From IMG/VR virus record IMGVR_UViG_3300010403_000021, positions 64,001 through 128,000 of that record: a stretch of DNA of 64,000 nucleotides. One strand, written 5' to 3'. This document shows positions 1 to 64,000 of the stretch, piece by piece. Position numbers and translations under genes: made by a program. The notes under the pieces are model-generated. The model worked only from the letters and a program-made list of their open reading frames with translations, made no database searches and was not told the origin of the DNA. Source of the DNA: a virus. Numbering within the stretch: position 1 is the first letter of the stretch; each line of letters begins with the position of its first letter.

Positions 1-56
1 AGGGGTTGGAATTAGATACAAGACTGTATTGAATTAAAGAAAAAGAGAAATAATAG

Positions 57-87
57 TAACCGTTTTAAGCGGTTATTTTAGTTTTTT
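57..87 (+). terminator. Intrinsic terminator of a gene entering from the left
   Basis: A 6-bp stem (TAACCG at 57-62 with CGGTTA at 70-75) around a 7-nt loop is followed by ATTTTAGTTTTTT. It would end a rightward transcript that starts outside the window. Upstream reading frames close at 30-32 and 35-37, so the 3' end of a gene may lie at 1-37, but I cannot say which frame is used. Confidence 0.7.
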
Positions 88-127
88 CAACGGAAAAAGG
101 GCTAATTTACAGGATAATCAACGGAAA
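87..127. repeat. Direct repeat TCAACGGAAA (two copies)
   Basis: TCAACGGAAA occurs at 87-96 and again at 118-127, a period of 31 nt, just after the terminator and before the first small gene. Two copies are too few to call an origin. A protein binding site is possible. Confidence 0.35.
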
Positions 128-190
128 TAGTTGTTTTTTGCCGAATTTTCTACGGTTTAGCATTTTCAGCATTCTAGCATAAGGGGCATT

Positions 191-376
191 ATGGTGAATT
201 CAGCTATTGAACATAGTAGTAGGCATAATGCCGTTGATATAGGTAAGACTGTATATAGGTATATGGTAGTAGGGGCTGCTATGTTGCCTATTATCTGTAT
301 TAGTATGGTTACATTGTTCGCATTTGTTGTTATTCTCTATGTATTTGGTAGTTTTGTAGTAGTAGCACTAGAATAA
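191..376 (+). CDS. Small single-span membrane protein, function unknown
   Basis: A 61-residue protein with a polar N-terminal third followed from about residue 27 by a long hydrophobic stretch rich in Ile, Val, Phe and Met that reaches almost to the C terminus. This fits one or two membrane segments. A GGGG run at 182-185 lies 5 nt before the ATG and can serve as ribosome site. No family recognised. Its position beside a regulator-like gene and its lack of enzymatic motifs leave the role open. Confidence 0.45.
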   Translation: MVNSAIEHSSRHNAVDIGKTVYRYMVVGAAMLPIICISMVTLFAFVVILYVFGSFVVVALE

Positions 377-495
377 TCAAGGGTATATCCATTACTTTAC
401 CCCGCCATATTACATTAAATAAACAATAAGATAGGTACAATACATGCTCTGACCTGCTATGTGACAAATGTCAGACAATGATATATAATGATTGA

Positions 496-672
496 ATGAA
501 TAAAGACATACGATACACCATTCGCTTTACTAATAAAGAATGGGAAGGCATAACAAAGCGGGCTAATAGTAAAGATATGAAGCTTAGTGAATACATAAGG
601 GCTATGATTGATAAAGGGGAAATAGCAGACTACAAAGATAAGAGTAGTGATAGTGGTGGATTCACATGGTAA
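496..672 (+). CDS. Ribbon-helix-helix DNA-binding protein (MobC/Arc-like)
   Basis: This 58-residue protein starts at an ATG shortly after a TGA. Residues 5-10 (IRYTIR) look like the DNA-contacting beta strand of ribbon-helix-helix proteins. A helix with EWEGITKRA, the spacer NSKDMKLSEY and a second helix IRAMI follow, the usual RHH layout seen in Arc/CopG repressors and in relaxosome accessory proteins of the MobC type. The C terminus is a polar tail. It may repress a nearby promoter, or be a plasmid-type relic. Its stop codon overlaps the AAGGGG ribosome site of the next gene, so the two are probably co-translated. Confidence 0.6.
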   Translation: MNKDIRYTIRFTNKEWEGITKRANSKDMKLSEYIRAMIDKGEIADYKDKSSDSGGFTW

Positions 673-681
673 GGGGTGTAT

Positions 682-948
682 ATGAGCTATGTAGATGAAT
701 CAATTGATATCAAGGTTAGTTCTACTACTGCCACCCGCGTTATTCGCCAATGTATTTATATTACCCATGCAATGGGGTACGGATATAAACTAAACGCCTC
801 TATGACGGACTATTGGGGGTCTATGGCATGGTGGGTACTGCACTACCCTGACACCATTGAGCTACTAGAGAACGCCTATTACGATGCCCTGACGTGGATG
901 TGTGACAACGTTATTGATAGTGGGGTAGTGGGACCTAGGGTAGGCTAA
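682..948 (+). CDS. Hypothetical protein, 88 aa
   Basis: The ATG at 682 is preferred over the GTG at 676 because AAGGGG (671-676) lies 5 nt before it. The product has many aromatic residues (Tyr, Trp) and is predicted largely helical. No motif recognised. Arg codons here are CGC, whereas the main phage genes mostly use AGA or CGT, so this gene may have a different origin. Confidence 0.5.
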   Translation: MSYVDESIDIKVSSTTATRVIRQCIYITHAMGYGYKLNASMTDYWGSMAWWVLHYPDTIELLENAYYDALTWMCDNVIDSGVVGPRVG

Positions 949-979
949 TGATCATGGTAGGTAGAGGCTGTGAGGCTGC

Positions 980-1213
980 ATGATAGTGCCATGTGGTAGT
1001 GATGCACTGATGTGTGTATGTGTTGAGCTATTGATAGTGGATAATGTAATTGAATTACCATTACCATATGGTATGTCAAGGGTCATATCCCTTCCCCGGC
1101 TGAATTCCACTAGAGAATATGTTCTTATTACATTACTTACAATGAAAGGTGTGATAACACTAAGATGTACTAGAAACAAACCATTCAATGTTTACACTCA
1201 CACAATACATTGA
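980..1213 (+). CDS. Possible small protein, 77 aa
   Basis: Weakly supported. GAGG at 971-974 lies 5 nt before the ATG, and the stop codon is 3 nt from a strong hairpin, which suits the last gene of a rightward unit. The product is hydrophobic with several Cys. A competing frame on the other strand (952-1188) has no ribosome site. The stretch may also be non-coding. Confidence 0.3.
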   Translation: MIVPCGSDALMCVCVELLIVDNVIELPLPYGMSRVISLPRLNSTREYVLITLLTMKGVITLRCTRNKPFNVYTHTIH

Positions 1214-1216
1214 TGG

Positions 1217-1246
1217 GTAATGCCTATTAAATCCAATAGGCATTAC
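1217..1246. terminator. Hairpin between converging gene sets
   Basis: A perfect 12-bp stem (GTAATGCCTATT / AATAGGCATTAC) encloses a 6-nt loop, between the end of the rightward genes (1213) and the end of the leftward block (1465). There is no good U-run on either side, so termination may be weak or factor-aided. A second inverted repeat, GTCAAAA (1276-1282) / TTTTGAC (1293-1299), lies nearby. Nothing else is evident between 1247 and 1464. Confidence 0.6.
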
Positions 1247-1464
1247 ACCAAATTCATTTTAAGCGCATTTTAAAAGTCAAAACGTGGCGATATTTTGACA
1301 AGCGATCATAAGGTTTTATTTTGCCTATTCTGTGCGCTCTATATCGAATTGTTTTTCTTTTAGATTGCTACATCATATATCTTATAAAAAATATTCAAAA
1401 ATTGAGATTTGAAAATAGTTGATCTTGAAAGGCATAAATATTTAATCTCTGCGCCCACACCAAT

Positions 1465-1677
1465 CTATCTTTTATTCGCACGTTTAATATGATCATCTCT
1501 GTTTTTCTTTGCTGTTCTGAGAGCTGCTGATCTATCTTTGACCTGCTTTTTAGCCGCCGCGATTTTTTCTTTATCGTCACTATGATATTTTTCAACCATA
1601 ATCAATTGTGCTTTGGCTAGATTTAAAGCATCTTCTTCCAATGTCACTATATAATCATGTTGTCTTTTTGTAGTCAT
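1465..1677 (-). CDS. Lys/Ala-rich coiled-coil protein, last gene of leftward block
   Basis: A 70-residue, highly basic protein that is almost entirely Lys/Ala/Asp helix (for example KIAAAKKQVKDRSAALRTAK). The start overlaps the upstream stop as TAATG. Its composition resembles the products at 2011-2289 and 2290-2502. It may bind DNA or pack with those proteins. No named family recognised. Confidence 0.6.
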   Translation of the reverse strand: MTTKRQHDYIVTLEEDALNLAKAQLIMVEKYHSDDKEKIAAAKKQVKDRSAALRTAKKNRDDHIKRANKR

Positions 1678-1982
1678 TATTCCTCTGGTGGTAGTATTAC
1701 TTCGCTGAAATATGTTTGAAATCTATCCAAGTATGCTTGTTCATCTCTTGGTATTGCTTGATAGACTAGTTCGTTGATTGTGTATTCTACATCTTTATCT
1801 CTATAAGGTACTATGGATTTACTTGCTTGTCTTGATGATGGTAGATGATAAAGATAAATACTGAACCATCTTCTCCCGGCGTAAACATAGGTTTCTGATT
1901 CACAAACAAAATCTTCCACCGGTTCTGTTACACCATATTGTGTAAATATATCCGTAAGCTTTAAAACTGTCATTCTTTGCAT
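1677..1982 (-). CDS. Hypothetical protein, 101 aa
   Basis: The start is well fixed: AAGGAGGTGA lies 5 nt before the ATG at 1982, one of the strongest ribosome sites in the leftward block. The product is an acidic, mixed alpha/beta protein of unknown function with no motif recognised. A 28-nt gap separates it from the upstream gene. Confidence 0.65.
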   Translation of the reverse strand: MQRMTVLKLTDIFTQYGVTEPVEDFVCESETYVYAGRRWFSIYLYHLPSSRQASKSIVPYRDKDVEYTINELVYQAIPRDEQAYLDRFQTYFSEVILPPEE

Positions 1983-2010
1983 ATTGTCACCTCCTTGACT
2001 ATATTGTACT

Positions 2011-2289
2011 CTAGCCTGAAGGTTTCTGTTTATTGATCTTTTCTAACTCACGCACTGATTTTACAATGCTGGCTTCGGCCTTTTTGATAGCCTTTTTGGC
2101 ATCTTTAATATTCTTGATGCACTTTAGTTTTTTGGCCGTCGTAGAGTTCTTGCTATTTCTTACATTGCTCAATGCCGCTTCGGCAGTATTTTTCAACATT
2201 TGTGCGGCAAAGGCTATCTTTCGCTGTTGTTCAATATTTCTCAGCTCACTAGAGCGTCTGCTATTCCATTGTTCCAATGATTCTGGCAT
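2011..2289 (-). CDS. Lys/Ala-rich coiled-coil protein, 92 aa
   Basis: A basic, helical protein with Ala and Lys repeats (AKKLKCIKNIKDAKKAIKKA) and one Cys. It begins immediately after the stop of the 2290-2502 gene, with AAAGGGAAG as ribosome site. It is similar in size, charge and helix pattern to its neighbours at 1465 and 2290, suggesting related DNA-associated or scaffold-like small proteins. Confidence 0.6.
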   Translation of the reverse strand: MPESLEQWNSRRSSELRNIEQQRKIAFAAQMLKNTAEAALSNVRNSKNSTTAKKLKCIKNIKDAKKAIKKAEASIVKSVRELEKINKQKPSG

Positions 2290-2502
2290 CTATCTTCCCT
2301 TTGATCGTCTGGCCAAAGCTGCTTCCGCTCTGACTCTTGCTGTTCTGGCTTTATTTAATTGTCTTTTTGTTTTCTTCACCGCGAGTTTAGCGGCACTTAT
2401 TCTAGCTTGATCTTTTGATTTCAATGCCGCTGTTTCTTCACGTTGTGCTTTGAGCACTTGGGTTTCAGCATCTGAGACCGCTTTATCCAGATCTTTGCTC
2501 AT
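2290..2502 (-). CDS. Lys/Ala-rich coiled-coil protein, 70 aa
   Basis: The ATG at 2502 is chosen because AAGGAG lies 7 nt upstream; an earlier ATG at 2559 has no support. The protein is one long basic helix (KLAVKKTKRQLNKARTARVR) and resembles the two genes downstream. It overlaps the HAD-like gene by 20 nt. Confidence 0.6.
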   Translation of the reverse strand: MSKDLDKAVSDAETQVLKAQREETAALKSKDQARISAAKLAVKKTKRQLNKARTARVRAEAALARRSKGR

Positions 2503-2992
2503 CCATCCACTCCTTTGTTTTGATAAGATCTTTTGCTGTAATACCCAGCTTAGGATCAATCCATTGTAAAGAACATGGTTCTTTACGTTGAGATTCGAAC
2601 CATCTTAGTTCTTTTTTATACTTGTTGAAGTCATCATCAAACCACACAAACTGTTCACCGGCGCAATAATCAAGTACCGCGTTATATTTCCATTTATGTG
2701 CTGTCCATCCGAAATTAATAACTGGAAGTTCCGGTAGTCCAATCAAGGGGGCAATCATGCTATTGGCATCATCTTCCCATGTTGTACACCACACAAGCTT
2801 GCAATCACTTTCCGCCGCGAAATTTAACAACATCGGTCCATGATCTTTATTAAGCCAAACACGCAAAGGTTTATCTTTCGGAATACCAAGCGGGGCTAAT
2901 CTATAAGTATCATAGCCTGCTGGTCGTCTGGTGGGTTTAGCCGCATATGGATTTAATGGCCCGTCTACATCAATCAGTAGAAGCATTTTCAA
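2483..2992 (-). CDS. HAD-like hydrolase/phosphatase
   Basis: A 169-residue protein with HAD-superfamily signatures: motif I LLLIDVDGPLNP at residues 4-15 with the nucleophile and acid/base Asp pair (DVD), a motif II-like segment CKLVWCTTWEDDAN (Thr), and a late acidic motif FVWFDDDF that fits motif IV for Mg2+ binding. Such proteins occur in many actinobacterial phages and hosts. They are probably phosphatases acting on small molecules or nucleotides; the substrate is unknown. The 23-nt overlap with the upstream gene suggests translational coupling. Confidence 0.75.
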   Translation of the reverse strand: MKMLLLIDVDGPLNPYAAKPTRRPAGYDTYRLAPLGIPKDKPLRVWLNKDHGPMLLNFAAESDCKLVWCTTWEDDANSMIAPLIGLPELPVINFGWTAHKWKYNAVLDYCAGEQFVWFDDDFNKYKKELRWFESQRKEPCSLQWIDPKLGITAKDLIKTKEWMDEQRSG

Positions 2993-3188
2993 TCTTCTGT
3001 CTATCTTGACCCAATAGAGGTCGCATGTACATTGTCTCTTCTAGCATATCTTCAAGCTGCTTGCGCACATGAATAGCACCATAAGTTTTCAAGCCATTAA
3101 GCGCACTCAGTGCTCGATTAATAAAATATACGACATCGGCGATCTCATCAATCGCCTGGTCAAGCATAACTACTTTAATATCAGCCAT
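2970..3188 (-). CDS. Hypothetical helical protein, 72 aa
   Basis: A small helical protein with Asp/Glu and hydrophobic heptad-like spacing (ALSALNGLKTYGAIHVRKQLEDMLE, residues about 27-51). Its start lies inside the end of the 32-residue membrane gene (AATGGCTGA), so translation is probably coupled. No family recognised. Confidence 0.55.
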   Translation of the reverse strand: MADIKVVMLDQAIDEIADVVYFINRALSALNGLKTYGAIHVRKQLEDMLEETMYMRPLLGQDRQKIENASTD

Positions 3189-3279
3189 TATCTTTCCTAT
3201 TCATATAATGAAAAATGAGATCGGTGGCCAATAGACCACCGATAACAACAATCCAAGCTATTAATACAAAACTAGTCAT
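3181..3279 (-). CDS. Tiny single-span membrane protein, 32 aa
   Basis: This short gene fills what would otherwise be a gap. The start ATG overlaps the previous stop (ATGACTAG) and its TGA overlaps the next start (ATGGCTGA). Residues 3-19 (SFVLIAWIVVIGGLLAT) form one membrane segment, followed by a short basic tail ending MNRKDNG. The two exact overlaps are the best evidence that it is translated. Function unknown. Confidence 0.6.
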   Translation of the reverse strand: MTSFVLIAWIVVIGGLLATDLIFHYMNRKDNG

Positions 3280-3493
3280 TTTCTTCTACATATTCAAAAT
3301 CATTCATAAATACTTCATCACTTGGATCTACCAGCGGTAAAGGCTTTTCTGGCTTCAGCCATTTCTCTCTGATCCAAACCCCGCCTAGTTCGGCCGGTAG
3401 AGCATGAAGGATATCAGTCAAAAGCTCATACAACTCATGATTATACGGCGTAGCTTTGACCAGTTTGGTAATCGGTATAGCATTCTCGTTCAC
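3272..3493 (-). CDS. Hypothetical acidic protein, 73 aa
   Basis: A small acidic protein ending in EYVEEND. It overlaps the upstream gene by 53 nt, one of the longest overlaps in the block, so the true start may be further in. No motif recognised. Confidence 0.5.
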   Translation of the reverse strand: MNENAIPITKLVKATPYNHELYELLTDILHALPAELGGVWIREKWLKPEKPLPLVDPSDEVFMNDFEYVEEND

Positions 3494-3770
3494 TGTAGAA
3501 TAAGCCTCGCTTCCAAATAGTTTCTGGTTTAGTTTTGCTGCCTTCTTTCAGGTAGCCAATTCTTATAACATATTTATTACCTACAGGACAACCAACTTTT
3601 GTCAGCCTATATATTTCATCGATCCTAGTAAATGAATTCATAAATGAGTCATGAAAATTAACATTAGGACTGCTTGGTTTTATATAACTGTGATAATAAG
3701 TAGACTGTAATGGCTCAACAAACATCTTTTTATTATTCAGTCGGCCACCATGAAAAGTTATCTTAGGCAC
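3441..3770 (-). CDS. Hypothetical protein, 109 aa
   Basis: A basic protein rich in Tyr and Ser, apparently mostly beta, with the C-terminal end RECYTDYQTGQSYAV. It overlaps the exonuclease gene upstream by 13 nt. No family recognised. Confidence 0.5.
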   Translation of the reverse strand: MPKITFHGGRLNNKKMFVEPLQSTYYHSYIKPSSPNVNFHDSFMNSFTRIDEIYRLTKVGCPVGNKYVIRIGYLKEGSKTKPETIWKRGLFYSERECYTDYQTGQSYAV

Positions 3771-4273
3771 TCGAATACTTTCTTATTCCATTTGGCATCA
3801 TAAAGAGGGTGATGCTCAATCTCAGGACCAAAACCTAGATAGATCCCAGGCCTCATATTATCTTCAATATATTGTTGAATCTCGTGGGTAAACATAGGAA
3901 TAGGTTCCGGCAAATTCATCATAGGACCCCAACACTGAGCTAGGCGCACATGGTCATACGCCGCATAGTAGGCCCAGAGCTGTACGTCGTCTCTTGACAA
4001 GATCCTACCACCATCCGACACAAAGTCAAGCATGATCGGAGCGAAGTACTCGAACGGAATAGCATAGTCGATATAATCGTTTTCGCTGATGTGCTTTAGC
4101 ACATTATCTTGCAACCATTGACTAGGCTCATATTCACCTGATTGTACTGCGTCAATATAATCTTTGTTGATCATATATAGTTCACGATCATTTTCATCTA
4201 CCATACCTATAGAAATAGGCTTTACGGTTTCACCGTCTTCATCAAATTCCCAATCATAGAAGATTCTACGCAT
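3758..4273 (-). CDS. RNase AS-like 3'-5' exoribonuclease (DEDD fold)
   Basis: A 171-residue protein opening with RRIFYDWEFDEDG: Asp7 and Glu9 are the first two acidic residues of a DEDD exonuclease, followed by the substrate-side ISIGMV strand. A middle Asp lies in WAYYAAYDHVRLA, and the final motif H-H-P-L-Y-D-A gives the catalytic His and last Asp. This arrangement matches the polyadenylate-specific RNase AS / Rv2179c-like family common in actinobacteria and their phages. It likely trims RNA 3' tails. Its start overlaps the upstream stop by one base. Confidence 0.75.
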   Translation of the reverse strand: MRRIFYDWEFDEDGETVKPISIGMVDENDRELYMINKDYIDAVQSGEYEPSQWLQDNVLKHISENDYIDYAIPFEYFAPIMLDFVSDGGRILSRDDVQLWAYYAAYDHVRLAQCWGPMMNLPEPIPMFTHEIQQYIEDNMRPGIYLGFGPEIEHHPLYDAKWNKKVFECLR

Positions 4274-4698
4274 TAGTCAACCCATACAATCTTTGTCAGT
4301 TCGCCATGTCCATGAATTCTAATGACTGATTCAATATCATCATATGTTCCGCCGGTACCAGGTAGACCATTTTTAGTAGGCCATCTAACAGCAACACTTC
4401 CATCAGACCACTGAATTCCTTCAGTGATTCTACCGGTGCCTGAAACACCAGAAACATCCTCTGATCGTTCTAAATAAAATCTTTTCATTTTCTCTGTCTC
4501 CGTAGGTTCATTATCAAAAATAAGCTTATAAAACTCTGGGTAATCTTCTTCCCAGTTACCGGTTCTTTTTAAAACTGATTCAACCAATGGGCTTACTTCT
4601 TTTTCCATTTTACGTGCTGTTTGACGTAAAATATACTCACCATGATCTAAAATAGTAGCCATTGTTTGAAAAATTCTATTGTAATCTTTGTCGCGCAT
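4273..4698 (-). CDS. Conserved phage/actinobacterial protein of unknown function
   Basis: A 141-residue protein with a helical N-terminal half and a C-terminal domain that I recognise from many actinophage genomes: ERSEDVSGVSGTGRITEGI, then a DGSVAVRW strand and RIHGHGELTKIVW. The C-terminal part looks like a compact beta domain. Biochemical role not known to me. It overlaps the upstream gene by 23 nt. Confidence 0.6.
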   Translation of the reverse strand: MRDKDYNRIFQTMATILDHGEYILRQTARKMEKEVSPLVESVLKRTGNWEEDYPEFYKLIFDNEPTETEKMKRFYLERSEDVSGVSGTGRITEGIQWSDGSVAVRWPTKNGLPGTGGTYDDIESVIRIHGHGELTKIVWVD

Positions 4699-5278
4699 CC
4701 AATGCTCCTCTCAACATGTCAGCCAGCACATAAGCATGGCCCATTTTTACTTTAGGGTTATTCAAAATCTCTTGAAAAGTCAAATCATCGGCGGTATCGC
4801 CGGGGTAAACATCATAATCCAATAATGTAACAAGCTCTTCGCTATCTACAAAATATAGAAAATTGTTAAAAAGCTCATCTAATTTATGAACAGCCATTTT
4901 ATATGATGGAACATAGATAGTTTTACGTGCTTCGATATAATCGATTGGCTTACCAATCCATGAATATAATGGTATAGCTCCACGTCCCATCGGATATCTA
5001 CAAGCCCATTTATTGGAAAAACCTTCATCTCGCCATTCATACCATTCAGCATTAGGCTTGCCATTATCATCATGATGTGCATAAACTTTGGAATACTGCC
5101 AGCCATTTTCGACATTTTTAGCAATTTTCGGCGGGGTATTTTTACCTTGATATACCGAAACAGGACCTAAAAGCATAGGACTGAATTCACGACCTAAACC
5201 TACACCTGATGTTGTTATATTAATAACGGCACCTTTAGGTTTGCTGTTATATACGCTACGAACTATAATTTTAGTCAT
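4676..5278 (-). CDS. Conserved phage protein with LGREFSP/YPMGRGA motifs
   Basis: A 200-residue protein with LGREFSPMLLGPV near residue 28, ENGWQYSKVY near 57, CRYPMGRGAIPLYSW near 92 and IEARKTIYVPSY near 114. This string of motifs recurs in proteins of many phages and belongs to a domain-of-unknown-function family, possibly an ADP-ribosyltransferase-like or related fold. That last point is only a guess from the spacing. It overlaps the next gene by 23 nt and the upstream gene by 4 nt. Confidence 0.6.
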   Translation of the reverse strand: MTKIIVRSVYNSKPKGAVINITTSGVGLGREFSPMLLGPVSVYQGKNTPPKIAKNVENGWQYSKVYAHHDDNGKPNAEWYEWRDEGFSNKWACRYPMGRGAIPLYSWIGKPIDYIEARKTIYVPSYKMAVHKLDELFNNFLYFVDSEELVTLLDYDVYPGDTADDLTFQEILNNPKVKMGHAYVLADMLRGALDARQRLQ

Positions 5279-5517
5279 AGATGACCGCCTTCAGATTCCC
5301 ATTTTTGAATATAAGCAATCCATTCTGGATCAAATCCTGAAGACTTGATAAATTCTTCCCAATCCATAGAACAATATTCACATGGATATTCTTGCTCCAC
5401 CCCGCCGTCTATAACGGCACAGAGCTTATTCGTATTAGAGTTATGTTTGCCATATCCATATTTACATCCATGCCACTTACAACAATGTGTAGAGCAAGCG
5501 TAGCCATATTCACTCAT
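5275..5517 (-). CDS. Cys/His-rich small protein, probable zinc binder
   Basis: An 80-residue protein with an N-terminal cluster CSTHCCKWHGC (residues 8-18), a later HNSN, and CEYC near residue 46: enough ligands for two zinc sites. The C-terminal third is acidic and aromatic. Start and stop overlap both neighbours (8 nt and 4 nt). Possible inhibitor or adaptor; no family recognised. Confidence 0.55.
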   Translation of the reverse strand: MSEYGYACSTHCCKWHGCKYGYGKHNSNTNKLCAVIDGGVEQEYPCEYCSMDWEEFIKSSGFDPEWIAYIQKWESEGGHL

Positions 5518-5821
5518 TAGTCACAACACCATTAGCGGCTTCGACAATTTCCTTGAGGATTTCAGCAAAATCAAAGTCTTCATAACTAATTTCCGTGCTA
5601 AGACTTCTGCCCTTGTTGCTCCGTGAAGTAATAAGAACGTTAGCTGATGGACTTTCGGCAAAGCAACAATAACAATCAGGGTCTTTACCGTTACAACACA
5701 TGTAACCTTCATTGAAATTCATGGTTACATTGACATCATCAGCATTAATATACTCGTTCTTACGCAAAAGATACTTCAATCTGTTACGACCCCAATGCTT
5801 TAATGCCTGATCATACTTCAT
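5510..5821 (-). CDS. Hypothetical protein with CC...CYCC motif
   Basis: A 103-residue protein with a basic N terminus (KHWGRNRLKYLLRK) and a Cys cluster YMCCNGKDPDCYCC about residues 41-54, which could bind metal. An acidic helix follows. It lies directly upstream of another Cys-rich gene, suggesting a shared theme. Function unknown. Confidence 0.55.
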   Translation of the reverse strand: MKYDQALKHWGRNRLKYLLRKNEYINADDVNVTMNFNEGYMCCNGKDPDCYCCFAESPSANVLITSRSNKGRSLSTEISYEDFDFAEILKEIVEAANGVVTNE

Positions 5822-6062
5822 TTCTTCTATCCTCTACAAATTCGGCTGTATAAAGTGCTGATGGTAAATCGTAATTAACGATAACGTACTCTACATCACC
5901 TTCAAGAGTGTGGAAAATAAGAACATTATCTCTGACAATAGATACAAATTTACTATCATCAAGGACTTCTTCCGCGATTTCCATCTCATCCGGCAGTGGT
6001 CCATAAAAATATACGCCAATGATGTTTTCATAAGCGTCATCATATTCCGCAATAATTTCCAT
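5811..6062 (-). CDS. Hypothetical acidic protein, 83 aa
   Basis: The ATG at 6062 is chosen because it shares an A with the upstream stop (TAATG); a longer frame from 6110 would run 49 nt into the neighbour. The product is acidic, mixed alpha/beta, beginning MEIIAEYDDAYENIIG. No motif recognised. Confidence 0.55.
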   Translation of the reverse strand: MEIIAEYDDAYENIIGVYFYGPLPDEMEIAEEVLDDSKFVSIVRDNVLIFHTLEGDVEYVIVNYDLPSALYTAEFVEDRRNEV

Positions 6063-6235
6063 TAAATGTCCAATCTCATTGGGCCATATTCTTTGACGAC
6101 CTTTGACCACTGTAAACCAACATAAGCTAAAATATATTCAAAATGACTCAAGGACCAACCATCATTAGGTTCATCCCAATACCATCTATAGCCATCACTG
6201 TCTCTGACTCTTTTATCATGTTCTGGTTCTAGCAT
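6062..6235 (-). CDS. Small Trp/Asp-rich protein, 57 aa
   Basis: The start at 6235 is preferred because CCGGAG precedes it. The segment RVRDSDGYRWYWDEPNDGW resembles a short domain frequent in actinophage mini-proteins. No function known. Translation couples to the gene downstream through TAATG. Confidence 0.5.
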   Translation of the reverse strand: MLEPEHDKRVRDSDGYRWYWDEPNDGWSLSHFEYILAYVGLQWSKVVKEYGPMRLDI

Positions 6236-6237
6236 TA

Positions 6238-6435
6238 TTACTCCGGTTCGATAATATAAGGAAGCGGACACAATACTTCATGATTTTCATGACGTGTACC
6301 TAATTCTGTAGCTACTTCTTCATCAAAATGCGCTAAAATGTGCATCATTACGTCATAGTTACGCATACTTTGAATCAAAAGTAGATAGAGCATTTGATTT
6401 GTGTCCGGAACCTCTGGATCTTTTAGTTCACTCAT
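6238..6435 (-). CDS. Hypothetical protein, 65 aa
   Basis: A small acidic protein with a hydrophobic helix in the middle (MLYLLLIQSMRNYDVMMHIL). This looks amphipathic and is too Met/polar-rich to be a sure membrane span. No family recognised. A 2-nt gap separates it from the next start. Confidence 0.5.
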   Translation of the reverse strand: MSELKDPEVPDTNQMLYLLLIQSMRNYDVMMHILAHFDEEVATELGTRHENHEVLCPLPYIIEPE

Positions 6436-6453
6436 CCATCAAGCGTACACCGC

Positions 6454-6609
6454 TCAACGTTCAGAGTCAAGCTCCTCAATGTCATAGGTCACACTTTTAT
6501 AGTGCTCTTCTACAAGATCATCCAGTGCAGAATACTCATCATCAGCTTCTACGAACACTGTTTTTACATAAACATCTTCAAAATAGATATCTGCTTTGAA
6601 TTTAGCCAT
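6454..6609 (-). CDS. Small acidic protein, 51 aa
   Basis: The start overlaps the end of thyX by 8 nt (ATGGCTAA), the coupling pattern used throughout the block. The product is a short beta-beta-alpha-like acidic protein: KFKADIYFEDVYVKTVFVEA, then DDEYSALDDLVEEHYK. Function unknown. Confidence 0.55.
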   Translation of the reverse strand: MAKFKADIYFEDVYVKTVFVEADDEYSALDDLVEEHYKSVTYDIEELDSER

Positions 6610-7294
6610 TGAAAACCGCCTTAAATGTTGATGGGAATAGCGGTTGTGTTAGATCTCTGACCGCTTTGGCAAACTGTTGAAACTCAAACTGTGCATCATG
6701 CTCTAAGCGTTCATTCAGAAGATGTAAAACGCCGGAAAGCGAAGTAGTCCATCGCCATCTTACATACATACCATAAGCTGGTAGAAAAAGTCTAGCTTGT
6801 TCGGCACAAACACCCATTTCCATCAATCTATTGTAATTACTCAAGCCTTCTTCAATAAATCTATCAAGTTCTTGAGTAAAAATTTCACCCATTCTTGGAT
6901 CTACTTGTTCACCTGAGCCCTGCTTGGAATTAGCCGGTGCTTCACGCCATTCGTTCTTGGATGGAATATAAAAAGTCGGCTCTTCTGTAACGTATCTGCG
7001 ACTGCTTTCGTTCCAGCCCTGCTGATCGTCAAGATGCGCACTAGCAACTGAATATTTAAACCATTGACGAGCGATCATCAATGGAGCATAGGCTTCAAAT
7101 GTAATAACCGCATGTCTAAACGGTGCAGTGTGGTTATTTTTCCATAAGAAGTTAATAAGTTTATCGTCTTTTTGGTTAAATTCTAAAGATTCTTTATCGT
7201 AAGATACTCTAGCTGCATTGGTGATCGACAAATCTGATCCCATATGGTCTACAAGACGCACATAGCCGTGATCTAACACATCAATCTTTTGCAA
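6602..7294 (-). CDS. thyX: Flavin-dependent thymidylate synthase ThyX
   Basis: A 230-residue protein of the normal size for ThyX, which makes dTMP from dUMP using FAD, NADPH and methylene-folate. The signature region is visible as PFRHAVITFEAYAP, then ARQWFKYSVAS and WNESSRRY (the ThyX RHR...S-rich motif in its variant form). RWRWTTSLSGVLHLLNERL follows near residue 175 as in other phage ThyX. The start is TTG: AAAGGAG lies 7 nt before it, inside the end of the upstream gene, with a 14-nt overlap. It complements nrdJ and dut on the other strand in dNTP supply. Confidence 0.92.
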   Translation of the reverse strand: MQKIDVLDHGYVRLVDHMGSDLSITNAARVSYDKESLEFNQKDDKLINFLWKNNHTAPFRHAVITFEAYAPLMIARQWFKYSVASAHLDDQQGWNESSRRYVTEEPTFYIPSKNEWREAPANSKQGSGEQVDPRMGEIFTQELDRFIEEGLSNYNRLMEMGVCAEQARLFLPAYGMYVRWRWTTSLSGVLHLLNERLEHDAQFEFQQFAKAVRDLTQPLFPSTFKAVFNG

Positions 7295-7442
7295 TGTAAT
7301 GCTCCTTTACGTATTCTATAATATTGTGTAGAGCATTGGCTCTTCCTTCAATAACTGGACCCCATATTAGATCTAGATCATCGATATAAAGATCATCTAG
7401 TTGCTCTTCTACAAAACTTGATAAATCTGACTCATTACTCAT
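7281..7442 (-). CDS. Small acidic protein, 53 aa
   Basis: This gene fills the interval before thyX and carries the thyX ribosome site near its end. The start overlaps the previous stop as ATGA. The acidic N terminus (SFVEEQLDDLYIDDLDLIWG) is followed by a helix. No family recognised. Confidence 0.55.
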   Translation of the reverse strand: MSNESDLSSFVEEQLDDLYIDDLDLIWGPVIEGRANALHNIIEYVKEHYIAKD

Positions 7443-7657
7443 TTAAGATCACCTTTCCAATCAGGATCATTAGGACATCCATACATACTACATAATTTAT
7501 CACACGTGTGTTTCATAACATAATTCTCCTCAACAAATCCTGCAATGAGTCTAGCAGCTTCTCCTATTTCGCCTTCATAATATACAGCTTCATCGTGAGC
7601 CCCGGCGAACACAACGCTACGAATTAAATGGAACATTTCTTCTTCTAGATCTCTCAC
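7439..7657 (-). CDS. Hypothetical protein with C-terminal Cys cluster
   Basis: A 72-residue helical protein ending with HTCDKLCSMYGC, three Cys and a His that could make a metal site. Both ends overlap neighbours by 4 nt (ATGA type). Function unknown. Confidence 0.55.
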   Translation of the reverse strand: MRDLEEEMFHLIRSVVFAGAHDEAVYYEGEIGEAARLIAGFVEENYVMKHTCDKLCSMYGCPNDPDWKGDLK

Positions 7658-7962
7658 CAGTTACCGTCCCAATAACGATCATTATAGTTTTCTCCAACAA
7701 CATCATCTACAACCTTATTAAAATCATGAATATCAACCCAAGTACGCTTAGAAAACAGATCAAACATTTTACTTATAATCCAGCTTGCATGATCAATTCT
7801 ATAATCATCGTAGCTGTCGCCTAATCCGCCGAGATTTTCCACATAATGTTTTACAACACCGGGAGGCATTACTGTTTCAACCCATTGACCATCTTCCATT
7901 TCAGCCGAAGTGTCGTGTGTTTCATAATATTCACGAAGTTCTTGTAGCTCTTGTTCAGTCAT
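7654..7962 (-). CDS. Hypothetical protein, DTSxEME motif
   Basis: A 102-residue acidic protein. The N-terminal stretch EYYETHDTSAEMEDGQWVE resembles a short motif I have seen in small actinophage and antitoxin-like proteins, but I cannot assign it. The C terminus is Trp/Asp-rich. It overlaps the neighbour by 8 nt. Confidence 0.5.
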   Translation of the reverse strand: MTEQELQELREYYETHDTSAEMEDGQWVETVMPPGVVKHYVENLGGLGDSYDDYRIDHASWIISKMFDLFSKRTWVDIHDFNKVVDDVVGENYNDRYWDGNW

Positions 7963-8218
7963 CTAAATCTCTCCAATAATAGTCGGAAGCTGCGTCCCAT
8001 GCTTTATCCAATGCTTTGAACCAAGCATCGTATTGTCTATATGACTTATCGCCATAATTATTTTCTAATTCAGTAATAGCGTTTAGGTAAAAATAAATAC
8101 TGGTATGCCCATGTCTATATCTTTCCATTAATAGATCGCTAAAATCCTCCGGTTTTTCCAGGTGATCAAAAAGACCATCTATTAAAGCATCATATACTTC
8201 TTGATTAAAATCTATCAT
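7955..8218 (-). CDS. Hypothetical helical protein, 87 aa
   Basis: Acidic and aromatic, mostly helical, with a clustered Tyr/Trp tail (DAASDYYWRDLDD). It overlaps its neighbours by 4 and 8 nt. No motif recognised. Confidence 0.5.
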   Translation of the reverse strand: MIDFNQEVYDALIDGLFDHLEKPEDFSDLLMERYRHGHTSIYFYLNAITELENNYGDKSYRQYDAWFKALDKAWDAASDYYWRDLDD

Positions 8219-8385
8219 ACTCTAAACTCCGAATCAACAGGTAGATTGATTCTACACTGACGACAAAACATAATATAATTATATGGATTGAAAGTCATAT
8301 CAATATATTGTACGTGGGAGAGTTTTACGATTCTCTCCCCGCAATCCTGACATTCCACCCAATACTTATCATCTGGATTGATCAT
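8215..8385 (-). CDS. Zinc-ribbon mini-protein, 56 aa
   Basis: The start at 8385 gives the usual ATGA overlap with the upstream stop; an earlier ATG at 8397 is possible. Two CxxC knuckles, CQDCGE and CRQC, spaced about 30 residues apart, define a zinc ribbon. The role may be RNA-polymerase or nucleic-acid contact, which is only inferred. Confidence 0.6.
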   Translation of the reverse strand: MINPDDKYWVECQDCGERIVKLSHVQYIDMTFNPYNYIMFCRQCRINLPVDSEFRV

Positions 8386-8681
8386 GCAGGAACCCATTTT
8401 GTTACTAGAACTTCAATAGGCTTGACTAGAGACACGTCATAAAATTCATTATCACCGTCATCACCAGTCATAATATAAACTTCAAGTTCAATATGAAAAT
8501 CATCATTAATCTTGAAAATATAATGCTGAATGAATCCCCAACTCATCTCGTCGCCAATTTCACTTTCAATAAAAGTGAAATCATTGATCAAACCATTCTC
8601 TTGAGCACCATAAAGAGCATCCTCAGCGATATAATTCCTACCACTAGCATAACTTCTAAGATAATTAAGTAATTCTGTCAT
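8382..8681 (-). CDS. Hypothetical acidic protein, 99 aa
   Basis: An N-terminal helix (LLNYLRSYASG) is followed by beta-rich acidic segments (EVYIMTGDDGDNEFYDVS). No family recognised. It overlaps both neighbours by 4 nt. Confidence 0.5.
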   Translation of the reverse strand: MTELLNYLRSYASGRNYIAEDALYGAQENGLINDFTFIESEIGDEMSWGFIQHYIFKINDDFHIELEVYIMTGDDGDNEFYDVSLVKPIEVLVTKWVPA

Positions 8682-9025
8682 TCAATCCATCTCCCTAATT
8701 GTCTACAAGCAAAAATGCTGCCATCTTCATTCCTCACGATATCATATGGGAAAACCAGGTCGTCTCGCTCTGGATAAGCCTGTGCTACCATCTGTGAGAC
8801 GACATAGAGCGTGTCTTTTAATTCTCTGGGTAGATTGTATGCATGAGTATATTCAACGGCTGAGATTGTGATTTCTGCACCTTGATAGTCAAGGATCTTC
8901 ACTCGTTCTGCGTGTTCGTGTAGCCTAACAGGTGTAGGACACGCAGGCAAGATAGTAACTTTTTTGTCTAACCCCACGATTTGCACCGGGTGGGGAGTAA
9001 GATTAACCAATTTCAAAGTTGCCAT
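8678..9025 (-). CDS. Conserved actinophage protein (NLTPHPV family)
   Basis: The start at 9025 (MATLKLVNLTPHPVQIVG) is preferred over 9094 because the opening motif L-V-N-L-T-P-H-P-V is the conserved N terminus of a family seen in many actinobacterial genomes and phages. The C-terminal half contains VVSQMVAQAYPERDDLVFP, which also fits that family. Function unknown. It overlaps the upstream gene by 23 nt. Confidence 0.65.
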   Translation of the reverse strand: MATLKLVNLTPHPVQIVGLDKKVTILPACPTPVRLHEHAERVKILDYQGAEITISAVEYTHAYNLPRELKDTLYVVSQMVAQAYPERDDLVFPYDIVRNEDGSIFACRQLGRWIE

Positions 9026-9377
9026 CAACCAATCTGCGAGGATTTGCATATGACTTATATGCTTCAACAAGTGGACTCGGATCTGTTTGTTCATACAAAC
9101 GATGCATTGTGTCTTTATCTGTCATGAAGACATCACCTTCAGGGCCATCTTCTTTCATGATAAACCAACCAGAAGGAACCTTGGTCCACTCATTTGTATC
9201 AGGAACAAGTACTTCCAGAATCATTCTGCTGGAAATAGATGCGTGATCAAAGCTGGCACGACATTCCCGCATAGGATTAAGCCATTTGCTTACTTCTTTG
9301 AATTCTTCAATTGATGTTCCGGTCCATAAAAAGCCGGTAAGTTTGATAGGTTTTGCTACAAATTTTCTTACTGTCAT
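9003..9377 (-). CDS. Conserved phage protein, 124 aa
   Basis: The start at 9377 overlaps the upstream stop (ATGA). The product opens with KFVAKPIKLTGFLWTG and has an acidic segment followed by EVLVPDTNEWTKVPSGWFIM. This two-part pattern (strand, helix EEF, then a WxxVxxGxWI-like strand) recurs in many small phage proteins of unknown function. Confidence 0.6.
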   Translation of the reverse strand: MTVRKFVAKPIKLTGFLWTGTSIEEFKEVSKWLNPMRECRASFDHASISSRMILEVLVPDTNEWTKVPSGWFIMKEDGPEGDVFMTDKDTMHRLYEQTDPSPLVEAYKSYANPRRLVDGNFEIG

Positions 9378-9634
9378 TGCAACCATCCTGTTTCTTTGAT
9401 CTTAATTAATTCGATAATATCATTTGATGACATATGACCATATTCATTTTCGAATTTCACTATTACTTTATTATTTTCTCTGTAGAAAACCGGTACATCT
9501 CTGTATCTATATTTCCAACGACTTAATACTGCCTTTTTGAATTCAGCTACGGATTTAAAATAACCCATAACCTCTTCTTCTTTGAATCTATGAGGATTAA
9601 ACTTTCTTGAATCTTTATATACTGCTCTGTACAT
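9374..9634 (-). CDS. Hypothetical basic protein, 86 aa
   Basis: A basic protein with clustered Arg/Tyr/Trp (VLSRWKYRYRDVPVFYR) followed by an alternating charged strand. It could bind nucleic acid. Its ATG directly follows the upstream TAA. No family recognised. Confidence 0.5.
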   Translation of the reverse strand: MYRAVYKDSRKFNPHRFKEEEVMGYFKSVAEFKKAVLSRWKYRYRDVPVFYRENNKVIVKFENEYGHMSSNDIIELIKIKETGWLQ

Positions 9635-9826
9635 TTAATTCATCCATCCACGATGCCCATGATCGATTTCTCTTTGTTGATCTTCAGGAGTATCGAATAA
9701 TTTATAAGGCTTTTTATGGTGGTGTGGACCACCCTTGCGGTAAAACTCTACACCATCAGAGCCCACAAAGATAGATCTGTAGCATACGTAGCAAAAGCCT
9801 GCGTACCATCTGTCTCTAGCTCTCAT
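9635..9826 (-). CDS. Small His/Cys protein, 63 aa
   Basis: The start at 9826 gives a TGATG overlap with the upstream gene. It contains CYVC at residues 12-15 and a later run GGPHHHKKPYK plus HGHRG, so a zinc site with Cys and His ligands is plausible. Function unknown. Confidence 0.55.
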   Translation of the reverse strand: MRARDRWYAGFCYVCYRSIFVGSDGVEFYRKGGPHHHKKPYKLFDTPEDQQREIDHGHRGWMN

Positions 9827-9981
9827 CAACGATCCCATCTGTCGTCAGCAGTCATCCATACATACTTCGGACCTGATATACAGATATACCTCAGTCCCCA
9901 TATAATATTGCATTCACCACAAATCCATAGATCATTTTCTTCAAAGTCTTTTTCGTCTGGTGTTTCACAATTATGTTCCAT
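9826..9981 (-). CDS. Zinc-finger mini-protein, 51 aa
   Basis: A short gene closing the gap between its neighbours. It contains WICGECNIIWG (a CxxC knuckle) and a second Cys region. An upstream AAGGAAT lies near its ATG. It shares its TGA with the next start. No family recognised. Confidence 0.55.
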   Translation of the reverse strand: MEHNCETPDEKDFEENDLWICGECNIIWGLRYICISGPKYVWMTADDRWDR

Positions 9982-9989
9982 ATTATTCC

Positions 9990-10169
9990 TTAATATGGCG
10001 GCGGATCAATAATACCAGCTCTATATGACTTATAAAGACGAAGAAAATCCATCATTTGATCTGCTGTATATTGATTGAATCTAATATTACGTTCCATACA
10101 CATTGCTTCAAAATCCTTGAGTAAATCAATCAAGGTAATTAGATTTTGCTTTGGTATTGATGTTCTCAT
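9990..10169 (-). CDS. Small hypothetical protein, 59 aa
   Basis: The ATG overlaps the upstream stop as ATGA. The product is helical, moderately basic, ending AGIIDPPPY, a Pro-rich tail sometimes used for protein contacts. No family recognised. Confidence 0.55.
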   Translation of the reverse strand: MRTSIPKQNLITLIDLLKDFEAMCMERNIRFNQYTADQMMDFLRLYKSYRAGIIDPPPY

Positions 10170-10375
10170 TTCTTACTTCCAGTTCCAGCAGAAAATGCAT
10201 TTTTAATAGCATATTTTCTTCTATTATATAGATCTTTATTTCTTATATCTCTATTATGATGCAGTAAACATTTTGGATGTAAAAGTAAATTATCTTCTTC
10301 CAAAAAGACAAAATTCTTGCCAACTTGTTTTTTACATCTAGAGCATTTAATTATAATGTTTATTATTATCCTCAC
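10166..10375 (-). CDS. First gene of leftward block; CxxC...HxxC zinc protein
   Basis: A 69-residue basic protein starting with GTG and a hydrophobic strand, then CSRCKK and, 20 residues on, LHPKCLLHH, which gives a plausible four-ligand zinc site. The tail is Arg/Lys-rich (NRRKYAIKNAF), consistent with nucleic-acid binding. The start has no good ribosome site, so the true start could differ. It follows a long untranslated leader. Confidence 0.5.
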   Translation of the reverse strand: MRIIINIIIKCSRCKKQVGKNFVFLEEDNLLLHPKCLLHHNRDIRNKDLYNRRKYAIKNAFSAGTGSKK

Positions 10376-10823
10376 TTCGTTCGGGTCTGTTCACTTCGTT
10401 CACAGACTAGCCTTATTTTCTTTTCAAAGTCAAGGAGAAAGATTGTGTTGGGGCCGAAGGCCCTTAGATGATCATGAATTCCTTGATCTTTTTAAGAAGA
10501 TATATTAACTTATAATAGGTATTTTAAACATAGTTTAACCCATAGAGACAGTATCTCAGCCTCAACGGATGATCCGTCAATGGTACGATCCAGACCTGTT
10601 TCCCGAACACCCTTATATCTCTTGGCTTATGTAGGACCCTTTTGATAAAGAATAATGGGTTAATCTCCCGACCAGCCATTACTCAATACCCAGTTGTCTC
10701 CCTACCCCGGTTGCTCCCTGAATACACCATACAGGGGCAAAGAAAAACCCCTAGAGAGGACTCGACTTCTCTCTAGGGGCCTTCAAATCTAAGGTCCGGG
10801 TATGTCTGTCGAGTCAACCCGGA
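10376..10823 (-). ncRNA. Long structured 5' leader of the leftward operon (non-coding)
   Basis: About 450 nt with no credible gene on either strand. On the leftward transcript there is a 7-bp hairpin (10795-10801 / 10817-10823), a terminator-type hairpin (10748-10779), a 5-bp hairpin CCCTG/CAGGG (10716-10736), and a domain closed by a perfect 9-bp stem (10535-10543 / 10655-10663) that holds further hairpins such as ACGGA-TGA-TCCGT (10565-10577) and GAGA/TCTC (10545-10557). A GGGCC-TTC-GGCCC hairpin lies at 10451-10463. Two CACTTCGTTC copies occur at about 10373 and 10391. I do not recognise a known RNA family. Confidence 0.5.
10738..10779 (-). terminator. Attenuator-like intrinsic terminator in the leftward leader
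   Basis: A perfect 11-bp stem, CCCCTAGAGAG (10748-10758) with CTCTCTAGGGG (10769-10779), followed in the leftward direction by TTTTTCTTTG. It lies about 40 nt after the predicted leftward start site and about 370 nt before the first gene, so it would stop most transcripts unless bypassed. Confidence 0.75.
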
Positions 10824-10826
10824 AGT

Positions 10827-10856
10827 ATCCTAACACAGAGACCGCGACCTAGTCAA
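10827..10856 (-). promoter_or_regulatory. Leftward promoter for the 32-gene block
   Basis: On the minus strand TTGACT (10851-10856) is followed after 18 nt by TAGGAT (10827-10832), preceded by TGT. This is a good sigma-70-type promoter, and the TAGGAT form of the -10 box is common in actinobacteria. Predicted start is near 10820. A second TTGACT with a poorer -10 (TTAGAT, 10787-10792) lies just downstream. Confidence 0.6.
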
Positions 10857-10871
10857 GCTGACCTCTGATGT

Positions 10872-10903
10872 GCTATGATCTTTCCATACAGATATTCTCT
10901 GTA
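10872..10903 (+). promoter_or_regulatory. Rightward promoter with possible operator
   Basis: An extended -10 TGCTATGAT (10872-10879) with no clear -35. The same word occurs in the 45.6-kb promoter. The predicted start site falls at an inverted repeat TACAGA (10887-10892) / TCTGTA (10898-10903), which could be a repressor site or a 5' hairpin. It faces away from the leftward promoter, 16 nt from that promoter's -35 box. Confidence 0.5.
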
Positions 10904-10943
10904 CAAGTAATACTATAACACAAGGGACCTAGGTAGCACAAGC

Positions 10944-11927
10944 ATGGATATGAGCTTTTATTGCAATGAAGGTGATTTAAATTTGAACGGTGGTTATGGT
11001 ATAGCAAGCTATAACATAATAACATCGTTACAAAAACTGGGACATGATGTGAAGTTTAATTCTCCATCAAGTCCATTACAATTATTCTTTTCTTTTCCGA
11101 CATTTTATGCAGATTTCATTAGACCTAATCAACATAAAATACACTTATTGGTTTGGGAATCAACTGAGTTTCCAGAAGGTTGGAAAGAGATATTAGAAGA
11201 AGTAGATGAAATCTGGACTGCTTCTAATTGGTGTAAACAGATTGTAGAAGATAATGGTTTTAAAGTAAGTAATGTATATCCGCATGGAATTGATCCAATG
11301 TGGAAGCCACGTAAACGTATCCGATCGGATAAGCTGAGATTTCTTCATGATGGAGAACCGGCGGTAAGAAAAGGTGGTCAGATAGCCTTTGATGCTTTTA
11401 AGGCTGCTTTTGGTGACTCCACCGATGTAGAATTAATTCTTAAAGCCAAACGATCATCATATGTCAGAAAATATGACAGAATGGGTTCCATCGTAGGTGT
11501 GCCTGATGGTAATGTGCGTGTGATTACCAACACATACGAAATTGAACAAATGGTGTCTTTGTATCATCAGTCTCATGTGTTGGTAAGTCCAAGCTACGGT
11601 GAGGGTTTCGGCTTCCCGGCATTGCAAGGATTGGCTACTGGGATGCCCGTAATAAGTACAGGGGAATGGGCACACTACAACAATTATTTAGGGCCTCTAT
11701 CGCTAAATAGTGCATATGTAACGAGCCCTTGGCCACAGGTACACCCCGGTAAAGTAGTCAAGCCTGACTTTGACCATTTGGTAGATCTCTATCGCTATGT
11801 GTATGATAACTATGAAGAGCTAGCCAAGACATATCATCAGCAATCTTTCGATATTCATAATGAATATGATTGGCTTAAATTGACCGAAAAAAGTTTTAGA
11901 AATATTTCCGATCGCTTAAGTATATAA
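10944..11927 (+). CDS. GT4-type glycosyltransferase
   Basis: A 327-residue GT-B glycosyltransferase. The N terminus has the glycine-rich loop region LNLNGGYGIASYN expected in GT4 enzymes. Then come WESTEFPEGW and ASNWCKQIVEDNGF, the Rossmann link YPHGIDP (about residue 115), RFLHDGEPAVRKGG for nucleotide-sugar phosphate contact, and SPSYGEGFGFPALQGLATGMPVI near 213, which is the E-x7-E/Q sugar-nucleotide site. Proteins of this kind are common in actinophages and may glycosylate capsid or host surface. The 5' leader is about 60 nt and the ribosome site is weak. Confidence 0.85.
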   Translation: MDMSFYCNEGDLNLNGGYGIASYNIITSLQKLGHDVKFNSPSSPLQLFFSFPTFYADFIRPNQHKIHLLVWESTEFPEGWKEILEEVDEIWTASNWCKQIVEDNGFKVSNVYPHGIDPMWKPRKRIRSDKLRFLHDGEPAVRKGGQIAFDAFKAAFGDSTDVELILKAKRSSYVRKYDRMGSIVGVPDGNVRVITNTYEIEQMVSLYHQSHVLVSPSYGEGFGFPALQGLATGMPVISTGEWAHYNNYLGPLSLNSAYVTSPWPQVHPGKVVKPDFDHLVDLYRYVYDNYEELAKTYHQQSFDIHNEYDWLKLTEKSFRNISDRLSI

Positions 11928-11934
11928 GCAGAAT

Positions 11935-11942
11935 GGTATAAT
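11935..11942 (+). promoter_or_regulatory. Promoter for a leaderless endonuclease VII mRNA
   Basis: Extended -10 TGGTATAAT (11935-11942 core) ends 5 nt before the ATG at 11948, so the message should begin at or next to the start codon. The -35 region is poor and overlaps a partial palindrome (GCTTA...TAAGC, 11914-11929) at the end of the glycosyltransferase gene. Confidence 0.5.
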
Positions 11943-11947
11943 GAAAC

Positions 11948-12307
11948 ATGAAGCAATGTTATCTCTGTGAAAGGAATTTAACATTAGAGAACTTCAATAA
12001 AAAACGCAAGGAATGTAAAGAATGTTCCAAAGGCATGAAGCTTGAATATAGATATGGCATAACTCAGAAGAAATATAACGAGTTACTTATCTTACAAGGC
12101 AACGCCTGCGCAATATGCTTTAGATCTCCCGAGGATGTTGGAGTTTTAGTAGTAGACCACGATCACGCTTGTTGCCCAACTGAAAGATCATGCGGGGAAT
12201 GCGTTAGAAAATTACTTTGTGGCTATTGCAACACATCGATCGGTCTTATGGAAGACGATATTGAACGTCTTCTTATGGCTTCTGAATATTTGAAAAACTA
12301 TAGCTGA
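11948..12307 (+). CDS. Recombination endonuclease VII-like HNH nuclease (copy 1)
   Basis: A 119-residue protein with the endonuclease VII layout: an N-terminal zinc site (CYLCERN...CKECSK), the spacer YRYGITQKKYNELLILQGN, CAICFR, then the nuclease core LVVDHDHACCP and VRKLLCGYCNTSIGL. The DHDH plus Asn match the T4 gp49 family, which cuts branched DNA. There is no ribosome site upstream; the ATG lies 5 nt after a -10 box, so it is probably leaderless. It may act as a resolvase or a free-standing homing-type nuclease. A related gene lies at 60581-61120. Confidence 0.85.
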   Translation: MKQCYLCERNLTLENFNKKRKECKECSKGMKLEYRYGITQKKYNELLILQGNACAICFRSPEDVGVLVVDHDHACCPTERSCGECVRKLLCGYCNTSIGLMEDDIERLLMASEYLKNYS

Positions 12308-12309
12308 CG

Positions 12310-12343
12310 GACAGGTAGCTAAAAGGCTACCTGTCTATTTTTA
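12310..12343 (+). terminator. Intrinsic terminator after endonuclease VII
   Basis: A 10-bp stem (GACAGGTAGC / GCTACCTGTC) with a 6-nt loop, followed by TATTTTTA. It separates the endonuclease gene from nrdJ. Confidence 0.85.
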
Positions 12344-12368
12344 TCTAAAAGGAGAGGAGTTAACATTT

Positions 12369-14351
12369 ATGGCTAAGATTGACAAAGATGGTTATATCGA
12401 TAATGGATACCAACAATTCATCGCGACATCAAAATATGCTAGATGGAATGATGAACTTGGGAGAAGAGAAACTTGGCTGGAAACAGTCGACAGATACATG
12501 AATTTTATGCGTGAACATTTGCGCACTAATAACGACTATGAATTGACTGAAGCAGAATACAGTGAAATGCGCTCGGCTATCGCTACAATGGAAGTTCTTC
12601 CAAGTATGCGTGCGCTTATGACCGCCGGTCCGGCACTAAAAAAGAATCATATCGCTGCCTATAACTGTTCATACATCCCCGTTGATTCACCAAGAGCATT
12701 TGATGAAATACTTTATGTCTTGATGCATGGAACCGGGGTAGGATTCAGTGTTGAGTCAAAATATGTAGAAAAGCTTCCTGTTATTGCTGATGAATTTGAA
12801 AAAACTTCAACATTAATCGTTGTAGAAGATTCAAAAGAAGGTTGGCAGAAAGCGTTCAAGGAATTAATTGCTATGCTTTACGCAGGTAATATTGCAAAAT
12901 GGGATGTTTCAAAAGTACGTGAAAAAGGTGCTAGATTAAAGACTTTTGGTGGTCGTGCCAGTGGACCAGATCCCTTGGTTAATCTATTCGAATTTACCAC
13001 ACGTCTTTTTACAAAAGCAGCCGGTAGAAGAATTACAACAATGGAAGCTCATGATCTTGTTTGTAAAGTAGCTGAAATAGTAGTAGTCGGCGGTGTAAGA
13101 CGTTCAGCCTTGATCTCTCTATCAGATCTTAGAGATCCAGAAATAGCAAAATCAAAGGTAGGAGAATGGTGGACAAGCAATAATCAACGTGCTCTTGCCA
13201 ACAATTCAGCAGTTTATGAAAAGAAGCCAAGTCTTGGTGTATTTCTAGAAGAATGGACTAATCTATATGATTCAAAATCAGGAGAACGAGGAATTTTCAA
13301 TAGAGAAGCAGCAGCCAAAGCAGCCGGTAGATCTGGTAGACGTCAAATTGACGGAATTGAATTTGGAACAAACCCTTGTTCAGAAATTAATCTCAGACCA
13401 TATCAATTCTGTAATTTATCCACCATTCCAGTATCAGGACAAGACGACAACATCGATTTGGAAAGAAAAGTCCGACTTGCAGCTATATTGGGAACTTGGC
13501 AGTCTACTCTTACCAACTTCAAAGGCCTTAGAGCAATCTGGAGAAAGAATACTGAAGAGGAACGTCTGTTAGGTGTTTCAATGACTGGTATATTTGGTAA
13601 CACATTGCTTAATGGAAAAGATGCCGGTCTTTCAGAAAGACTTGAAAACTTTAAAGCTACAGCAGTTGCAACAAACAAAGAGTGGGCAACCAAACTTGGT
13701 ATTGCTCAATCAACAGCCGTTACCTGTGTAAAGCCGGAAGGTAATTCAAGTCAGCTTACAAATACATCATCTGGTATTCATCCTTGGTATTCAGAATATT
13801 ACATTCGTACTGTAAGATCTGATAAGAAAGATCCATTGGGTCAGTTCTTGCGTGATTCTGGGGTACCCTGCGAAGACGATGCAATGAATCCTCAAGTTGG
13901 AGATGTATTCTCATTCCCTATCAAAGCTCCAGAAGGTGCCTTGACTAGAGAACATCTAACTGCTATCGAACATCTTGAATTGTGGCTGACATATCAACGC
14001 TCATGGTGTGAACATAAGCCTTCAGTTACTATCAACGTCAAGGAAGATGAATGGTTGGATGTAGCAGCATGGGTTTACAGAAACTTCGATGAAGTAACTG
14101 GTGTTAGCTTCTTACCTTATTCAGATCACACGTATCAACAAGCACCATATCAGCCAGTTAATAAGGAAGAATATGAAAAAGCATTAAGTACAATGCCAGA
14201 GAAGCTTGAATGGTCTTTGCTTTCTCATTATGAACAAACTGATGCGGCTGTTACAGGAACAAAAGATCTAGCTTGTAGTTCCAATAATGGAATGGGCTGT
14301 GAAGTTGTCGATTTGGTTTCAGAGCCAATTGATATAAAACCGATTAGATGA
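12369..14351 (+). CDS. nrdJ: Class II (adenosylcobalamin) ribonucleoside triphosphate reductase
   Basis: A 660-residue monomeric RTPR-type reductase making dNTPs without oxygen or a second subunit. Visible features: AYNCSY with Cys100, GTGVGFSVE near 123, NPCSEI with the thiyl-radical Cys337 and Glu339, and FCNLST with Cys348. The 11-residue gap between Cys337 and Cys348 equals that of the Lactobacillus enzyme, so Cys100/Cys348 should be the redox pair. CVKPEGNSSQL and SGIHPWY give the phosphate-binding barrel region. The C terminus carries CSSNNGMGC, likely the re-reducing Cys pair. It is shorter than the bacterial enzyme (about 740). AGGAG precedes the ATG. Confidence 0.92.
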   Translation: MAKIDKDGYIDNGYQQFIATSKYARWNDELGRRETWLETVDRYMNFMREHLRTNNDYELTEAEYSEMRSAIATMEVLPSMRALMTAGPALKKNHIAAYNCSYIPVDSPRAFDEILYVLMHGTGVGFSVESKYVEKLPVIADEFEKTSTLIVVEDSKEGWQKAFKELIAMLYAGNIAKWDVSKVREKGARLKTFGGRASGPDPLVNLFEFTTRLFTKAAGRRITTMEAHDLVCKVAEIVVVGGVRRSALISLSDLRDPEIAKSKVGEWWTSNNQRALANNSAVYEKKPSLGVFLEEWTNLYDSKSGERGIFNREAAAKAAGRSGRRQIDGIEFGTNPCSEINLRPYQFCNLSTIPVSGQDDNIDLERKVRLAAILGTWQSTLTNFKGLRAIWRKNTEEERLLGVSMTGIFGNTLLNGKDAGLSERLENFKATAVATNKEWATKLGIAQSTAVTCVKPEGNSSQLTNTSSGIHPWYSEYYIRTVRSDKKDPLGQFLRDSGVPCEDDAMNPQVGDVFSFPIKAPEGALTREHLTAIEHLELWLTYQRSWCEHKPSVTINVKEDEWLDVAAWVYRNFDEVTGVSFLPYSDHTYQQAPYQPVNKEEYEKALSTMPEKLEWSLLSHYEQTDAAVTGTKDLACSSNNGMGCEVVDLVSEPIDIKPIR

Positions 14352-14357
14352 TATAAT
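14329..14357 (+). promoter_or_regulatory. Strong promoter at the nrdJ 3' end
   Basis: TTGATA (14329-14334), 17 nt, then TATAAT (14352-14357) preceded by TGA: a near-consensus extended promoter. It straddles the nrdJ stop codon (14349-14351), and only a 94-nt non-coding segment ending in a terminator follows. Confidence 0.7.
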
Positions 14358-14363
14358 CTAATC

Positions 14364-14457
14364 ACCGGCCCCTTGTGACGGGAGAAATAACCTTCGTGTA
14401 TATTTCGCTACTTTAGGACGAAAGCCAGACTGAAATATGTCTGGCTTTCGGTATTTT
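14364..14457 (+). ncRNA. Candidate small non-coding RNA, about 94 nt
   Basis: The segment between a strong promoter (start near 14364) and a strong terminator (ending near 14457) holds no real gene; the only reading frame is a 13-codon GTG frame without a ribosome site. The 5' part can form a small CCC/GGG hairpin (ACCGGCCCCTTGTGACGGGA), the middle is unpaired, and the 3' end is the terminator hairpin. I know no RNA family that fits. It might act on nrdJ, endolysin or host messages. Confidence 0.55.
14419..14457 (+). terminator. Intrinsic terminator before the endolysin gene
   Basis: A perfect 12-bp stem (CGAAAGCCAGAC / GTCTGGCTTTCG) with an 8-nt loop, followed by GTATTTT. It ends nrdJ read-through and the candidate small RNA. 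Confidence 0.88.
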
Positions 14458-14488
14458 CAAGTGCTTTATAAAAATACACAGAATTTGT

Positions 14489-14525
14489 TTGCAATATACC
14501 CCTATCTATGTCATAATCGATAGGG
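14489..14525 (+). promoter_or_regulatory. Endolysin promoter with inverted repeat over the ribosome site
   Basis: TTGCAA (14489-14494), 17 nt, CATAAT (14512-14517) preceded by TGT. A 7-bp inverted repeat, CCCTATC (14500-14506) / GATAGGG (14519-14525), flanks the -10 box. Its right arm joins the ribosome site GGGAGG (14523-14528). A transcript begun here lacks the left arm, whereas a read-through transcript could fold over the ribosome site. Confidence 0.6.
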
Positions 14526-14533
14526 AGGCAAAA

Positions 14534-15520
14534 ATGGGAATCAGAGGAATTGACATTTCCAATCATCAGGCAACAATGGACGTCGAGCGTGTCGTTAGAG
14601 AAAACGATATTGACTTCGTCATTGTTCAGGCTAATGATGGAACGTTTAAAAATGTCTATTTTCAGAGTCAAATAAACGCGGCTAGAAGAGCAGGTGCTCT
14701 TGTCGCGGCTTATATGTATCAAAGACCAAATTGGCAACAGACCGTAGACAACTTCAAATCAATAGTAACCAAGGATATACCGGCTATTGTTGACGTTGAA
14801 GATGGTAGCGGTGATGCTGATATAACTTATAAGATTCATGAGGATCTTTGGAATAGTGGATATCGAACACCTACACTTTATCTACCCAAGTGGTATTGGG
14901 ATAGAATAGGCCAGCCAGGGCTACTTGGTTTGCCATCAATATGGAAGTCATGGTATCCAAATAATACTCCAGATACTTACGATAATCATTTGGCAAAAGT
15001 GCCATCTAGCGTATGGACTGGACACGGTGGGCTACCAGTAAATATTTTACAATTTTCCGGTACAGGAAGATTGAAAGGTTACGACGGGAATGTAGACTTG
15101 AATTACTTCCCAGGAACAAAAGAACAGCTAGCTAATATATTTGGACAGGAGGAAGACGAAGATATGGCAACAGCAGAAGAAATTGCAAAGGCAGTATGGG
15201 ATTATCAATTGGCATCATTGGTTGGTGAACCTGATGAAAAGGGTGAGTTCGGTAGTTGGACTACAACAGCAGGAAATGCTCTTTCATCATCATGGGCACA
15301 GATTTTTAATGCTACTGGTGTTTATGGTCCAAGCTTGGCGGCAGGTCTAGGTAAGGTAATCAATACACTTGAAGATCTAGCAGGAGCCGTTCCTGGTGGT
15401 GGAACTGTTCCAACCAAGGAAGAAATTCTAGCAGTAATAGAAAAAGCTATTAAGGATAAGGTTCGTGTAGTTGGATCGCTTCAGGTTGATGCAAGACCTG
15501 ATGGTTCACAAGGACAATAA
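14534..15520 (+). CDS. Endolysin, GH25 muramidase with C-terminal domain
   Basis: A 328-residue lysin. Start at 14534 because GGGAGG lies 5 nt upstream; a frame from 14489 would overlap the promoter. Residues 1-205 are a glycoside hydrolase 25 domain: GIRGIDISNHQ with the first catalytic-site Asp, FVIVQANDG, AGALVAAYMYQRP, AIVDVEDG with the Asp-x-Glu pair, and LQFSGTGRLKGYDGNVDLNYF. GH25 enzymes cut the MurNAc-GlcNAc bond of peptidoglycan. An acidic linker (GQEEDED) leads to a roughly 118-residue C-terminal domain, likely for cell-wall binding, which may also be made on its own from an in-frame ATG at 15164. Confidence 0.88.
   Translation: MGIRGIDISNHQATMDVERVVRENDIDFVIVQANDGTFKNVYFQSQINAARRAGALVAAYMYQRPNWQQTVDNFKSIVTKDIPAIVDVEDGSGDADITYKIHEDLWNSGYRTPTLYLPKWYWDRIGQPGLLGLPSIWKSWYPNNTPDTYDNHLAKVPSSVWTGHGGLPVNILQFSGTGRLKGYDGNVDLNYFPGTKEQLANIFGQEEDEDMATAEEIAKAVWDYQLASLVGEPDEKGEFGSWTTTAGNALSSSWAQIFNATGVYGPSLAAGLGKVINTLEDLAGAVPGGGTVPTKEEILAVIEKAIKDKVRVVGSLQVDARPDGSQGQ
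15164..15520 (+). CDS. Possible separate endolysin C-terminal (wall-binding) product
   Basis: Inside the lysin frame, AGGAGG (15147-15152) precedes an in-frame ATG at 15164 (codon 211). It would give a 118-residue protein starting MATAEEIAKAVWDYQL, exactly at the linker/C-terminal-domain boundary. Several Gram-positive phage lysins are known to make such internal products that join the full-length enzyme. Spacing of 11 nt is longer than ideal, so this is a proposal. Confidence 0.4.
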   Translation: MATAEEIAKAVWDYQLASLVGEPDEKGEFGSWTTTAGNALSSSWAQIFNATGVYGPSLAAGLGKVINTLEDLAGAVPGGGTVPTKEEILAVIEKAIKDKVRVVGSLQVDARPDGSQGQ

Positions 15521-15524
15521 AGCT

Positions 15525-15553
15525 AAGGCCGGTCAATGACCGGCCTTTTGCTT
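15525..15553 (+). terminator. Intrinsic terminator after the endolysin
   Basis: A 9-bp stem (AAGGCCGGT / ACCGGCCTT) with a 5-nt loop, then TTGCTTTTT. Confidence 0.88.
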
Positions 15554-15571
15554 TTTCAATACAATTTAAGG

Positions 15572-15577
15572 TATAAT
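15572..15577 (+). promoter_or_regulatory. -10 box for the PAS gene (near-leaderless)
   Basis: TATAAT ends 9 nt before the ATG at 15587. No ribosome site fits in between, so the message probably begins within a few bases of the start codon. The -35 is not clear and would overlap the terminator tail. Confidence 0.45.
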
Positions 15578-15586
15578 CATATTATA

Positions 15587-15997
15587 ATGAATATTGAAGA
15601 CAGAGTTAATAAAATGTCTATGGATTTAGACAAAATTGTAGAAAAAGCATCAATATGGCAGAGTCTATTTGACGAATGTCCATTTGCTGTGGCTGTTTTC
15701 AATAATGAAATGAAATTTTTCATGGTCAATGATGCTTTTCAGCAATTAACAGGATTTGATGATCAAGATATCATAGGCCAAAGAGTCCAGGCTATTCTGC
15801 CAGATAGATTTAAAAGGATGCATAAGAGATATGAAAAAGACTATGCTATAAAACCAGAGAAGAAAGTCAATAGACATGGTATTGAGCCATACGTCTTGAC
15901 TAAAGACAAAGAAGAGATACTGGTCGATATAGATCTTTCTTATATTTTATATAACTCAAAAATCTACTATGTATCGTTCATTAGAAGAATTGTCTAA
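15587..15997 (+). CDS. Stand-alone PAS-domain protein
   Basis: A 136-residue protein. Residues about 20-60 read SIWQSLFDECPFAVAVFNNEMKFFMVNDAF in two pieces typical of a PAS N-cap and first strands, followed by QQLTGFDDQDIIGQRVQAILP, the classic PAS loop (x-G-x-x-x-x-D-I-x-G). HRYG-type residues and closing strands (ILVDIDLSYILYN, IYYVSFIRR) complete one PAS fold. No kinase, cyclase or DNA-binding domain is attached. PAS domains sense ligands, redox or light, or mediate dimers. A lone copy between endolysin and head genes is unusual. Confidence 0.75.
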   Translation: MNIEDRVNKMSMDLDKIVEKASIWQSLFDECPFAVAVFNNEMKFFMVNDAFQQLTGFDDQDIIGQRVQAILPDRFKRMHKRYEKDYAIKPEKKVNRHGIEPYVLTKDKEEILVDIDLSYILYNSKIYYVSFIRRIV

Positions 15998-16001
15998 TTG
16001 G

Positions 16002-16010
16002 TGATATAAT
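16002..16010 (+). promoter_or_regulatory. Extended -10 for a leaderless gene at 16017
   Basis: TGATATAAT (16002-16010) ends exactly 6 nt before the ATG at 16017, so the predicted first base is the A of the ATG. The -35 (TTAGAA, 15981-15986, spacing 18) is weak. Confidence 0.55.
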
Positions 16011-16016
16011 CAGGCT

Positions 16017-16454
16017 ATGTCCAGTTCATACACAATACAATTGCCCGCAGGCACTAATATAACCAAGTTGATAAATGTACCAACTGGTGGTGCGTGGCTG
16101 GGCGGAATCAATATTTCAATTGCTACTCATACTACAGATGCAACAGTACATGAGTGGATTTTTATCAATGAAGTTATGCCAACGCAGCCGACCAAAATAG
16201 GTTATAGGCACGTTGATGTTCTAGGAGTATCGGCCGGTGGATTTGATAACTGGACTCTTAAGAAAGAAACAAGACCATATAAGGTTCTATTTATTGGTGA
16301 GAGTCTAATGAAGCTCAGATATACATCAACATATGAGATCAGTGTCAACGTAGAGACAAGTAATACTCAATGGAAGTCAAACAAATATCCAACAATACAA
16401 GGCAATTTACCACATGCGCTAGATGGTCGTATTGTATGGGTTAATAAGACGTGA
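16017..16454 (+). CDS. Putative virion protein with a tail-like beta module
   Basis: A 145-residue beta-rich protein. It shares a module with residues about 916-1020 of the minor tail protein at 34572-38375: IQLPAGTNITKLINVPTGG against INLPPGTDVSTIVNFGSDG, each followed by AWxG, and later KLRYTSTYEISVNVE against KIRYTSSEDLSLCFEY. This suggests a duplicated surface or adhesion domain. Its place between lysin and portal is odd for a tail protein. Head decoration or fibre is likely. It is translated from a leaderless message. Confidence 0.55.
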   Translation: MSSSYTIQLPAGTNITKLINVPTGGAWLGGINISIATHTTDATVHEWIFINEVMPTQPTKIGYRHVDVLGVSAGGFDNWTLKKETRPYKVLFIGESLMKLRYTSTYEISVNVETSNTQWKSNKYPTIQGNLPHALDGRIVWVNKT

Positions 16455-16458
16455 TGAT

Positions 16459-18021
16459 ATGAGCAATTATGATCAGACTGCCATAGCCTCAGATCCAGAG
16501 TTTTATCTTTCATCAGCATCTATGTCTGATCAATCAGGCAAATCACTTTATGTGCTGGATAATGATGCACTTAATACAGGTCAGCCAATTATCGCCGGGA
16601 ATCAATCAAGTTTTGTTGTTGATTCCACTCATACAATTAATCTGGATCTGAACTGTATTTTTTTTAGAAGTAATTGTCATATGGAGTTAGTAGGATACTT
16701 TACACAGCCAACAGAGAATATCTGTATTTTTGGTGATGATGATACACAGAATGGTATATTCATCGATCAGTCAGGCATCGAATTGAGGTTCGTGGACAGC
16801 AATCTAAGTAGTAAGTACACAAGAGTCGAGATTGCTGAATGGCCACTCAAAGCGCATATTACCTTGACTTTCGATGTAGAATCAGCAACTTTGGATGTCA
16901 ATGATGTTCAGTCACAAATAAGTTATTCACCTACAGATCCAGGCAATATCGCTGATGTTACATTCAAGTCAACCGGACAATATTTTTACTTATTGGATGG
17001 TTTTGGTGTCTATTCAAACAGATTCCTTAACAAATCAAATATGATCGATGCTAAGGATTTCGATTATTTTAATTTTACATCAAGTAAATATGAGGCAGTA
17101 GGTTCTGTTTTCTCTGGGTACAGATTAGGAGAATCCAAGATAATTAATAAGTCAGATTTCATGCTACATCCAGACGGATACTACATGGTCTCTTATATCA
17201 TGACTCCACAGATTGATGATAGTTATGACTATATTACTTTTGAATGTAATGATCCAGATGTAATAGTTACATATAAAGTAAATGCTTTAAGTGAGACAAG
17301 TTTTACCACAATGGAAGAGTTCTTCCCTGTAGCCAGAGTATTTAGTATAAGCTTTAAAGTATCGCTGGATGATATCAATAAATCATTTTGGCTAAGAGTA
17401 AAAGCTTATTACGAAGGAAGCATTACGACTCAAACTCCAGGTAAACTTATATTGGACGGCGCAGCTTTCTATTCAGACTCAAACGATATTAAAATAGTAG
17501 ATTGTCCACCAGGACATTATCTAGGTGGCTCAAATTACGATGGTACATGGTATGACACGCCTCCTAATAGTGTTGAAATAGCTTTTATGGCATTGGATTT
17601 GACCAACGAGACTTTTGTTTTCTCCAGTACAGATGGAGAAGCTAGTTTTGGCGCGGGTGGATCGATTATCGGTTATACAGCTTATCTTAATGGTGTTGCT
17701 GTAGCTAATCTAAATAATGTAAGAGTGAATCAATGGAATCACCTTGTATTAACAAAGGTAAGTGTTTCAGACACACAATTCATTCTAAATGATAGTCAAG
17801 CCGGTGGAGAACAATCCAATATAAGATATCTTTTTATTAATGCATATCCATCAGTTCTTACTGCTGGAACTATTCAACAATTATATAGAATAGTAACATC
17901 ATCACATAAGTTACGTATTGTAGAAACATTGTCACCAATTGTAGAAGGCGAAGCAGAATATGATTCTCCATTCTTATTATATTCTTATGCATGGTCTATT
18001 ATTGGTAGTAATGTTGGTTAA
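16459..18021 (+). CDS. Large beta-rich structural protein with LamG-like folds
   Basis: A 520-residue protein; the ATG at 16459 avoids the 32-nt overlap implied by an earlier start, although no strong ribosome site is seen. Two regions resemble concanavalin/LamG sandwiches: ITLTFDVESATLDVNDVQSQ (about residue 130) with flanking strands, and GYTAYLNGVAVANLNNVRVN followed by QWNHLVLTKVS (about residue 420), the usual LamG strand pair with W-x-H/N. Few Cys, no membrane segment. Probably a virion-surface protein that binds host glycans. Confidence 0.6.
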   Translation: MSNYDQTAIASDPEFYLSSASMSDQSGKSLYVLDNDALNTGQPIIAGNQSSFVVDSTHTINLDLNCIFFRSNCHMELVGYFTQPTENICIFGDDDTQNGIFIDQSGIELRFVDSNLSSKYTRVEIAEWPLKAHITLTFDVESATLDVNDVQSQISYSPTDPGNIADVTFKSTGQYFYLLDGFGVYSNRFLNKSNMIDAKDFDYFNFTSSKYEAVGSVFSGYRLGESKIINKSDFMLHPDGYYMVSYIMTPQIDDSYDYITFECNDPDVIVTYKVNALSETSFTTMEEFFPVARVFSISFKVSLDDINKSFWLRVKAYYEGSITTQTPGKLILDGAAFYSDSNDIKIVDCPPGHYLGGSNYDGTWYDTPPNSVEIAFMALDLTNETFVFSSTDGEASFGAGGSIIGYTAYLNGVAVANLNNVRVNQWNHLVLTKVSVSDTQFILNDSQAGGEQSNIRYLFINAYPSVLTAGTIQQLYRIVTSSHKLRIVETLSPIVEGEAEYDSPFLLYSYAWSIIGSNVG

Positions 18022-18035
18022 TATATGGTGACGAT

Positions 18036-18065
18036 TTGCGAGATATTAGCAATTGTTGGTATAAT
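18036..18065 (+). promoter_or_regulatory. Head-operon promoter, leaderless
   Basis: TTGCGA (18036-18041), 18 nt, TATAAT (18060-18065) preceded by TGG. The ATG at 18072 begins 6 nt after the -10 box, so transcription should start at the ATG itself. This also rules out the upstream ATG at about 18036. Confidence 0.65.
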
Positions 18066-18071
18066 CGTGGT

Positions 18072-18401
18072 ATGGAAAATAAGAAAAGCAGAATTTCTGC
18101 GGTATCAGAAACAAATCTAGGTGTTTATGTATGGCAGTTACCAGATGAAACATTTGTAGCTGATGAAAATGCCAATGTTATGAGTATCGCGGCATTTCGT
18201 GGTGATTTAAATGCTATTTCAAAGATTACTGCTGCTGCCAGACATTATGGGTTTCCCGAAGGTACAGCAGTCTTTCTTGAAGGTGTAAGAAAAATAACCG
18301 ATGAAGAATTACAGGAGCAGGTCGCAAGAATGAATGATGGTCTCATTCCTGATCCTTATGATATCGGTGTATATAAGGAAGAGATGAGACGTAAGAGATG
18401 A
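18072..18401 (+). CDS. Conserved phage protein upstream of portal
   Basis: A 109-residue acidic protein starting MENKKSRISAVSETN. The segments GVYVWQLPDETFVADENANVM and MSIAAFRGDLNAISKITAAA occur in proteins found just before the portal gene in many actinophages. Function unknown, possibly head assembly. It overlaps the portal start by 4 nt (ATGA). Confidence 0.6.
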   Translation: MENKKSRISAVSETNLGVYVWQLPDETFVADENANVMSIAAFRGDLNAISKITAAARHYGFPEGTAVFLEGVRKITDEELQEQVARMNDGLIPDPYDIGVYKEEMRRKR

Positions 18402-19972
18402 TTGAATCTACGGACAATGCAGACGATCTAATTCGCGCATATATAGCCAAGTCAGCGAGTGTTAAATTATCAGGAGCTGACGAGGACTTTGACGCATTTA
18501 AAAAGCCGATAAGTCAGATCAGAAAGATGTCTGGACTGGATAAGAATTTTGTCCGTAGAATGGATAGAAAGCTTTCCAAAGCATATGAGAATCAAGCACA
18601 AACTGCTGGTACAAAAGCACTCAATGTTGATGATCTACAAGGCTATAACTATCTTGAATGTATTACTCCAGAATATAATCTGGATTACTTGGCTAAACTA
18701 TATGAAATTTCACCAGCACATCATGCTGCTGTTAATGCCAAGGTAGAAAGTGTGTTCGGTCTTGGTTATGAATGGATAGAATCAAATAAGACAAAGCTTG
18801 CTCGTCAAAAAACTACAACTCCCGCCGGTCTGAAAAAGCTTGAAAAGGCTTTGGAAAATGCAAGAGTCAGTATGGAAGATTGGCTAGAGTCAACAAATAG
18901 AGAAGATATCTTTGACGAGATAATGAAGAAAATAGGTCGTGACTATGAAACGATGGGTAACGCCTATATGGAAATCGGTAGAGATATACAAGGTCGTATA
19001 GCTTATATCGGTCACGTCCCAGCTATTCACGTGCGCGTACGTAGACAACGTGATGGATTTATTCAGGTGTATGGAGCCAATGTTGCTTATTTCAGAAACT
19101 TTGGAGATAAAGGTCCAAATAGAGTAACAGACGATGAAAATCCAAATGAGCTTATCCATTTCAAGAAGTATTCTCCAAACGATAACTATTATGGAATTCC
19201 AGATATCGTAGCCGCAAAGCACGCTTTGGCTGGTAATGAATTTGCTTCAAGATATAACCTTGACTACTTTGAGAACAAGGCTATTCCACGTCATGTTATT
19301 ATTACCAAAGGTGCGTCTCTTACCGCAACAGCAATGGCAACATTGGTTGAATTCTTTGAGACCGGTTTAAGAGGACAGCATCACAGAAGCGTTTATGTTC
19401 CATTGGGCGACATTAATGCTGAAATTGAATTTAAGTCAATCGAGCCAGGTAAACAAGATTCTTCATTTGGTGATTTTAGAAATAGTAATAATGAAGAAAT
19501 CTTTATGGCTCACCGTACACCACCGTCTCGCGCGGGTGTATTCAGTGAGAATGTTGGTTTAGCAGCAGCTAAAGATGCCGATAAGGTATTCAAGGAATCA
19601 TATTCACGTCCAGAGCAGTCAGCCTTTGAAAAAAAGATCAAGAGGGTCTTCAAGGAAATAACAGATATAATTGAACTCAAACTTAATGAACTTTCACTTA
19701 CAGATGCTAACACTCAGAGTCAGATGGATGAAAGAGAAGTTAAGATGGGTATTGTTGTACCTGATGAAGTTAGAGCAAGAAAGGGTATGGCGGCGCGCCC
19801 GGATGGAAAGGGTAGTGAACCAATTACCTTGACTGCTCAACAGCAAGCCGATCAAAAGGCAAATACACTAAAAACACGTGAGCGTGATACTCAAAGAAGT
19901 AATAACGCATCAGATTCAGCAGGCAGTGCTAGCGGTCGTAATGTTAAAGGAACAGGACGTGCTTCCAAGTAA
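18398..19972 (+). CDS. Portal protein
   Basis: A 524-residue portal, the dodecameric ring at the head vertex through which DNA moves. Evidence: length; the core with YGIPDIVAAKHALAGNEFAS (residue about 267) and YFENKAIPRHVIITKGA, typical of PBSX/HK97-like portals; the RTPPSRAGV stretch; and position directly before a protease and capsid gene. The C-terminal 90 residues are Gln/Ser/Gly-rich and disordered. It overlaps both neighbours. The terminase that should act with it is not in the window. Confidence 0.88.
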   Translation: MIESTDNADDLIRAYIAKSASVKLSGADEDFDAFKKPISQIRKMSGLDKNFVRRMDRKLSKAYENQAQTAGTKALNVDDLQGYNYLECITPEYNLDYLAKLYEISPAHHAAVNAKVESVFGLGYEWIESNKTKLARQKTTTPAGLKKLEKALENARVSMEDWLESTNREDIFDEIMKKIGRDYETMGNAYMEIGRDIQGRIAYIGHVPAIHVRVRRQRDGFIQVYGANVAYFRNFGDKGPNRVTDDENPNELIHFKKYSPNDNYYGIPDIVAAKHALAGNEFASRYNLDYFENKAIPRHVIITKGASLTATAMATLVEFFETGLRGQHHRSVYVPLGDINAEIEFKSIEPGKQDSSFGDFRNSNNEEIFMAHRTPPSRAGVFSENVGLAAAKDADKVFKESYSRPEQSAFEKKIKRVFKEITDIIELKLNELSLTDANTQSQMDEREVKMGIVVPDEVRARKGMAARPDGKGSEPITLTAQQQADQKANTLKTRERDTQRSNNASDSAGSASGRNVKGTGRASK

Positions 19973-20358
19973 TGCTTGAAAAAATGGCAGGTAGAATGTT
20001 GAGTCCTATTAATACCGCTGGTATCAGCATTCTTGGCCTGTTCAATTTGTTCATGGGCATTTGGATTATTCTACCGTTCGATTCAATAAGCGGTAGTCTT
20101 CCAGAGATATATTATGGAATTATTCTTATAAGTGCTGGCATTTCTATATTAATAGGTTCAGTAAAAGAACACTATATGACATTAGCTGTGGGAACAAGAC
20201 TAAGTTATTATCTTTGGTTTTTAACCATGCTTATGTCAATTTTAGATAATTGGCATAATTCATATTGGATAGTATGTTTAATGATTGCTTGTTACGGTTT
20301 GTTCGTTGCTGCAAATATAAAGGTGAATCGTAACAATTTGCCTTTTAAAAATCTCTAG
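19972..20358 (+). CDS. Four-span membrane protein
   Basis: A 128-residue hydrophobic protein with membrane segments at about residues 16-38, 45-62, 72-92 and 98-114. A similar gene lies between portal and protease in some actinophages. Possible roles are holin or superinfection exclusion. Its end overlaps the promoter of the protease gene. Confidence 0.6.
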   Translation: MLEKMAGRMLSPINTAGISILGLFNLFMGIWIILPFDSISGSLPEIYYGIILISAGISILIGSVKEHYMTLAVGTRLSYYLWFLTMLMSILDNWHNSYWIVCLMIACYGLFVAANIKVNRNNLPFKNL

Positions 20359-20366
20359 TTTATAAT
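20338..20366 (+). promoter_or_regulatory. Promoter for protease-scaffold gene
   Basis: TTGCCT (20338-20343), 17 nt, TATAAT (20361-20366). The ATG at 20376 follows after 9 nt, leaving no space for a ribosome site, so the message is nearly leaderless. Confidence 0.65.
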
Positions 20367-20375
20367 CAAATTACT

Positions 20376-21638
20376 ATGGAAATAGAAAAAGCTCTATTGT
20401 CTGCAACAGACGATACAATTCAGATTGGTGTGCCTTTCAGTAAATTTGACAAGGCAAATAGACGCGTCTCTGGATGGGCTACAATTGACAATATTGATCA
20501 GTCTGGAGACGTTTTAACTGCGGAAGCATCCAAGATGGCTTTTGATACCTTCAGAGGAAACGTTAGAGAACAACATGATAAGAATAAGGCAGTTGGAAAA
20601 GTTGTAAGTTTTGCTCAGCAAACCTATTATGATCCAGAAACCGAAAAAATGTATGATGGTATATATGTAACAGCATATGTTTCAAAAGGAGCGCAGGATA
20701 CCTGGGAAAAGGTTCTAGATGGAACATTAAGCGGTTTCTCAGTAAAGGGTTCAATTTTAAAACAACACACTGAATACAGCCCGGACAGGGAAATGCAGAT
20801 CAGATTTATTGATCGATATGCCCTTGAAGAACTAAGTCTTGTTGATTCTCCTTGTAACCAGCTTTGTAATGTTTTTACAGTTGAGAAAACTGTCGATGGC
20901 GTTTCTATTAACATGAACAAAGAACTTGATGTAGACCCAGAGAATGTTTTCTGGTGTGAAGCAGATGCTATTGCAGTTCTCAGTAAAGACGATTCACATA
21001 ATTGCACAAAATGTGATAACAGCATGAAAAATGCCGGATGGATTGAATCTGTCGCTGGTGAGGACAAGGTAGAAAAGATAAAGGACGTACTTAGTTCTTC
21101 AGGCTTTATGAAGAACCATGTTGATCTGAGTGAAACGAAAGGAGGTTCCGAAATGGCAGATGTAGTTAATAACGAAACAACAGATGCGGTAGAAACACCA
21201 GTTGAAGAAACAGCGCAGGTGATAAAATCCGAGGAAGTGACGAGTGAGGTAACCGCTGAGGAGGCTTCTAATTTAAATGAGCCAGATCTCCAGGGTATCG
21301 CAAAAGCTCTAGAAGAAATTAAATCTAGCCTTAATAAGGTTGGTGAAGATAGAGATGATGCTCTATCAGCAATAAGAGAAACTGTTGCAGGTGTAGAAAA
21401 GAGCGTTAGCGCTCAAATGGAAGACCTATTAAAGCAACACACAGAATTTGCTAGTGAATTCAAAAGTTTTAAAGAACGTCAGGAAGCAGTAGAAAAGAGA
21501 CTTTCTACATTCGAAGGTTCAACAGCTTTTAAGAAGTCACTAGACGTAACAGAAGAAAAAGAACTGGAAAAATCAGCCGGTTCAGATAAGCAAAATACTT
21601 TTTGGTCAGCAGCATTTCTTCCTAACACGTTTGACTAA
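20376..21638 (+). CDS. Capsid maturation protease fused to scaffold
   Basis: A 420-residue protein in two parts. Residues 1-175 are a phage prohead serine protease: GWATIDNIDQSGDVL, REQHDKNKAVGKVV with the catalytic His, GTLSGFSVKGSI with the Ser, and EELSLVDSPCN. A Cys/His segment around residues 190-220 (HNCTKCD) links to a C-terminal acidic coiled coil (KALEEIKSSLNKVGEDRDD and onward), the usual scaffold layout. A strong ribosome site and ATG inside the frame at 21153 should give the scaffold alone. Near-leaderless start. Confidence 0.88.
   Translation: MEIEKALLSATDDTIQIGVPFSKFDKANRRVSGWATIDNIDQSGDVLTAEASKMAFDTFRGNVREQHDKNKAVGKVVSFAQQTYYDPETEKMYDGIYVTAYVSKGAQDTWEKVLDGTLSGFSVKGSILKQHTEYSPDREMQIRFIDRYALEELSLVDSPCNQLCNVFTVEKTVDGVSINMNKELDVDPENVFWCEADAIAVLSKDDSHNCTKCDNSMKNAGWIESVAGEDKVEKIKDVLSSSGFMKNHVDLSETKGGSEMADVVNNETTDAVETPVEETAQVIKSEEVTSEVTAEEASNLNEPDLQGIAKALEEIKSSLNKVGEDRDDALSAIRETVAGVEKSVSAQMEDLLKQHTEFASEFKSFKERQEAVEKRLSTFEGSTAFKKSLDVTEEKELEKSAGSDKQNTFWSAAFLPNTFD
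21153..21638 (+). CDS. Scaffold protein from an internal start
   Basis: AAAGGAGG (21138-21145), 7 nt, then ATG at 21153, in frame at codon 260. The 161-residue product MADVVNNETTDAVETP... is the acidic coiled-coil half only. This mirrors lambda C/Nu3, where the scaffold is made from inside the protease gene. The ribosome site is much better than that of the long form, which has none, so the short form may be in excess, as assembly needs. Confidence 0.7.
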   Translation: MADVVNNETTDAVETPVEETAQVIKSEEVTSEVTAEEASNLNEPDLQGIAKALEEIKSSLNKVGEDRDDALSAIRETVAGVEKSVSAQMEDLLKQHTEFASEFKSFKERQEAVEKRLSTFEGSTAFKKSLDVTEEKELEKSAGSDKQNTFWSAAFLPNTFD

Positions 21639-21669
21639 ATAAAAATACACAAAGAGAGGAGTTATATAC

Positions 21670-22662
21670 ATGAGCGAAGATATTTTAGAGAAAGTAATTC
21701 GTACCACAGAAGTTGGTTCTGGTGGTGGTGGTCTACTAACTGCTGAGCAGAGCAATATGTTCATCGACTATATGTTTGATGCAACAGTTATGCTTAGAGA
21801 TTGTAGAACACAAAGAATGCGCTCTGAAGTTGCAGAAATTGATAAGATTGCTGTTGGTCAGAGATTAATTCGTGCTGCTACAGAAGCAGTGGACACTGGT
21901 GAAAACGCTGGAGTAACATTTAGCAAGATTTCTTTGACAACAACAAAGATCCGTCTTGACTGGGAGCTTTCACGTGAATCACTAGAAGATAACATTGAAG
22001 GAGCTGGTCTTGAAGACCACATCGCTAGACTAATGTCTGCACAGTTCGGTAACGACCTTGAAGACCTAGCCATTAACGGTGACACAACATCTTCAGACAA
22101 GACAATCAAGATCTTTAATGGTTGGTATAAGCTAGCCCTAGCCGGTGCTCACGTTGTTGATGCTGGTGGTCTTCCACTAAATCTAGCAGCGTTTAACAAG
22201 GCCCTAAAGGCAATGCCACGTACTTACATGCAGAAGCGTTTGGATCTTAAATTCTACACAGGTTCAAATTCTATCCAGGATTACCTATACTCTATTGCCC
22301 AACAGGGTAATGGTGCATGGTCCGGTCCTAGATCAGATGCTGTTATCGAGAATGGTCCAGTTCGTACTGAGGGTCCTAATGGATTCGTCGCCGGTCGTCC
22401 GTTTGGTGTTGTTCTTCAGGAAGTTCCATTGTTCCTAGAAACAGAAAATGCCAGCTATTCCGGTGGTACAGGTGATCACGGTCACCTTGAACTTACATTC
22501 CCAAAGAATAGAGTTCTTGGTATTAAGCGTCAAATTGAAGTATTCCGTCAGTTCGCACAGAAGAAGGATGCTATTGAGTACACCTCATACGTCCGTGCTG
22601 GTGTCAACTGGGAAAACCTAGATGCAGCGGTTATCGTAAAGAACATTAAACTAGCTGCCTAA
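21670..22662 (+). CDS. Major capsid protein
   Basis: A 330-residue HK97-fold capsid protein judged from position, length and strong codon bias. The N-terminal helix is followed by a Gly-rich loop (SGGGGLLTAEQ), then SKISLTTTKIRLDWELSRE for the E-loop/P-domain start, the long helix LMSAQFGNDLEDLAINGDT (spine), and NRVLGIKRQIEVFRQF near the C terminus. AGAGAGGAG precedes the ATG. A terminator follows at once, consistent with a highly expressed unit. Confidence 0.88.
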   Translation: MSEDILEKVIRTTEVGSGGGGLLTAEQSNMFIDYMFDATVMLRDCRTQRMRSEVAEIDKIAVGQRLIRAATEAVDTGENAGVTFSKISLTTTKIRLDWELSRESLEDNIEGAGLEDHIARLMSAQFGNDLEDLAINGDTTSSDKTIKIFNGWYKLALAGAHVVDAGGLPLNLAAFNKALKAMPRTYMQKRLDLKFYTGSNSIQDYLYSIAQQGNGAWSGPRSDAVIENGPVRTEGPNGFVAGRPFGVVLQEVPLFLETENASYSGGTGDHGHLELTFPKNRVLGIKRQIEVFRQFAQKKDAIEYTSYVRAGVNWENLDAAVIVKNIKLAA

Positions 22663-22685
22663 TAACAGTGTTTAATAACTTGATT

Positions 22686-22712
22686 AAAGCAGGACTTCGG
22701 TCCTGCTTTTTT
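22686..22712 (+). terminator. Intrinsic terminator after major capsid gene
   Basis: A 10-bp stem AAAGCAGGAC / GTCCTGCTTT closed by a TTCG tetraloop and followed by TTTT. Confidence 0.92.
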
Positions 22713-22723
22713 CGTTTATATAT

Positions 22724-22731
22724 GATACAAT
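22724..22731 (+). promoter_or_regulatory. Promoter for the gene at 22748
   Basis: Extended -10 TGATACAAT (TACAAT 22726-22731) with a weak -35 (CTGCTT) lying inside the terminator. The message keeps a GAGGAGG ribosome site, so this gene is not leaderless. Confidence 0.45.
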
Positions 22732-22747
22732 CGATGAGGAGGTTATA

Positions 22748-23122
22748 ATGAGTTTTGCAAAAATGAACAAGGACACTTTAACTAAGGTAGCAGATTTTTT
22801 CGACATTCTTCTAGACCCAACAGACGGGGTAAAAGAGATAAGGCTTAAGCTTGAGGATGAGGGTAAGACATATGATATGTGGAAGAAATTTAATGATCCT
22901 GAACAGGAGAAAAATGAGCCATCCGGTATCGCTTTTAATCAGAAGAATCTATTGCTTAAAATGACCAGACAGAATCCAACGTTTGAGACTTATGGATATA
23001 GATTTACCAGGGAAAGTCCATATCGTGCGGTGCCTGCGGAAGATGCAGAGAAGATTATGAGCGAACATGAAGGCTTTGTCATAGCGACACCTTCTGAAGT
23101 AAAATCGTTCTTTGATAAGTGA
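22748..23122 (+). CDS. Hypothetical protein after capsid, 124 aa
   Basis: Set off by its own promoter and terminator. The product is acidic with a helical N terminus and LLLKMTRQNPTFETYGYRF in the middle. It lies where decoration or head-accessory genes often occur, but no domain is recognised. GAGGAGG precedes the ATG. Confidence 0.6.
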   Translation: MSFAKMNKDTLTKVADFFDILLDPTDGVKEIRLKLEDEGKTYDMWKKFNDPEQEKNEPSGIAFNQKNLLLKMTRQNPTFETYGYRFTRESPYRAVPAEDAEKIMSEHEGFVIATPSEVKSFFDK

Positions 23123-23124
23123 TA

Positions 23125-23149
23125 AAAGCTCCTCCAAGTGGGGAGCTTT
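23125..23149 (+). terminator. Intrinsic terminator
   Basis: An 8-bp stem AAAGCTCC (23125-23132) / GGAGCTTT (23142-23149). The tail GCCTTTTGTTTT is broken by GCC. Its right arm overlaps the -35 box of the next promoter. Confidence 0.75.
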
Positions 23150-23176
23150 GCCTTTTGTTTTGTGCTGTGTTAAAAT
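23148..23176 (+). promoter_or_regulatory. Promoter for connector genes
   Basis: TTGCCT (23148-23153), 17 nt, TAAAAT (23171-23176) preceded by TGT. The -35 hexamer is identical to that at 20338. The leader is about 10 nt, with GGTG near the ATG at 23193. Confidence 0.6.
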
Positions 23177-23192
23177 AAATGTGGTGAATTAA

Positions 23193-24074
23193 ATGAAAGA
23201 AATACTATTAAATAGCATTAGTAAGGCAAAGTATTCCATATTTATTGATGGAGTAGCCACAGCAGCGACCGGAACCCCAACAGTTAAAGTGTATGAGGGT
23301 GAGACTGTTGTTCTAAATAATCCAGTAGTATCAACACCTTCAACCGGTGTTTACACATTTATCATCATACCTTCATTGGTTTCTGAAGAAAAAGTTCTTA
23401 CTGTTGAATGGACCTTCGTAGTTTCTGGTTATAACATGGTAATCAGAGAAGATTATCAAGTCGTCACTCCGTACTCTGATTGGGATTATTTCAAATCGGT
23501 AACCACATATACAGAATTTCTAGAGTGTGAACGTGTTTCACGTATGGTAATAGATGGATATTGTGGTCAGACTTTCGGTAAGAGAGAATTCATTATTACA
23601 GCAGAAGGCAATGATAACAATTCTATGAGATTGAACAGAAGATTGATCTCAGTAAATGACGTAACGCATATATCATCTTGGTATCCAACCGTCGTATCAA
23701 GTGCTTCTGATGATGGAATATTGGAGTCATGGGACATCGCCGGGAATGGATGGATAATAAGAACATCTCGTTCAAGATCAAGACTAGATGCTGCATATCC
23801 TACTCATTATGCATTTAGAAGAAATATTACTTATAGCATAGATGGACTATGGGGATGGGAAAATGTTCCTGGACCTGTTGTAGAAGCATCAAAAATATTA
23901 ACAGCAAATTTGCTATGTCAAGATCAGAAGTATAGAGACAAATATATCGAATCCTTGAAGACAAGTGATTGGAATATGAAGTTTTCACCATTGACTTGGT
24001 CCGGCACAGGAAGCGCCACGGCCGATGATCTATTGCTTGAATATAGAATGTTTCCTGGCATTGGGGTGATTTAA
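23193..24074 (+). CDS. Head-tail connector (adaptor) with N-terminal Ig-like part
   Basis: A 293-residue protein. The first 95 residues are a beta sandwich (IFIDGVATAATGTPTVKVYEG..., TVEWTFVVSGY). The remainder resembles a gp6-type head-tail adaptor: a helix with the motif ERVSRMVIDGYCGQTFGKR, strands around VTHISSW, YSIDGLWGWENVPGPVVEAS, and a final helix with LLCQDQKYRDKYIESL. The adaptor sits under the portal and joins it to the stopper. Position after the capsid supports this. Confidence 0.7.
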   Translation: MKEILLNSISKAKYSIFIDGVATAATGTPTVKVYEGETVVLNNPVVSTPSTGVYTFIIIPSLVSEEKVLTVEWTFVVSGYNMVIREDYQVVTPYSDWDYFKSVTTYTEFLECERVSRMVIDGYCGQTFGKREFIITAEGNDNNSMRLNRRLISVNDVTHISSWYPTVVSSASDDGILESWDIAGNGWIIRTSRSRSRLDAAYPTHYAFRRNITYSIDGLWGWENVPGPVVEASKILTANLLCQDQKYRDKYIESLKTSDWNMKFSPLTWSGTGSATADDLLLEYRMFPGIGVI

Positions 24075-24524
24075 ATGTTAGGTGGATGTATATTTTCTAT
24101 TAGATATACAATGTTAGCGAAAGTATATAAGAAAATTAAAACTGTAGGAAATTCAGGACAGATAAAATATAGTTGGGTAGTAGATACTACAATTGGAAAT
24201 CAAGGAGTGATACCTTGTATAATCACGCCATTTAAATCTAATAGTTTTAGTAGACAGGGAATTGGCCAGGTATTCGCTGAGTCATTCCTGAGCTTTGACT
24301 ATCTCAAGATGCAAAGCGAGTATAATATACCGGCTAGCTATCAGATAACTGAAATCAAAAGTGTTAATGATGGAAGTCTTATATACAAAGAAATGGATAT
24401 TGCAGGTAATCCTCAAACATGGTACAACACATCTGGTTCTTCACCGGTAATTGATCCCTTTGGTGCTATTACAGAATATAATACCTTACTGGCGAGAGCA
24501 GAACAGCAGGGTGGAAATGTTTAA
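24075..24524 (+). CDS. Probable head closure (stopper) protein
   Basis: A 149-residue beta-rich protein directly following the adaptor. Stoppers of this size hold DNA in the head before tail joining. The sequence itself has no diagnostic motif; order and length are the evidence. The ATG at 24075 follows the adaptor TAA immediately; a later Met at residue 13 is possible. Confidence 0.5.
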   Translation: MLGGCIFSIRYTMLAKVYKKIKTVGNSGQIKYSWVVDTTIGNQGVIPCIITPFKSNSFSRQGIGQVFAESFLSFDYLKMQSEYNIPASYQITEIKSVNDGSLIYKEMDIAGNPQTWYNTSGSSPVIDPFGAITEYNTLLARAEQQGGNV

Positions 24525-25332
24525 TATTAAAAGCGATCTTGGTAAAGTGTCAGAACTTGGTACCACTATAAATACTCTAGAAGCAACACTAAAATCTTCT
24601 AGACATATCAGCACGCTTATTAAGGCTGCTCACGAAATAACTTCAAGTGAGTTCGTATTGCATATGACAAGTGCCGCTGTATCAACCAGACAATTTAATC
24701 ATATGTATGAATGGAATCGCGTTGGTGATCCATCAGCTAGACTTTGGAGCCATGTGTTAAAAGGTAATGGGGCCAATAGAGTAGCTTATTTTGAATTCAG
24801 AGCATCAAAGAAAATGGTTCCAGTTAATCCTAAATTAGCGGCGGTTGGTGTAAAAAAGATCCACGTATTTGTTTGGAAGTCTATGGTTCTTGAACTAGGT
24901 CAGCCAGTGAGAATTTCACCGAAACTTGCCAAGTATTTAGTTTTCCTTGATAAGAGTGGATCTGCTGGTAACGTAGAGGGCAAGGGATATAAGCATGGTG
25001 GAATCGTTTACTTTAAAGGTGCTATATCTATAGCAAGTGCAGGTAACGAACAAATAAAAGGTTCATTTACCAAGGAGTGGACAAATTGGTGGAACAGTGA
25101 CGCTCCAAATGAAATAATAAGAGAAAAATTAACTGAGGCTGCTACTAGTGGTATGAAGAAAAGTATATCTGAAAAAATTGGTTCCTTTGCAAATCTAAAA
25201 GAAAAAAACAAGACTTTTAGTATTAGACCGATTACAGTTGACCCTAATCTTCAAAAGAAAATGGAAGAATCTCTTACTAAGAATTATATTGGCGCGGCAG
25301 CTCAAAGAAGAGGATTGATGCAAGATGACTGA
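24517..25332 (+). CDS. Probable neck/tail completion protein (HK97 gp10-like)
   Basis: A 271-residue protein. The start at 24517 is chosen because GGTGGAA precedes it and it overlaps the previous stop as ATGTTTAA. A basic, helix-beta protein whose size exceeds the usual 120-200 for this role, with an extra C-terminal extension. Position between stopper and tail terminator is the main evidence. Confidence 0.5.
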   Translation: MFNIKSDLGKVSELGTTINTLEATLKSSRHISTLIKAAHEITSSEFVLHMTSAAVSTRQFNHMYEWNRVGDPSARLWSHVLKGNGANRVAYFEFRASKKMVPVNPKLAAVGVKKIHVFVWKSMVLELGQPVRISPKLAKYLVFLDKSGSAGNVEGKGYKHGGIVYFKGAISIASAGNEQIKGSFTKEWTNWWNSDAPNEIIREKLTEAATSGMKKSISEKIGSFANLKEKNKTFSIRPITVDPNLQKKMEESLTKNYIGAAAQRRGLMQDD

Positions 25333-25906
25333 TTGGAAAGTTAAATATGGAGATTCACCAGTATATAGATTAAACAAATTCATTCTATATAAATTAGATG
25401 ATATGGAGTTTATTAATCTGGAATCATACAAGACAGACTTGCCGGGTGGTGAGTTGTCGATTCCATACTTTTTGCCGGGGCAGGATCTACCTGAAGTAAC
25501 AACTGTCTATGATCAAGATAAATATCAGAATCTATCATATTCAGTATATAACGTATCAGATAGATTAAACCTTGACGAGCCATACATGATGTGTGGGCAG
25601 ATCTCATACACCTTCTATCACCTTGATATGGATTATCTTATCGGTATGAAAGATTATTTAGGAGAGCTTTTAAGAAGAGAAGATTGGTCTGCAAGCGACG
25701 TCAACGATTATTTTAGAACTGATTCCACTTATCCTTTTGATTTTAAAAATGTCAGTATTCTAGGCACAGCAGGTCCTTCACCAGCGGATGATGAGGGTGG
25801 AAGAAATACTATGATAATTATAGTAAGATATGATGCAACATATGAAGGAACAAATAGAAATTATACTTTGCAATCTGGTTATAGTAAAGAATTTGGTATG
25901 AGATGA
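25325..25906 (+). CDS. Probable tail terminator protein
   Basis: A 193-residue acidic alpha/beta protein in the slot for a tail terminator, which caps the tail tube and joins it to the head. No diagnostic motif. It overlaps the previous gene by 8 nt. Confidence 0.5.
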   Translation: MTDWKVKYGDSPVYRLNKFILYKLDDMEFINLESYKTDLPGGELSIPYFLPGQDLPEVTTVYDQDKYQNLSYSVYNVSDRLNLDEPYMMCGQISYTFYHLDMDYLIGMKDYLGELLRREDWSASDVNDYFRTDSTYPFDFKNVSILGTAGPSPADDEGGRNTMIIIVRYDATYEGTNRNYTLQSGYSKEFGMR

Positions 25907-25907
25907 T

Positions 25908-25936
25908 TTGCACAATAATTACCAGAATGCGATAAT
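25908..25936 (+). promoter_or_regulatory. Promoter for the tail tube gene
   Basis: TTGCAC (25908-25913), 17 nt, GATAAT (25931-25936) preceded by TGC. Predicted start near 25943 gives a leader of nearly 60 nt. Confidence 0.6.
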
Positions 25937-25950
25937 TTAAAAAGGAAGCA

Positions 25951-25983
25951 ATGCCAGACTTAAAGATATACAATAAAACTTAG
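25951..25983 (+). CDS. Possible 10-residue leader peptide
   Basis: An ATG at 25951 opens a 10-codon frame (MPDLKIYNKT) whose TAG overlaps the AGGAGGTGA ribosome site of the tail tube gene. AGGAAG lies close upstream. Ribosomes ending here would sit on the next ribosome site, a coupling design. It may be chance. Confidence 0.3.
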   Translation: MPDLKIYNKT

Positions 25984-25999
25984 GAGGTGAAATTCTAAA

Positions 26000-26710
26000 A
26001 TGACACAATTTAATACTCGTAATATTATCGTTGGTGCAGCCGCTGTATTTCTATCAACAGACGATTCACTAAGCACAGGATGGCCAGACAGTGTTACTCT
26101 GCCAGCTACATCAAGTGGTGTTCCTTATGCAGACACATTGGGCCTTAACGCAGACTGGAGATCAGCAGGTTTTACATCAAACGGTGTTGAATACATGTAC
26201 AGCCCTAACTATGGTGAAGTAGAAGTAGATCAGTTGCTTGACGCTGCAAAGCTATTCAAGCAGAAGATGACTGCATCTGTTAAGACTGAATTTGCTGAGG
26301 CAACATTAGAGAATCTATTGGTGGTATGGGCGCAAGCCGGTGCTTCACTTAGATCAACAGCAGGTAGCCCAACAGCAGTAGACTCAACAGGTCGTATTGT
26401 TGATCAGACAAAAGACTTTAATGGAGTAACAGTTCCAGCCGATGAACAAGTTCTTGGTATGGAAGCGGGTGCGCTTGGTATCGAACCTGTTGAAAGACAG
26501 ATGGTATTTGTTGGTGTATCCCCACGTACAGCCGGTAATAAAAAGCGTGAGCGTATTTATCACCTACGTAGAGTTCTTTCAGTAGATCCATCTACACACG
26601 GTCTAAAGCGTAACGACTCAACTAAATTCCCAGTCAACTTCCGTTTGCTACCTTCCGAGGTATCAGGTGCGGAATATGGTTCAATTAGAGACAGAGTTAT
26701 TACCCCTTGA
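26000..26710 (+). CDS. Major tail tube protein
   Basis: A 236-residue protein following the terminator gene and preceding the chaperones, the fixed place of the tail tube subunit. It begins TQFNTRNIIVGAAAVFLS, carries a long variable loop, then a helix with DQLLDAAKLFKQKMTASVKTEF... and strand MVFVGVSPRT, similar to other actinophage tube proteins. AGGAGGTGA is a very strong ribosome site, and codon use is highly biased, as expected for an abundant protein. It has its own promoter and terminator. Confidence 0.85.
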   Translation: MTQFNTRNIIVGAAAVFLSTDDSLSTGWPDSVTLPATSSGVPYADTLGLNADWRSAGFTSNGVEYMYSPNYGEVEVDQLLDAAKLFKQKMTASVKTEFAEATLENLLVVWAQAGASLRSTAGSPTAVDSTGRIVDQTKDFNGVTVPADEQVLGMEAGALGIEPVERQMVFVGVSPRTAGNKKRERIYHLRRVLSVDPSTHGLKRNDSTKFPVNFRLLPSEVSGAEYGSIRDRVITP

Positions 26711-26732
26711 TAACATAAATCTTTAATTAGCG

Positions 26733-26760
26733 AAGGACACAGTTAACGCTGTGTCCTTTT
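26733..26760 (+). terminator. Intrinsic terminator after tail tube gene
   Basis: A 10-bp stem AAGGACACAG / CTGTGTCCTT with a 6-nt loop, followed by TT. A further AGC/GCT pair can extend it. Confidence 0.85.
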
Positions 26761-26768
26761 GCTATTAT

Positions 26769-26797
26769 TTGCTAATAGCAGGTTGTCATGTTAAAAT
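26769..26797 (+). promoter_or_regulatory. Promoter for chaperone and tape measure genes
   Basis: TTGCTA (26769-26774), 17 nt, TAAAAT (26792-26797) preceded by TGT. It overlaps an in-frame ATG at 26788, so that ATG cannot be on this message. Confidence 0.6.
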
Positions 26798-26820
26798 TAG
26801 ATAATAAGAAAGGGGCTTCA

Positions 26821-27150
26821 ATGAAAACTGTATACACCATTGAAGAAGTAAAGCTTCAAGGAATTAAAAAGGCGGTTCAGGTATGGCCGTTGACAATTAA
26901 ACAATTTAGAAGAGTAGCTTCTGTTTTGAATACTATTCAAAATCCTAAAGAAGGCGAAGAAGAAAAACTTATTATGGATATTCTATTGGAGGCAACTGCT
27001 ATTGCAATGGAAACATTTGAACCATCTCTATCAACCATAGAGGTCCTTGAGGATCATGTTGATATGCCAACAATGGATTATATTCTTAATATAGCAACAG
27101 GGGTAACCGTTAACGACCCAAATCAGAAGGCAGCTCAAGCGGAGAGTTAG
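26821..27150 (+). CDS. Tail assembly chaperone, short form (G-like)
   Basis: A 109-residue acidic protein. AAGGGGC precedes the ATG at 26821. It holds VWPLTIKQFRRVASVLNTI and LLEATAIAMETFEP, consistent with tail chaperones that bind the tape measure. Near the end, CCCAAAT (27117-27123) in the frame C-CCA-AAT is a canonical slippery site for a -1 shift into the next frame. Confidence 0.75.
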   Translation: MKTVYTIEEVKLQGIKKAVQVWPLTIKQFRRVASVLNTIQNPKEGEEEKLIMDILLEATAIAMETFEPSLSTIEVLEDHVDMPTMDYILNIATGVTVNDPNQKAAQAES

Positions 27151-27446
27151 ATCTAGTAGATTATGAAGCTGAGCTGCTTTATCATTATCCAGGTATGTAT
27201 AAGAATTTTGATGATCTAGAGACGCATCTTACCAGGCAAGAATTAAGTATTATGATAGAAAAGGCCAGGGAGAAGAAATATGATGACCAGAGATTCTTGG
27301 CAGCACTTAAAGGTATTGATTTAGATGAAGGAAAAGAAACAGAATTCGATAGAATCAAAGCTAGAGCCGAAGCAAAAGCTCTTGGTGTTTCAGAAGAGCA
27401 ATATGAATTGTCAGGCCATTTCAATATAATAGAAGAGGATGAGTAA
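26821..27446 (+). CDS. Tail assembly chaperone, -1 frameshift product (GT-like)
   Basis: Join 26821-27123 with 27123-27446. The -1 frame has a stop at 27111 and is then open through 27446, so the shift must occur between 27114 and the zero-frame stop at 27148. CCCAAAT at 27117-27123 is the only canonical heptamer there. The fused product is about 208 residues: the G part plus SEGSSSGELDLVDYEAELLY and a C-terminal helix-rich part (RAEAKALGVSEEQYELSGHF). This is the universal G/GT arrangement of long-tailed phages before the tape measure gene. Confidence 0.8.
27117..27123 (+). promoter_or_regulatory. -1 ribosomal slippery site CCCAAAT
   Basis: The heptamer fits X-XXY-YYZ in the zero frame (C CCA AAT). 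Re-pairing as CCC AAA moves the ribosome to the frame that continues to 27446. I see no strong pseudoknot downstream. Confidence 0.7.
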
Positions 27447-30400
27447 AGATTACACAAAACATTGGCATTAATTTCACCGGTTCAGCCGACTTTAGTCAAG
27501 CAATGACTGAACTTAAGGCTCTTAATGCAGTTGCAGGCGATGTTGAGAAGCGTTTAAATACGCTTAATAGTGCACGCTTGGGTAATCTTGCTCAGAATGT
27601 ACAGTCTGTTGCGGCACCTAGATTTCAATGGGATCAAGGTCTACGACAGACTGATCTATTTGTAAAGAATCTTCAAAAGGGTAAAATGGAGATTCAGGGT
27701 ATGCGAGATCTTATGGAGAAGCTCGCTATTCAATCTCGTTCAATGGCAGAGAATCAGACAAGACTTGCAAATGCCGCTGTTAGACAAATGCCAAGTGGTC
27801 AAACACAAATGTACCTGCCGTCAGTTAATGATGTAAATAAACTTAATGGTGGATTAGAAGTATCCAACAGACAGTTTGGTATTCAAACTGAAATGCTCAA
27901 GGCTGCTAGTGTTCAGGTTCAAAACTGGGGTAAGAATATGCAGTGGGCCGGTAGACAGCTTATGGTTGGTTTTACGGTTCCATTTGCGGCGGCTGCCGCT
28001 GCTGCTGGTGTTTATGCTTTTCAGATTGATAAGGAAATTACCAGAATCACCAAGGTTTATGATGGTGCTCAAGGTGAGGTAAGAGGCCTTGCTCTGGAAA
28101 CAGCTTCAACCGTTTCTCAAACAATGGGTAAAGCATCAAAGGATACACTTGATGTCATGGCTCAATTAGCCGCTATTGGTAAAACCGGGGCTGAACTAAA
28201 GCAGTCCACTATTGAAGTACAAAGGCTTTCAACTCTAGGTGAGATGGATTCACAAACCTCCCTTGAGTCTATTATAGCGCTTCAAGCAACATATAAGATG
28301 AGCACTAAAGAAACAGCAGATGCCATCAACTATATGAACGCCACTGAAAATGCTACATCACTAAGTATGCAAGATTTTGCTAAATCTATTCCTGTTATTG
28401 CTTCCACTATGTCTCAACTTAATGGAACAATTCAAGACACAGGTGTATTGCTTGTTGCTATGAAGGAAAAGGGCATTGATTCAGTTGAGGGTTCTAACGG
28501 TATCAAGTCCATGATGAATAGACTTCTAAACCCTTCAAAGAAGGTACAGGAGACATTCAAGGAATTAACCAAGGGTATGGATCTAAAAGAATTGGTTAAT
28601 TCTACAAATGGTGAAGTTCTTCCAACAATGCAAAAGTTAGCTGATGTAATCATGGGTGGCAGCATGGATATTATTGACCAGCAGCGCCTTATTGGTCAGC
28701 TTGCTGGTTCATACCAGATGACCAGAATGAATGCTTTACTTGATGGTCTGGCTAATAAGTCAACTCAGGTAACCAAGGCAATGGAAGTTGCCAATCAAGG
28801 AACTTCCAAATGGGCAGCAGCAGCCGCTAAAGAGCTTGAAGCTCAAGTAACAAGTACTTCAGGTAAGTTCGCTATTGCCGTTCAAACATTCAAAGATCAA
28901 CTTATGGGCTTTGGTGAAGTAGCATTGAAGATTGCTACTTGGATCATGGAAAAAGTTGGCTCAGTAATGGGCAAACTAAACGATATGCCTGAATTCCTTA
29001 AAGGCTTTTTATTGATCGGCGCTGGTATTCTAGCAGTAGCCGGTCCTATTACTATGATTGTTGGTATCTTTGCTAACTTTATTGGTACTATCGGTAGAGC
29101 GGTATCATGGATTCTTAATCTAAATAATGGATACAAGACCCTGACTGTAGAATCAAAGATTGCTGAAATTGCTTCTGGTAATCTAAGTAATAAGTATTTA
29201 TCAGAAGCAGACACTGTTCAATTATTGGTATTCCAACTTGACAAGTTAACCAGAGCTTATACACAATCAACTGCCGCTGCTCAAACAGCAACGGCTGCCA
29301 GTATGGCAACAGCTAAAACACAGACTCTTGAGAAGGATCTTACAAAGGCTAAGGCAGTTGAAAAGATAGAAGCCGAAAAGCTTGCCTATCTAATGAATGA
29401 GAGAAGTAATGTTGTCAATGGTTCAGCTATGGACAAGATGTATTATGAGAAGTACGGAAGAATGTACACTCAGGCTTCTCAGGAAGAGTTTAATAAACTA
29501 ACAACTCAGATTAGAGCGCAAGAAAGCATTCTAACTCAGGCTATTAATCATAGAACTGCTGCAACAAAGGTCGCATTGGATCTTGAAAAGCAGATGATGA
29601 TTAATGAGCTACGTGAACAGGCTGCGATTCAAAAACTTGCTGCCGTTGGTGCATCTGGTTCACTTACATCAATGCCAGCTATTATTAGCGCGGGTGGTAA
29701 AGACTTCAAGCAAAATGCTTCTGGTAGATGGATTAATTCAGTTGGCGGAAAGTTTGCCACTAAAGATGAAATGAAGGCAATCAATGAAGGGTTTGCTGAA
29801 GTTTCTACTACATCAACACAGGCAGCGCAGGGTATCAATAGAGCATCAATTGCTTCAAAGATATTTACTCAGGAAACACTTATGGGTGTTGCTGCTGTTT
29901 CTGCTATTGGTGGATCTTTCACTCAGGCCGGTTCATCATTGTCTACTTGGCTTAATGGTATTGCTCTTGCATCAGGACTTCTATCCGTATTGGCGCCAGC
30001 TATTGCTTCCGCAAAGAACGCCGTTATGCAATCCAACTTTATGAGTAGTTTGTTTGGTACTGCTGCTGGTAACAGATCTAGAATTGCCTCAGCTCTTACG
30101 CCTGCATTCTCTTGGATGAAAGATAAGCTTTCAATGGCTGGTAGTTTTATTACGAATCCTTGGGTTCTCGGTATTACAGCAGCAGCAGTTGCTATTTATG
30201 CAATATATAAATTAAGAACAGCCGAAGGTGAAAGACAAGTACAACATCAGCGTGAACTTTCAAATACCACAGAAGGCTGGATGAAGACTCTAGGTCAAGC
30301 TAAACTTGAATGGGGTCAGATTAAAGATGCCTCAGGTGCTACCAAAGATAATATGGCTGGAATGGCAAACAAGCTTAGAGAAAATAATAAGGATCTTGTT

Positions 30401-33400
30401 CAAGAGACAGCAAGTCAACAAAATGGTGGACTTGATAGAACACTTCGTTATGAAGTTTATAGACTCCAGGGTCAAGGACTAAACCAAGAAGATATTATGA
30501 AGAGTATGGAGACTCTTCTAAATGCCGCTGGTAAGTCGAAGAAGCAGATTGAAGAAGCAATGAAGAATATCAAGGTTACCTTTGATTTCAAGGGTGCTCT
30601 TCCAGATATGGACGATTTCCTTAAGGATATTAGAAAGAGAACAAGAGACGCTAATGTATTTGAGGGTGCATTCCAAGGTAATGTTGGTTTCTTTAGTGAA
30701 TCTTATCAGCCAACAGATCAAGGCCGCGCGGGTATAGAATTAACTGCAAGTCTTATTAAAGACAGACTTGTCGGCCTTGACGATACTACAAAGAAGTATG
30801 TATCGGGACAAATTGCTGCTCAGCTTAATAGCGCGTTTGATGACAGCTTCACAGAGTTAAAGAAGAAGTATGGAGATCAGATCAAGGGATCATGGCAGGA
30901 TGCCGCTAAGGACCTATTGATCTTTGATGATAAGCAAGATGGATTTAGACCTAACACAAAGTTTGGTTCAGATCCAAATAAATCACAGACTGAACTTGCT
31001 CTATTGCTTAACAATAATCGTGTTCTTGCTATCAAGCTAAAGGATGCGTTGAATCTTCCTATCCAAAATAAGGATATCAAGAACTTCGGCGATATCATGA
31101 AGTATATTGGTAACTCAGCACAATCAGCAACAGATACTCAGAAAGAATATAATGAGGCTGTCAAGAAAACTGAAAACGCAAGCGGTAAACTAACAGATTC
31201 ACAGAAGCTTCAGTTGGCTCAAATTTACGCGGGTGTCCGTGGACTGGATGCTGCCAAACTAGCCGCAAATGGTTATTCAGATGCACAGAAGAAGACTTCA
31301 AGTGCTATTGATGATGCTAATAGAGGTATCGGTAAGCTTATCGAGAATCTTAATGCAGCAAGAAATGCACACGGAGATTTTGCTAGTGCTATGGCCGGTA
31401 CAAGTGATTTCTGGAATAATACTGCCGATAGTGAAACAGGCTTTGGTGGTCTTACCGGCGACCCAATGGCACAGGGTAATCAGATCAATGATGCAATGAA
31501 GAACGCTTATTCCAATACAATGGGTACTGTATATGATCTAGCCGGTACACAAATGGATCAGCAGTTCAAAGCTCGTATGGATGGTATTGCAGATTATTAC
31601 TCAGGTATCAAGGACAGACTAGAAGCAGAATCAAAGGAACTTGATAGAGCCTGGGATGACAGAATGCAGGCCTTCTCTGATAATTGGAAAGAAAAGATCG
31701 AGCAAACAAAGCAATCCTATAAGGATCGTAAGGAAGCTATTGAAGACGATGCCAAGGCTGAACTAAAAGCAATTGATGATCAGATCAAAGCTATCAAGGA
31801 TCAAGAAGATGCAGCTAAGGATCTTGATGACCAACGTAAGAGAATGTTCGAAGCAGAAGAAAGAAGAATCGAAAGATTAACTGAACTTGCCAATAACAAT
31901 ATCTCTTATAATCGTGCTCTTGCTACTGGTAATCTAGATGAGGCTGCTCGTGTTATGAATAACACTGAGCGCCTACAAACAAGCTGGGGTGTAGAAGACG
32001 CTCAGCTATCTGCTGATGAAAGAGCACGTCAAAGAGAAAAGGCCAACAAGGCACAAATTGATGAACTTGAATCACGTAAAGATGTTATCAATGAAGCCAA
32101 GGAAGCCAAGCTAGACGCTTTAGCTGAAGAAGAAGATGCAGTAATGAAGTCTCTTGAAAAGCAACAAGAGATGGAAAAGCGTAATCTTGAGATTCAGAAG
32201 GACAATGAAAAGCAGAGACTTCAAGACAGAATAGATGGTCTTTCCAAGGAACAAGCAGCGGTAGAAGAGACAGAACGTGCAAAGCAAGAAATGAATCGTA
32301 AGACTCTTGAAATCCAGCTTGCTACCTTGAGAGCTTTTGTTCCTATGAACGAACAACAGCTTTGGGAGCACATTGCCAGAGTACAAGGTGCCTATGATGA
32401 GCATGGAATTTCATTGCAATTCAAGGGTACTGAGTGGGGTAAGATTGTTGGTATGGCTCTACAAAATAACGTAGACGCCGCTAGAATCCAAATGTCCAAT
32501 TCATCAGATTGGGCTGCTTCTGGTGCTCAAATTGGTGACTCTATTGCTAAGGGTGCTTTTGGTTTAACACTTGGTGAGTTCTTCAATATGATTATTTCTG
32601 GTCAACCACCAGAAGGATGGAAGCCACCAGGTGCAAGCGCAGGATTCTCCAATGTTGGAAAACCTAATTATGGTGCATTCCACGTTGGTGGTATGGTTGG
32701 TAGAGATCCAGGAGGCCGTCTTGGTAGAACTGGTGGTCTTCATTCTGATGAAATGCCAGCTATCCTACAAAAGGGTGAATACGTCCTTGACAAGAATACT
32801 GTAGATAGAATTGGTACTGGTGGTATTGATGCTATTAAATCAGGTCAATTTGGTATTGGTGGAGCCGATATGGGTTTCGCTGGTATTGCCGGTGGTATTG
32901 CAGTTACACTTATGCGTTCTATGATCATGGCAGCCTTCCTTGGTAGTCAAAAGCAACAGGAAGAATTTGCTGCCAATGGATTTACTGGCAGTATTGCACA
33001 ACAACCAGGTATGTATGGCGGTATTCCATTAAGTGAAGAACAACTACTTAATGCAAACACTATCGCTTCTGTTGGTATGGGTATGGGTGCCAGTACAAGA
33101 GACATCATTATTTCTCTTATGACTGCTATGCAAGAATCAGGTCTTAGAAATCTTAACTATGGTGACCGTGACTCTGTTGGTTTATTCCAGCAGCGTACAT
33201 CACAAGGTTGGGGTACTATCGAACAGATCATGAATCCTACATATGCAGCCACTAAGTTCTTTGAAGGACTTTTGGCCATTCCTGGCAGAAATGCTATGAG
33301 CTTGACTCAAGCTGCTCAAGCCGTTCAGCGCTCAGCTTTCCCTGATGCTTATGCTCAATGGCAAGGTATGGCTGAGGCTGTTGTAGGCGCGGGTGCAGGA

Positions 33401-34153
33401 ACTGCTCAGAATGATGGAACTCTAAAAGGTTTTGGTATGTTCTTGAGAATGGCACAAAGTGCTATGAGTGGTTCAGGTGCTGCTGGTGGTGGACCAGTTG
33501 GTCTTGGTAATTATGTAAGACCGACTAGTGGACCTATTACATCTGAATATGGTTGGAGAACAGATCCATTTACCGGTGCACAATCACTTCACGATGGTAT
33601 TGACATTGGCGCGGCACAAGGAACACCAATTTATGCTACAGATCAAGGTCGTGTAATTCAGGTTGGTGACAGCGGATCTGGTTTTGGTAACTGGACCTTG
33701 ATTGATCATGGTAACGGTATTATTTCTGGTTACGCTCACCAAAGCTCATATGCTGTTGGAAATGGACAGAACGTTGGAAAGGGGCAGACTATTGGTTATG
33801 TTGGTACTACTGGTAGATCTACTGGTCCCCACCTTCACTTCCAGATGGGTCCAGGTCCAGGCAACTTCCAAAACCCTAGAAACTATATTCCAAGCCTGAG
33901 TACTGGTGGAACAATCAATTATGATAATGTTATGGCTAATTTGCACAAGGATGAAAAAGTACTTACTGCTCCATTAAGTAAGTCACTTGAGCGCGGTATC
34001 AATAATCTTGACGCCGGTGCTAACAATGTGTATCATGTAGATGTGAGAATTGACGGAAGTGGCCTTTCACCTAGAGAACTAAAGAGAGCAGTTATTGAAG
34101 CTATCGATGAGAAGAAATTAATGGATTCAAGAAAGGTTGGTAAAGTAAGATGA
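27439..34153 (+). CDS. Tape measure protein with two wall-hydrolase domains
   Basis: About 2,230 residues, setting a long tail. The open frame begins at 27443 after a TGA; the first in-frame ATG is 27503, but conserved-looking residues ITQNIGINFTGSADFSQA lie before it. The natural start is ATG 27439 (MSK), which is one base out of frame, so a G near 27448 is either an error or a programmed shift. Counting from 27503: hydrophobic segments near 155-170 and 490-520, long coiled coils near 1370-1610, a lysozyme-like domain (TAMQESGLRNLNYGDRDSVG, LFQQR) at about 1850-1955, and an M23 endopeptidase at about 2010-2125 (SEYGWRTDP, LHDGIDIG, GPHLHFQ). Confidence 0.9.
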
Positions 34154-34572
34154 TACTTCCTATTACTTGTGGTATTACTTTCGCTCGTCCCTCAGATCCA
34201 GGCTATTTAACTGCCAGGGCAACTGATCATAATAGATCAGCAATTACTGTTACCCCAGAAAAAATGGAAAATAAAGAACGCATGGCCGATGGTACTTTGA
34301 GAAAGTTCGTGGTAGCAACCAAGAATAATATCAAGGTATCTTGGACAGATTTACCAAATAAGAATGTTGTATCTGTGGATAAATTCTGGGCGGCAGATGC
34401 GTTAAAGAATTTCTATTATTCACATGATGGTGATTTTTATGTCACTCTAAATTATGGTGATGGAACAAATAAGATTTTTCATGTTATGTTCAGTGAATTT
34501 GATGCAAAGCTTTCAAAAAGAGGAATTTATACAGATTTATATGATATCAGCATAGGATTGGAAGAAATATAA
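34150..34572 (+). CDS. Small tail tip protein (distal tail or connector)
   Basis: A 140-residue beta protein between the tape measure and the large minor tail protein. It opens with ILPITCGITFARPSDPGYLTA and includes RKFVVATKNNIKVSWTDLPN, similar to short tail-tip proteins of actinophages. It overlaps the tape measure by 4 nt and the next gene by 1 nt. Confidence 0.55.
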   Translation: MILPITCGITFARPSDPGYLTARATDHNRSAITVTPEKMENKERMADGTLRKFVVATKNNIKVSWTDLPNKNVVSVDKFWAADALKNFYYSHDGDFYVTLNYGDGTNKIFHVMFSEFDAKLSKRGIYTDLYDISIGLEEI

Positions 34573-37500
34573 TGCAGCAACTTGACAGCCAATTGATGAC
34601 GGCTCTGGATACAGACTATCAAATTGGTGGTAAGGCTATAGTTATTGCCGAATGGAATTTTAATAGAATTGTCAAGACAACTGTAACCAATACTATCGAT
34701 GATGTGGATTTTAAGCCTTGGCCTTATTCTAAAATTCATTTTCCAGTCAGCTCTATTACTGAAGGGTTTAGGCCGGACGCCGGAATGGTGTTTGGTTTTA
34801 CAGGCACGGCAATTCCTATTTCCAATGCTGAATTAGCGCCGGGTGGACAAAGATTCTATGTTGCAAGTAAAACTACTCCATATAAGTATTGGATATCACC
34901 AAGTAAATCCATATCAAATATTAATCAAGACACAGTATCAACAGGTGAACTTAACTTTGCCATCAGTAATGCTGATCTAATTGTTGAGTACGACACTCCA
35001 ATAAAGGTTAATAAAGTAAAAGTTGTCTTCACAGGTGATACAAGACCAGTTATATGGAGAGTATCTATCTTTGATCAGAATCTAAATGATTGGGTTCTTA
35101 TTTCAACATCTCCAACAGTTGATGCAATTACTGGTAGAGCTGAGCTATGGTGGAATGGTTCTGCATGGGTGCAAACACAACAACTAGATGACAGTTTGTA
35201 TAAGACCATCAAGAAAGTAAAAGTTGAGTTTGATAGCGTAAATGCACCGGCAGAGAGATTGCATGTAATTGAAATAGCAGGCATGAGAGAAATTGATATG
35301 TCTGCAAGACTTCAGAACTACAATATTAATAGCAGCATGGATAACGTTGACTACATCCATCCTGTTGGACAAATGAATTCAAATGACGGATCTTTGGTTA
35401 TAGATAACAGAGATTTGGCTATTGAAGTGGCAGATCCAACGGTTGATTTTTATGGTCTTACAGACGGCTGGTGTGAATACAGAACTTATGTCAAGTATGA
35501 TATGTCTAAATATCTAGTTGATGATGAATATGTTCGTACCGGAACGATGTTTTCAAATGGATGGGCTCAAGAAAATCCATACGAATACAGCATCGAACTA
35601 TTCGATATCGTGAAGATTTTACAAACCATAAAATGCCCGGCGGTGCTGGTAGAGAATAAGTCGATTGGTCGTATCATGTCTATGATCCTTGATCTAGTAG
35701 GAATAGATAGATATGAAATTGACTTTCAAGACTTTGATCAGACATCCAACATAAGGTATTTCTGGACTGATGGTAAAGAATCAGTATACGAGGTTCTCAA
35801 TAGAATATGTGAATCACATCAGTGTGCTATATTCTCAGATGAATTTGGTAAGCTTCAACTATTGACAAGAAATCAAATAGCAAATGATATCGATACAGAA
35901 GACTTCATTCTACGTGGTGAAGATGTCATCGTTGGTCCTACAACATTAATTTCAAACTTTTCACAATTGAGAAAAAGATACGATCTCGCAGTAAATGATA
36001 TTGAAATAAAATATAAGCGTAGACAAGCCAACGTAGATGATTTGGATATTACTGGAAAAGTTCTTACTTCAAAGGTATGGGATACCAGTGATTCTATTGT
36101 TATGAAAGCTAGTCCTTTAAGAATTAAGGTCGACAAGACTGCGATTCCTGGTGTTGAAGTAGATCATGATACTCCTTGTGATGTTTTTATGAATGACAAA
36201 GACATAGAGACATGGCCTTATAAGGGATCGTTTTCTCTGGATGGTGAAATATTCAATTATGATGGAAAGGGTTATGCTGTAATTGATTATGGTACTAACA
36301 CCTGGGCTGAATGGATCATCAAGAGCAATGACGAAAAGAAGGCTTACGACAAGCAGACCTATGACAGCTACCAGCCTGTAGGAGGCCCATCAGGCGGTGC
36401 TAGCGGCCAGCCTATTAATGCTCCGGTACCAGCAGGCCTCTATCAAAATAAACTGACTGGAAGACTACGTGTCACAGCTCGTGGAGTAGATGAAACCGTA
36501 CCCGCAACCCATACAAATAACTGGGTTGACGGATGGTTGCCTTTGCGCGCGTGGAGATATGAGGGTACTGGTGTCGGTTATATTGATTATGGTGGCAGTG
36601 GAATTACTCTAGCCAATGTAGCTGATTGGAGAAACAAGCCAAATTGGAAGCGTACACAGAGTAGATGGACAGTTGAAAATTCAAAAGCGATATGTGATCA
36701 CAGTGAACAGACAAATATAAGTGATAAGTTTGGTTTTCTCATTAGAGATCTTGGAGATGTAGAATTCAGAGAGTTCGGTACCAGAATTAAATTTAATACT
36801 GGTGGAACTGCTGGTATTGTTTTTTGTATTACAGATCAAGACGGATATACTCAAGATGATCCATCATTGGAAGATCCAACTGACGCTCATAGATACTATA
36901 TTCTTTCAGTTATTACATCTGAGGATGTAGACGCTGCTGGCCGAGTAAACAACGAAATTAATATCGATGTCAAAAACGGTGATGATTTTACACCACTTGA
37001 ACCAATGAATACCAAGATCGCCGACGGCGGTGGAAAGATGCAAATAGATAAAGGTAAATGGTACGACATTGAGATTGTTTATCATGACAATATGATGAAT
37101 GACCGTCGTGGTTCCGGTAAAATTGAAGTCTTCGTTGATGGTCAATACATTGATACATGGGAGACCGATGATGTCATTCGTCCAACAAACTACGCAGGCG
37201 TTCATTGCAGATATTCAACTATAGCCGAATTTGAATATTTCTATGCGACTACAACAAGTGGTCGTGCTGCTCCACGTTGGAGAAATGATGAAACATTTGG
37301 TATGAATATTATTAATCTTCCACCCGGAACTGATGTCAGCACAATAGTTAATTTTGGTTCTGATGGCGCTTGGCCAGGTAGAGTGGCAATGTCTGCTGCT
37401 TCACTTGCAACTACAAGCTCCTTGAGTTCTGTTAAGATATTTGGTAAAGGAAATGCTCAACTAGCAGAATTAGGCCCGGTGACACTTAAAGGTGACACAC

Positions 37501-38375
37501 GTAAAACATGGCTTATGGAAGATATAGCTAAAGGTAAGCTTGCTAGTATGGCTAAAATAAGATATACAAGCTCAGAAGACCTATCATTATGTTTTGAATA
37601 TACTAATATTGGAGCATTACCTTATTTTGGATACAGAAATATCTATCCGCAAGATTATTCTTATTACAATAAGACCAAGGGTGCATATTTCGCTACTAGA
37701 TTCCAGAATATAGTAGTAAATAAAGATTCAAATTATGATAACACTGGAAATATAATTATTGCCAACAGTGAAACAGATCAATCTATTTTCTTCGATGATT
37801 TTGGATCTATCATTAGAGAGATTAGAGACTTCGATGTTGAATTATCAGCGGCACCATCAAAGGGTACTAGTGTTTTCAGTAGTAATCCTGGCGTTGTTGT
37901 AACAAAGTTTTCTTATAATCCTCAAAGAGGAATCTTTACTCTTGCCAATGCATCACATGAGAATGAGATTGTCAACGGTACGGAACAAGTAGATAGTTCT
38001 AATACAATTGATCATACTTTGCTACTTTATGGTTATATCATCATTGAAAAGGAAGAGAAAACAAAAGAAGTCAAGAATGATGATTCTATTAGAAAGCATG
38101 GTTCAAGACCAGCAGACTTCGATGCATATTGGATCAATGGTGATGAAGAAGCGGATGCATTAGCTGCTTGGATTTCAACTCATTGGGCTGATCCTATGGC
38201 AACAATTGAAGTAAAAACATTTGGTGATATTTATGTTCAAATAGGTGATAAGTCAAAAATTATCTATTCAGATTCACAAATTAAACCAGAATGGCTTTAT
38301 ATTGTAACTGCTATGACTAGAGAATTTGACAGCAGCGGTCTTTCAACAAGTCTAACTCTTCGTAGAGTTAGATAA
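34572..38375 (+). CDS. Large minor tail / baseplate hub protein
   Basis: A 1,267-residue tail-tip protein. Residues about 60-240 look like a carbohydrate-binding jelly roll (VNKVKVVFTGDTRPVIWRVS, RLHVIEIAGM). Residues about 250-520 resemble hub/Tal-type domains (EYSIELFDIVKILQ, YEVLNRICESHQCAIFSDEF). A LamG or 3-keto-disaccharide-hydrolase-like sandwich follows at about 710-900 (GKIEVFVDGQYIDTWE), then the beta module shared with the protein at 16017 (about 916-1020). It probably recognises the host wall. TAATG overlap with the previous gene. Confidence 0.7.
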   Translation: MQQLDSQLMTALDTDYQIGGKAIVIAEWNFNRIVKTTVTNTIDDVDFKPWPYSKIHFPVSSITEGFRPDAGMVFGFTGTAIPISNAELAPGGQRFYVASKTTPYKYWISPSKSISNINQDTVSTGELNFAISNADLIVEYDTPIKVNKVKVVFTGDTRPVIWRVSIFDQNLNDWVLISTSPTVDAITGRAELWWNGSAWVQTQQLDDSLYKTIKKVKVEFDSVNAPAERLHVIEIAGMREIDMSARLQNYNINSSMDNVDYIHPVGQMNSNDGSLVIDNRDLAIEVADPTVDFYGLTDGWCEYRTYVKYDMSKYLVDDEYVRTGTMFSNGWAQENPYEYSIELFDIVKILQTIKCPAVLVENKSIGRIMSMILDLVGIDRYEIDFQDFDQTSNIRYFWTDGKESVYEVLNRICESHQCAIFSDEFGKLQLLTRNQIANDIDTEDFILRGEDVIVGPTTLISNFSQLRKRYDLAVNDIEIKYKRRQANVDDLDITGKVLTSKVWDTSDSIVMKASPLRIKVDKTAIPGVEVDHDTPCDVFMNDKDIETWPYKGSFSLDGEIFNYDGKGYAVIDYGTNTWAEWIIKSNDEKKAYDKQTYDSYQPVGGPSGGASGQPINAPVPAGLYQNKLTGRLRVTARGVDETVPATHTNNWVDGWLPLRAWRYEGTGVGYIDYGGSGITLANVADWRNKPNWKRTQSRWTVENSKAICDHSEQTNISDKFGFLIRDLGDVEFREFGTRIKFNTGGTAGIVFCITDQDGYTQDDPSLEDPTDAHRYYILSVITSEDVDAAGRVNNEINIDVKNGDDFTPLEPMNTKIADGGGKMQIDKGKWYDIEIVYHDNMMNDRRGSGKIEVFVDGQYIDTWETDDVIRPTNYAGVHCRYSTIAEFEYFYATTTSGRAAPRWRNDETFGMNIINLPPGTDVSTIVNFGSDGAWPGRVAMSAASLATTSSLSSVKIFGKGNAQLAELGPVTLKGDTRKTWLMEDIAKGKLASMAKIRYTSSEDLSLCFEYTNIGALPYFGYRNIYPQDYSYYNKTKGAYFATRFQNIVVNKDSNYDNTGNIIIANSETDQSIFFDDFGSIIREIRDFDVELSAAPSKGTSVFSSNPGVVVTKFSYNPQRGIFTLANASHENEIVNGTEQVDSSNTIDHTLLLYGYIIIEKEEKTKEVKNDDSIRKHGSRPADFDAYWINGDEEADALAAWISTHWADPMATIEVKTFGDIYVQIGDKSKIIYSDSQIKPEWLYIVTAMTREFDSSGLSTSLTLRRVR

Positions 38376-38376
38376 G

Positions 38377-38405
38377 TTGGCCGTGACAACTATATGTGAT
38401 AAAAT
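38377..38405 (+). promoter_or_regulatory. Promoter for fibre genes, leaderless
   Basis: TTGGCC (38377-38382), 17 nt, TAAAAT (38400-38405) preceded by TGA. The ATG at 38412 starts 6 nt later, i.e. at the expected first transcribed base. There is no ribosome site. Confidence 0.65.
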
Positions 38406-38411
38406 GTAGCA

Positions 38412-38780
38412 ATGGAGCAAATTAAATCAGATCAGATTGTACCTAATAAGGTTGCAGACAATACAATCAATTCTATTCCAAGAGATTTAGGTCAAGAAGT
38501 TGGAGACAGAAGAAAAAAGCCTTTGGGTTTAATTGTCGCAGATGGCCCCGGTGGATCAACATCTAATCCTGATGCAATTTCTCCAGTAAATGATTCAGTT
38601 GAAGTATTAAATCCGGCATCTAAGCTTCCGGCTACTCCGCAACTTATTGCTATTAAAAGTCAGACAGTCAATATAAAACCAGATGGAACAGCAGCGGTTG
38701 ATATTATTATTGAAGTAGAAGATGTAAGAAATGCCGTAGAATATGAAGTGAGGATAACTAAAGGTGCAGGGAACCTATAA
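38412..38780 (+). CDS. Fibre N-terminal protein ending in half an FN3 domain
   Basis: A 122-residue protein. The first 70 residues are polar and probably attach to the tail tip. From about residue 73 the sequence PATPQLIAIKSQTVNIKPDG then IIIEVEDVRNAVEYEVRITK matches the first strands (A-B-C) of a fibronectin type III domain and then stops. The missing strands appear at the start of the product of 39645-44552, which is in the same reading frame. The intervening gene occupies the gap. Leaderless start. Confidence 0.55.
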   Translation: MEQIKSDQIVPNKVADNTINSIPRDLGQEVGDRRKKPLGLIVADGPGGSTSNPDAISPVNDSVEVLNPASKLPATPQLIAIKSQTVNIKPDGTAAVDIIIEVEDVRNAVEYEVRITKGAGNL

Positions 38781-39645
38781 TTTATATCTAGACGGAGATC
38801 TAGTAGCGTGTTATAAAAATCTGATAACCAATCAAGGCAAGTCTAGAATAAGACAAATGTTGGCAGGTAATGTCAATAGTTTTGCGTCTTCTATCCTTGT
38901 GGGTATTGGTGAAGATGTAGCAAATGTTAATGATACAAAACTAACATTTGCAGTCGATGGCGCTAATATTTCAGGTACTATGGTTGACGATGTCAATAAT
39001 GGTATTTATTTTAAAACTTCACTTCCAGTAAGAGGACAATATGTAATTTATGAACTTGGCTGCTTTGCTGCAAATAGTGTAACTTCTCAACAAATTATGC
39101 AGAATGCACTGTTGATGTCCTTTGGAGATTCTCCAGGCTGGGCGTCTAGTGTAGGCTCACATACTTTAGATGATACATTTACCAGAATAGGTATTAATTC
39201 ATTGCATTATAATATCCTGGCCAGCGCAACAGCCAAAGGTGCCACTCCTATGTTGATCAATCTTGATCAACTAGATGCCTTGACTATCTTCTCTTTTGCA
39301 TTTTATGCTTCTAATATTAATTCAATTAAGCTAAGATTCAAGAATTCAGATACCGATTATTACGAACGTGTGATCAGTTCCATCTTGGATGAAGATTATA
39401 ATATATCTACTTTTACAAAAGGTAGTTTTACTGCAACCGGTTCCCCTACATGGTCAAACATAATTTCAATGGAAGTTGAAATAGAAGCCCAGGCATCAAA
39501 TGGCTTCATTGATTTAGATGGTCTGCGTTATGATTCAGCAGGACAGAGTAATCTTTTGCTTAGTAGAGCATTGGCGGCAGACCCAACAATTAAACCAGTA
39601 GGGTCAACTTTGGATATAGAATATATTCTTGAGGGTGTTGTCTGA
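38764..39645 (+). CDS. Fibre-associated protein lying within a split FN3 region
   Basis: A 293-residue beta protein with a GTG start, overlapping the upstream gene by 17 nt; GAGGAT lies about 10 nt before it. The N-terminal part (GTYNLYLDGDLVACYKNLIT) resembles small tail-fibre subunits. The second half (residues 110-275) is a jelly-roll-like carbohydrate-binding fold (SLHYNILASATAKG, FAFYASNINSIKLRFKNSD, NGFIDLDGLRYD). Its stop overlaps the next ATG. It appears inserted between two halves of one FN3 domain. Confidence 0.55.
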   Translation: MQGTYNLYLDGDLVACYKNLITNQGKSRIRQMLAGNVNSFASSILVGIGEDVANVNDTKLTFAVDGANISGTMVDDVNNGIYFKTSLPVRGQYVIYELGCFAANSVTSQQIMQNALLMSFGDSPGWASSVGSHTLDDTFTRIGINSLHYNILASATAKGATPMLINLDQLDALTIFSFAFYASNINSIKLRFKNSDTDYYERVISSILDEDYNISTFTKGSFTATGSPTWSNIISMEVEIEAQASNGFIDLDGLRYDSAGQSNLLLSRALAADPTIKPVGSTLDIEYILEGVV

Positions 39646-42600
39646 TGGAAATTATGCTTAAAGATCTAAGTCCTGGTGAAGAATATACCATTCAACTTAG
39701 AGCAAAGAATCAATCAGGATCATCACCTTGGTCAAGATCATATAAGATTCAAGCTACCAGTGATACATTCGCGCCAGGTCCAGTAACAGGTCTTACTTGG
39801 ATTTCTTCGGGAACTTCATTTGTTGGCACGTGGGTAAAGCCTGCCCTTGATTCAAATGGACTTCCACTAAAAGACTTTAAAGATTATAAGATTACATTAA
39901 CTGCTGGTATTAAATCAGTGGTTTATTATGTTACGCAAGAAAGATTCGATCTTTCATTTGAAGCTAATGTGGGAGCATTTACTGATCCAGAGCCTACTGT
40001 TACATTAAAAGTTGAAGTAAGAGATCAGGTTGGTAATATATCAACACCTGTTTCATTAAGTGCTTCAAATCCCGTTCCACCTAATATCAGTAACTTTACT
40101 GCAACAGCAAAACCAAACTCAATCTCATTGATGTGGGATTCTGTAGATGTCGATGACTTAAAGCAATATGAAGTTCATATGTCAACATCTGGATCTGGGT
40201 TTACACCAACTTCAGGCAATCTTGTATTCAGCGGTTTATCAACTGCTTTTCTATTTCCATCATCAAATCAGATACTTCATTATTTCAAGATCAGAGCTGT
40301 TGATATTTATGGTCAGGGTTCATTGGCATATGCTACAGATAGTGCAATTCCGGATCTTCCAACTGGCCTGGACACATCACCCCCAGATGATCCAACTGGT
40401 GTGGTAGTATCAACCACGGCCGGTGAAGCAGGAGAGTCACAGCTCACTGTCTCATGGACTGCTGTAACTAGTCCCAATCTACGCTACTATGTGGTACGAT
40501 GGAGTACGGACGAGGTCACATGGCAGTTTATTAACGTACCATCGGATAAGACCAGCACTATAATAACTGGTCTGAAATCATCAACTGACTACTATGTAGC
40601 AGTGGCTTCAGTATCTCAAGTAAACAGTATCTCTGACTACATAAACGCCACTCCTTATCCAATCACAGCAGCGGTTGATAATACTGCTCCGTCTCGACCA
40701 GCACCAGCAACAGTTTCCGTTGGCCCCTTGATGGCTTTGGTTGGTCACGATATGACTAAAAATTCCGGCGGTAATCTGGAAAGTGATGTTGCTTATCTAG
40801 AAGTACATGCATCAACAACAACGGGTTTTACAACAAGCACAGCAACTTTGAGAGGAACTATTCAAAGTGCTGGTGATGGTATTCCGGTTCAAGGTGCATT
40901 TACTTTTACAGATCTTTCAACAACACCAAGTAGTGTGTATTGGAGAGTTGTGGCCGTTGACACATCAGAGAATAAATCTGTTGGATCTTTTGAGGTCACA
41001 GGAACACCTGGTCTACTAAGCGGTGTCAATATCCTTGATGCCTCTATTTTGAATGCAAAGATTCAGGATCTTAGCGCAGCCAAGATTATTGCTGGCACTG
41101 CATTTATTAATGATTTGTACATCAGATCTGAGCTTACAATGGATGATACTGATGGAATCATTAAAACATCAGATTATAACGCCGGTACAAAAACAGGGTG
41201 GAAATTAGATAAACAAGGCATTACTTTATACGATGGTATCGTAGCAGCTAAAGCTTTGGATATTCAAGATTCAGCAAATATAGCACCACCACAGTTTGCC
41301 GATTTCGAATTCGATTCAGATTTTTATCATGATGGTGCAAATATTGCCAATCCAACCAATCTAACTGCTACTAGTGGTATGAATTTGGTTATTCAGAATG
41401 TCAGTTTTAAAACTGGTAATCAAGCATTAAGATTACATAATGCTGCTATTACACCAACTACAAAGCATACATTGGTGTTCTCAAGAGATGGATTAACTAA
41501 TGTTGACATGAATGTCAACGTAGACCCAGGTGATTATATATTTTCTATCTGGGCTAAATCCAATGGAGCCATTGACCAAGATATTGCCTTTGGTCTATAT
41601 ACTGATGCCAGTGGAACTGTAACAAGTTCTACTATCAATGTGACAAGCACTGCTTTCACTAGATACAGTGCTAAATTAACTGTGCCATCTGGTGTATCAA
41701 GAATCAAGCTTTTCATTAAAGTTGGTCCTATGGCTTCCGAAGTTGGTTATGATATTGTTATTGATTCACTTCAGTTTGAAAGAAAAATAGCTGCTTCAGA
41801 TTCTCCTTCTGCCTGGACATCACCATCACGAACAACAATTGATGGTGGTTCTATTGTTACCGGTTCAATTAGAAGTTCAGCTCCTTCTACTACTGTTCCA
41901 ACAGAACCAGCTTGGTCTCTTAATACGACCGGTGGAATGCAGGTTGGTGATGCTTTGGTAAGAGGTACATTAGTAGTCGGTAACCCATTATCCTATATCA
42001 ATCTAGTACCTGATGAATATTCATCAATTGAAATGCCAGAAGCATTCTATAATGATGGTACTGGTCTGGCTAACCCTAATAATATCTTTATTGATGATAG
42101 CTGTGTTGTACAGGTTCAAAATTCTGGTGCTATGTTTGGTAGTCAAGCACTAAGAATTCAGAACTCGACTCATGTTGCCGCAGATCCAATAGGTTTGTTT
42201 ATGGGTAATATAGTCGGAGTGGGTAACGTTGCATTAAAGCCATTGACAACATATATACTTTCTGCATATGTAAAATCTGGTAACGTAGCAATGAATCAAG
42301 AGGCTGGTGTCGGAGTATTAGCAAATGATGGAAACTGGTATATTGGTTTGGCCGGGGACAGACAAAATATTACATCAACTTCTTACACTCGCGTATTTAG
42401 ATCATTTACCACAACATCAGGTATAACTGCCGCTCAATTTGCATTCTATTTGGCACCAACAGGATCTGATGTTGGTTTTGATATGATTGTTGACGGACTA
42501 ATGATTGAAGAAGCTGCCGTTGGTCAAACTACACCAAGTACTTTTTCACTTAATGGAGATTCAACATCATATGTAAAATCAGCCGGATATCAAGAAGGAC

Positions 42601-44552
42601 TATCAGGATGGATCATCAATTCTGATGGCTCAGTAGAATTCAACAATGGTTTGTTCAGAGGTTCACTTGATATCTCACAAACTGTTGGTGGTTATACATA
42701 TAACATGAATCTACAAAATAAGATATCCAGATTCCAATATAGAGAAGATGGAAGCATTGCGTTAGTATCAGATACTAATATTTATGGTACAAATCCAACG
42801 ATGAGATATTCTGGTTATGCACAGCAGTATGTAAAAGGTGCTGATGGTAACTTGGTGCTTGACAGAAACAGTCAAGTGCAGGCAGCTACAAGATTAACAC
42901 CAGCCGGACAATATCAGATTATCTTTGATCCTACTAATACTGAAGATATTTATAATGTCGACGGTAATTCACTATACGCTGTTGATGGTAATAGAAAGAA
43001 CATTAACTATTCATTTGCTAATAGTTTCTGGGGAACAAGACGTGCAGGTACATCTCAAAGTAGACGTGCAAATATTGAGCATACAACTCGTTCATTTATG
43101 GAGAATACATCACCTGGTGCTATTCTTCCTAAATTAAGAAGCTATTCAACATTGATGCAAGAGTCATCTGCTGAGACTGGTCTTTGGTATGATATTAAGA
43201 ACTATACTTCAGCAGCAGCCGGTGGAACAAATAATTTTATATCAGGAAATAAGATAAAAGATTATTTCGATTCATTTGATAATGGTGGAGGTCTTTCATA
43301 CTATAGTTCAAATTCAATTCAGAATAGATTTACATTTACTTCTATTCAGACAAATACTTGGGCTGCCGGTAGAAGAGATCTCAACTCATTGAAGCTTACT
43401 ATTGCATCAGGTACTGGTAATCCAACTATTTACTTTGCTACTACTGGGGTGTATGATACGACAGTTGTACCAGGACAATATAACATTGTAGCTGGTTGGT
43501 TTGCGACGTCACAGGCTAATCTACAGGTAAGAGGTCTGATCAAGACTTCAGATGGTGTAGTATATGCTGGTGACTGGCAGTACATCAATAAGACTGCTTC
43601 ATTAATTAGTGGTCAGCTTGTCGACTATCCATATGCTTATGGATACAGCACATCTATTAGTTTGCCTGCTCTTGCGCCAACCGGTGCACAAATTGGTTTT
43701 GAATTCCAAACCGGTACAAATGGTCAAACGGTTAATATAACTGCTGTAACATATGCAGATGCTATGTCAGATGTAGATAGATTAAGATTCTCAGAAGTTG
43801 GAAGAACTGAAACATATTCTGGTGTTGCAACAATGCAAACCAACTTTGAACCATATCCTAATTTCTATGAATATGTTTCAGCCTCTTCTGGTCCAATTGC
43901 AGATCCTAGCGGCTGGGATAGTTTTGTAGCGCACCAAAGAGTAAAGGCAGAACTCATTGTTGAGTTCCTTGATGCATCAGGATATGGAATTCATAATGTT
44001 GCTCTTACAAGAGCAGGATGGCAAGAGGGAACAATTCAAGATCCACATATGCCTAATGGTTTTGCAAGGGTTTGTCCAGGTACACCGGGCAGTCTAGCCA
44101 GCAACGTCGAAGTTGGTTTCATTAATATGGACTATGCTACGATGAAACCATCGACCAGCCCTAATTTAAACAAGGCTGTTCTTTATGATGAAAATGGTAC
44201 AATTTGGACATCTACTTCAGCAATAACTGGTGTAGAAACTGCTTGGCCTGTTGAGGTTTATACGGCGACTAGGGCCGGTGTATATTTAATGAGTGCAGCG
44301 GCCAATGTAGATAAAATCCTTGACGAGGAAGTATATATTGAACTTCGTAAGCTTCCAGTTGGAACTAATCCACCATCACCCGGAACAACTATAGCAAGAC
44401 ATCAGTTCCCATTAGCCGATACGTATGGTATTCTTACAATACCAGTTTCGGCATCAGTAGGAGAAAGATTCTACTTTGTTTTGGGATCTCATACGCTGGC
44501 AGCAAACAGAGATATCTCAGATATGCGTATTACATTTGCACAAATATTATAA
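39645..44552 (+). CDS. Large tail fibre with FN3 repeats and glycan-binding modules
   Basis: A 1,635-residue fibre. Residues 1-40 (KDLSPGEEYTIQLRAKNQSG and SPWSRSYKIQATSD) are the second half of an FN3 domain. Four further FN3 units follow at about 45-145, 146-240, 247-340 and 348-455. A phage fibre linker (SGVNILDASILNAKIQDLSA) precedes two similar jelly-roll modules at about 555-720 and 800-970 (NQALRLHNAA / SQALRIQNST; GYDIVIDSLQFE / GFDMIVDGLMIEE). The C-terminal 600 residues are beta-rich and likely contact the host. No terminator before the next genes. Confidence 0.75.
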   Translation: MEIMLKDLSPGEEYTIQLRAKNQSGSSPWSRSYKIQATSDTFAPGPVTGLTWISSGTSFVGTWVKPALDSNGLPLKDFKDYKITLTAGIKSVVYYVTQERFDLSFEANVGAFTDPEPTVTLKVEVRDQVGNISTPVSLSASNPVPPNISNFTATAKPNSISLMWDSVDVDDLKQYEVHMSTSGSGFTPTSGNLVFSGLSTAFLFPSSNQILHYFKIRAVDIYGQGSLAYATDSAIPDLPTGLDTSPPDDPTGVVVSTTAGEAGESQLTVSWTAVTSPNLRYYVVRWSTDEVTWQFINVPSDKTSTIITGLKSSTDYYVAVASVSQVNSISDYINATPYPITAAVDNTAPSRPAPATVSVGPLMALVGHDMTKNSGGNLESDVAYLEVHASTTTGFTTSTATLRGTIQSAGDGIPVQGAFTFTDLSTTPSSVYWRVVAVDTSENKSVGSFEVTGTPGLLSGVNILDASILNAKIQDLSAAKIIAGTAFINDLYIRSELTMDDTDGIIKTSDYNAGTKTGWKLDKQGITLYDGIVAAKALDIQDSANIAPPQFADFEFDSDFYHDGANIANPTNLTATSGMNLVIQNVSFKTGNQALRLHNAAITPTTKHTLVFSRDGLTNVDMNVNVDPGDYIFSIWAKSNGAIDQDIAFGLYTDASGTVTSSTINVTSTAFTRYSAKLTVPSGVSRIKLFIKVGPMASEVGYDIVIDSLQFERKIAASDSPSAWTSPSRTTIDGGSIVTGSIRSSAPSTTVPTEPAWSLNTTGGMQVGDALVRGTLVVGNPLSYINLVPDEYSSIEMPEAFYNDGTGLANPNNIFIDDSCVVQVQNSGAMFGSQALRIQNSTHVAADPIGLFMGNIVGVGNVALKPLTTYILSAYVKSGNVAMNQEAGVGVLANDGNWYIGLAGDRQNITSTSYTRVFRSFTTTSGITAAQFAFYLAPTGSDVGFDMIVDGLMIEEAAVGQTTPSTFSLNGDSTSYVKSAGYQEGLSGWIINSDGSVEFNNGLFRGSLDISQTVGGYTYNMNLQNKISRFQYREDGSIALVSDTNIYGTNPTMRYSGYAQQYVKGADGNLVLDRNSQVQAATRLTPAGQYQIIFDPTNTEDIYNVDGNSLYAVDGNRKNINYSFANSFWGTRRAGTSQSRRANIEHTTRSFMENTSPGAILPKLRSYSTLMQESSAETGLWYDIKNYTSAAAGGTNNFISGNKIKDYFDSFDNGGGLSYYSSNSIQNRFTFTSIQTNTWAAGRRDLNSLKLTIASGTGNPTIYFATTGVYDTTVVPGQYNIVAGWFATSQANLQVRGLIKTSDGVVYAGDWQYINKTASLISGQLVDYPYAYGYSTSISLPALAPTGAQIGFEFQTGTNGQTVNITAVTYADAMSDVDRLRFSEVGRTETYSGVATMQTNFEPYPNFYEYVSASSGPIADPSGWDSFVAHQRVKAELIVEFLDASGYGIHNVALTRAGWQEGTIQDPHMPNGFARVCPGTPGSLASNVEVGFINMDYATMKPSTSPNLNKAVLYDENGTIWTSTSAITGVETAWPVEVYTATRAGVYLMSAAANVDKILDEEVYIELRKLPVGTNPPSPGTTIARHQFPLADTYGILTIPVSASVGERFYFVLGSHTLAANRDISDMRITFAQIL

Positions 44553-44562
44553 GGAGTAAGAA

Positions 44563-44775
44563 ATGAATCAAGAAGAACATTTTAAAAATATTATAGATGA
44601 TCTAAGAGCACAACTATCAGAAAAATCTTTGGAATTAGCTGTTGCAAGATCATTAGGTAATGATTGGAAAAATGAAGCAGAAAAACTACAAAAGGAATTA
44701 AATAATGTTCAAAACACGCCGGAAAGACCAGTCGAACAAGAACCAACAGTTCATGTGGTCACCACCAAGCAATAA
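44563..44775 (+). CDS. Short coiled-coil protein after the fibre
   Basis: A 70-residue protein with heptads (IDDLRAQLSEKSLELAVARS) and a Pro/Glu-rich tail. AAGGAG precedes the ATG. It could be a fibre chaperone or trimerisation helper; this is a guess from position. It overlaps the next gene by 71 nt. Confidence 0.5.
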   Translation: MNQEEHFKNIIDDLRAQLSEKSLELAVARSLGNDWKNEAEKLQKELNNVQNTPERPVEQEPTVHVVTTKQ

Positions 44776-45163
44776 AGTAAAATATCCAAGATGGACTTTT
44801 GTATTTCTTCCAGAAGAAGATAAATATTATTTAATTTGGGATACAACAAAATTAGCTTTTATTTCTCAAAGAGCATTTAGAAGTTGGAATAGAATTCCAG
44901 TAAGAGTATCAAAGGAAAGTATTTCTGGATATAAGACTTGGAAACAAATAGGTTTTGCACCAGGATCAATAATTGAATCAATTGTAGATGGTAAGAGATA
45001 TTTTATTACTGGACAATTATTTGAAGAAGAAAAAAGACTAATCACAACGCCAGATTTCTATCAGGTATTAGGATTTAATCCGGGGCTTGCATCAAAAGTT
45101 TCACAGTCTGAACTAGATTTTCATAATGAAGGGAGTAATATAGATGACATCAGATTTATATGA
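44705..45163 (+). CDS. Minor tail protein, 152 aa
   Basis: The start at 44705 has AAAGGA 8 nt upstream; a start at 44753 would shorten the overlap but has no ribosome site. The middle (RWTFVFLPEEDKYYLIWDTT, AFRSWNRIPVRVSKESI, GYKTWKQIGFAPGS) resembles a short domain in tail proteins of other actinophages. Function unknown. Confidence 0.55.
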   Translation: MFKTRRKDQSNKNQQFMWSPPSNKVKYPRWTFVFLPEEDKYYLIWDTTKLAFISQRAFRSWNRIPVRVSKESISGYKTWKQIGFAPGSIIESIVDGKRYFITGQLFEEEKRLITTPDFYQVLGFNPGLASKVSQSELDFHNEGSNIDDIRFI

Positions 45164-45581
45164 ACACGTTAGCTGGGGAGATGGACCTATTGATGTAGAA
45201 TTTCTACAGAAAATGGCATCGAACTCAGATTATCTGTATGAACATCAGTTCAATGGGTATTTCAACATGCTCGGAATCGTCAGAGAAACAGGGTTGACGT
45301 TCAGAATCGGACATGCTAAGCTAATCAACACAGAAGACCAACAGCAAGTAGCCAATGTCTATTTCAACAGACCATTTTTGCCGGGTATGAGACCGGCTGT
45401 ATTTATATCTGTACAGACAGATCAACATAATAGAGTATACATCGCTACACGTGGCCTTGATGGTAGAGCGATACCTGACCACCGTGGATTCCACTTGATA
45501 GCCTCCCAAGAGGAGACAGACGAGACAGAGTTCGCCGGTGAGCAGTATGTGAGCTACTTCGCCATCGCACCTTCGGGTTGA
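45144..45581 (+). CDS. Minor tail protein, 145 aa
   Basis: A beta-rich protein following the fibre genes. The N-terminal LYEHVSWGDGPIDVEFLQKM is followed by strands such as RPAVFISVQTDQHNRVYIAT and HRGFHLIASQEE, typical of receptor-binding C-terminal domains in actinophage tails. GAAGGGAG precedes the ATG. It ends the tail gene cluster. Confidence 0.55.
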   Translation: MTSDLYEHVSWGDGPIDVEFLQKMASNSDYLYEHQFNGYFNMLGIVRETGLTFRIGHAKLINTEDQQQVANVYFNRPFLPGMRPAVFISVQTDQHNRVYIATRGLDGRAIPDHRGFHLIASQEETDETEFAGEQYVSYFAIAPSG

Positions 45582-45608
45582 CAAGTCATGTGGAATGTGT
45601 GCTATGAT
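45578..45608 (+). promoter_or_regulatory. Promoter for the 45653 operon
   Basis: TTGACA (45578-45583), 19 nt, TATGAT (45603-45608) preceded by TGC. It shares GTGCTATGATC with the promoter at 10872. The 45-nt leader contains CCCC...GGGG, a possible small hairpin. Confidence 0.6.
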
Positions 45609-45652
45609 CCTACCAAGTCCCCAATCAAGGGGCAGACAGTTAAGGGCTTAAA

Positions 45653-46438
45653 TTGAGTAACGATTTACGCTGGCTTGTTATGTCAGATATTCATATTCCA
45701 TTACATTCAGAACGAATGCTGTCTATGATGTTCGATATCATTAAATGGTGGAAACCAGATGCTATCGATTTAGCCGGAGATATTGATGATGCCTGCGGTA
45801 CATCTCGTTGGGCAGATGGCAAGATTGACGAAGTGGATAATAATGTATTTGAAGATTCAGTTCTATTGAGACAATTCAGTGCTGATATTAGAAATGCTGC
45901 ACCTAAGGCTGATCTTCATTGGCATGATGGTAATCATGGTTGGACAAGACACGACAGTTATATTAAAACCAAAGCTAAGGCTTTGGACGGATTAATTACA
46001 CCAGATTCACTATATGATTTGAATAAAAATGGTTGGTCTTGGCATTCTTATCAAGGACCGCCGGTGCAAAGATTTGGTGATATGCATGTTCATCATGGAC
46101 TTGCTATTTCAAAGCACGGCGGGCAGAGTGTAAAACAAGATATGGAAGACTGGAATGTTTCCTTGATTAGAGGACACTCGCATAGACAAGCAAGCTTTGC
46201 CAAGTCAGTAGTTTTCACTGATCCAGATCAGACTACAACTCAACATCTAGAAGGTTATGAAATTGGACATCTGATGAATGTATCAGAGGCTAAATATGCA
46301 CCGACACATAACTGGCAACCAGGATTTGCTATTGCACATGTTGAAGAAGGTCAAAAGCCGCACGTACATCTAGTACCAATTCATATGACCGAACGTGGCT
46401 ACACATGTTATCTTGACGCTAAGAGATTTACTGCATGA
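45653..46438 (+). CDS. Calcineurin-like metallophosphoesterase
   Basis: A 261-residue protein with the metal-site motifs of the family: SDIHIP (D-x-H) at about 11-16, LAGDIDD (G-D-x-x-D) at about 39, DGNHGW (G-N-H) at about 104, and later RGHSHRQ (G-H-x-H) at about 176. It would cleave a phosphodiester or phosphomonoester; phage examples may act on nucleic acid or nucleotide signals. It starts with TTG, with AAGGG 7 nt before it. It overlaps the Hint gene by 4 nt. Confidence 0.85.
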   Translation: MSNDLRWLVMSDIHIPLHSERMLSMMFDIIKWWKPDAIDLAGDIDDACGTSRWADGKIDEVDNNVFEDSVLLRQFSADIRNAAPKADLHWHDGNHGWTRHDSYIKTKAKALDGLITPDSLYDLNKNGWSWHSYQGPPVQRFGDMHVHHGLAISKHGGQSVKQDMEDWNVSLIRGHSHRQASFAKSVVFTDPDQTTTQHLEGYEIGHLMNVSEAKYAPTHNWQPGFAIAHVEEGQKPHVHLVPIHMTERGYTCYLDAKRFTA

Positions 46439-47250
46439 TAAAGTCATATGGTGTAAAGATATGGACTAACAGAGGGTGGCAATACGATAATGGGCTAATG
46501 GTAGGAGATAAAGTCATCTCCTACAACCCAAAGAGAAATTGTACCGAGTACGATACTATAAGACATATACAGACCGAGTACAAAACTCAACACTTTCTTG
46601 GAATGAAATTCAAGGGTCTAAATATTAATTTGACCAAAGATCATCCAGTAATTATTTACGATGAATCTATTAATCAGACAGAACGTAAGCCTATGGATGA
46701 TATTTTCATGACTAAATTTGCCAATAGAAAGGATGCTGTTCTTTATAACAGTTGGTTTGAGCCATATGATATAAATATAGATAATGATGATTTATTATGG
46801 TCAGCCCGATTAGCAGCAAGCTTTACTATTACAAAATATATTCCAGGTGAATACAGAGATCAAATTTGGAATGTTATAGAAAACATAAACGGTTATCAAG
46901 CTCAAGAGTGGATTAATGAACTATTGTCTTGGAATAAACAAGTGTCAGGTAGGCAATGGATGAAGTCAATACGCTTGTCTAACCGTGATGTGCGTGCTAT
47001 GATATTCCACGTCGGGGTGAAAGCGGGTCTTGGGGTGAAGTTCAGACCACCAAGTTTAATCATGAAAGATAGAACTTGGATTATATCTGTTGCTTCGACA
47101 TCACATGCCCTGCCAGATCCACGTAAAAGTTATTCTCAAATTAGAGAAACAACTCAATCTTTTAACATAGCCACCAGAAATGGAAGCGCTATGATGCAGT
47201 ATCAAGCAGGAACATTTCTTGTTGCCTGTGAAATTAAGGAGGATTTATAA
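46435..47250 (+). CDS. Free-standing Hint (intein-like) protein
   Basis: A 271-residue protein. Residues 5-65 resemble intein blocks A and B: VKIWTNRGWQYDNGLMVGDK, VISYN, and LNINLTKDHPVIIYD with the block-B T-x-x-H. A middle helical part (WSARLAASFTI, QWMKSIRLSNRDVRAMIFHV) could be a degraded homing endonuclease of LAGLIDADG type. The C terminus (FNIATRNGSAMMQYQAGTF) recalls the final intein strands but lacks the His-Asn end. There is no extein and no N-terminal Cys, so protein splicing is unlikely. Confidence 0.55.
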   Translation: MIKSYGVKIWTNRGWQYDNGLMVGDKVISYNPKRNCTEYDTIRHIQTEYKTQHFLGMKFKGLNINLTKDHPVIIYDESINQTERKPMDDIFMTKFANRKDAVLYNSWFEPYDINIDNDDLLWSARLAASFTITKYIPGEYRDQIWNVIENINGYQAQEWINELLSWNKQVSGRQWMKSIRLSNRDVRAMIFHVGVKAGLGVKFRPPSLIMKDRTWIISVASTSHALPDPRKSYSQIRETTQSFNIATRNGSAMMQYQAGTFLVACEIKEDL

Positions 47251-47547
47251 ATGTTAACAGGTTTAATAATCGCATCAGTTATATCAGTTGTTCTTTTAAC
47301 CTCTCTTATAAAGAATGTTGAGTGGAATTTTAAAGGAAAAGCTGCGGTAGCCACAATACTGTCTGTATTAACGGCAATTCTAGCGTTATTTATGACGGGT
47401 GGATTTGCGGCGTTCACAACGGTTGCATTATTTCAAACGTTTACCACTGTTTATGCATCTTCACAGTTGATCTATCAATTCATTATGAAGGGCACAACGG
47501 TAGAAAATAAACTGGCCCTTTCAGGTAATAAGCCGAAGGTCGATTAA
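47251..47547 (+). CDS. Small membrane protein, holin candidate
   Basis: A 98-residue protein with hydrophobic segments at about 2-19, 30-50 and 52-75 and a charged C-terminal tail, a holin-like layout. AAGGAGG precedes the ATG. It lies far from the endolysin, so the holin role is tentative. Confidence 0.5.
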   Translation: MLTGLIIASVISVVLLTSLIKNVEWNFKGKAAVATILSVLTAILALFMTGGFAAFTTVALFQTFTTVYASSQLIYQFIMKGTTVENKLALSGNKPKVD

Positions 47548-47753
47548 TGCTCTATTGTAAAAAATGTAACGGAAGAGTATTTATCGATAGGGTGCATTCT
47601 TATAATGGTGATATAGAATTATTCTGCATAAAATGTGGCGAACGATGGTCTTTAGGTAAAGCAACCTATGCGGCCAAGGTTTTGAATAAAATAGAAAAGA
47701 AAAGGGAGCGAGCTTATTTTGGCTACCCAGATCCCCAACTACTTCTTTCTTGA
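47547..47753 (+). CDS. Zinc-ribbon protein, 68 aa
   Basis: YCKKCNG and FCIKCGERW form two CxxC knuckles 24 residues apart, a standard zinc ribbon, followed by a basic helix. It may contact nucleic acid or RNA polymerase. It starts on the last base of the previous stop. Confidence 0.65.
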   Translation: MLYCKKCNGRVFIDRVHSYNGDIELFCIKCGERWSLGKATYAAKVLNKIEKKRERAYFGYPDPQLLLS

Positions 47754-48204
47754 TGGTAAGTTATATAAACTCATCAGAGTAGTTAAAAATGAAAATATGT
47801 TAGTTATTTGGGGTTTCGAAGAGGAGAGTAGAATGTGGTTTAATTATCAACAGACTCTCAAGAGATTTCAAAAGGCTTTTACTTTGCAAGAAGTAGCAGA
47901 ACTAATTGATAAGAAAATTACGTATCTTAAGGTCATGATGCAAAGAAATCTTATAAGTCGTGGCTCTGGTACGTCTTATTCTATTGCAACACGTCGTCCG
48001 CTTACCGTATACTGGTCAGAAGACGACGTGTTCAACTTGCGGTCTGAGTTATTTGCTCTTGCAAAGAAAAACAAATACGGAGAGCCATACGCTAATTTTA
48101 ATTTAGTCAGTGAAGCTGAACTATTGACGAAAATGCGCGGTGGAGAATCATATTTTATTAAAGATAAAGATGGTCAATTCGTAAAGGTATGGCGTGCTAT
48201 ATGA
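47719..48204 (+). CDS. Conserved actinophage protein with HTH-like segment
   Basis: A 161-residue protein with a TTG start preceded by AAAGGGAG. A strand-rich N terminus (FFLDGKLYKLIRV, LVIWGFEEESRMWFNYQQT) is followed by FTLQEVAELIDKKITYLKVM, which looks like a helix-turn-helix of the excisionase/MerR kind. It is possibly a DNA-binding regulator. A similar two-part protein is common in actinophages. Confidence 0.55.
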   Translation: MATQIPNYFFLDGKLYKLIRVVKNENMLVIWGFEEESRMWFNYQQTLKRFQKAFTLQEVAELIDKKITYLKVMMQRNLISRGSGTSYSIATRRPLTVYWSEDDVFNLRSELFALAKKNKYGEPYANFNLVSEAELLTKMRGGESYFIKDKDGQFVKVWRAI

Positions 48205-48500
48205 GTAAGAAAAAGAAGAAAGGCAAACTTGTCTATATACCTTTTGGTGATACAGAATTTGGTATGGAAGAAATGTTTGCTCAAGGGGCATCGGCTCTGG
48301 ATATAGCAGCAGTTCTGGCTATCCAGAATGGTGATGTTAAATCCCTGATCAATATAGGCTCTAAATATATTAATATGGCTAATGCTATAGCTGGCATTCA
48401 ACCGAATCACAATGAGGATATTAAACTCGGATTCGGATTTTGTATGGAAAGAGAGGTAGAAGATGTCAGAAGTGAAAGTGAATGTGAAGACGACGATTAA
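48201..48500 (+). CDS. Hypothetical protein, 99 aa
   Basis: The start at 48201 gives the ATGA overlap. A basic KKKKKGK N terminus, a helical middle, and an acidic tail (SESECEDDD). No family recognised. Confidence 0.5.
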   Translation: MSKKKKKGKLVYIPFGDTEFGMEEMFAQGASALDIAAVLAIQNGDVKSLINIGSKYINMANAIAGIQPNHNEDIKLGFGFCMEREVEDVRSESECEDDD

Positions 48501-48645
48501 TCTTGGTAATTTTGAAAATGTAATTCTTGAATTTGGCGTTACAACTGAAAAACAGCCGGAAGAATCAACAGGAGACGCCCTTGACAGAGTATATGATCTA
48601 GTTGCTAGTAAGCTAGCAGAAAAAGCTAAGAGGTATGTTAAGTGA
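48463..48645 (+). CDS. Small conserved phage protein, 60 aa
   Basis: A strand-strand-helix protein: KVNVKTTINLGNFENVILEF, GVTTE, then a helix with DRVYDLVASKLAEKAKR. Similar mini-proteins sit before replication genes in other actinophages. GAGG precedes the ATG. Function unknown. Confidence 0.5.
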   Translation: MSEVKVNVKTTINLGNFENVILEFGVTTEKQPEESTGDALDRVYDLVASKLAEKAKRYVK

Positions 48646-48980
48646 GCAAAAGTCAATTCGAAAATGCAGATGCTTTTATTAATCATTTTGTCAAGTCGTA
48701 CATTGATAAATTTAAGACTAGGCCTATTGTCAATAGGTCTAAATTTAAATACGCTGTAGTTGATATGCTTAAAGATATTAAACTAACAGAAGCTAAGGCT
48801 CTTGCAGACTACTATATCTCGCATTATACTGAAGTTAGTATCAGCGAGTTTCTCTATAAATATGATGAAATGATTCAAGAGATGAACGCCGAAGAAGCAG
48901 ACTTAATGCAGAGAGAACAATTACTATCTGAGACACAAAGTGCTGTTCAAAGATTTAGAGAAAGGTACGGCAAGAATTGA
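48642..48980 (+). CDS. Hypothetical protein before the helicase
   Basis: A 112-residue helical protein with a GTG start (GTGA overlap). Its place directly before the DnaB-like gene, with TTGA overlap, suggests a helicase-loader or accessory role. No motif confirms this. Confidence 0.45.
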   Translation: MSKSQFENADAFINHFVKSYIDKFKTRPIVNRSKFKYAVVDMLKDIKLTEAKALADYYISHYTEVSISEFLYKYDEMIQEMNAEEADLMQREQLLSETQSAVQRFRERYGKN

Positions 48981-50236
48981 TCAATGAAATCAGAGTAATT
49001 TCTTCAGTAATCAAGGAAAAAGACATCGCACCATTAATCAATGGATCGTATGTTGATGAACTGTTTGATGCTTATGCTGATGTGTGGGAATTCATCAAGA
49101 GTTATTACACAAAGCATAGGCAGATCGTTCCGGCTGATATTATTACTGAAAGATTTGCCAAAGAAGACCATAGCTTTAAATTGATTGAAACATCAGGAAA
49201 CGTAAAACATTATCTTGAGCAACTGCGTGAAGAGTATACAAGCAACATGCTTGAACGTATTGCACGTGGATTGGCAAGTGATTTAGGTCGTAGACCTAAT
49301 GACGAGATTATGAGCAATCTTCAAAAAAGATTTGTCGAAATCAGTAAGGTTTCAAATGTTGTCAAGGACCTTGATATCACTGATCACTCTAAAGCCGTAG
49401 AACATTTTACTGAAACAAAACGTAGAATGGAAGAAAACGGCGGGGTGCTAGGAATCAGATTTGGTTTCGATTCCATTGATGCAAACTATCCGACTGGCGC
49501 TGGTCCAGGTCAGTATATTATGATTATCTCTAGAACCAATCAAGGTAAGTCATGGCTTGCACTGGAGTTTGCTATTAACGCCTGGAAGCAAGGGAAGAAA
49601 GTTTTATATGTATCCCTGGAGATGTCTCCAGAGCTAGTAAGAAATCGTGCGTATGCCTTGATGTCCAGAGGTAAGTTCAATATGTCAGATCTTTCCCGTG
49701 CTGAAATTGATCTTATTGATATGGAGAATTGGTCTTCGCAAGAGCTTGACAATGATAATTCTTTTGTTGTAACTGGCTCAGAAGGCATGGGTGGATTTAA
49801 TAACCTTCAGCTTCAAGCAAAGATTGATCAATATGGTCCGGATATTATTTACATCGACTATATGCAACTACAGGAAGACAATAAGAATTCCAGCGGTGAG
49901 ACTGAAAAAGTAAGAAATGTGTCAAAGGAAAACAAAGCAACGGCAATGAGAAATGAAGTTCCTGTTGTTTGTGTTGCTTCCGCTTCAAGTAATGAGACTA
50001 AGGAGTATTTTACTCCTCCGCAAATCTACGAGGTCGCAGGATCTAGACAATCAGCTTTCGATGCTGACTTGGTTCTTAGTATGATTTCTCATAAACAACG
50101 TGAAGGTCACAATCTAACTGAAGTCATCGCACGTAAAAACCGTCATGGTCCACTATTCAATTTCATGCTAAAAATGGATATTGCCAATGGTAATATTGAA
50201 GAAGTTTGGGTTGATGAGCCAGATGAAGAAGATTGA
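48977..50236 (+). CDS. dnaB: Replicative DNA helicase (DnaB-like)
   Basis: A 419-residue RecA-fold helicase. A helical N-terminal domain (1-150) precedes YIMIISRTNQGKSWLALEFA, a Walker A variant (S-R-T-N-Q-G-K-S). KKVLYVSLEMSPELVRNRA carries the catalytic Glu. IIYIDYMQL is Walker B, and PVVCVASASSNET with DADLVLSM completes the DnaB set. It unwinds DNA ahead of the fork with the nearby primase. TTG start. Confidence 0.88.
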   Translation: MINEIRVISSVIKEKDIAPLINGSYVDELFDAYADVWEFIKSYYTKHRQIVPADIITERFAKEDHSFKLIETSGNVKHYLEQLREEYTSNMLERIARGLASDLGRRPNDEIMSNLQKRFVEISKVSNVVKDLDITDHSKAVEHFTETKRRMEENGGVLGIRFGFDSIDANYPTGAGPGQYIMIISRTNQGKSWLALEFAINAWKQGKKVLYVSLEMSPELVRNRAYALMSRGKFNMSDLSRAEIDLIDMENWSSQELDNDNSFVVTGSEGMGGFNNLQLQAKIDQYGPDIIYIDYMQLQEDNKNSSGETEKVRNVSKENKATAMRNEVPVVCVASASSNETKEYFTPPQIYEVAGSRQSAFDADLVLSMISHKQREGHNLTEVIARKNRHGPLFNFMLKMDIANGNIEEVWVDEPDEED

Positions 50237-50238
50237 TC

Positions 50239-50511
50239 ATGCACGAACCGGTAAAGCATTTTAGTCAGCATGGCATCATAAAAGATGATAAAGATTTCAT
50301 AAGGCTTAGATTAGAATTCGAAAGGATTATAATTGATGTTATGAAGTCAACTGGCTATCTTCCCATTTACAATATGGGATCTCATTGGTCAACTGAATGG
50401 CTAGGCGACAGATATACATTTCGGCTTACCATGTATGGATCTTACGCCGGGAAGAAAAAAGCGCAAGACTATACTTTTTGGCTTGATGGGAGATTGATCA
50501 AAGATGGATGA
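50239..50511 (+). CDS. Hypothetical protein between helicase and primase
   Basis: A 91-residue basic protein. The ATG at 50239 is preferred, though a TTG at 50233 would overlap the helicase stop. Strand-rich C terminus (YTFRLTMYGSYAG, YTFWLDGRLI). Function unknown; replication context. Confidence 0.45.
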   Translation: MHEPVKHFSQHGIIKDDKDFIRLRLEFERIIIDVMKSTGYLPIYNMGSHWSTEWLGDRYTFRLTMYGSYAGKKKAQDYTFWLDGRLIKDG

Positions 50512-51550
50512 AGTTTATAGTGCTGGTCAAATTGAAGCTATATTGAATGATATAGGTGTAGACGTAAGGGGAGAAACAGAGACAAATTTACTTTGTCTCT
50601 GTGTATTCCATAGGAATACGGATAGTCCAAGTTTGTCAATAGACAAAGATAAAGGTCTTTATTTATGTTTTTCTCCTATGTGTGACGCAAGAGGTACCTT
50701 GGTAAAATTGGTCACTCATATGACCAATTCAAATCCTTTTGTCGTAAAGAGAATTATTGACAGACACAAGACATCATCCGGTCCTATTGGTAAACAGATA
50801 GAAGATTTACTTGATAAAAAGATTGAACTTCCAACATTTAACGTAGACACTATGAATAGAATGGCTGATGACTTATGGGGGTCACTTGGTCAAGATTATA
50901 TGGTTGAACAAAGGAAGTTCAAGCCCGAAACCTTAGGTTATTTTGGTATCGGATATTCTATTAGAAATGATATGCTTGCTATTCCACTACACGATTGGGA
51001 TGCCAAATTAGTTGGTATAATCGGTAGATCTAGAATTGGTAAAGTGTTCAAGAATTCAGATAAATTACCAACAAGTAAACTTCTCTTCAATGCTCATAGG
51101 GCCAAGAAAATTGGTGATACGGTAATTGTTGTCGAATCTTCAATGGATGCTATGCGTGTACATCAAGCTGGATATCCAAATGTGGTTGCTACAAATGGTG
51201 GATTTTTCACCGAGTGGCATAAGCAAACATTAGATAGATATTTCAATACAATTATTATCATGACTGATATGGATGATCCAGATAAACACAGATCTCCTTA
51301 TTGTAATAAATGTCCAAACACATGTCTTGGACATAATCCAGGCAGAGCGCTGGGTGAAAAAATAATCAAGGCTCTACCATCCAAGAGAATTAGATGGGCT
51401 AGCTATGATTATCATATTGTATATCCGGATGGTGCAAAAGACGCCGGGGATATGACAGATGAGCAAATTGCCCAATGTATTGATAATTCAATCAGCTCTA
51501 TCGAGTGGGCCTTCTGGAAGCGACAAAATAAGCTCTTCTCTTTGATCTGA
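50504..51550 (+). CDS. dnaG: DNA primase (DnaG-like)
   Basis: A 348-residue primase with an N-terminal zinc ribbon, LCLCVFHRN and LYLCFSPMCDARG (Cys, His, Cys, Cys), then the RNA polymerase core. TOPRIM motifs: TVIVVESSMDAMRVH with the catalytic Glu, and IIIMTDMDDPD with the Asp triad. A Cys cluster CNKCPNTCLGH in the TOPRIM loop may add a metal site. It makes RNA primers for DnaE. No C-terminal helicase-binding domain is obvious. Confidence 0.85.
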   Translation: MDEVYSAGQIEAILNDIGVDVRGETETNLLCLCVFHRNTDSPSLSIDKDKGLYLCFSPMCDARGTLVKLVTHMTNSNPFVVKRIIDRHKTSSGPIGKQIEDLLDKKIELPTFNVDTMNRMADDLWGSLGQDYMVEQRKFKPETLGYFGIGYSIRNDMLAIPLHDWDAKLVGIIGRSRIGKVFKNSDKLPTSKLLFNAHRAKKIGDTVIVVESSMDAMRVHQAGYPNVVATNGGFFTEWHKQTLDRYFNTIIIMTDMDDPDKHRSPYCNKCPNTCLGHNPGRALGEKIIKALPSKRIRWASYDYHIVYPDGAKDAGDMTDEQIAQCIDNSISSIEWAFWKRQNKLFSLI

Positions 51551-51556
51551 CGAAGT

Positions 51557-51564
51557 GGTATAAT
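51557..51564 (+). promoter_or_regulatory. Extended -10 before the SSB gene
   Basis: TGGTATAAT (TATAAT 51559-51564) lies 65 nt before the ATG; the -35 (TTCTCT) is weak. The message carries AAAAGGAAAT as ribosome site. Confidence 0.45.
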
Positions 51565-51629
51565 GGACTAGGCAGCTTAAGTAAAAGCCAAGCCATAAAA
51601 CAATAAACATAGAAAAGGAAATAAATAAA

Positions 51630-52319
51630 ATGGCATTTTCACTAGATGATGTACTTCGTAAAAAGCGTGAAATTAAAGAACGTGCAGACCGTCCTACAGT
51701 TGATTGGTTCAGTCTTGCAAAGAGGAATCCGGTACGTATTAGATTCCGTCAGGAAATCAGTGCAGATTCTGTAAACTACGATAGCAATAATGGTTCATTT
51801 GTATTTCTCAATGAGCACACTTCTCCTTACAACTTTATTCGTAGAGCTGAATGCTCTTATGATTCAGAAGGTCGCTGCTTCGGTTGTGAAATGGTAAAGG
51901 TAGAACCTGTAATTGAAATCGAAGGTCAAAAGAAGTATGGTGCTTGGGCTGCAAAGTCTAACCTATATACTTACATCGAAACAGAAGATAATGAAATCAA
52001 GGTTCTTTCTAGACCAGCACCAGGTACCTTCTTTGATCTAATTTATGGATTCCATGACGGTGATGGAGAGGGTTCAATCACACAACAGGAATTTGAAATC
52101 TCCAAGGGTCCTAAGCGTAACGATTCATGGAATCTTACTCCTAGACTAAAGACTTCATTTGAGATCACTCAATCCGCAGAACTAGCTGATTTAGCAACTG
52201 CCGTTAGTCGTAAGATTCCTTACGAAGAGCAGAAGAACTTCTATCTACCAGATGCTAAAAAGAATGAAACTCAAGCTCCCGCTTCACAGGCTGAAGCTGC
52301 TAAAAGTTTTGAATGGTAA
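51630..52319 (+). CDS. Single-stranded DNA-binding protein
   Basis: A 229-residue protein. The N terminus (DDVLRKKREIKERAD) is basic. The OB-like core has a zinc-type cluster CSYDSEGRCFGC, as in gp32-like SSBs of large phages. The C-terminal end is Ala/Gln-rich and finishes AAKSFEW, a hydrophobic tip like the protein-docking tail of SSBs. Biased codons and its own promoter and terminator suit an abundant protein. It should protect ssDNA at the fork. Confidence 0.7.
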   Translation: MAFSLDDVLRKKREIKERADRPTVDWFSLAKRNPVRIRFRQEISADSVNYDSNNGSFVFLNEHTSPYNFIRRAECSYDSEGRCFGCEMVKVEPVIEIEGQKKYGAWAAKSNLYTYIETEDNEIKVLSRPAPGTFFDLIYGFHDGDGEGSITQQEFEISKGPKRNDSWNLTPRLKTSFEITQSAELADLATAVSRKIPYEEQKNFYLPDAKKNETQAPASQAEAAKSFEW

Positions 52320-52332
52320 GATTGTTGTAGAG

Positions 52333-52355
52333 CACCCCGCTTCGGCGGGGTGTTT
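52333..52355 (+). terminator. Intrinsic terminator after SSB
   Basis: An 8-bp GC-rich stem CACCCCGC / GCGGGGTG closed by TTCG and followed by TTT. Confidence 0.9.
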
Positions 52356-52399
52356 CCATTAATAGACAGGTCCACAGAGACCATTAAAAAGGAGATTAA

Positions 52400-55300
52400 A
52401 TGCAGATCGCAGGTTTACATTGTCATTCAGAATACAGCCCACTAGATGGTTTTTGTTCAACAGATGAAATGTTTGAACAAGCAGTTAAAATTGGTATGCC
52501 AGCTATTTCCATTACAGATCATGGAACTTTGGCCGGACATAGAAGTTTCCAGCGTTCAGCCTTGAAATATAATGTCAAGCCAATTCTTGGCGAAGAGCTT
52601 TATTATTCGGAAACAGACAGATTCGACCGGCGTGCAAAAACATCACGTCAAGACGGTACATCGGTTTATGTACATCTTATTGCTTTGGCTATGAATGACA
52701 AAGGTCTCCAGAATCTACAAGCTATTGATCGCGAAGCTTGGTTAGCATATTACAACAAGCCGCGTATGGATTTTGAACTGCTTGAACAGTACAATGAAGA
52801 TATTATTTTCACCAGCGCGTGCATGGGTGGTCTTCTAAGCAAGGCTATGAACGAGCGCCAGGATTATGAATATGCTTACGACCAAGCAAAGAAATTCAAA
52901 AGTCTGCTAGGTGATCGCTATTACATTGAACTGCAAGGACACAATCCTGTTAAACTGAACTATGATCTGCTTGAGCTAGCAGATGAACTAAAGATCAAAG
53001 CTATTGTTGCGGAAGACAGTCATTACGCATCAGAAGATCAAAGAGTAATGGAAGAGATTTTTCTTATTCTTTCAACTCACCCTAAGATGGACAAGTCCTT
53101 TGATCTAGCTAAAGCTAGTAAGATGGAATTGATGGAGCGCCTTGATTACATCTATCCAGATTCAGCTCAAAAAGATGGCAAGCGTAGAATGAGCTTTAGG
53201 GATATCAATCTATTTATCGGCGGGTACGATTTGAGAAAAGCCGAACTTGTAGAAACTGGTATCAATCGTGAAGACATCTTTGAAAATACTCTAGAGATCG
53301 CTGATCGTATTAGTGATTACACTTATCAAGAGGGGCTGGACACTCTACCAAAAATTAGCGATGATCCTAATAAAGTTCTTAGAGAGAAAGTATTCGCCGG
53401 GCTTAAGAAGCGTGGGCTGGATGAAAAGCCTGAGTATGTAAACAGGGCAAACTATGAACTTAAGGTAATTGAAGACTTAAAGTTTCCAACATACTTTTTG
53501 CTTGTTGGTGATGCAATGGATTTTGCTAATAAAATGGGTATTCGTTCAGGATTTGGTCGTGGTAGTGCAGCAGGTTCACTTACATGTTATGCTACAGATA
53601 TCACAGGTCTTGATCCTATTAAGAAGCACCTTCTATTTGAGAGATTCCTTGATCCCGAACGTACCGACTATCCTGACGTAGACTGGGATATTCAAGATGA
53701 CAGACGTGGTGAGATCAAACAATATCTAGCTGATAAGTATGGTCACGTTGCCAGTATTACAAATATTAATCGTTATAAGGGCAAAAAAGCACTAAAGGAT
53801 GCAGCTCGTGCCCTTGGTGTACCTTATGCAGAAATCAATAAAGCTATTAAGTCTATTGAAGGTATCGATGAAATCACTGGGCATGATGTTGTTGCAGAAT
53901 TCAGAGAAGCTGCAAAGAAGTTCTGTCTGAAGTATCCAGAAGTACCGGATATTGCTGAACAGCTCTTTGGTAAGATTAATGGGTATGGTATGCACGCGGC
54001 CGGTGTAGTTGTTGCGGACAGAGCTATTGCTGATTATGCCCCTATTGAAACCAGAAAACAAACAGGTTCTGATCAACGTATTGAAGTAGTTGCACTTGAT
54101 AAAAATGAATGTGAATCTCTAGGTTTGATTAAGATCGATCTTCTAGGTCTGAAGACATTAACTGTTATTGAAGATGCCATTAATTTGATTAGACAGAATC
54201 AAGGTATCGCTATTAACCTTGAGCACATCAATTATGAAGATGAAGATGTTTATCACATGCTTGGTCAAGGCAGAACACTTGGAGTATTTCAATGTGAAGC
54301 TGCACCTTATACTAAACTATTGATGAATATGGGTTGTAATGACTTCAACGATCTAACAGTATCGAATGCGCTGGTCCGACCGGGTGCTTGGAATGCTATT
54401 GGTAAAGATTACATTAGCGCCAAGCTTGGTAAAACAAAAGGTATTCAGATTCACAAGGATGTTTCAAACTTTATGGATGAGACATTTGGATATCCGGTTT
54501 ATCAGGAGCAAATGATGAAATTGTCTGTTGAACTTGCTGGTTTTACCGTTGGTGAGTCGAACGCTCTTCGTCGTGGTATTGGTAAAAAGAAGCGTGAAGT
54601 AATTGATACGTTCAAGCCTATGTTTGTTATGGGTGCTCAAAAGAAAGTAACAAAAGAAGTGGCTGAAAAGCTTTGGACTTCATTTGAAGAATCAGGGGCG
54701 TATGCTTTTAATAAATCTCACGCCGTTGCCTATTCAATGCTTTCATATCAGACTGCGTGGTTGAAGTATCATTATCCGCTTGAATACATGTGTGCTTTGC
54801 TTCGTAATGAAGATAATAGAGAAAACATTACAGATTATTTGCTTGAATGTAAACAAATGAATATTCGTATCAGATTGCCACATATTTCCAGTTCTAATAC
54901 AACATTCTCTATTGAAGATACAGCATTGAGAATGGGTTTGTCCGGGGTGAAGTATATCTCTGACACTTTAGCTCAAAGAATTATTAGTGGCCGTCCATAC
55001 GCAAACTATAAAGAGTTTAGAGAATATGCTATGACTAAAGGAAGTGGTCTTAACAGCAGAGTTCTATCAGCTCTTAATGCTTTTGGTGGCGCATCATTTG
55101 ATGACAATCCAGTACCGGAAGATTTTAAAAAGAATCTCTACGAGTATCTTGGCGTACCGGCTTTTGATACGAACATGATCACTCAAAGAATGAAAGATCA
55201 AATTACTCCATTGGAAGAATACATGGATGATGAAACTTTCATTGTTATGGGAATGGTAAAAGCAATTAAGCGCGGTGAAGGCTGGGCTAGAGTTGATATG

Positions 55301-55702
55301 GTAGACTCATCGGGAACTGCTGGTGCTTTCGCTGACCAAGATATTGAAGTCGTTAAGGGAAAGATGTACTTGTTTTTGATCGGTAATAACAGTATCATGA
55401 AGTACATCGACCTGGAAGAAGTAAACGAAACAGATGACATCGTACTTGATTATCTTCGGAGACCAATTCTAGAAGATATTGTTGAAGGACAATATAAGAT
55501 TCTTTATGCAAAAGCCAAGACTACTAAAAATGGTAAGAAGATTGCCAATCTAGTTGTCTGTGATTTCGAAAAGAATCTTCAAACGTTAATGGTATTCGAA
55601 AAGAATATTCAAATGGTTAGAATGACTTGTAAGATTGGCTCTGTGAGAGCATTGGATATCAAAGAATATAAAGGGACTAAGTTTATTAATGGAGCAAGCT
55701 AA
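52400..55702 (+). CDS. dnaE: DNA polymerase III alpha subunit (DnaE type)
   Basis: A 1,100-residue C-family polymerase. PHP domain at 1-240 (GLHCHSEYSPLDG, ISITDHGTLAG, ACMGGLLSKA, AEDSHYA). The palm holds GFGRGSAAGSLTCYATDITG and DYPDVDWDIQDDRRGEI, whose Asp pair is catalytic, plus a third Asp in LIKIDLLGLKTL. The fingers carry NEGVFQCE-like text (LGVFQCEAAPYTKLL). FNKSHAVAYSMLSYQTAWLK is typical of DnaE. An OB-like C terminus follows. AAGGAG precedes the ATG. It is the replicative polymerase. Confidence 0.93.
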   Translation: MQIAGLHCHSEYSPLDGFCSTDEMFEQAVKIGMPAISITDHGTLAGHRSFQRSALKYNVKPILGEELYYSETDRFDRRAKTSRQDGTSVYVHLIALAMNDKGLQNLQAIDREAWLAYYNKPRMDFELLEQYNEDIIFTSACMGGLLSKAMNERQDYEYAYDQAKKFKSLLGDRYYIELQGHNPVKLNYDLLELADELKIKAIVAEDSHYASEDQRVMEEIFLILSTHPKMDKSFDLAKASKMELMERLDYIYPDSAQKDGKRRMSFRDINLFIGGYDLRKAELVETGINREDIFENTLEIADRISDYTYQEGLDTLPKISDDPNKVLREKVFAGLKKRGLDEKPEYVNRANYELKVIEDLKFPTYFLLVGDAMDFANKMGIRSGFGRGSAAGSLTCYATDITGLDPIKKHLLFERFLDPERTDYPDVDWDIQDDRRGEIKQYLADKYGHVASITNINRYKGKKALKDAARALGVPYAEINKAIKSIEGIDEITGHDVVAEFREAAKKFCLKYPEVPDIAEQLFGKINGYGMHAAGVVVADRAIADYAPIETRKQTGSDQRIEVVALDKNECESLGLIKIDLLGLKTLTVIEDAINLIRQNQGIAINLEHINYEDEDVYHMLGQGRTLGVFQCEAAPYTKLLMNMGCNDFNDLTVSNALVRPGAWNAIGKDYISAKLGKTKGIQIHKDVSNFMDETFGYPVYQEQMMKLSVELAGFTVGESNALRRGIGKKKREVIDTFKPMFVMGAQKKVTKEVAEKLWTSFEESGAYAFNKSHAVAYSMLSYQTAWLKYHYPLEYMCALLRNEDNRENITDYLLECKQMNIRIRLPHISSSNTTFSIEDTALRMGLSGVKYISDTLAQRIISGRPYANYKEFREYAMTKGSGLNSRVLSALNAFGGASFDDNPVPEDFKKNLYEYLGVPAFDTNMITQRMKDQITPLEEYMDDETFIVMGMVKAIKRGEGWARVDMVDSSGTAGAFADQDIEVVKGKMYLFLIGNNSIMKYIDLEEVNETDDIVLDYLRRPILEDIVEGQYKILYAKAKTTKNGKKIANLVVCDFEKNLQTLMVFEKNIQMVRMTCKIGSVRALDIKEYKGTKFINGAS

Positions 55703-55910
55703 TTTACAGGGTGCGCTCATACCCTATTTATTTCATGAGCTTTTAGACAGACATGGTGGCACAATCGAATTTGATGCCGCGAAGATTAAAGATTCAGTAA
55801 GTTCCAAAGAAGATCGTGGAGTTGCCATCAGCATTGTTGATGGCATTCTCATAGTAAAACTAATAGATAAGGATGATATGGATGCAGATGAGAATCAAGC
55901 TTCTAAGTGA
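55689..55910 (+). CDS. Hypothetical acidic protein, 73 aa
   Basis: It overlaps the polymerase end by 14 nt and the dUTPase by about 30 nt. Acidic alpha/beta: FHELLDRHGGTIEFDAAKIK, then IVDGILIVKLIDKDD. It may be a polymerase accessory by position only. Confidence 0.45.
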   Translation: MEQANLQGALIPYLFHELLDRHGGTIEFDAAKIKDSVSSKEDRGVAISIVDGILIVKLIDKDDMDADENQASK

Positions 55911-56319
55911 TAGTGCTTTGCCACCAAGATATGCCCAACCAGGTGACGCCGGTGCGGATTTGTTTGCTGACGAAGATGCAATTGTACATGCACGTGGACA
56001 AAAGTTAATTAGAACAGGCGTGGCGTTTGAAATTCCAGAAGGATATTTTGGTTTAGTCAGACCGCGATCTGGTCTTGCCACCAAATATGGAATCGGTATG
56101 AATAGCTCTGGAGTAATTGACTCAGGGTATCGTGGTGAAGTATCTGTAACTCTGATGAACCACACGGATGCCAACTATATGGTTAATAAGTGTGATAGGA
56201 TCGCCCAGATATTAATTCTGCCAGTAGAGTACGTCACGTTTAATATAGTGTCTCAGTTGTCAGATAGTGACCGTGGAACGCATGGTTATGGAAGCACAGG
56301 TTACCAGCAATGGGCATAG
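55882..56319 (+). CDS. dut: dUTPase
   Basis: A 145-residue trimeric-type dUTPase hydrolysing dUTP to dUMP. All five motifs are visible: PGDAGADLFA, RPRSGLATKYG, GVIDSGYRGEV, DRIAQILILPV and DRGTHGYGSTG. It feeds dUMP to ThyX and keeps uracil out of DNA. Starts at 55873, 55882 and 55888 are all in frame; 55882 has AAGGA at a suitable distance. Confidence 0.93.
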   Translation: MQMRIKLLSDSALPPRYAQPGDAGADLFADEDAIVHARGQKLIRTGVAFEIPEGYFGLVRPRSGLATKYGIGMNSSGVIDSGYRGEVSVTLMNHTDANYMVNKCDRIAQILILPVEYVTFNIVSQLSDSDRGTHGYGSTGYQQWA

Positions 56320-57305
56320 AAGAAATTATGGCTAAGCTTGATAAAAAGACCAGAGATAGAGTAGAAGCTGCTTCCAATAGAAATATTGAAAAGCTTGAAC
56401 TTGCCAGCATTGGTTTGAATAATGCCCTTCTCGGCGGGATAGGAATGGGAAGACAGACTCTAGTGTGGGGTAATAAATCTGCTGGTAAATCATCAATGTG
56501 TTTGCAGTCAGTAGGCATGGCACAAAAGCAAGGAAAGACATGTGCTTGGATTGATTCAGAGTCCAGCTTTGATCCTGTATGGGCAGAAAAGCTTGGTGTA
56601 GATACTACACAACTTATTGTTTCACCAGCTAAAGATATTGATAGCTGGACACTTACAATTTGCGAGCTGATGAAGCACGGTGTTGATGCAATTGTGGCTG
56701 ATTCTATTTCTTCCTTGATTCCTTCAACATACTTTGAGAAAGGTGAAGAGCTTAAAGAAGGTCTTGAGGGTACTAAGCAGATTGGTACAATGTCTAAGGA
56801 ACTTGGTATCGCTGTAAACAAATTCAATTATATGAATAAGAATACGGCATTGGTATTGATTTCACAGGCCAGGAATAAGTTCAATACTTATGGCGCTCAG
56901 CTTCAGCCTATGGGTGGAGAGGCTATGAAATTCTATTCAAGCACTGTTATTAAACTATGGTCTTCGGCATCCGAACGTGAACAGATTACTGCTGATATAA
57001 AGAGAAACGATAAAATAGTTAGCAAGCCTGTTGGACGTCCAGTCAACTTTACTGTTGAATTTAATAAAATTGGCCCACCAAATCAAATGGGAATGTATGA
57101 CTTCTATTATGCTGGTGATCATGTTGGAGTAGATCAAATTGGTGAAATAGCCGATTTAGCCGAAAAGTCTGGCATCATTAATAAGGGTGGAGCATGGTAC
57201 TCTTATGGTGAAGAAAAGTTCCAAGGCAGACAAAAAATGGTTACGTGGTTGAGAGATAATCCAATTATTGCCGAAGAAATAGCACAGAAGGTGCTAAATG
57301 CCTGA
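56310..57305 (+). CDS. recA: RecA-like recombinase
   Basis: A 331-residue recombinase. Walker A QTLVWGNKSAGKSS at about 50-62, then CAWIDSESSFDPVWAEKLGVD, DAIVADSISSLIP (Walker B), LVLISQARNK (L1 region) and GGEAMKFYSSTVIKLW (near L2). It promotes strand exchange during recombination-dependent replication. It overlaps dut by 10 nt. There is no intein. Confidence 0.9.
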   Translation: MGIEEIMAKLDKKTRDRVEAASNRNIEKLELASIGLNNALLGGIGMGRQTLVWGNKSAGKSSMCLQSVGMAQKQGKTCAWIDSESSFDPVWAEKLGVDTTQLIVSPAKDIDSWTLTICELMKHGVDAIVADSISSLIPSTYFEKGEELKEGLEGTKQIGTMSKELGIAVNKFNYMNKNTALVLISQARNKFNTYGAQLQPMGGEAMKFYSSTVIKLWSSASEREQITADIKRNDKIVSKPVGRPVNFTVEFNKIGPPNQMGMYDFYYAGDHVGVDQIGEIADLAEKSGIINKGGAWYSYGEEKFQGRQKMVTWLRDNPIIAEEIAQKVLNA

Positions 57306-57501
57306 ATTCATTCAAGGAAAGGGTGCCCCTAAAAAGGCACCCGACCTTATAGAAGTAGATATTGATTCAGCGTGTGAAAAATGCTTTGCGCCCGCCGACA
57401 AAGTGTACTATAATAAGGTCAATAAGACACTAATTGTTATATGTCCAAGTGAACATGAAACAATTTTACAAGGGAATTGGGGTTGGATTATAAATGGCTG
57501 A
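57298..57501 (+). CDS. Small protein with CxxC, 67 aa
   Basis: DSACEKCFAPADKVYY has a CxxC and ICPSEHE a third Cys with a His, a possible zinc site. It overlaps RecA and the next gene by 8 nt each. Function unknown. Confidence 0.5.
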   Translation: MPEFIQGKGAPKKAPDLIEVDIDSACEKCFAPADKVYYNKVNKTLIVICPSEHETILQGNWGWIING

Positions 57502-57808
57502 CGCAAGATCAGAAAAAGACGAGATCAGAAAAATGGGTGGAATTCCACAACCTAATTCTGGCCGGGGTAAATACAAAAAAGGCGATGCTGTTCTAGGTCC
57601 TTTTATTGTAGATGTAAAAGAAGCAAAGAAGTCTTTTAATCTAAATCAAAAAGTATGGGCTAAGATATGCTCTGACGCTGCCAAGCATCTCCAAGAACCG
57701 GCATTAATGGTTGCCATTGGCGAAGACAATGACACTATACGAACATGGATTATTGGAGATGTCATGTTCCACCAGATGCTAGAAGAGTGGTCGAAGAAAT
57801 ATGGATGA
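57494..57808 (+). CDS. Putative PD-(D/E)XK nuclease / Holliday junction resolvase
   Basis: A 104-residue protein with PQPNSGRGKYKKGDAVLGPF and then IVDVKEAKKSF, a G-D...D-x-K pattern of the PD-(D/E)XK fold, and PALMVAIGEDN as a later strand. Proteins of this size and motif order are annotated as resolvase-like nucleases in large phages. It sits beside recA and a Cas4-like nuclease. Confidence 0.6.
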   Translation: MADARSEKDEIRKMGGIPQPNSGRGKYKKGDAVLGPFIVDVKEAKKSFNLNQKVWAKICSDAAKHLQEPALMVAIGEDNDTIRTWIIGDVMFHQMLEEWSKKYG

Positions 57809-58127
57809 TACGCTATCACTAGTTTCTAAAATTACAGAGATCAACGACCTTTCTAATTTTCTTAAAGATCCAGACTTCGATGAGGCTATGGACTTGGTTA
57901 TTAAATTAACGGTAAAGCCTTATATGGAACCAGAGAAAGCAAGACATTTAATTGTCAAACTTCAAGCTCTTAGCACAAAGTATGCGGTATTAGCTGTGAC
58001 CTACACAACTATTCTTAGAGATAAAGCTGGTACGGATAATAATCACAAAAAGAATATTTACTATACTCTTAAAGAAGCATTGGATAAATTAGTTGATGGA
58101 CTAAAATATCAGGCAAGGACGCTGTGA
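57801..58127 (+). CDS. Helical recombination-cluster protein, 108 aa
   Basis: All-helical, with the segment MEPEKARHLIVKLQALSTKYAV. A similar small protein lies beside the nuclease in several actinophage recombination clusters. It may be a partner of the Cas4-like exonuclease. ATGGATGA overlap with the previous gene. Confidence 0.5.
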   Translation: MDDTLSLVSKITEINDLSNFLKDPDFDEAMDLVIKLTVKPYMEPEKARHLIVKLQALSTKYAVLAVTYTTILRDKAGTDNNHKKNIYYTLKEALDKLVDGLKYQARTL

Positions 58128-58128
58128 T

Positions 58129-58899
58129 ATGAGTCAGTTTGCAAATCTATGGTTTGACAAAACACCATATGGCTTAGAGAGCCTGGCCAAAATATTAGAT
58201 GCCAGTTATTCCGATGCAACAAATAAAAATGAGCATATTAAAAAAGAAAGATTCTCACCATCATCAGTTGGATATGGTTCTGGTAAATGTCCTAGAAGAT
58301 GGGTGCTTGCATTTAATGGTGCAGATTTTGTAGAAGAATACACTTCGAAATCAGTTGACAATATGTCTGCTGGTACTTCAGCACATGAAAGAATTCAAGC
58401 TAATTTCGGCAACAGTAAATTAGAAGTTGAAATTGAAAAAGAAATAAAGAATGACGATCCTCCCATTAGAGGGTTTGTCGATTTAATTATCAAGAATTAC
58501 AATGGACATAATATAGTTGTTGAAATTAAGACTACAAGAACTGAAGCATGGCGGTCAAGGATGGTAAAAAACGCGGGGCCAGAATATCAGGTTCTTCAGC
58601 TTTTAATCTATCTGTATATCCTTGATGAGAAATATGGAGTACTTCTATACGAAGATAAGAATGACCATCAGAAACTCTTGATCCCAGTCGAGATGACAGA
58701 TGCCAATAGAGATAAAGTAGAAGGTGTCTTTGATTGGATGAGAATAGTCTTTGCAGCGTATAAAGAAGGAAAGCTTCCAAAGAATCCTTTTAGATCAAAT
58801 TCTAAAATATGTAAAGAATGTCCAATTCAGAAATGGTGTTTCATTCAACCGGAAGGAGACACTGATATTCCAGTATTAAAATATGAAGACGAAGACTGA
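58129..58899 (+). CDS. Cas4/RecB-like exonuclease
   Basis: A 256-residue PD-(D/E)XK exonuclease. SGKCPRRWVLAF has the first Cys, AGTSAHERIQANF the His, IRGFVDLIIK the G-x-x-D, VVEIKTT the E-x-K, and EYQVLQLLIYLYIL the QxxxY-type helix. CKECPIQKWCF near the C terminus supplies three more Cys for an iron-sulphur cluster, as in Cas4. It likely resects DNA ends for RecA. Confidence 0.82.
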   Translation: MSQFANLWFDKTPYGLESLAKILDASYSDATNKNEHIKKERFSPSSVGYGSGKCPRRWVLAFNGADFVEEYTSKSVDNMSAGTSAHERIQANFGNSKLEVEIEKEIKNDDPPIRGFVDLIIKNYNGHNIVVEIKTTRTEAWRSRMVKNAGPEYQVLQLLIYLYILDEKYGVLLYEDKNDHQKLLIPVEMTDANRDKVEGVFDWMRIVFAAYKEGKLPKNPFRSNSKICKECPIQKWCFIQPEGDTDIPVLKYEDED

Positions 58900-59194
58900 T
58901 TCAGAAATAATTTGTGTTTGGTGCGGCGAGAGTTTTATAAAACGCCGCCCAAATATGATCTATTGTAAAAAAGAATGCTGTAATGCAGCTACTAATAAAA
59001 AGCTTATAGAAAGATATCACGAAAATAAACAAAGGCGAAGAGAAATAAATAGAGTTTGTATTAAATGCGACTCTAGATTGTCAAGATATAATCAAGATGA
59101 TGTTTGTCATTCCTGTCAAATAAAAGAGACAGATAGTGAAAAAATTGATCTTTTGCGTAGCCTTGGATTTTCTTATGTGGATGAAAATGAATAA
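58883..59194 (+). CDS. Double zinc-finger protein, 103 aa
   Basis: The first finger is CVWCGESFIKRRPNMIYC plus KKECC; the second is CIKCDSRLSRYN with CHSC. The linker is Arg/Lys-rich (ENKQRRREINR). A nucleic-acid-binding role is likely. It overlaps the exonuclease by 17 nt and the resolvase by 8 nt. Confidence 0.6.
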   Translation: MKTKTDSEIICVWCGESFIKRRPNMIYCKKECCNAATNKKLIERYHENKQRRREINRVCIKCDSRLSRYNQDDVCHSCQIKETDSEKIDLLRSLGFSYVDENE

Positions 59195-59723
59195 TAAATT
59201 TCCTACTATGGGACTAGACTGTTCAACTAACAGTCTAGCCTATTCGTTTGTCCATAATGGTAAGTTGTTAAAATATGGTGAGATATTCTTTAAAGGTAAT
59301 GATGTTTACCATCGAGCGTCTGATGCTCGTAAGAAAATTGAATCAATTAAACATGAATTTCAGATGTCTTCCATTGCTATAGAAAAGACTATTTTCGTTA
59401 GATCTATAGATACAGCTATAAAAATGGCATTTGTCGCTGGTACTGTAATTAGTTGTTTAATAGATGATAATATAAGTGTAGTTGAGATTAATCCACTTAG
59501 CTGGCAATCAGGTATAGGTAATCCTAATCTTACAACAAAGGAAAAGGCTGAGATTCAACGAGATTTTCCGGGGAAGAGTAAGAATTGGTACATGGCAAAA
59601 AACAGAGATATAAGAAAGAATAGAACAAGACAATGGGTAAGGAGTACGTTCAACATAGATATTGAATCGGATAATATAACAGATGCTATCGGTTTAGCAT
59701 TTTATGTTGACAATAAAAGATGA
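59187..59723 (+). CDS. RuvC-like Holliday junction resolvase
   Basis: A 178-residue RNase H-fold resolvase: MGLDCSTNSLAYSFV (first Asp), SIAIEKTIF (Glu), and DNITDAIGLAFY (final Asp pair). INPLSWQSGI resembles the DNA-contact loop of RuvC. The ATG at 59187 gives the usual 8-nt overlap (ATGAATAA). Other in-frame Met codons upstream would run 50 nt into the neighbour. Confidence 0.75.
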   Translation: MNNKFPTMGLDCSTNSLAYSFVHNGKLLKYGEIFFKGNDVYHRASDARKKIESIKHEFQMSSIAIEKTIFVRSIDTAIKMAFVAGTVISCLIDDNISVVEINPLSWQSGIGNPNLTTKEKAEIQRDFPGKSKNWYMAKNRDIRKNRTRQWVRSTFNIDIESDNITDAIGLAFYVDNKR

Positions 59724-59872
59724 AAAGAATAAAAATATATCAAAGCGAGGCATGGCTTAAAATGAATTTTCTTATAAAAGGCTATTCAATAAAAGAAATG
59801 GCAGCAATAGCTAGATGCTCTGAAAATACAATTAGAGATAATCTAAAAAAGCATGGTCTAATCAATGATTGA
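59720..59872 (+). CDS. Small helix-turn-helix protein, 50 aa
   Basis: This short gene is joined to its neighbours by ATGA and 8-nt overlaps. The segment YSIKEMAAIARCSENTIRDN resembles the helix-turn-helix of resolvase/Hin-type DNA-binding domains. It could be a regulator or a relic of such a domain. A basic N terminus (MKRIKIY) fits DNA contact. Confidence 0.6.
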   Translation: MKRIKIYQSEAWLKMNFLIKGYSIKEMAAIARCSENTIRDNLKKHGLIND

Positions 59873-60584
59873 TTATGCAATTATAACAATAGATGATTCA
59901 AGGTTTTATAAGAAGGTTTGGATAAGACAGCGTTTCATTAGAACAAATGAAGCAAATATAGATTTTGTTAATGGAAAAGATCCAGTTGAACTTGGCAAAG
60001 CTAAACGTAAATGGCATGACGTAGAAACACCAGGACCGTTTAAAGCCGGTGAGTTTGGTATATTCTACTCAGTTCTTAACTGTCTTGAATATGGTGCCGA
60101 AAATGATGGTATTATATACTTTGAAGACGATGCCATGCCGTGTGCTGACTTTGAGCAACGTGCTCATGATTATTTAGCAGCCTTACCAGAACATGCCGAC
60201 TTATTAGCACTATGGTCACCAGCCAACCAGCAGGGTGATTACATGGCTGTCAGTGGCTATAATGATGGTGGAGAGCCAAGCTATGAACCACATCAAGGGT
60301 CTATCTTTGACTTTGGACATGATGAATTAACAGGATTATGGCAGGGGTATGGAAATGTAAGTATGGCATTTACCAAACAAGGTAGCCGTAAAGCATTGGA
60401 TTATATTAAGCGCAGAGGTTTCTTTTCACCTATTGATTGTCTGTTATGTATAGCATCTCATACAGGTGAATTGAATAGCTATGCGTTAAAGCCGGGTGTA
60501 AGAAATCTTATCGACTATGACTGGGAAGGCCCCACCACCATACATACCTCCAAATGGGGTAGCATCGAAGAGCTAACAAAATGA
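59865..60584 (+). CDS. GT25-like glycosyltransferase
   Basis: A 239-residue protein. GPFKAGEFGIFYSVLNCLEY followed by GIIYFEDDA matches the conserved core of GT25 (LPS/collagen type) transferases: G-E-x-G-x-x-x-S and E-D-D-A, the latter binding the metal. MPCADFEQRAHDYLAALPE continues the fold. It transfers a sugar from a nucleotide donor; the acceptor is unknown. Confidence 0.7.
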   Translation: MIDYAIITIDDSRFYKKVWIRQRFIRTNEANIDFVNGKDPVELGKAKRKWHDVETPGPFKAGEFGIFYSVLNCLEYGAENDGIIYFEDDAMPCADFEQRAHDYLAALPEHADLLALWSPANQQGDYMAVSGYNDGGEPSYEPHQGSIFDFGHDELTGLWQGYGNVSMAFTKQGSRKALDYIKRRGFFSPIDCLLCIASHTGELNSYALKPGVRNLIDYDWEGPTTIHTSKWGSIEELTK

Positions 60585-61120
60585 AATGTAATTTTGAAGA
60601 GTGTGTTAATGATCAAAGAGCAAAGGGATTGTGTCCTGGGCATCTTAATCAATTATCAAAAGGAAAAGAATTAACAACTCTCAGAAAGGTAAGAGCCAAG
60701 GGTAGCACCTTGGAGAGAAATCAATCTGGAGATAAATTTTGTCCAAAATGTGAAGATTGGTTACCTGTCGATAACTTTTCTGAACATGCAAGCACTTCAG
60801 ATGGATTAAGAAATACTTGTAAAAAGTGTCATGCGTTGCATAAATATGGATTAAATGAAAACACTTATCAAAAATTATTTACTAATCAAAACGGTAAATG
60901 TGCTGTATGTGAAATTTCATTACAAGGTAAGAAAATATGCATAGATCATGATCATTCATGTTGTCCAGGTTGGAATACCTGTGGCAAATGTATAAGAGGT
61001 ATTCTATGCTATGGTTGCAATACAGCAGAAGGATTATTAAAATCAGACCCAGTTATCATATCTAAATTATTAGAATATGTTAAAACTAGGGGATCAATTG
61101 AGGAGTTAATAAATGAATGA
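60581..61120 (+). CDS. Recombination endonuclease VII-like HNH nuclease (copy 2)
   Basis: A 179-residue protein. An N-terminal CNFEECVNDQRAKGLCPGH zinc segment, FCPKCEDWLP, CKKCHALHKYGLNENTYQKL, CAVCEISLQG, then the nuclease core ICIDHDHSCCPGW and IRGILCYGCNTAEGLL. It is the same family as the gene at 11948, but with an extra N-terminal zinc module. It lies between two glycosyltransferase genes, as a mobile nuclease might. Confidence 0.85.
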   Translation: MKCNFEECVNDQRAKGLCPGHLNQLSKGKELTTLRKVRAKGSTLERNQSGDKFCPKCEDWLPVDNFSEHASTSDGLRNTCKKCHALHKYGLNENTYQKLFTNQNGKCAVCEISLQGKKICIDHDHSCCPGWNTCGKCIRGILCYGCNTAEGLLKSDPVIISKLLEYVKTRGSIEELINE

Positions 61121-61802
61121 CATGGCAGTAATCGTTCCATCAAGGGGACGACCAGGAAATATAAAAAGATTATATAAGGCACTAAGTGACACTGAAGCAA
61201 AAGTAGATCTCATTGTTGGTGTTGACCAAGATGATCCATTTGTGGATGAATATACGGATATGGCAGATAAGATAGGAGATCTTATTGTTGTTGTTAGTAC
61301 CATCAGAAGAAGATTTGGTCCAACACTGAATATCATAGCTCAAAACTTTGTAAATTATTATAAGTATTTAGCATGGATGGGCGATGATCATCTTCCAATT
61401 ACAAAGCACTGGGATCAAAGATATAGAGAAGAGCTAGATAATGGCGCTGGTATTGTTTATGGTAATGATTTAGTTATGGGTGAATCAATTGCAACACAAC
61501 TGGCATTTACGCCAGATATTGTTAAAGCATTAGGGCGTGCATTGCCAGAAGATTTTATTCATCTATATATCGATAATTACTTTATGGCACTTGGTGAAAA
61601 GATCGGTGGATCAGTATACTTACCAGATGTTATTATTCAACATTTACATCCAGTTGCTGGCAAGGCAGAGCAAGATCTGACTTATACTGAAGCTAACTCT
61701 AAGGAGAATTGGTCAAATGATAAGAGAGTCTTTGAAGAGTATATAGTTCATGAATTGCCAAATGATGTAGAAAAGATTGAATATTACAGAGGTCAAAAGT
61801 GA
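61113..61802 (+). CDS. GT-A (family 2-like) glycosyltransferase
   Basis: A 229-residue protein. MAVIVPSRGRPGNIKRLYKAL is the N-terminal nucleotide-binding strand-helix; VGVDQDDP and YLAWMGDDHLP give the D-x-D-type metal site, and LPDVIIQHLHP is a later conserved strand. Substrate unknown. ATGAATGA overlap with copy 2 of the nuclease. Confidence 0.75.
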   Translation: MNDMAVIVPSRGRPGNIKRLYKALSDTEAKVDLIVGVDQDDPFVDEYTDMADKIGDLIVVVSTIRRRFGPTLNIIAQNFVNYYKYLAWMGDDHLPITKHWDQRYREELDNGAGIVYGNDLVMGESIATQLAFTPDIVKALGRALPEDFIHLYIDNYFMALGEKIGGSVYLPDVIIQHLHPVAGKAEQDLTYTEANSKENWSNDKRVFEEYIVHELPNDVEKIEYYRGQK

Positions 61803-62425
61803 GAGATCTAGTAGAGGGTGAATATGCATTTTTTGACAGAACCACAGGTCAGCCACCATTCTTCTCAACACAAGAGTTTCACAATGATAGAGAGGCTGCA
61901 CCACATATTGAACAACATGGTATGCAAAGAGACAGACTTGTCTTAGCAGCAATGTTTGTGCAAGAATTATGTCTTAATAATCCAGAAATAAAAACCGTCG
62001 TAGATGTATGTTGCGGAGACGGAGGATTATTGCAATATCTATCACCTTTTCTAAAAGAACAAGGCATTGCCTTCTGGGGGTATGAATTTCAACCATCTAA
62101 TATAAAGGATGGTGTAAATAAACGCGGGGTGGATGTAAGATACGCTGATGTTGCTAATGAAGATATTGAACTAGGTGACCTTACAATTATGACTGAATGT
62201 CTTGAGCATTTTCATAAACCACATGAAATGGTTCAGAAGGTTGCTGAACAATCTAAGTATATTGTTGTCAGTGGTCCTAATGGAGAAGTCCCAGAAGCTC
62301 ATTATGAACTTCATACATGGGGCTGGAGCTGGCCAGCTTATGAGAATCTAATTCAACAAGCTGGATATAATGTTCTTCGACACGAAGAATCAAGTATCTT
62401 CCAAGTTATGTCCGGAAATCTGTGA
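61799..62425 (+). CDS. SAM-dependent methyltransferase
   Basis: A 208-residue class I methyltransferase. VVDVCCGDGGLLQYL is motif I (SAM loop), FWGYEFQPSNI motif II, and LTIMTECLEHFHKPHEM motif IV in the form seen in small-molecule O-methyltransferases. It probably methylates a sugar or the product of the nearby glycosyltransferases. GTG start overlapping the previous stop. Confidence 0.78.
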   Translation: MRDLVEGEYAFFDRTTGQPPFFSTQEFHNDREAAPHIEQHGMQRDRLVLAAMFVQELCLNNPEIKTVVDVCCGDGGLLQYLSPFLKEQGIAFWGYEFQPSNIKDGVNKRGVDVRYADVANEDIELGDLTIMTECLEHFHKPHEMVQKVAEQSKYIVVSGPNGEVPEAHYELHTWGWSWPAYENLIQQAGYNVLRHEESSIFQVMSGNL

Positions 62426-62442
62426 AATAATAGTCATTCATA

Positions 62443-62448
62443 TATAAT
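62443..62448 (+). promoter_or_regulatory. Possible -10 box before the epimerase gene
   Basis: TATAAT lies 17 nt before the ATG at 62466, without a good -35 or extended TG. GGGTGA then serves as ribosome site. Confidence 0.35.
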
Positions 62449-62465
62449 ATATGTGGGTGACTATT

Positions 62466-63374
62466 ATGATTAATGGAAAAGGAAAGAAAGCCTTAATAAC
62501 AGGCTCACATGGTTTTGTTGGTAGTAAGTTTTGTGAAAGACTATTTAATACAGGATGGGAAATTGCTCTAGTAGATATAGCAGATACACTTAATCCAATA
62601 GATGCAAGAGACTTCTTTAGATATGATAATACACATTATGACTTGGTTGTACATTTAGCGGCTGTGGTTGGTGGAAGAGTAACTATTGAAGGCGCACCAT
62701 TGAGTGTAGCTGTAGATCTAGCAATTGATTCAGAAGCATTTCAATGGGCGCTAAGAACCAAGCCAAAGCATTTTGTTTACTACTCAAGCTCAGCAGCATA
62801 TCCTATTGCATATCAAGAAGAATACGATGGTTTATTCAAGAATGATTGTAGATTAAAAGAAGACTATATCGATCTGGATGATATTTCTAATCCTGATCTT
62901 ACTTATGGTTGGTCAAAATTGACCGGTGAAATGCTGGCAAGACATGCTCAAAATGAGGGCATTAGGGTTCATGTATTTAGACCATTTTCAGGATATGGAA
63001 CAGAGCAAGCGCTTGGATATCCATTCCCTGACTTCCTTGATAGAGCTAGACGTAAAGTTCCGGTATTCGATATTTGGGGGACTGGTGAACAGACAAGAGA
63101 CTGGATTCATATTGACGATATTGTTAGTGCAACAATGGATGCAATAGAACAAGATGTTCAAGGGCCGGTTAATCTATGTTCAGGTATTCCAACCAATTTT
63201 AATGAGTTGGCGGATATGGTTACGGAAGCTGCTGGATACACTCCAGAGTTCAATCATATTTTATCTGCACCTAAAGGTGTTCATTATAGAGTAGGAGATC
63301 CAACTAAAATGAATACTTTCTATACTCCAAAAATCAGTATTGAAGAGGGTATTTATAGGGCTCTGCAAAATTGA
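62466..63374 (+). CDS. NAD-dependent sugar epimerase/dehydratase
   Basis: A 302-residue extended SDR enzyme. KALITGSHGFVGSKFCERL is the G-x-x-G-x-x-G NAD site, YYSSSAAYP has the catalytic Ser, TYGWSKLTGEM the Y-x-x-x-K pair, and TRDWIHIDDIV is typical of GDP/UDP-sugar epimerases. The start at 62466 has GGGTGA before it; the ATG at 62451 is too close to a -10 box. It makes nucleotide sugars for the transferases upstream. Confidence 0.85.
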   Translation: MINGKGKKALITGSHGFVGSKFCERLFNTGWEIALVDIADTLNPIDARDFFRYDNTHYDLVVHLAAVVGGRVTIEGAPLSVAVDLAIDSEAFQWALRTKPKHFVYYSSSAAYPIAYQEEYDGLFKNDCRLKEDYIDLDDISNPDLTYGWSKLTGEMLARHAQNEGIRVHVFRPFSGYGTEQALGYPFPDFLDRARRKVPVFDIWGTGEQTRDWIHIDDIVSATMDAIEQDVQGPVNLCSGIPTNFNELADMVTEAAGYTPEFNHILSAPKGVHYRVGDPTKMNTFYTPKISIEEGIYRALQN

Positions 63375-63424
63375 TTGACATGTTGATTCACTCCTTGCTA
63401 TAATGTCGATAGCAAGGAGTGAAT
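63375..63424 (+). promoter_or_regulatory. Promoter with 13-bp inverted repeat around the -10 box
   Basis: TTGACA (63375-63380), 18 nt, TATAAT (63399-63404) preceded by TGC. ATTCACTCCTTGC (63386-63398) is perfectly repeated in inverse as GCAAGGAGTGAAT (63412-63424), with 13 nt between. The right arm contains the ribosome site AAGGAG for the gene at 63430. It could be an operator, or a switch that hides the ribosome site only in read-through RNA. Confidence 0.75.
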
Positions 63425-63429
63425 TATTT

Positions 63430-63606
63430 ATGCCTATTTATGAATATGGATGCATGAGATGTTTAACATTCAAAGAAATTAATGTTTCAATAGATCAAAG
63501 AGACAATGTAAAAGAATGCGATATATGCGGCGGTGTTAGATATAGAAAGATCAGTTTCACTGGATCGGTATATGCGCCAACTGCTACGAACGGCGGCATG
63601 AAATGA
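63430..63606 (+). CDS. FmdB-like zinc-ribbon protein
   Basis: A 58-residue protein. MPIYEYGCMRC and KECDICGG form the two CxxC knuckles of the FmdB regulatory zinc-ribbon family. The start at 63430 follows AAGGAG by 10 nt; an earlier ATG (63403) overlaps the -10 box. Its own tightly controlled promoter suggests a regulatory role. Confidence 0.75.
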   Translation: MPIYEYGCMRCLTFKEINVSIDQRDNVKECDICGGVRYRKISFTGSVYAPTATNGGMK

Positions 63607-63896
63607 AAAAGAAAGATCAGCTATATGATTCGCCACCAGCTAGATGGTCAACAGATGTAAATAAGGCAGTCTTTTATGAATTAGATTTCAATGGTTTTAC
63701 AATGAAGCCAGGAACAAAATTTAAGATCAAAAGTGAACATACTATATTTATATTCGATTGTCTTGTTCATAACATAAGTAAAGATGTAACTTGGGTGGAA
63801 TGCCAAGAAGAAAAAGGTGGATTTAGGTCTTTTTATCCTAGTAAAATATCAAAGGTAATAACTCCTAAAGTAAGCTATAGGAGGAAAAATGTCTGA
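63603..63896 (+). CDS. Hypothetical basic protein, 97 aa
   Basis: A basic beta-rich protein (KFKIKSEHTIFIFDCLVHNI, then WVECQEEKGGFRSFYPSKI) that may be a small SH3- or OB-like barrel. ATGA overlap with the FmdB-like gene. It carries the AGGAGG site of the next gene near its end. Confidence 0.5.
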   Translation: MKKKDQLYDSPPARWSTDVNKAVFYELDFNGFTMKPGTKFKIKSEHTIFIFDCLVHNISKDVTWVECQEEKGGFRSFYPSKISKVITPKVSYRRKNV

Positions 63897-64000
63897 TATG
63901 GAAAAAAGAGAAGCATCAGAAGCTGATGTAATGCGTTATTATGATGATCAGTCTGAAGTCGTTCTTTTGCATGTAAAAGGTTATACGGTAACGGATATCG
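63889..64000 (+). CDS. 5' end of a gene running off the window
   Basis: AGGAGG lies 4 nt before ATG 63889. The visible 37 residues (MSDMEKREASEADVMRYYDD, then HVKGYTVTDI) suggest an acidic start followed by the first helix of a helix-turn-helix, but the frame is cut by the window edge. Confidence 0.6.
   Translation, partial: MSDMEKREASEADVMRYYDDQSEVVLLHVKGYTVTDI

Follow-up and report, generated by a model that had tools for sequence, protein, structure and literature searches.

Evidence for an FN3 domain divided between two tail genes in phages of Streptomyces and Rhodococcus

The tail locus and its three genes

The window, by which we mean the whole 64,000-nt stretch of viral DNA analysed here, belongs to a virus record of 139,461 bp, and a near-identical contig is present in IMG/VR. 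On the plus strand, a 2216-aa open reading frame in the tape-measure position is followed by a small gene, a minor tail gene (34572-38375), and then three overlapping genes, which we denoted A, B, and C. The minor tail gene encodes a large protein related to the minor tail proteins of phrog_10359 (E 8.5e-158), which is the probable baseplate hub. Annotated relatives have the same layout upstream of the three genes, with the probable hub gene always immediately upstream of gene A. Accessory domains vary between members among the relatives of the hub (alignment A8), some of which show matches to Putative Ig (He_PIG), CBM_5_12, PA14, and F5/8 type C. No tRNA was found by ARAGORN in positions 1-64000 of the window. 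About 40 tRNAs and a tmRNA have been reported for the related Streptomyces phages of clusters BE1/BE2, and tRNA genes could sit elsewhere in the 139,461-bp record, outside the window.

Gene A (38412-38780) encodes a protein of 122 aa with the C-terminal end ...VEYEVRITKGAGNL, gene B (38764-39645) has a GTG start and encodes 293 aa, and gene C (39645-44552) encodes 1635 aa beginning with MEIMLKDLSPGEEYTIQLRAKNQSGSSPWSRSYKIQATSDT. The A/B overlap is 17 nt and the B/C overlap is 1 nt, while A and C share one reading frame and are separated by an interval of 882 nt (38763-39644). These gene coordinates, frames, and lengths, together with the interval, agree with an earlier sequence-only reading of the locus, which had proposed that one FN3 domain is split between A and C.

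Residues 1-73 of A (38412-38630, plus strand) carry a conserved Pro23 and N-terminal motif and a flexible linker, and are probably an anchor to the hub. They are followed by a probable half-FN3 with strands A, B, and C (residues 74-117; 38631-38762, plus strand) and by the end of the gene (GAGNL and the stop codon; 38763-38780, plus strand), of which positions 38764-38780 also encode the start of B. In one relative (L057:3333-3998), the open frame of gene A has 222 codons and is about 100 longer at the N-terminal side than in the others, and its true start is uncertain.

Gene B matches the tail proteins of phrog_9983 (E 1.1e-51). Its AlphaFold (AF2) model had a pLDDT of 91.4 and a pTM of 0.87 with paired ends, and according to this model B is a complete two-domain tail protein. 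The second domain (about residues 115-277) is a CBM-like jelly roll with Foldseek matches to CBM11, CBM30, and CBM16, and full-length structural relatives of B were found in other tailed phages. The best PDB matches of B by Foldseek were turret and tail proteins of the archaeal Haloferax tailed virus 1, with partial coverage. It should be noted that the start of B (38764-38820), about 20 residues predicted to form a beta hairpin, is present in the window and in Loccivirinae and is missing in Boydwoodruffvirinae and Rhodococcus phages, whose B begins with MITTxGK.

Gene C matches the minor tail proteins of phrog_11445 (E 8e-173), with its residue 1 at profile position 1, and its product is the probable central fibre. 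A half-FN3 with strands E, F, and G occupies residues 1-42 (39645-39770, plus strand). The rest of the gene (39771-44552, plus strand) encodes FN3 domains arranged in a string, along with CBM_4_9 domains and a Phage_Tail_Tip match, and the Pfam fn3, CBM_4_9, and Phage_Tail_Tip matches were all above the cut-offs. A partial match to C (39645-44552) was found by tblastn in seven Rhizobium phage records. No relatives were found in bacterial genomes scanned with the C N-terminus.

Evidence for half-domains at the ends of A and C

The half-domain of C was recognized directly. With the first 43 residues alone as the query, residues 3-33 matched positions 51-81 of the 84 positions of Pfam fn3 (E 3e-6). 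C starts at the fifth FN3 strand, and in relatives a strand is always followed by the pattern LxPG...YxIQxRA...SxWS, within which P10, G11, Q17, R19, S27, W29, and S30 are invariant. Strands E-F-G, the L-x-PG turn, and the conserved pattern of an FN3 C-terminal half are therefore all found at the beginning of C.

For A, the evidence of a half-domain is indirect. Searched alone, the A half gave no FN3 match in Pfam or PDB profile searches, and on phrog_31 it aligned at positions 870-915 with an E-value of 0.2. Gene A stops just after the third FN3 strand, a YEVRITK-like strand always precedes its end in relatives, and P76, Q84, G92, and R114 are conserved. The AF2 model of A alone, based on an alignment of 32 relatives, had a mean pLDDT of 65. 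It contained a confident hairpin (78-88/94-102) at the expected strands A and B, a fairly confident but unpaired stretch at the expected strand C, and a low-confidence linker (pLDDT below 50 at residues 29-65). Strand C would be expected to appear unpaired if its pairing strands belong to another chain. Foldseek with this model returned chance matches only, which is likewise expected of half a domain. As modelled, A alone is incomplete.

When the A and C halves of the window were joined, they matched one FN3 of phrog_31 ('central tail fiber J') in a single stretch at positions 870-963 (E 6.4e-4). Joined homologous pairs from two other loci also matched phrog_31, one at positions 867-962 (L019, E 8e-7) and the other with an E-value of 0.0044 (L021). 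The match was lost when the A half was reversed, and it was broken in two when the halves were swapped. An intact single-chain FN3 in locus L088 maps to the same J region (phrog_31 866-966) and aligns with the joined profile over the A and C halves alike, its segment at strand C' being longer. Altogether, three of the eight joined pairs reached phrog_31 and the other five did not, so this support is limited to the relatives closest to the window. When the halves were compared as profiles with the FN3 domains of C itself, the similarity was only weak, with the A half in the right register.

At the A/C join, 8-10 profile positions are absent where the edge strand C' would fall. The composite thus does not have the seven strands of an FN3, C' included, and is not a complete ordinary FN3. 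The expectation that removing the 882 nt would give one continuous FN3 was inexact, since the resulting composite has no C'. In the standard FN3 strand order, the sheets are A-B-E and C'-C-F-G, and strands C and E are parallel. By argument from this topology, the short join left after deleting B would probably bar a normal covalent FN3, because strands C and E have to run in parallel. The absent C' and the parallel C and E favour two chains over one continuous FN3. The division of one FN3 between genes A and C is nevertheless supported, with Pfam identifying the C half, the joined halves matching phrog_31, and the evidence for the A half being indirect.

Conservation and constraint among relatives

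Gene B matched 132 phage records at no less than 80% coverage (127 of Streptomyces and 5 of Rhodococcus, including some GenBank/RefSeq duplicates), and viral contigs of IMG/VR contributed 64 further loci. Among annotated relatives, the order hub-A-B-C was found in both subfamilies of Stanwilliamsviridae, in Trinavirus, and in Rhodococcus phage Dorin. Models of the parts, scanned over all loci, identified 82 loci with 42 distinct A/C pairs, all split at one place, and A runs 0-5 residues past the last FN3 column in these 82 loci. Relatives from later scans showed the same split, which was found in all relatives examined (about 45 distinct A/C pairs from Streptomyces phages, Rhodococcus phages, and IMG/VR contigs). 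Recurring in every relative examined, the feature is not a product of chance. The A half and the C half were never seen apart in the loci examined. The sequence-only reading had named one finding as evidence against a split domain, namely complete and unrelated domains at the junction in all relatives. Instead, the relatives carry the same two half-domains.

No fused form was detected. The joined consensus, searched by tblastn against 50,697 phage records, matched 154, none of which covered 80% of it in one place, and the fused form was also absent from all fetched loci. Furthermore, the phase from A to C varies among the relatives, being 1 in 33, 0 in 5, and 2 in 4 of the 42 distinct pairs. 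The shared frame of A and C in the window, which had been taken as a sign of one fibre gene, is therefore a coincidence. Most distinct loci have 4-nt overlaps (A/B in 36 of 42, B/C in 34 of 42), and the 17-nt A/B overlap was found in the window and two other loci (L019 and L022).

At one locus (L021:2515-3117), an HNH-endonuclease-like open reading frame lies exactly between A and B. In another (L090), whose C N-terminus is 73% identical to that of L021, A and B adjoin directly, suggesting that the additional frame is a homing-endonuclease insertion at the A/B boundary.

The ratio pN/pS was computed over 151 pairs of relatives. The A half (0.120) and the C half (0.121) had lower values than the next FN3 domains of C (0.187), B (0.218), and the remainder of A (0.272). 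The two half-domains are the most constrained parts of the three genes, a pattern that remnants would not be expected to show. The divergence of the A half correlated with that of the C half (r 0.90), and the partial correlation given B was a modest 0.37, with relatedness as a confounding factor.

A two-chain joint and its counterparts in other tails

We consider it likely that A and C meet as separate chains in a single joint, where they rebuild one FN3 as a non-covalent fastening of hub to fibre. The coupled genes would yield A, B, and C together. The C-terminus of A would give FN3 strands A, B, and C and the N-terminus of C strands E, F, and G, and the two proteins would come together in the particle as a single FN3-like sandwich that lacks the edge strand C'. 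We infer both this physical pairing and the stoichiometry of the joint. The composite domain would sit at the head of the FN3 string of C. Through its front end and flexible linker, A probably docks on the hub, whose gene lies immediately upstream, and if the N-terminal region of A does bind the hub, the composite FN3 would serve as the hub-to-fibre fastening. B is a tail protein in its own right, bearing a domain of carbohydrate-binding type; it is translated in a coupled manner between A and C and possibly mounted at the same A-C joint. The ancestor of the split arrangement was probably a J-type fibre gene with this FN3 in covalent form. More speculatively, the obligate two-chain FN3 may be a releasable fastening, in which receptor binding separates the halves or slides the linker of A and thereby signals tail opening, and which the Streptomyces and Rhodococcus phage lineages would have kept throughout their divergence; we regard this extension as doubtful.

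The main rival explanation is that the halves share ancestry but never meet, A being completed by the hub, B, or another A, and C by another fibre chain. Such completion has a precedent in lambda, where gpI adds strands to gpJ, including to one FN3 domain (PMC10721106). However, the two halves are complementary, ordered within one J-type FN3, and equally constrained, and they keep company at every locus examined. Furthermore, the self-sufficient B model with its paired ends makes B an unlikely partner for finishing either half, and on the same grounds B was ruled out as the donor of the missing strand. We therefore give completion by other partners a minor share of the probability.

A smaller chance still attaches to the explanation that the A terminus is an unrelated beta hairpin and strand rather than FN3, with C simply starting with a shortened FN3. 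The failure of the A half alone to match FN3 in Pfam or PDB searches would fit this, but the ordered J-type match that disappears on reversal would not. In addition, the register against another FN3 of C is right, albeit in a weak comparison, and the hairpin geometry fits strands A and B.

Two explanations that restore a single chain or gene appear very improbable. Splicing, ribosome hopping, or frameshifting around B could rejoin A and C in one chain, as the agreeing frames in the window and an interval divisible by 3 might suggest. However, B is conserved, constrained, and well folded, and it fills the whole interval, with overlaps at both ends (of 4 nt in most relatives) that leave no room for an intron. 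No Rfam match was found within 38300-39900, the A-to-C phase varies, and the rejoined product would have no strand C', which a covalent FN3 topology needs.

Equally improbable is that B was recently inserted into an intact fibre gene of this lineage, leaving two broken pieces, as the agreeing frames and seeming continuity of A and C in the window could imply, because the split is group-wide, the starts and stops are orderly and coupled, and purifying selection within the three genes is strongest on the half-domains. The sequence-only reading had offered either an inserted cassette or two chains rebuilding the fold. A recent cassette is contradicted by relatives that all have B at the same place, in many cases with a different phase, and by the lack of a fused form, while an insertion may have taken place long ago, when the group arose. 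Rebuilding by two putatively paired chains is the better reading.

Phage tails are built of reused FN3 domains, normally each in one chain. If A and C do pair, half-domains kept on separate genes across a lineage would mean that a fold boundary need not equal a gene boundary. In a large group of actinobacterial phages, the pair would also represent a concrete joint between hub and fibre, and as a natural two-piece FN3 it could serve in the study or construction of protein pairs. Half-domains at gene ends should accordingly not be written off as annotation errors. Among open-licence papers, to which our literature search was restricted, no split FN3 in phage tails was found. Such a search is weak evidence of novelty, but the division of a tail-fibre domain between genes is apparently undescribed.

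The families of A, B, and C already exist in PHROG as phrog_11696, phrog_9983, and phrog_11445, of which phrog_11696 ends at the split and phrog_11445 begins there. However, phrog_11696 is listed as of unknown function, and PHROG gives no link among the three families. As an engineered counterpart, the tenth FN3 of human fibronectin, when cut in a loop, can reassemble from two fragments. This comparison serves as a lead only, since the engineered fragments keep all strands, whereas the division described here is natural and conserved and has lost C'.

Among natural tails, one of the closest counterparts is the family of lambda gpJ (phrog_31), one FN3 of which is matched by the joined halves. 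Like gpJ, C has a string of FN3 domains and a tail-tip fibre region. However, lambda gpJ holds its hub domains and FN3 domains in one chain (PMC10721106), while here the probable hub is a separate gene (34572-38375), C begins inside an FN3, and two genes separated by a third each encode a part of that FN3. In phage T5, the FN3 string consists of two domains from the hub protein pb3 and three from pb4, which contact each other through loops, and the linker preceding the first FN3 is pulled as the tube opens (PMC10038345). The phage of the window resembles T5 in that hub and fibre are different proteins sharing an FN3 string, but the chain boundary between pb3 and pb4 lies between whole FN3 domains, whereas here it lies inside one domain.
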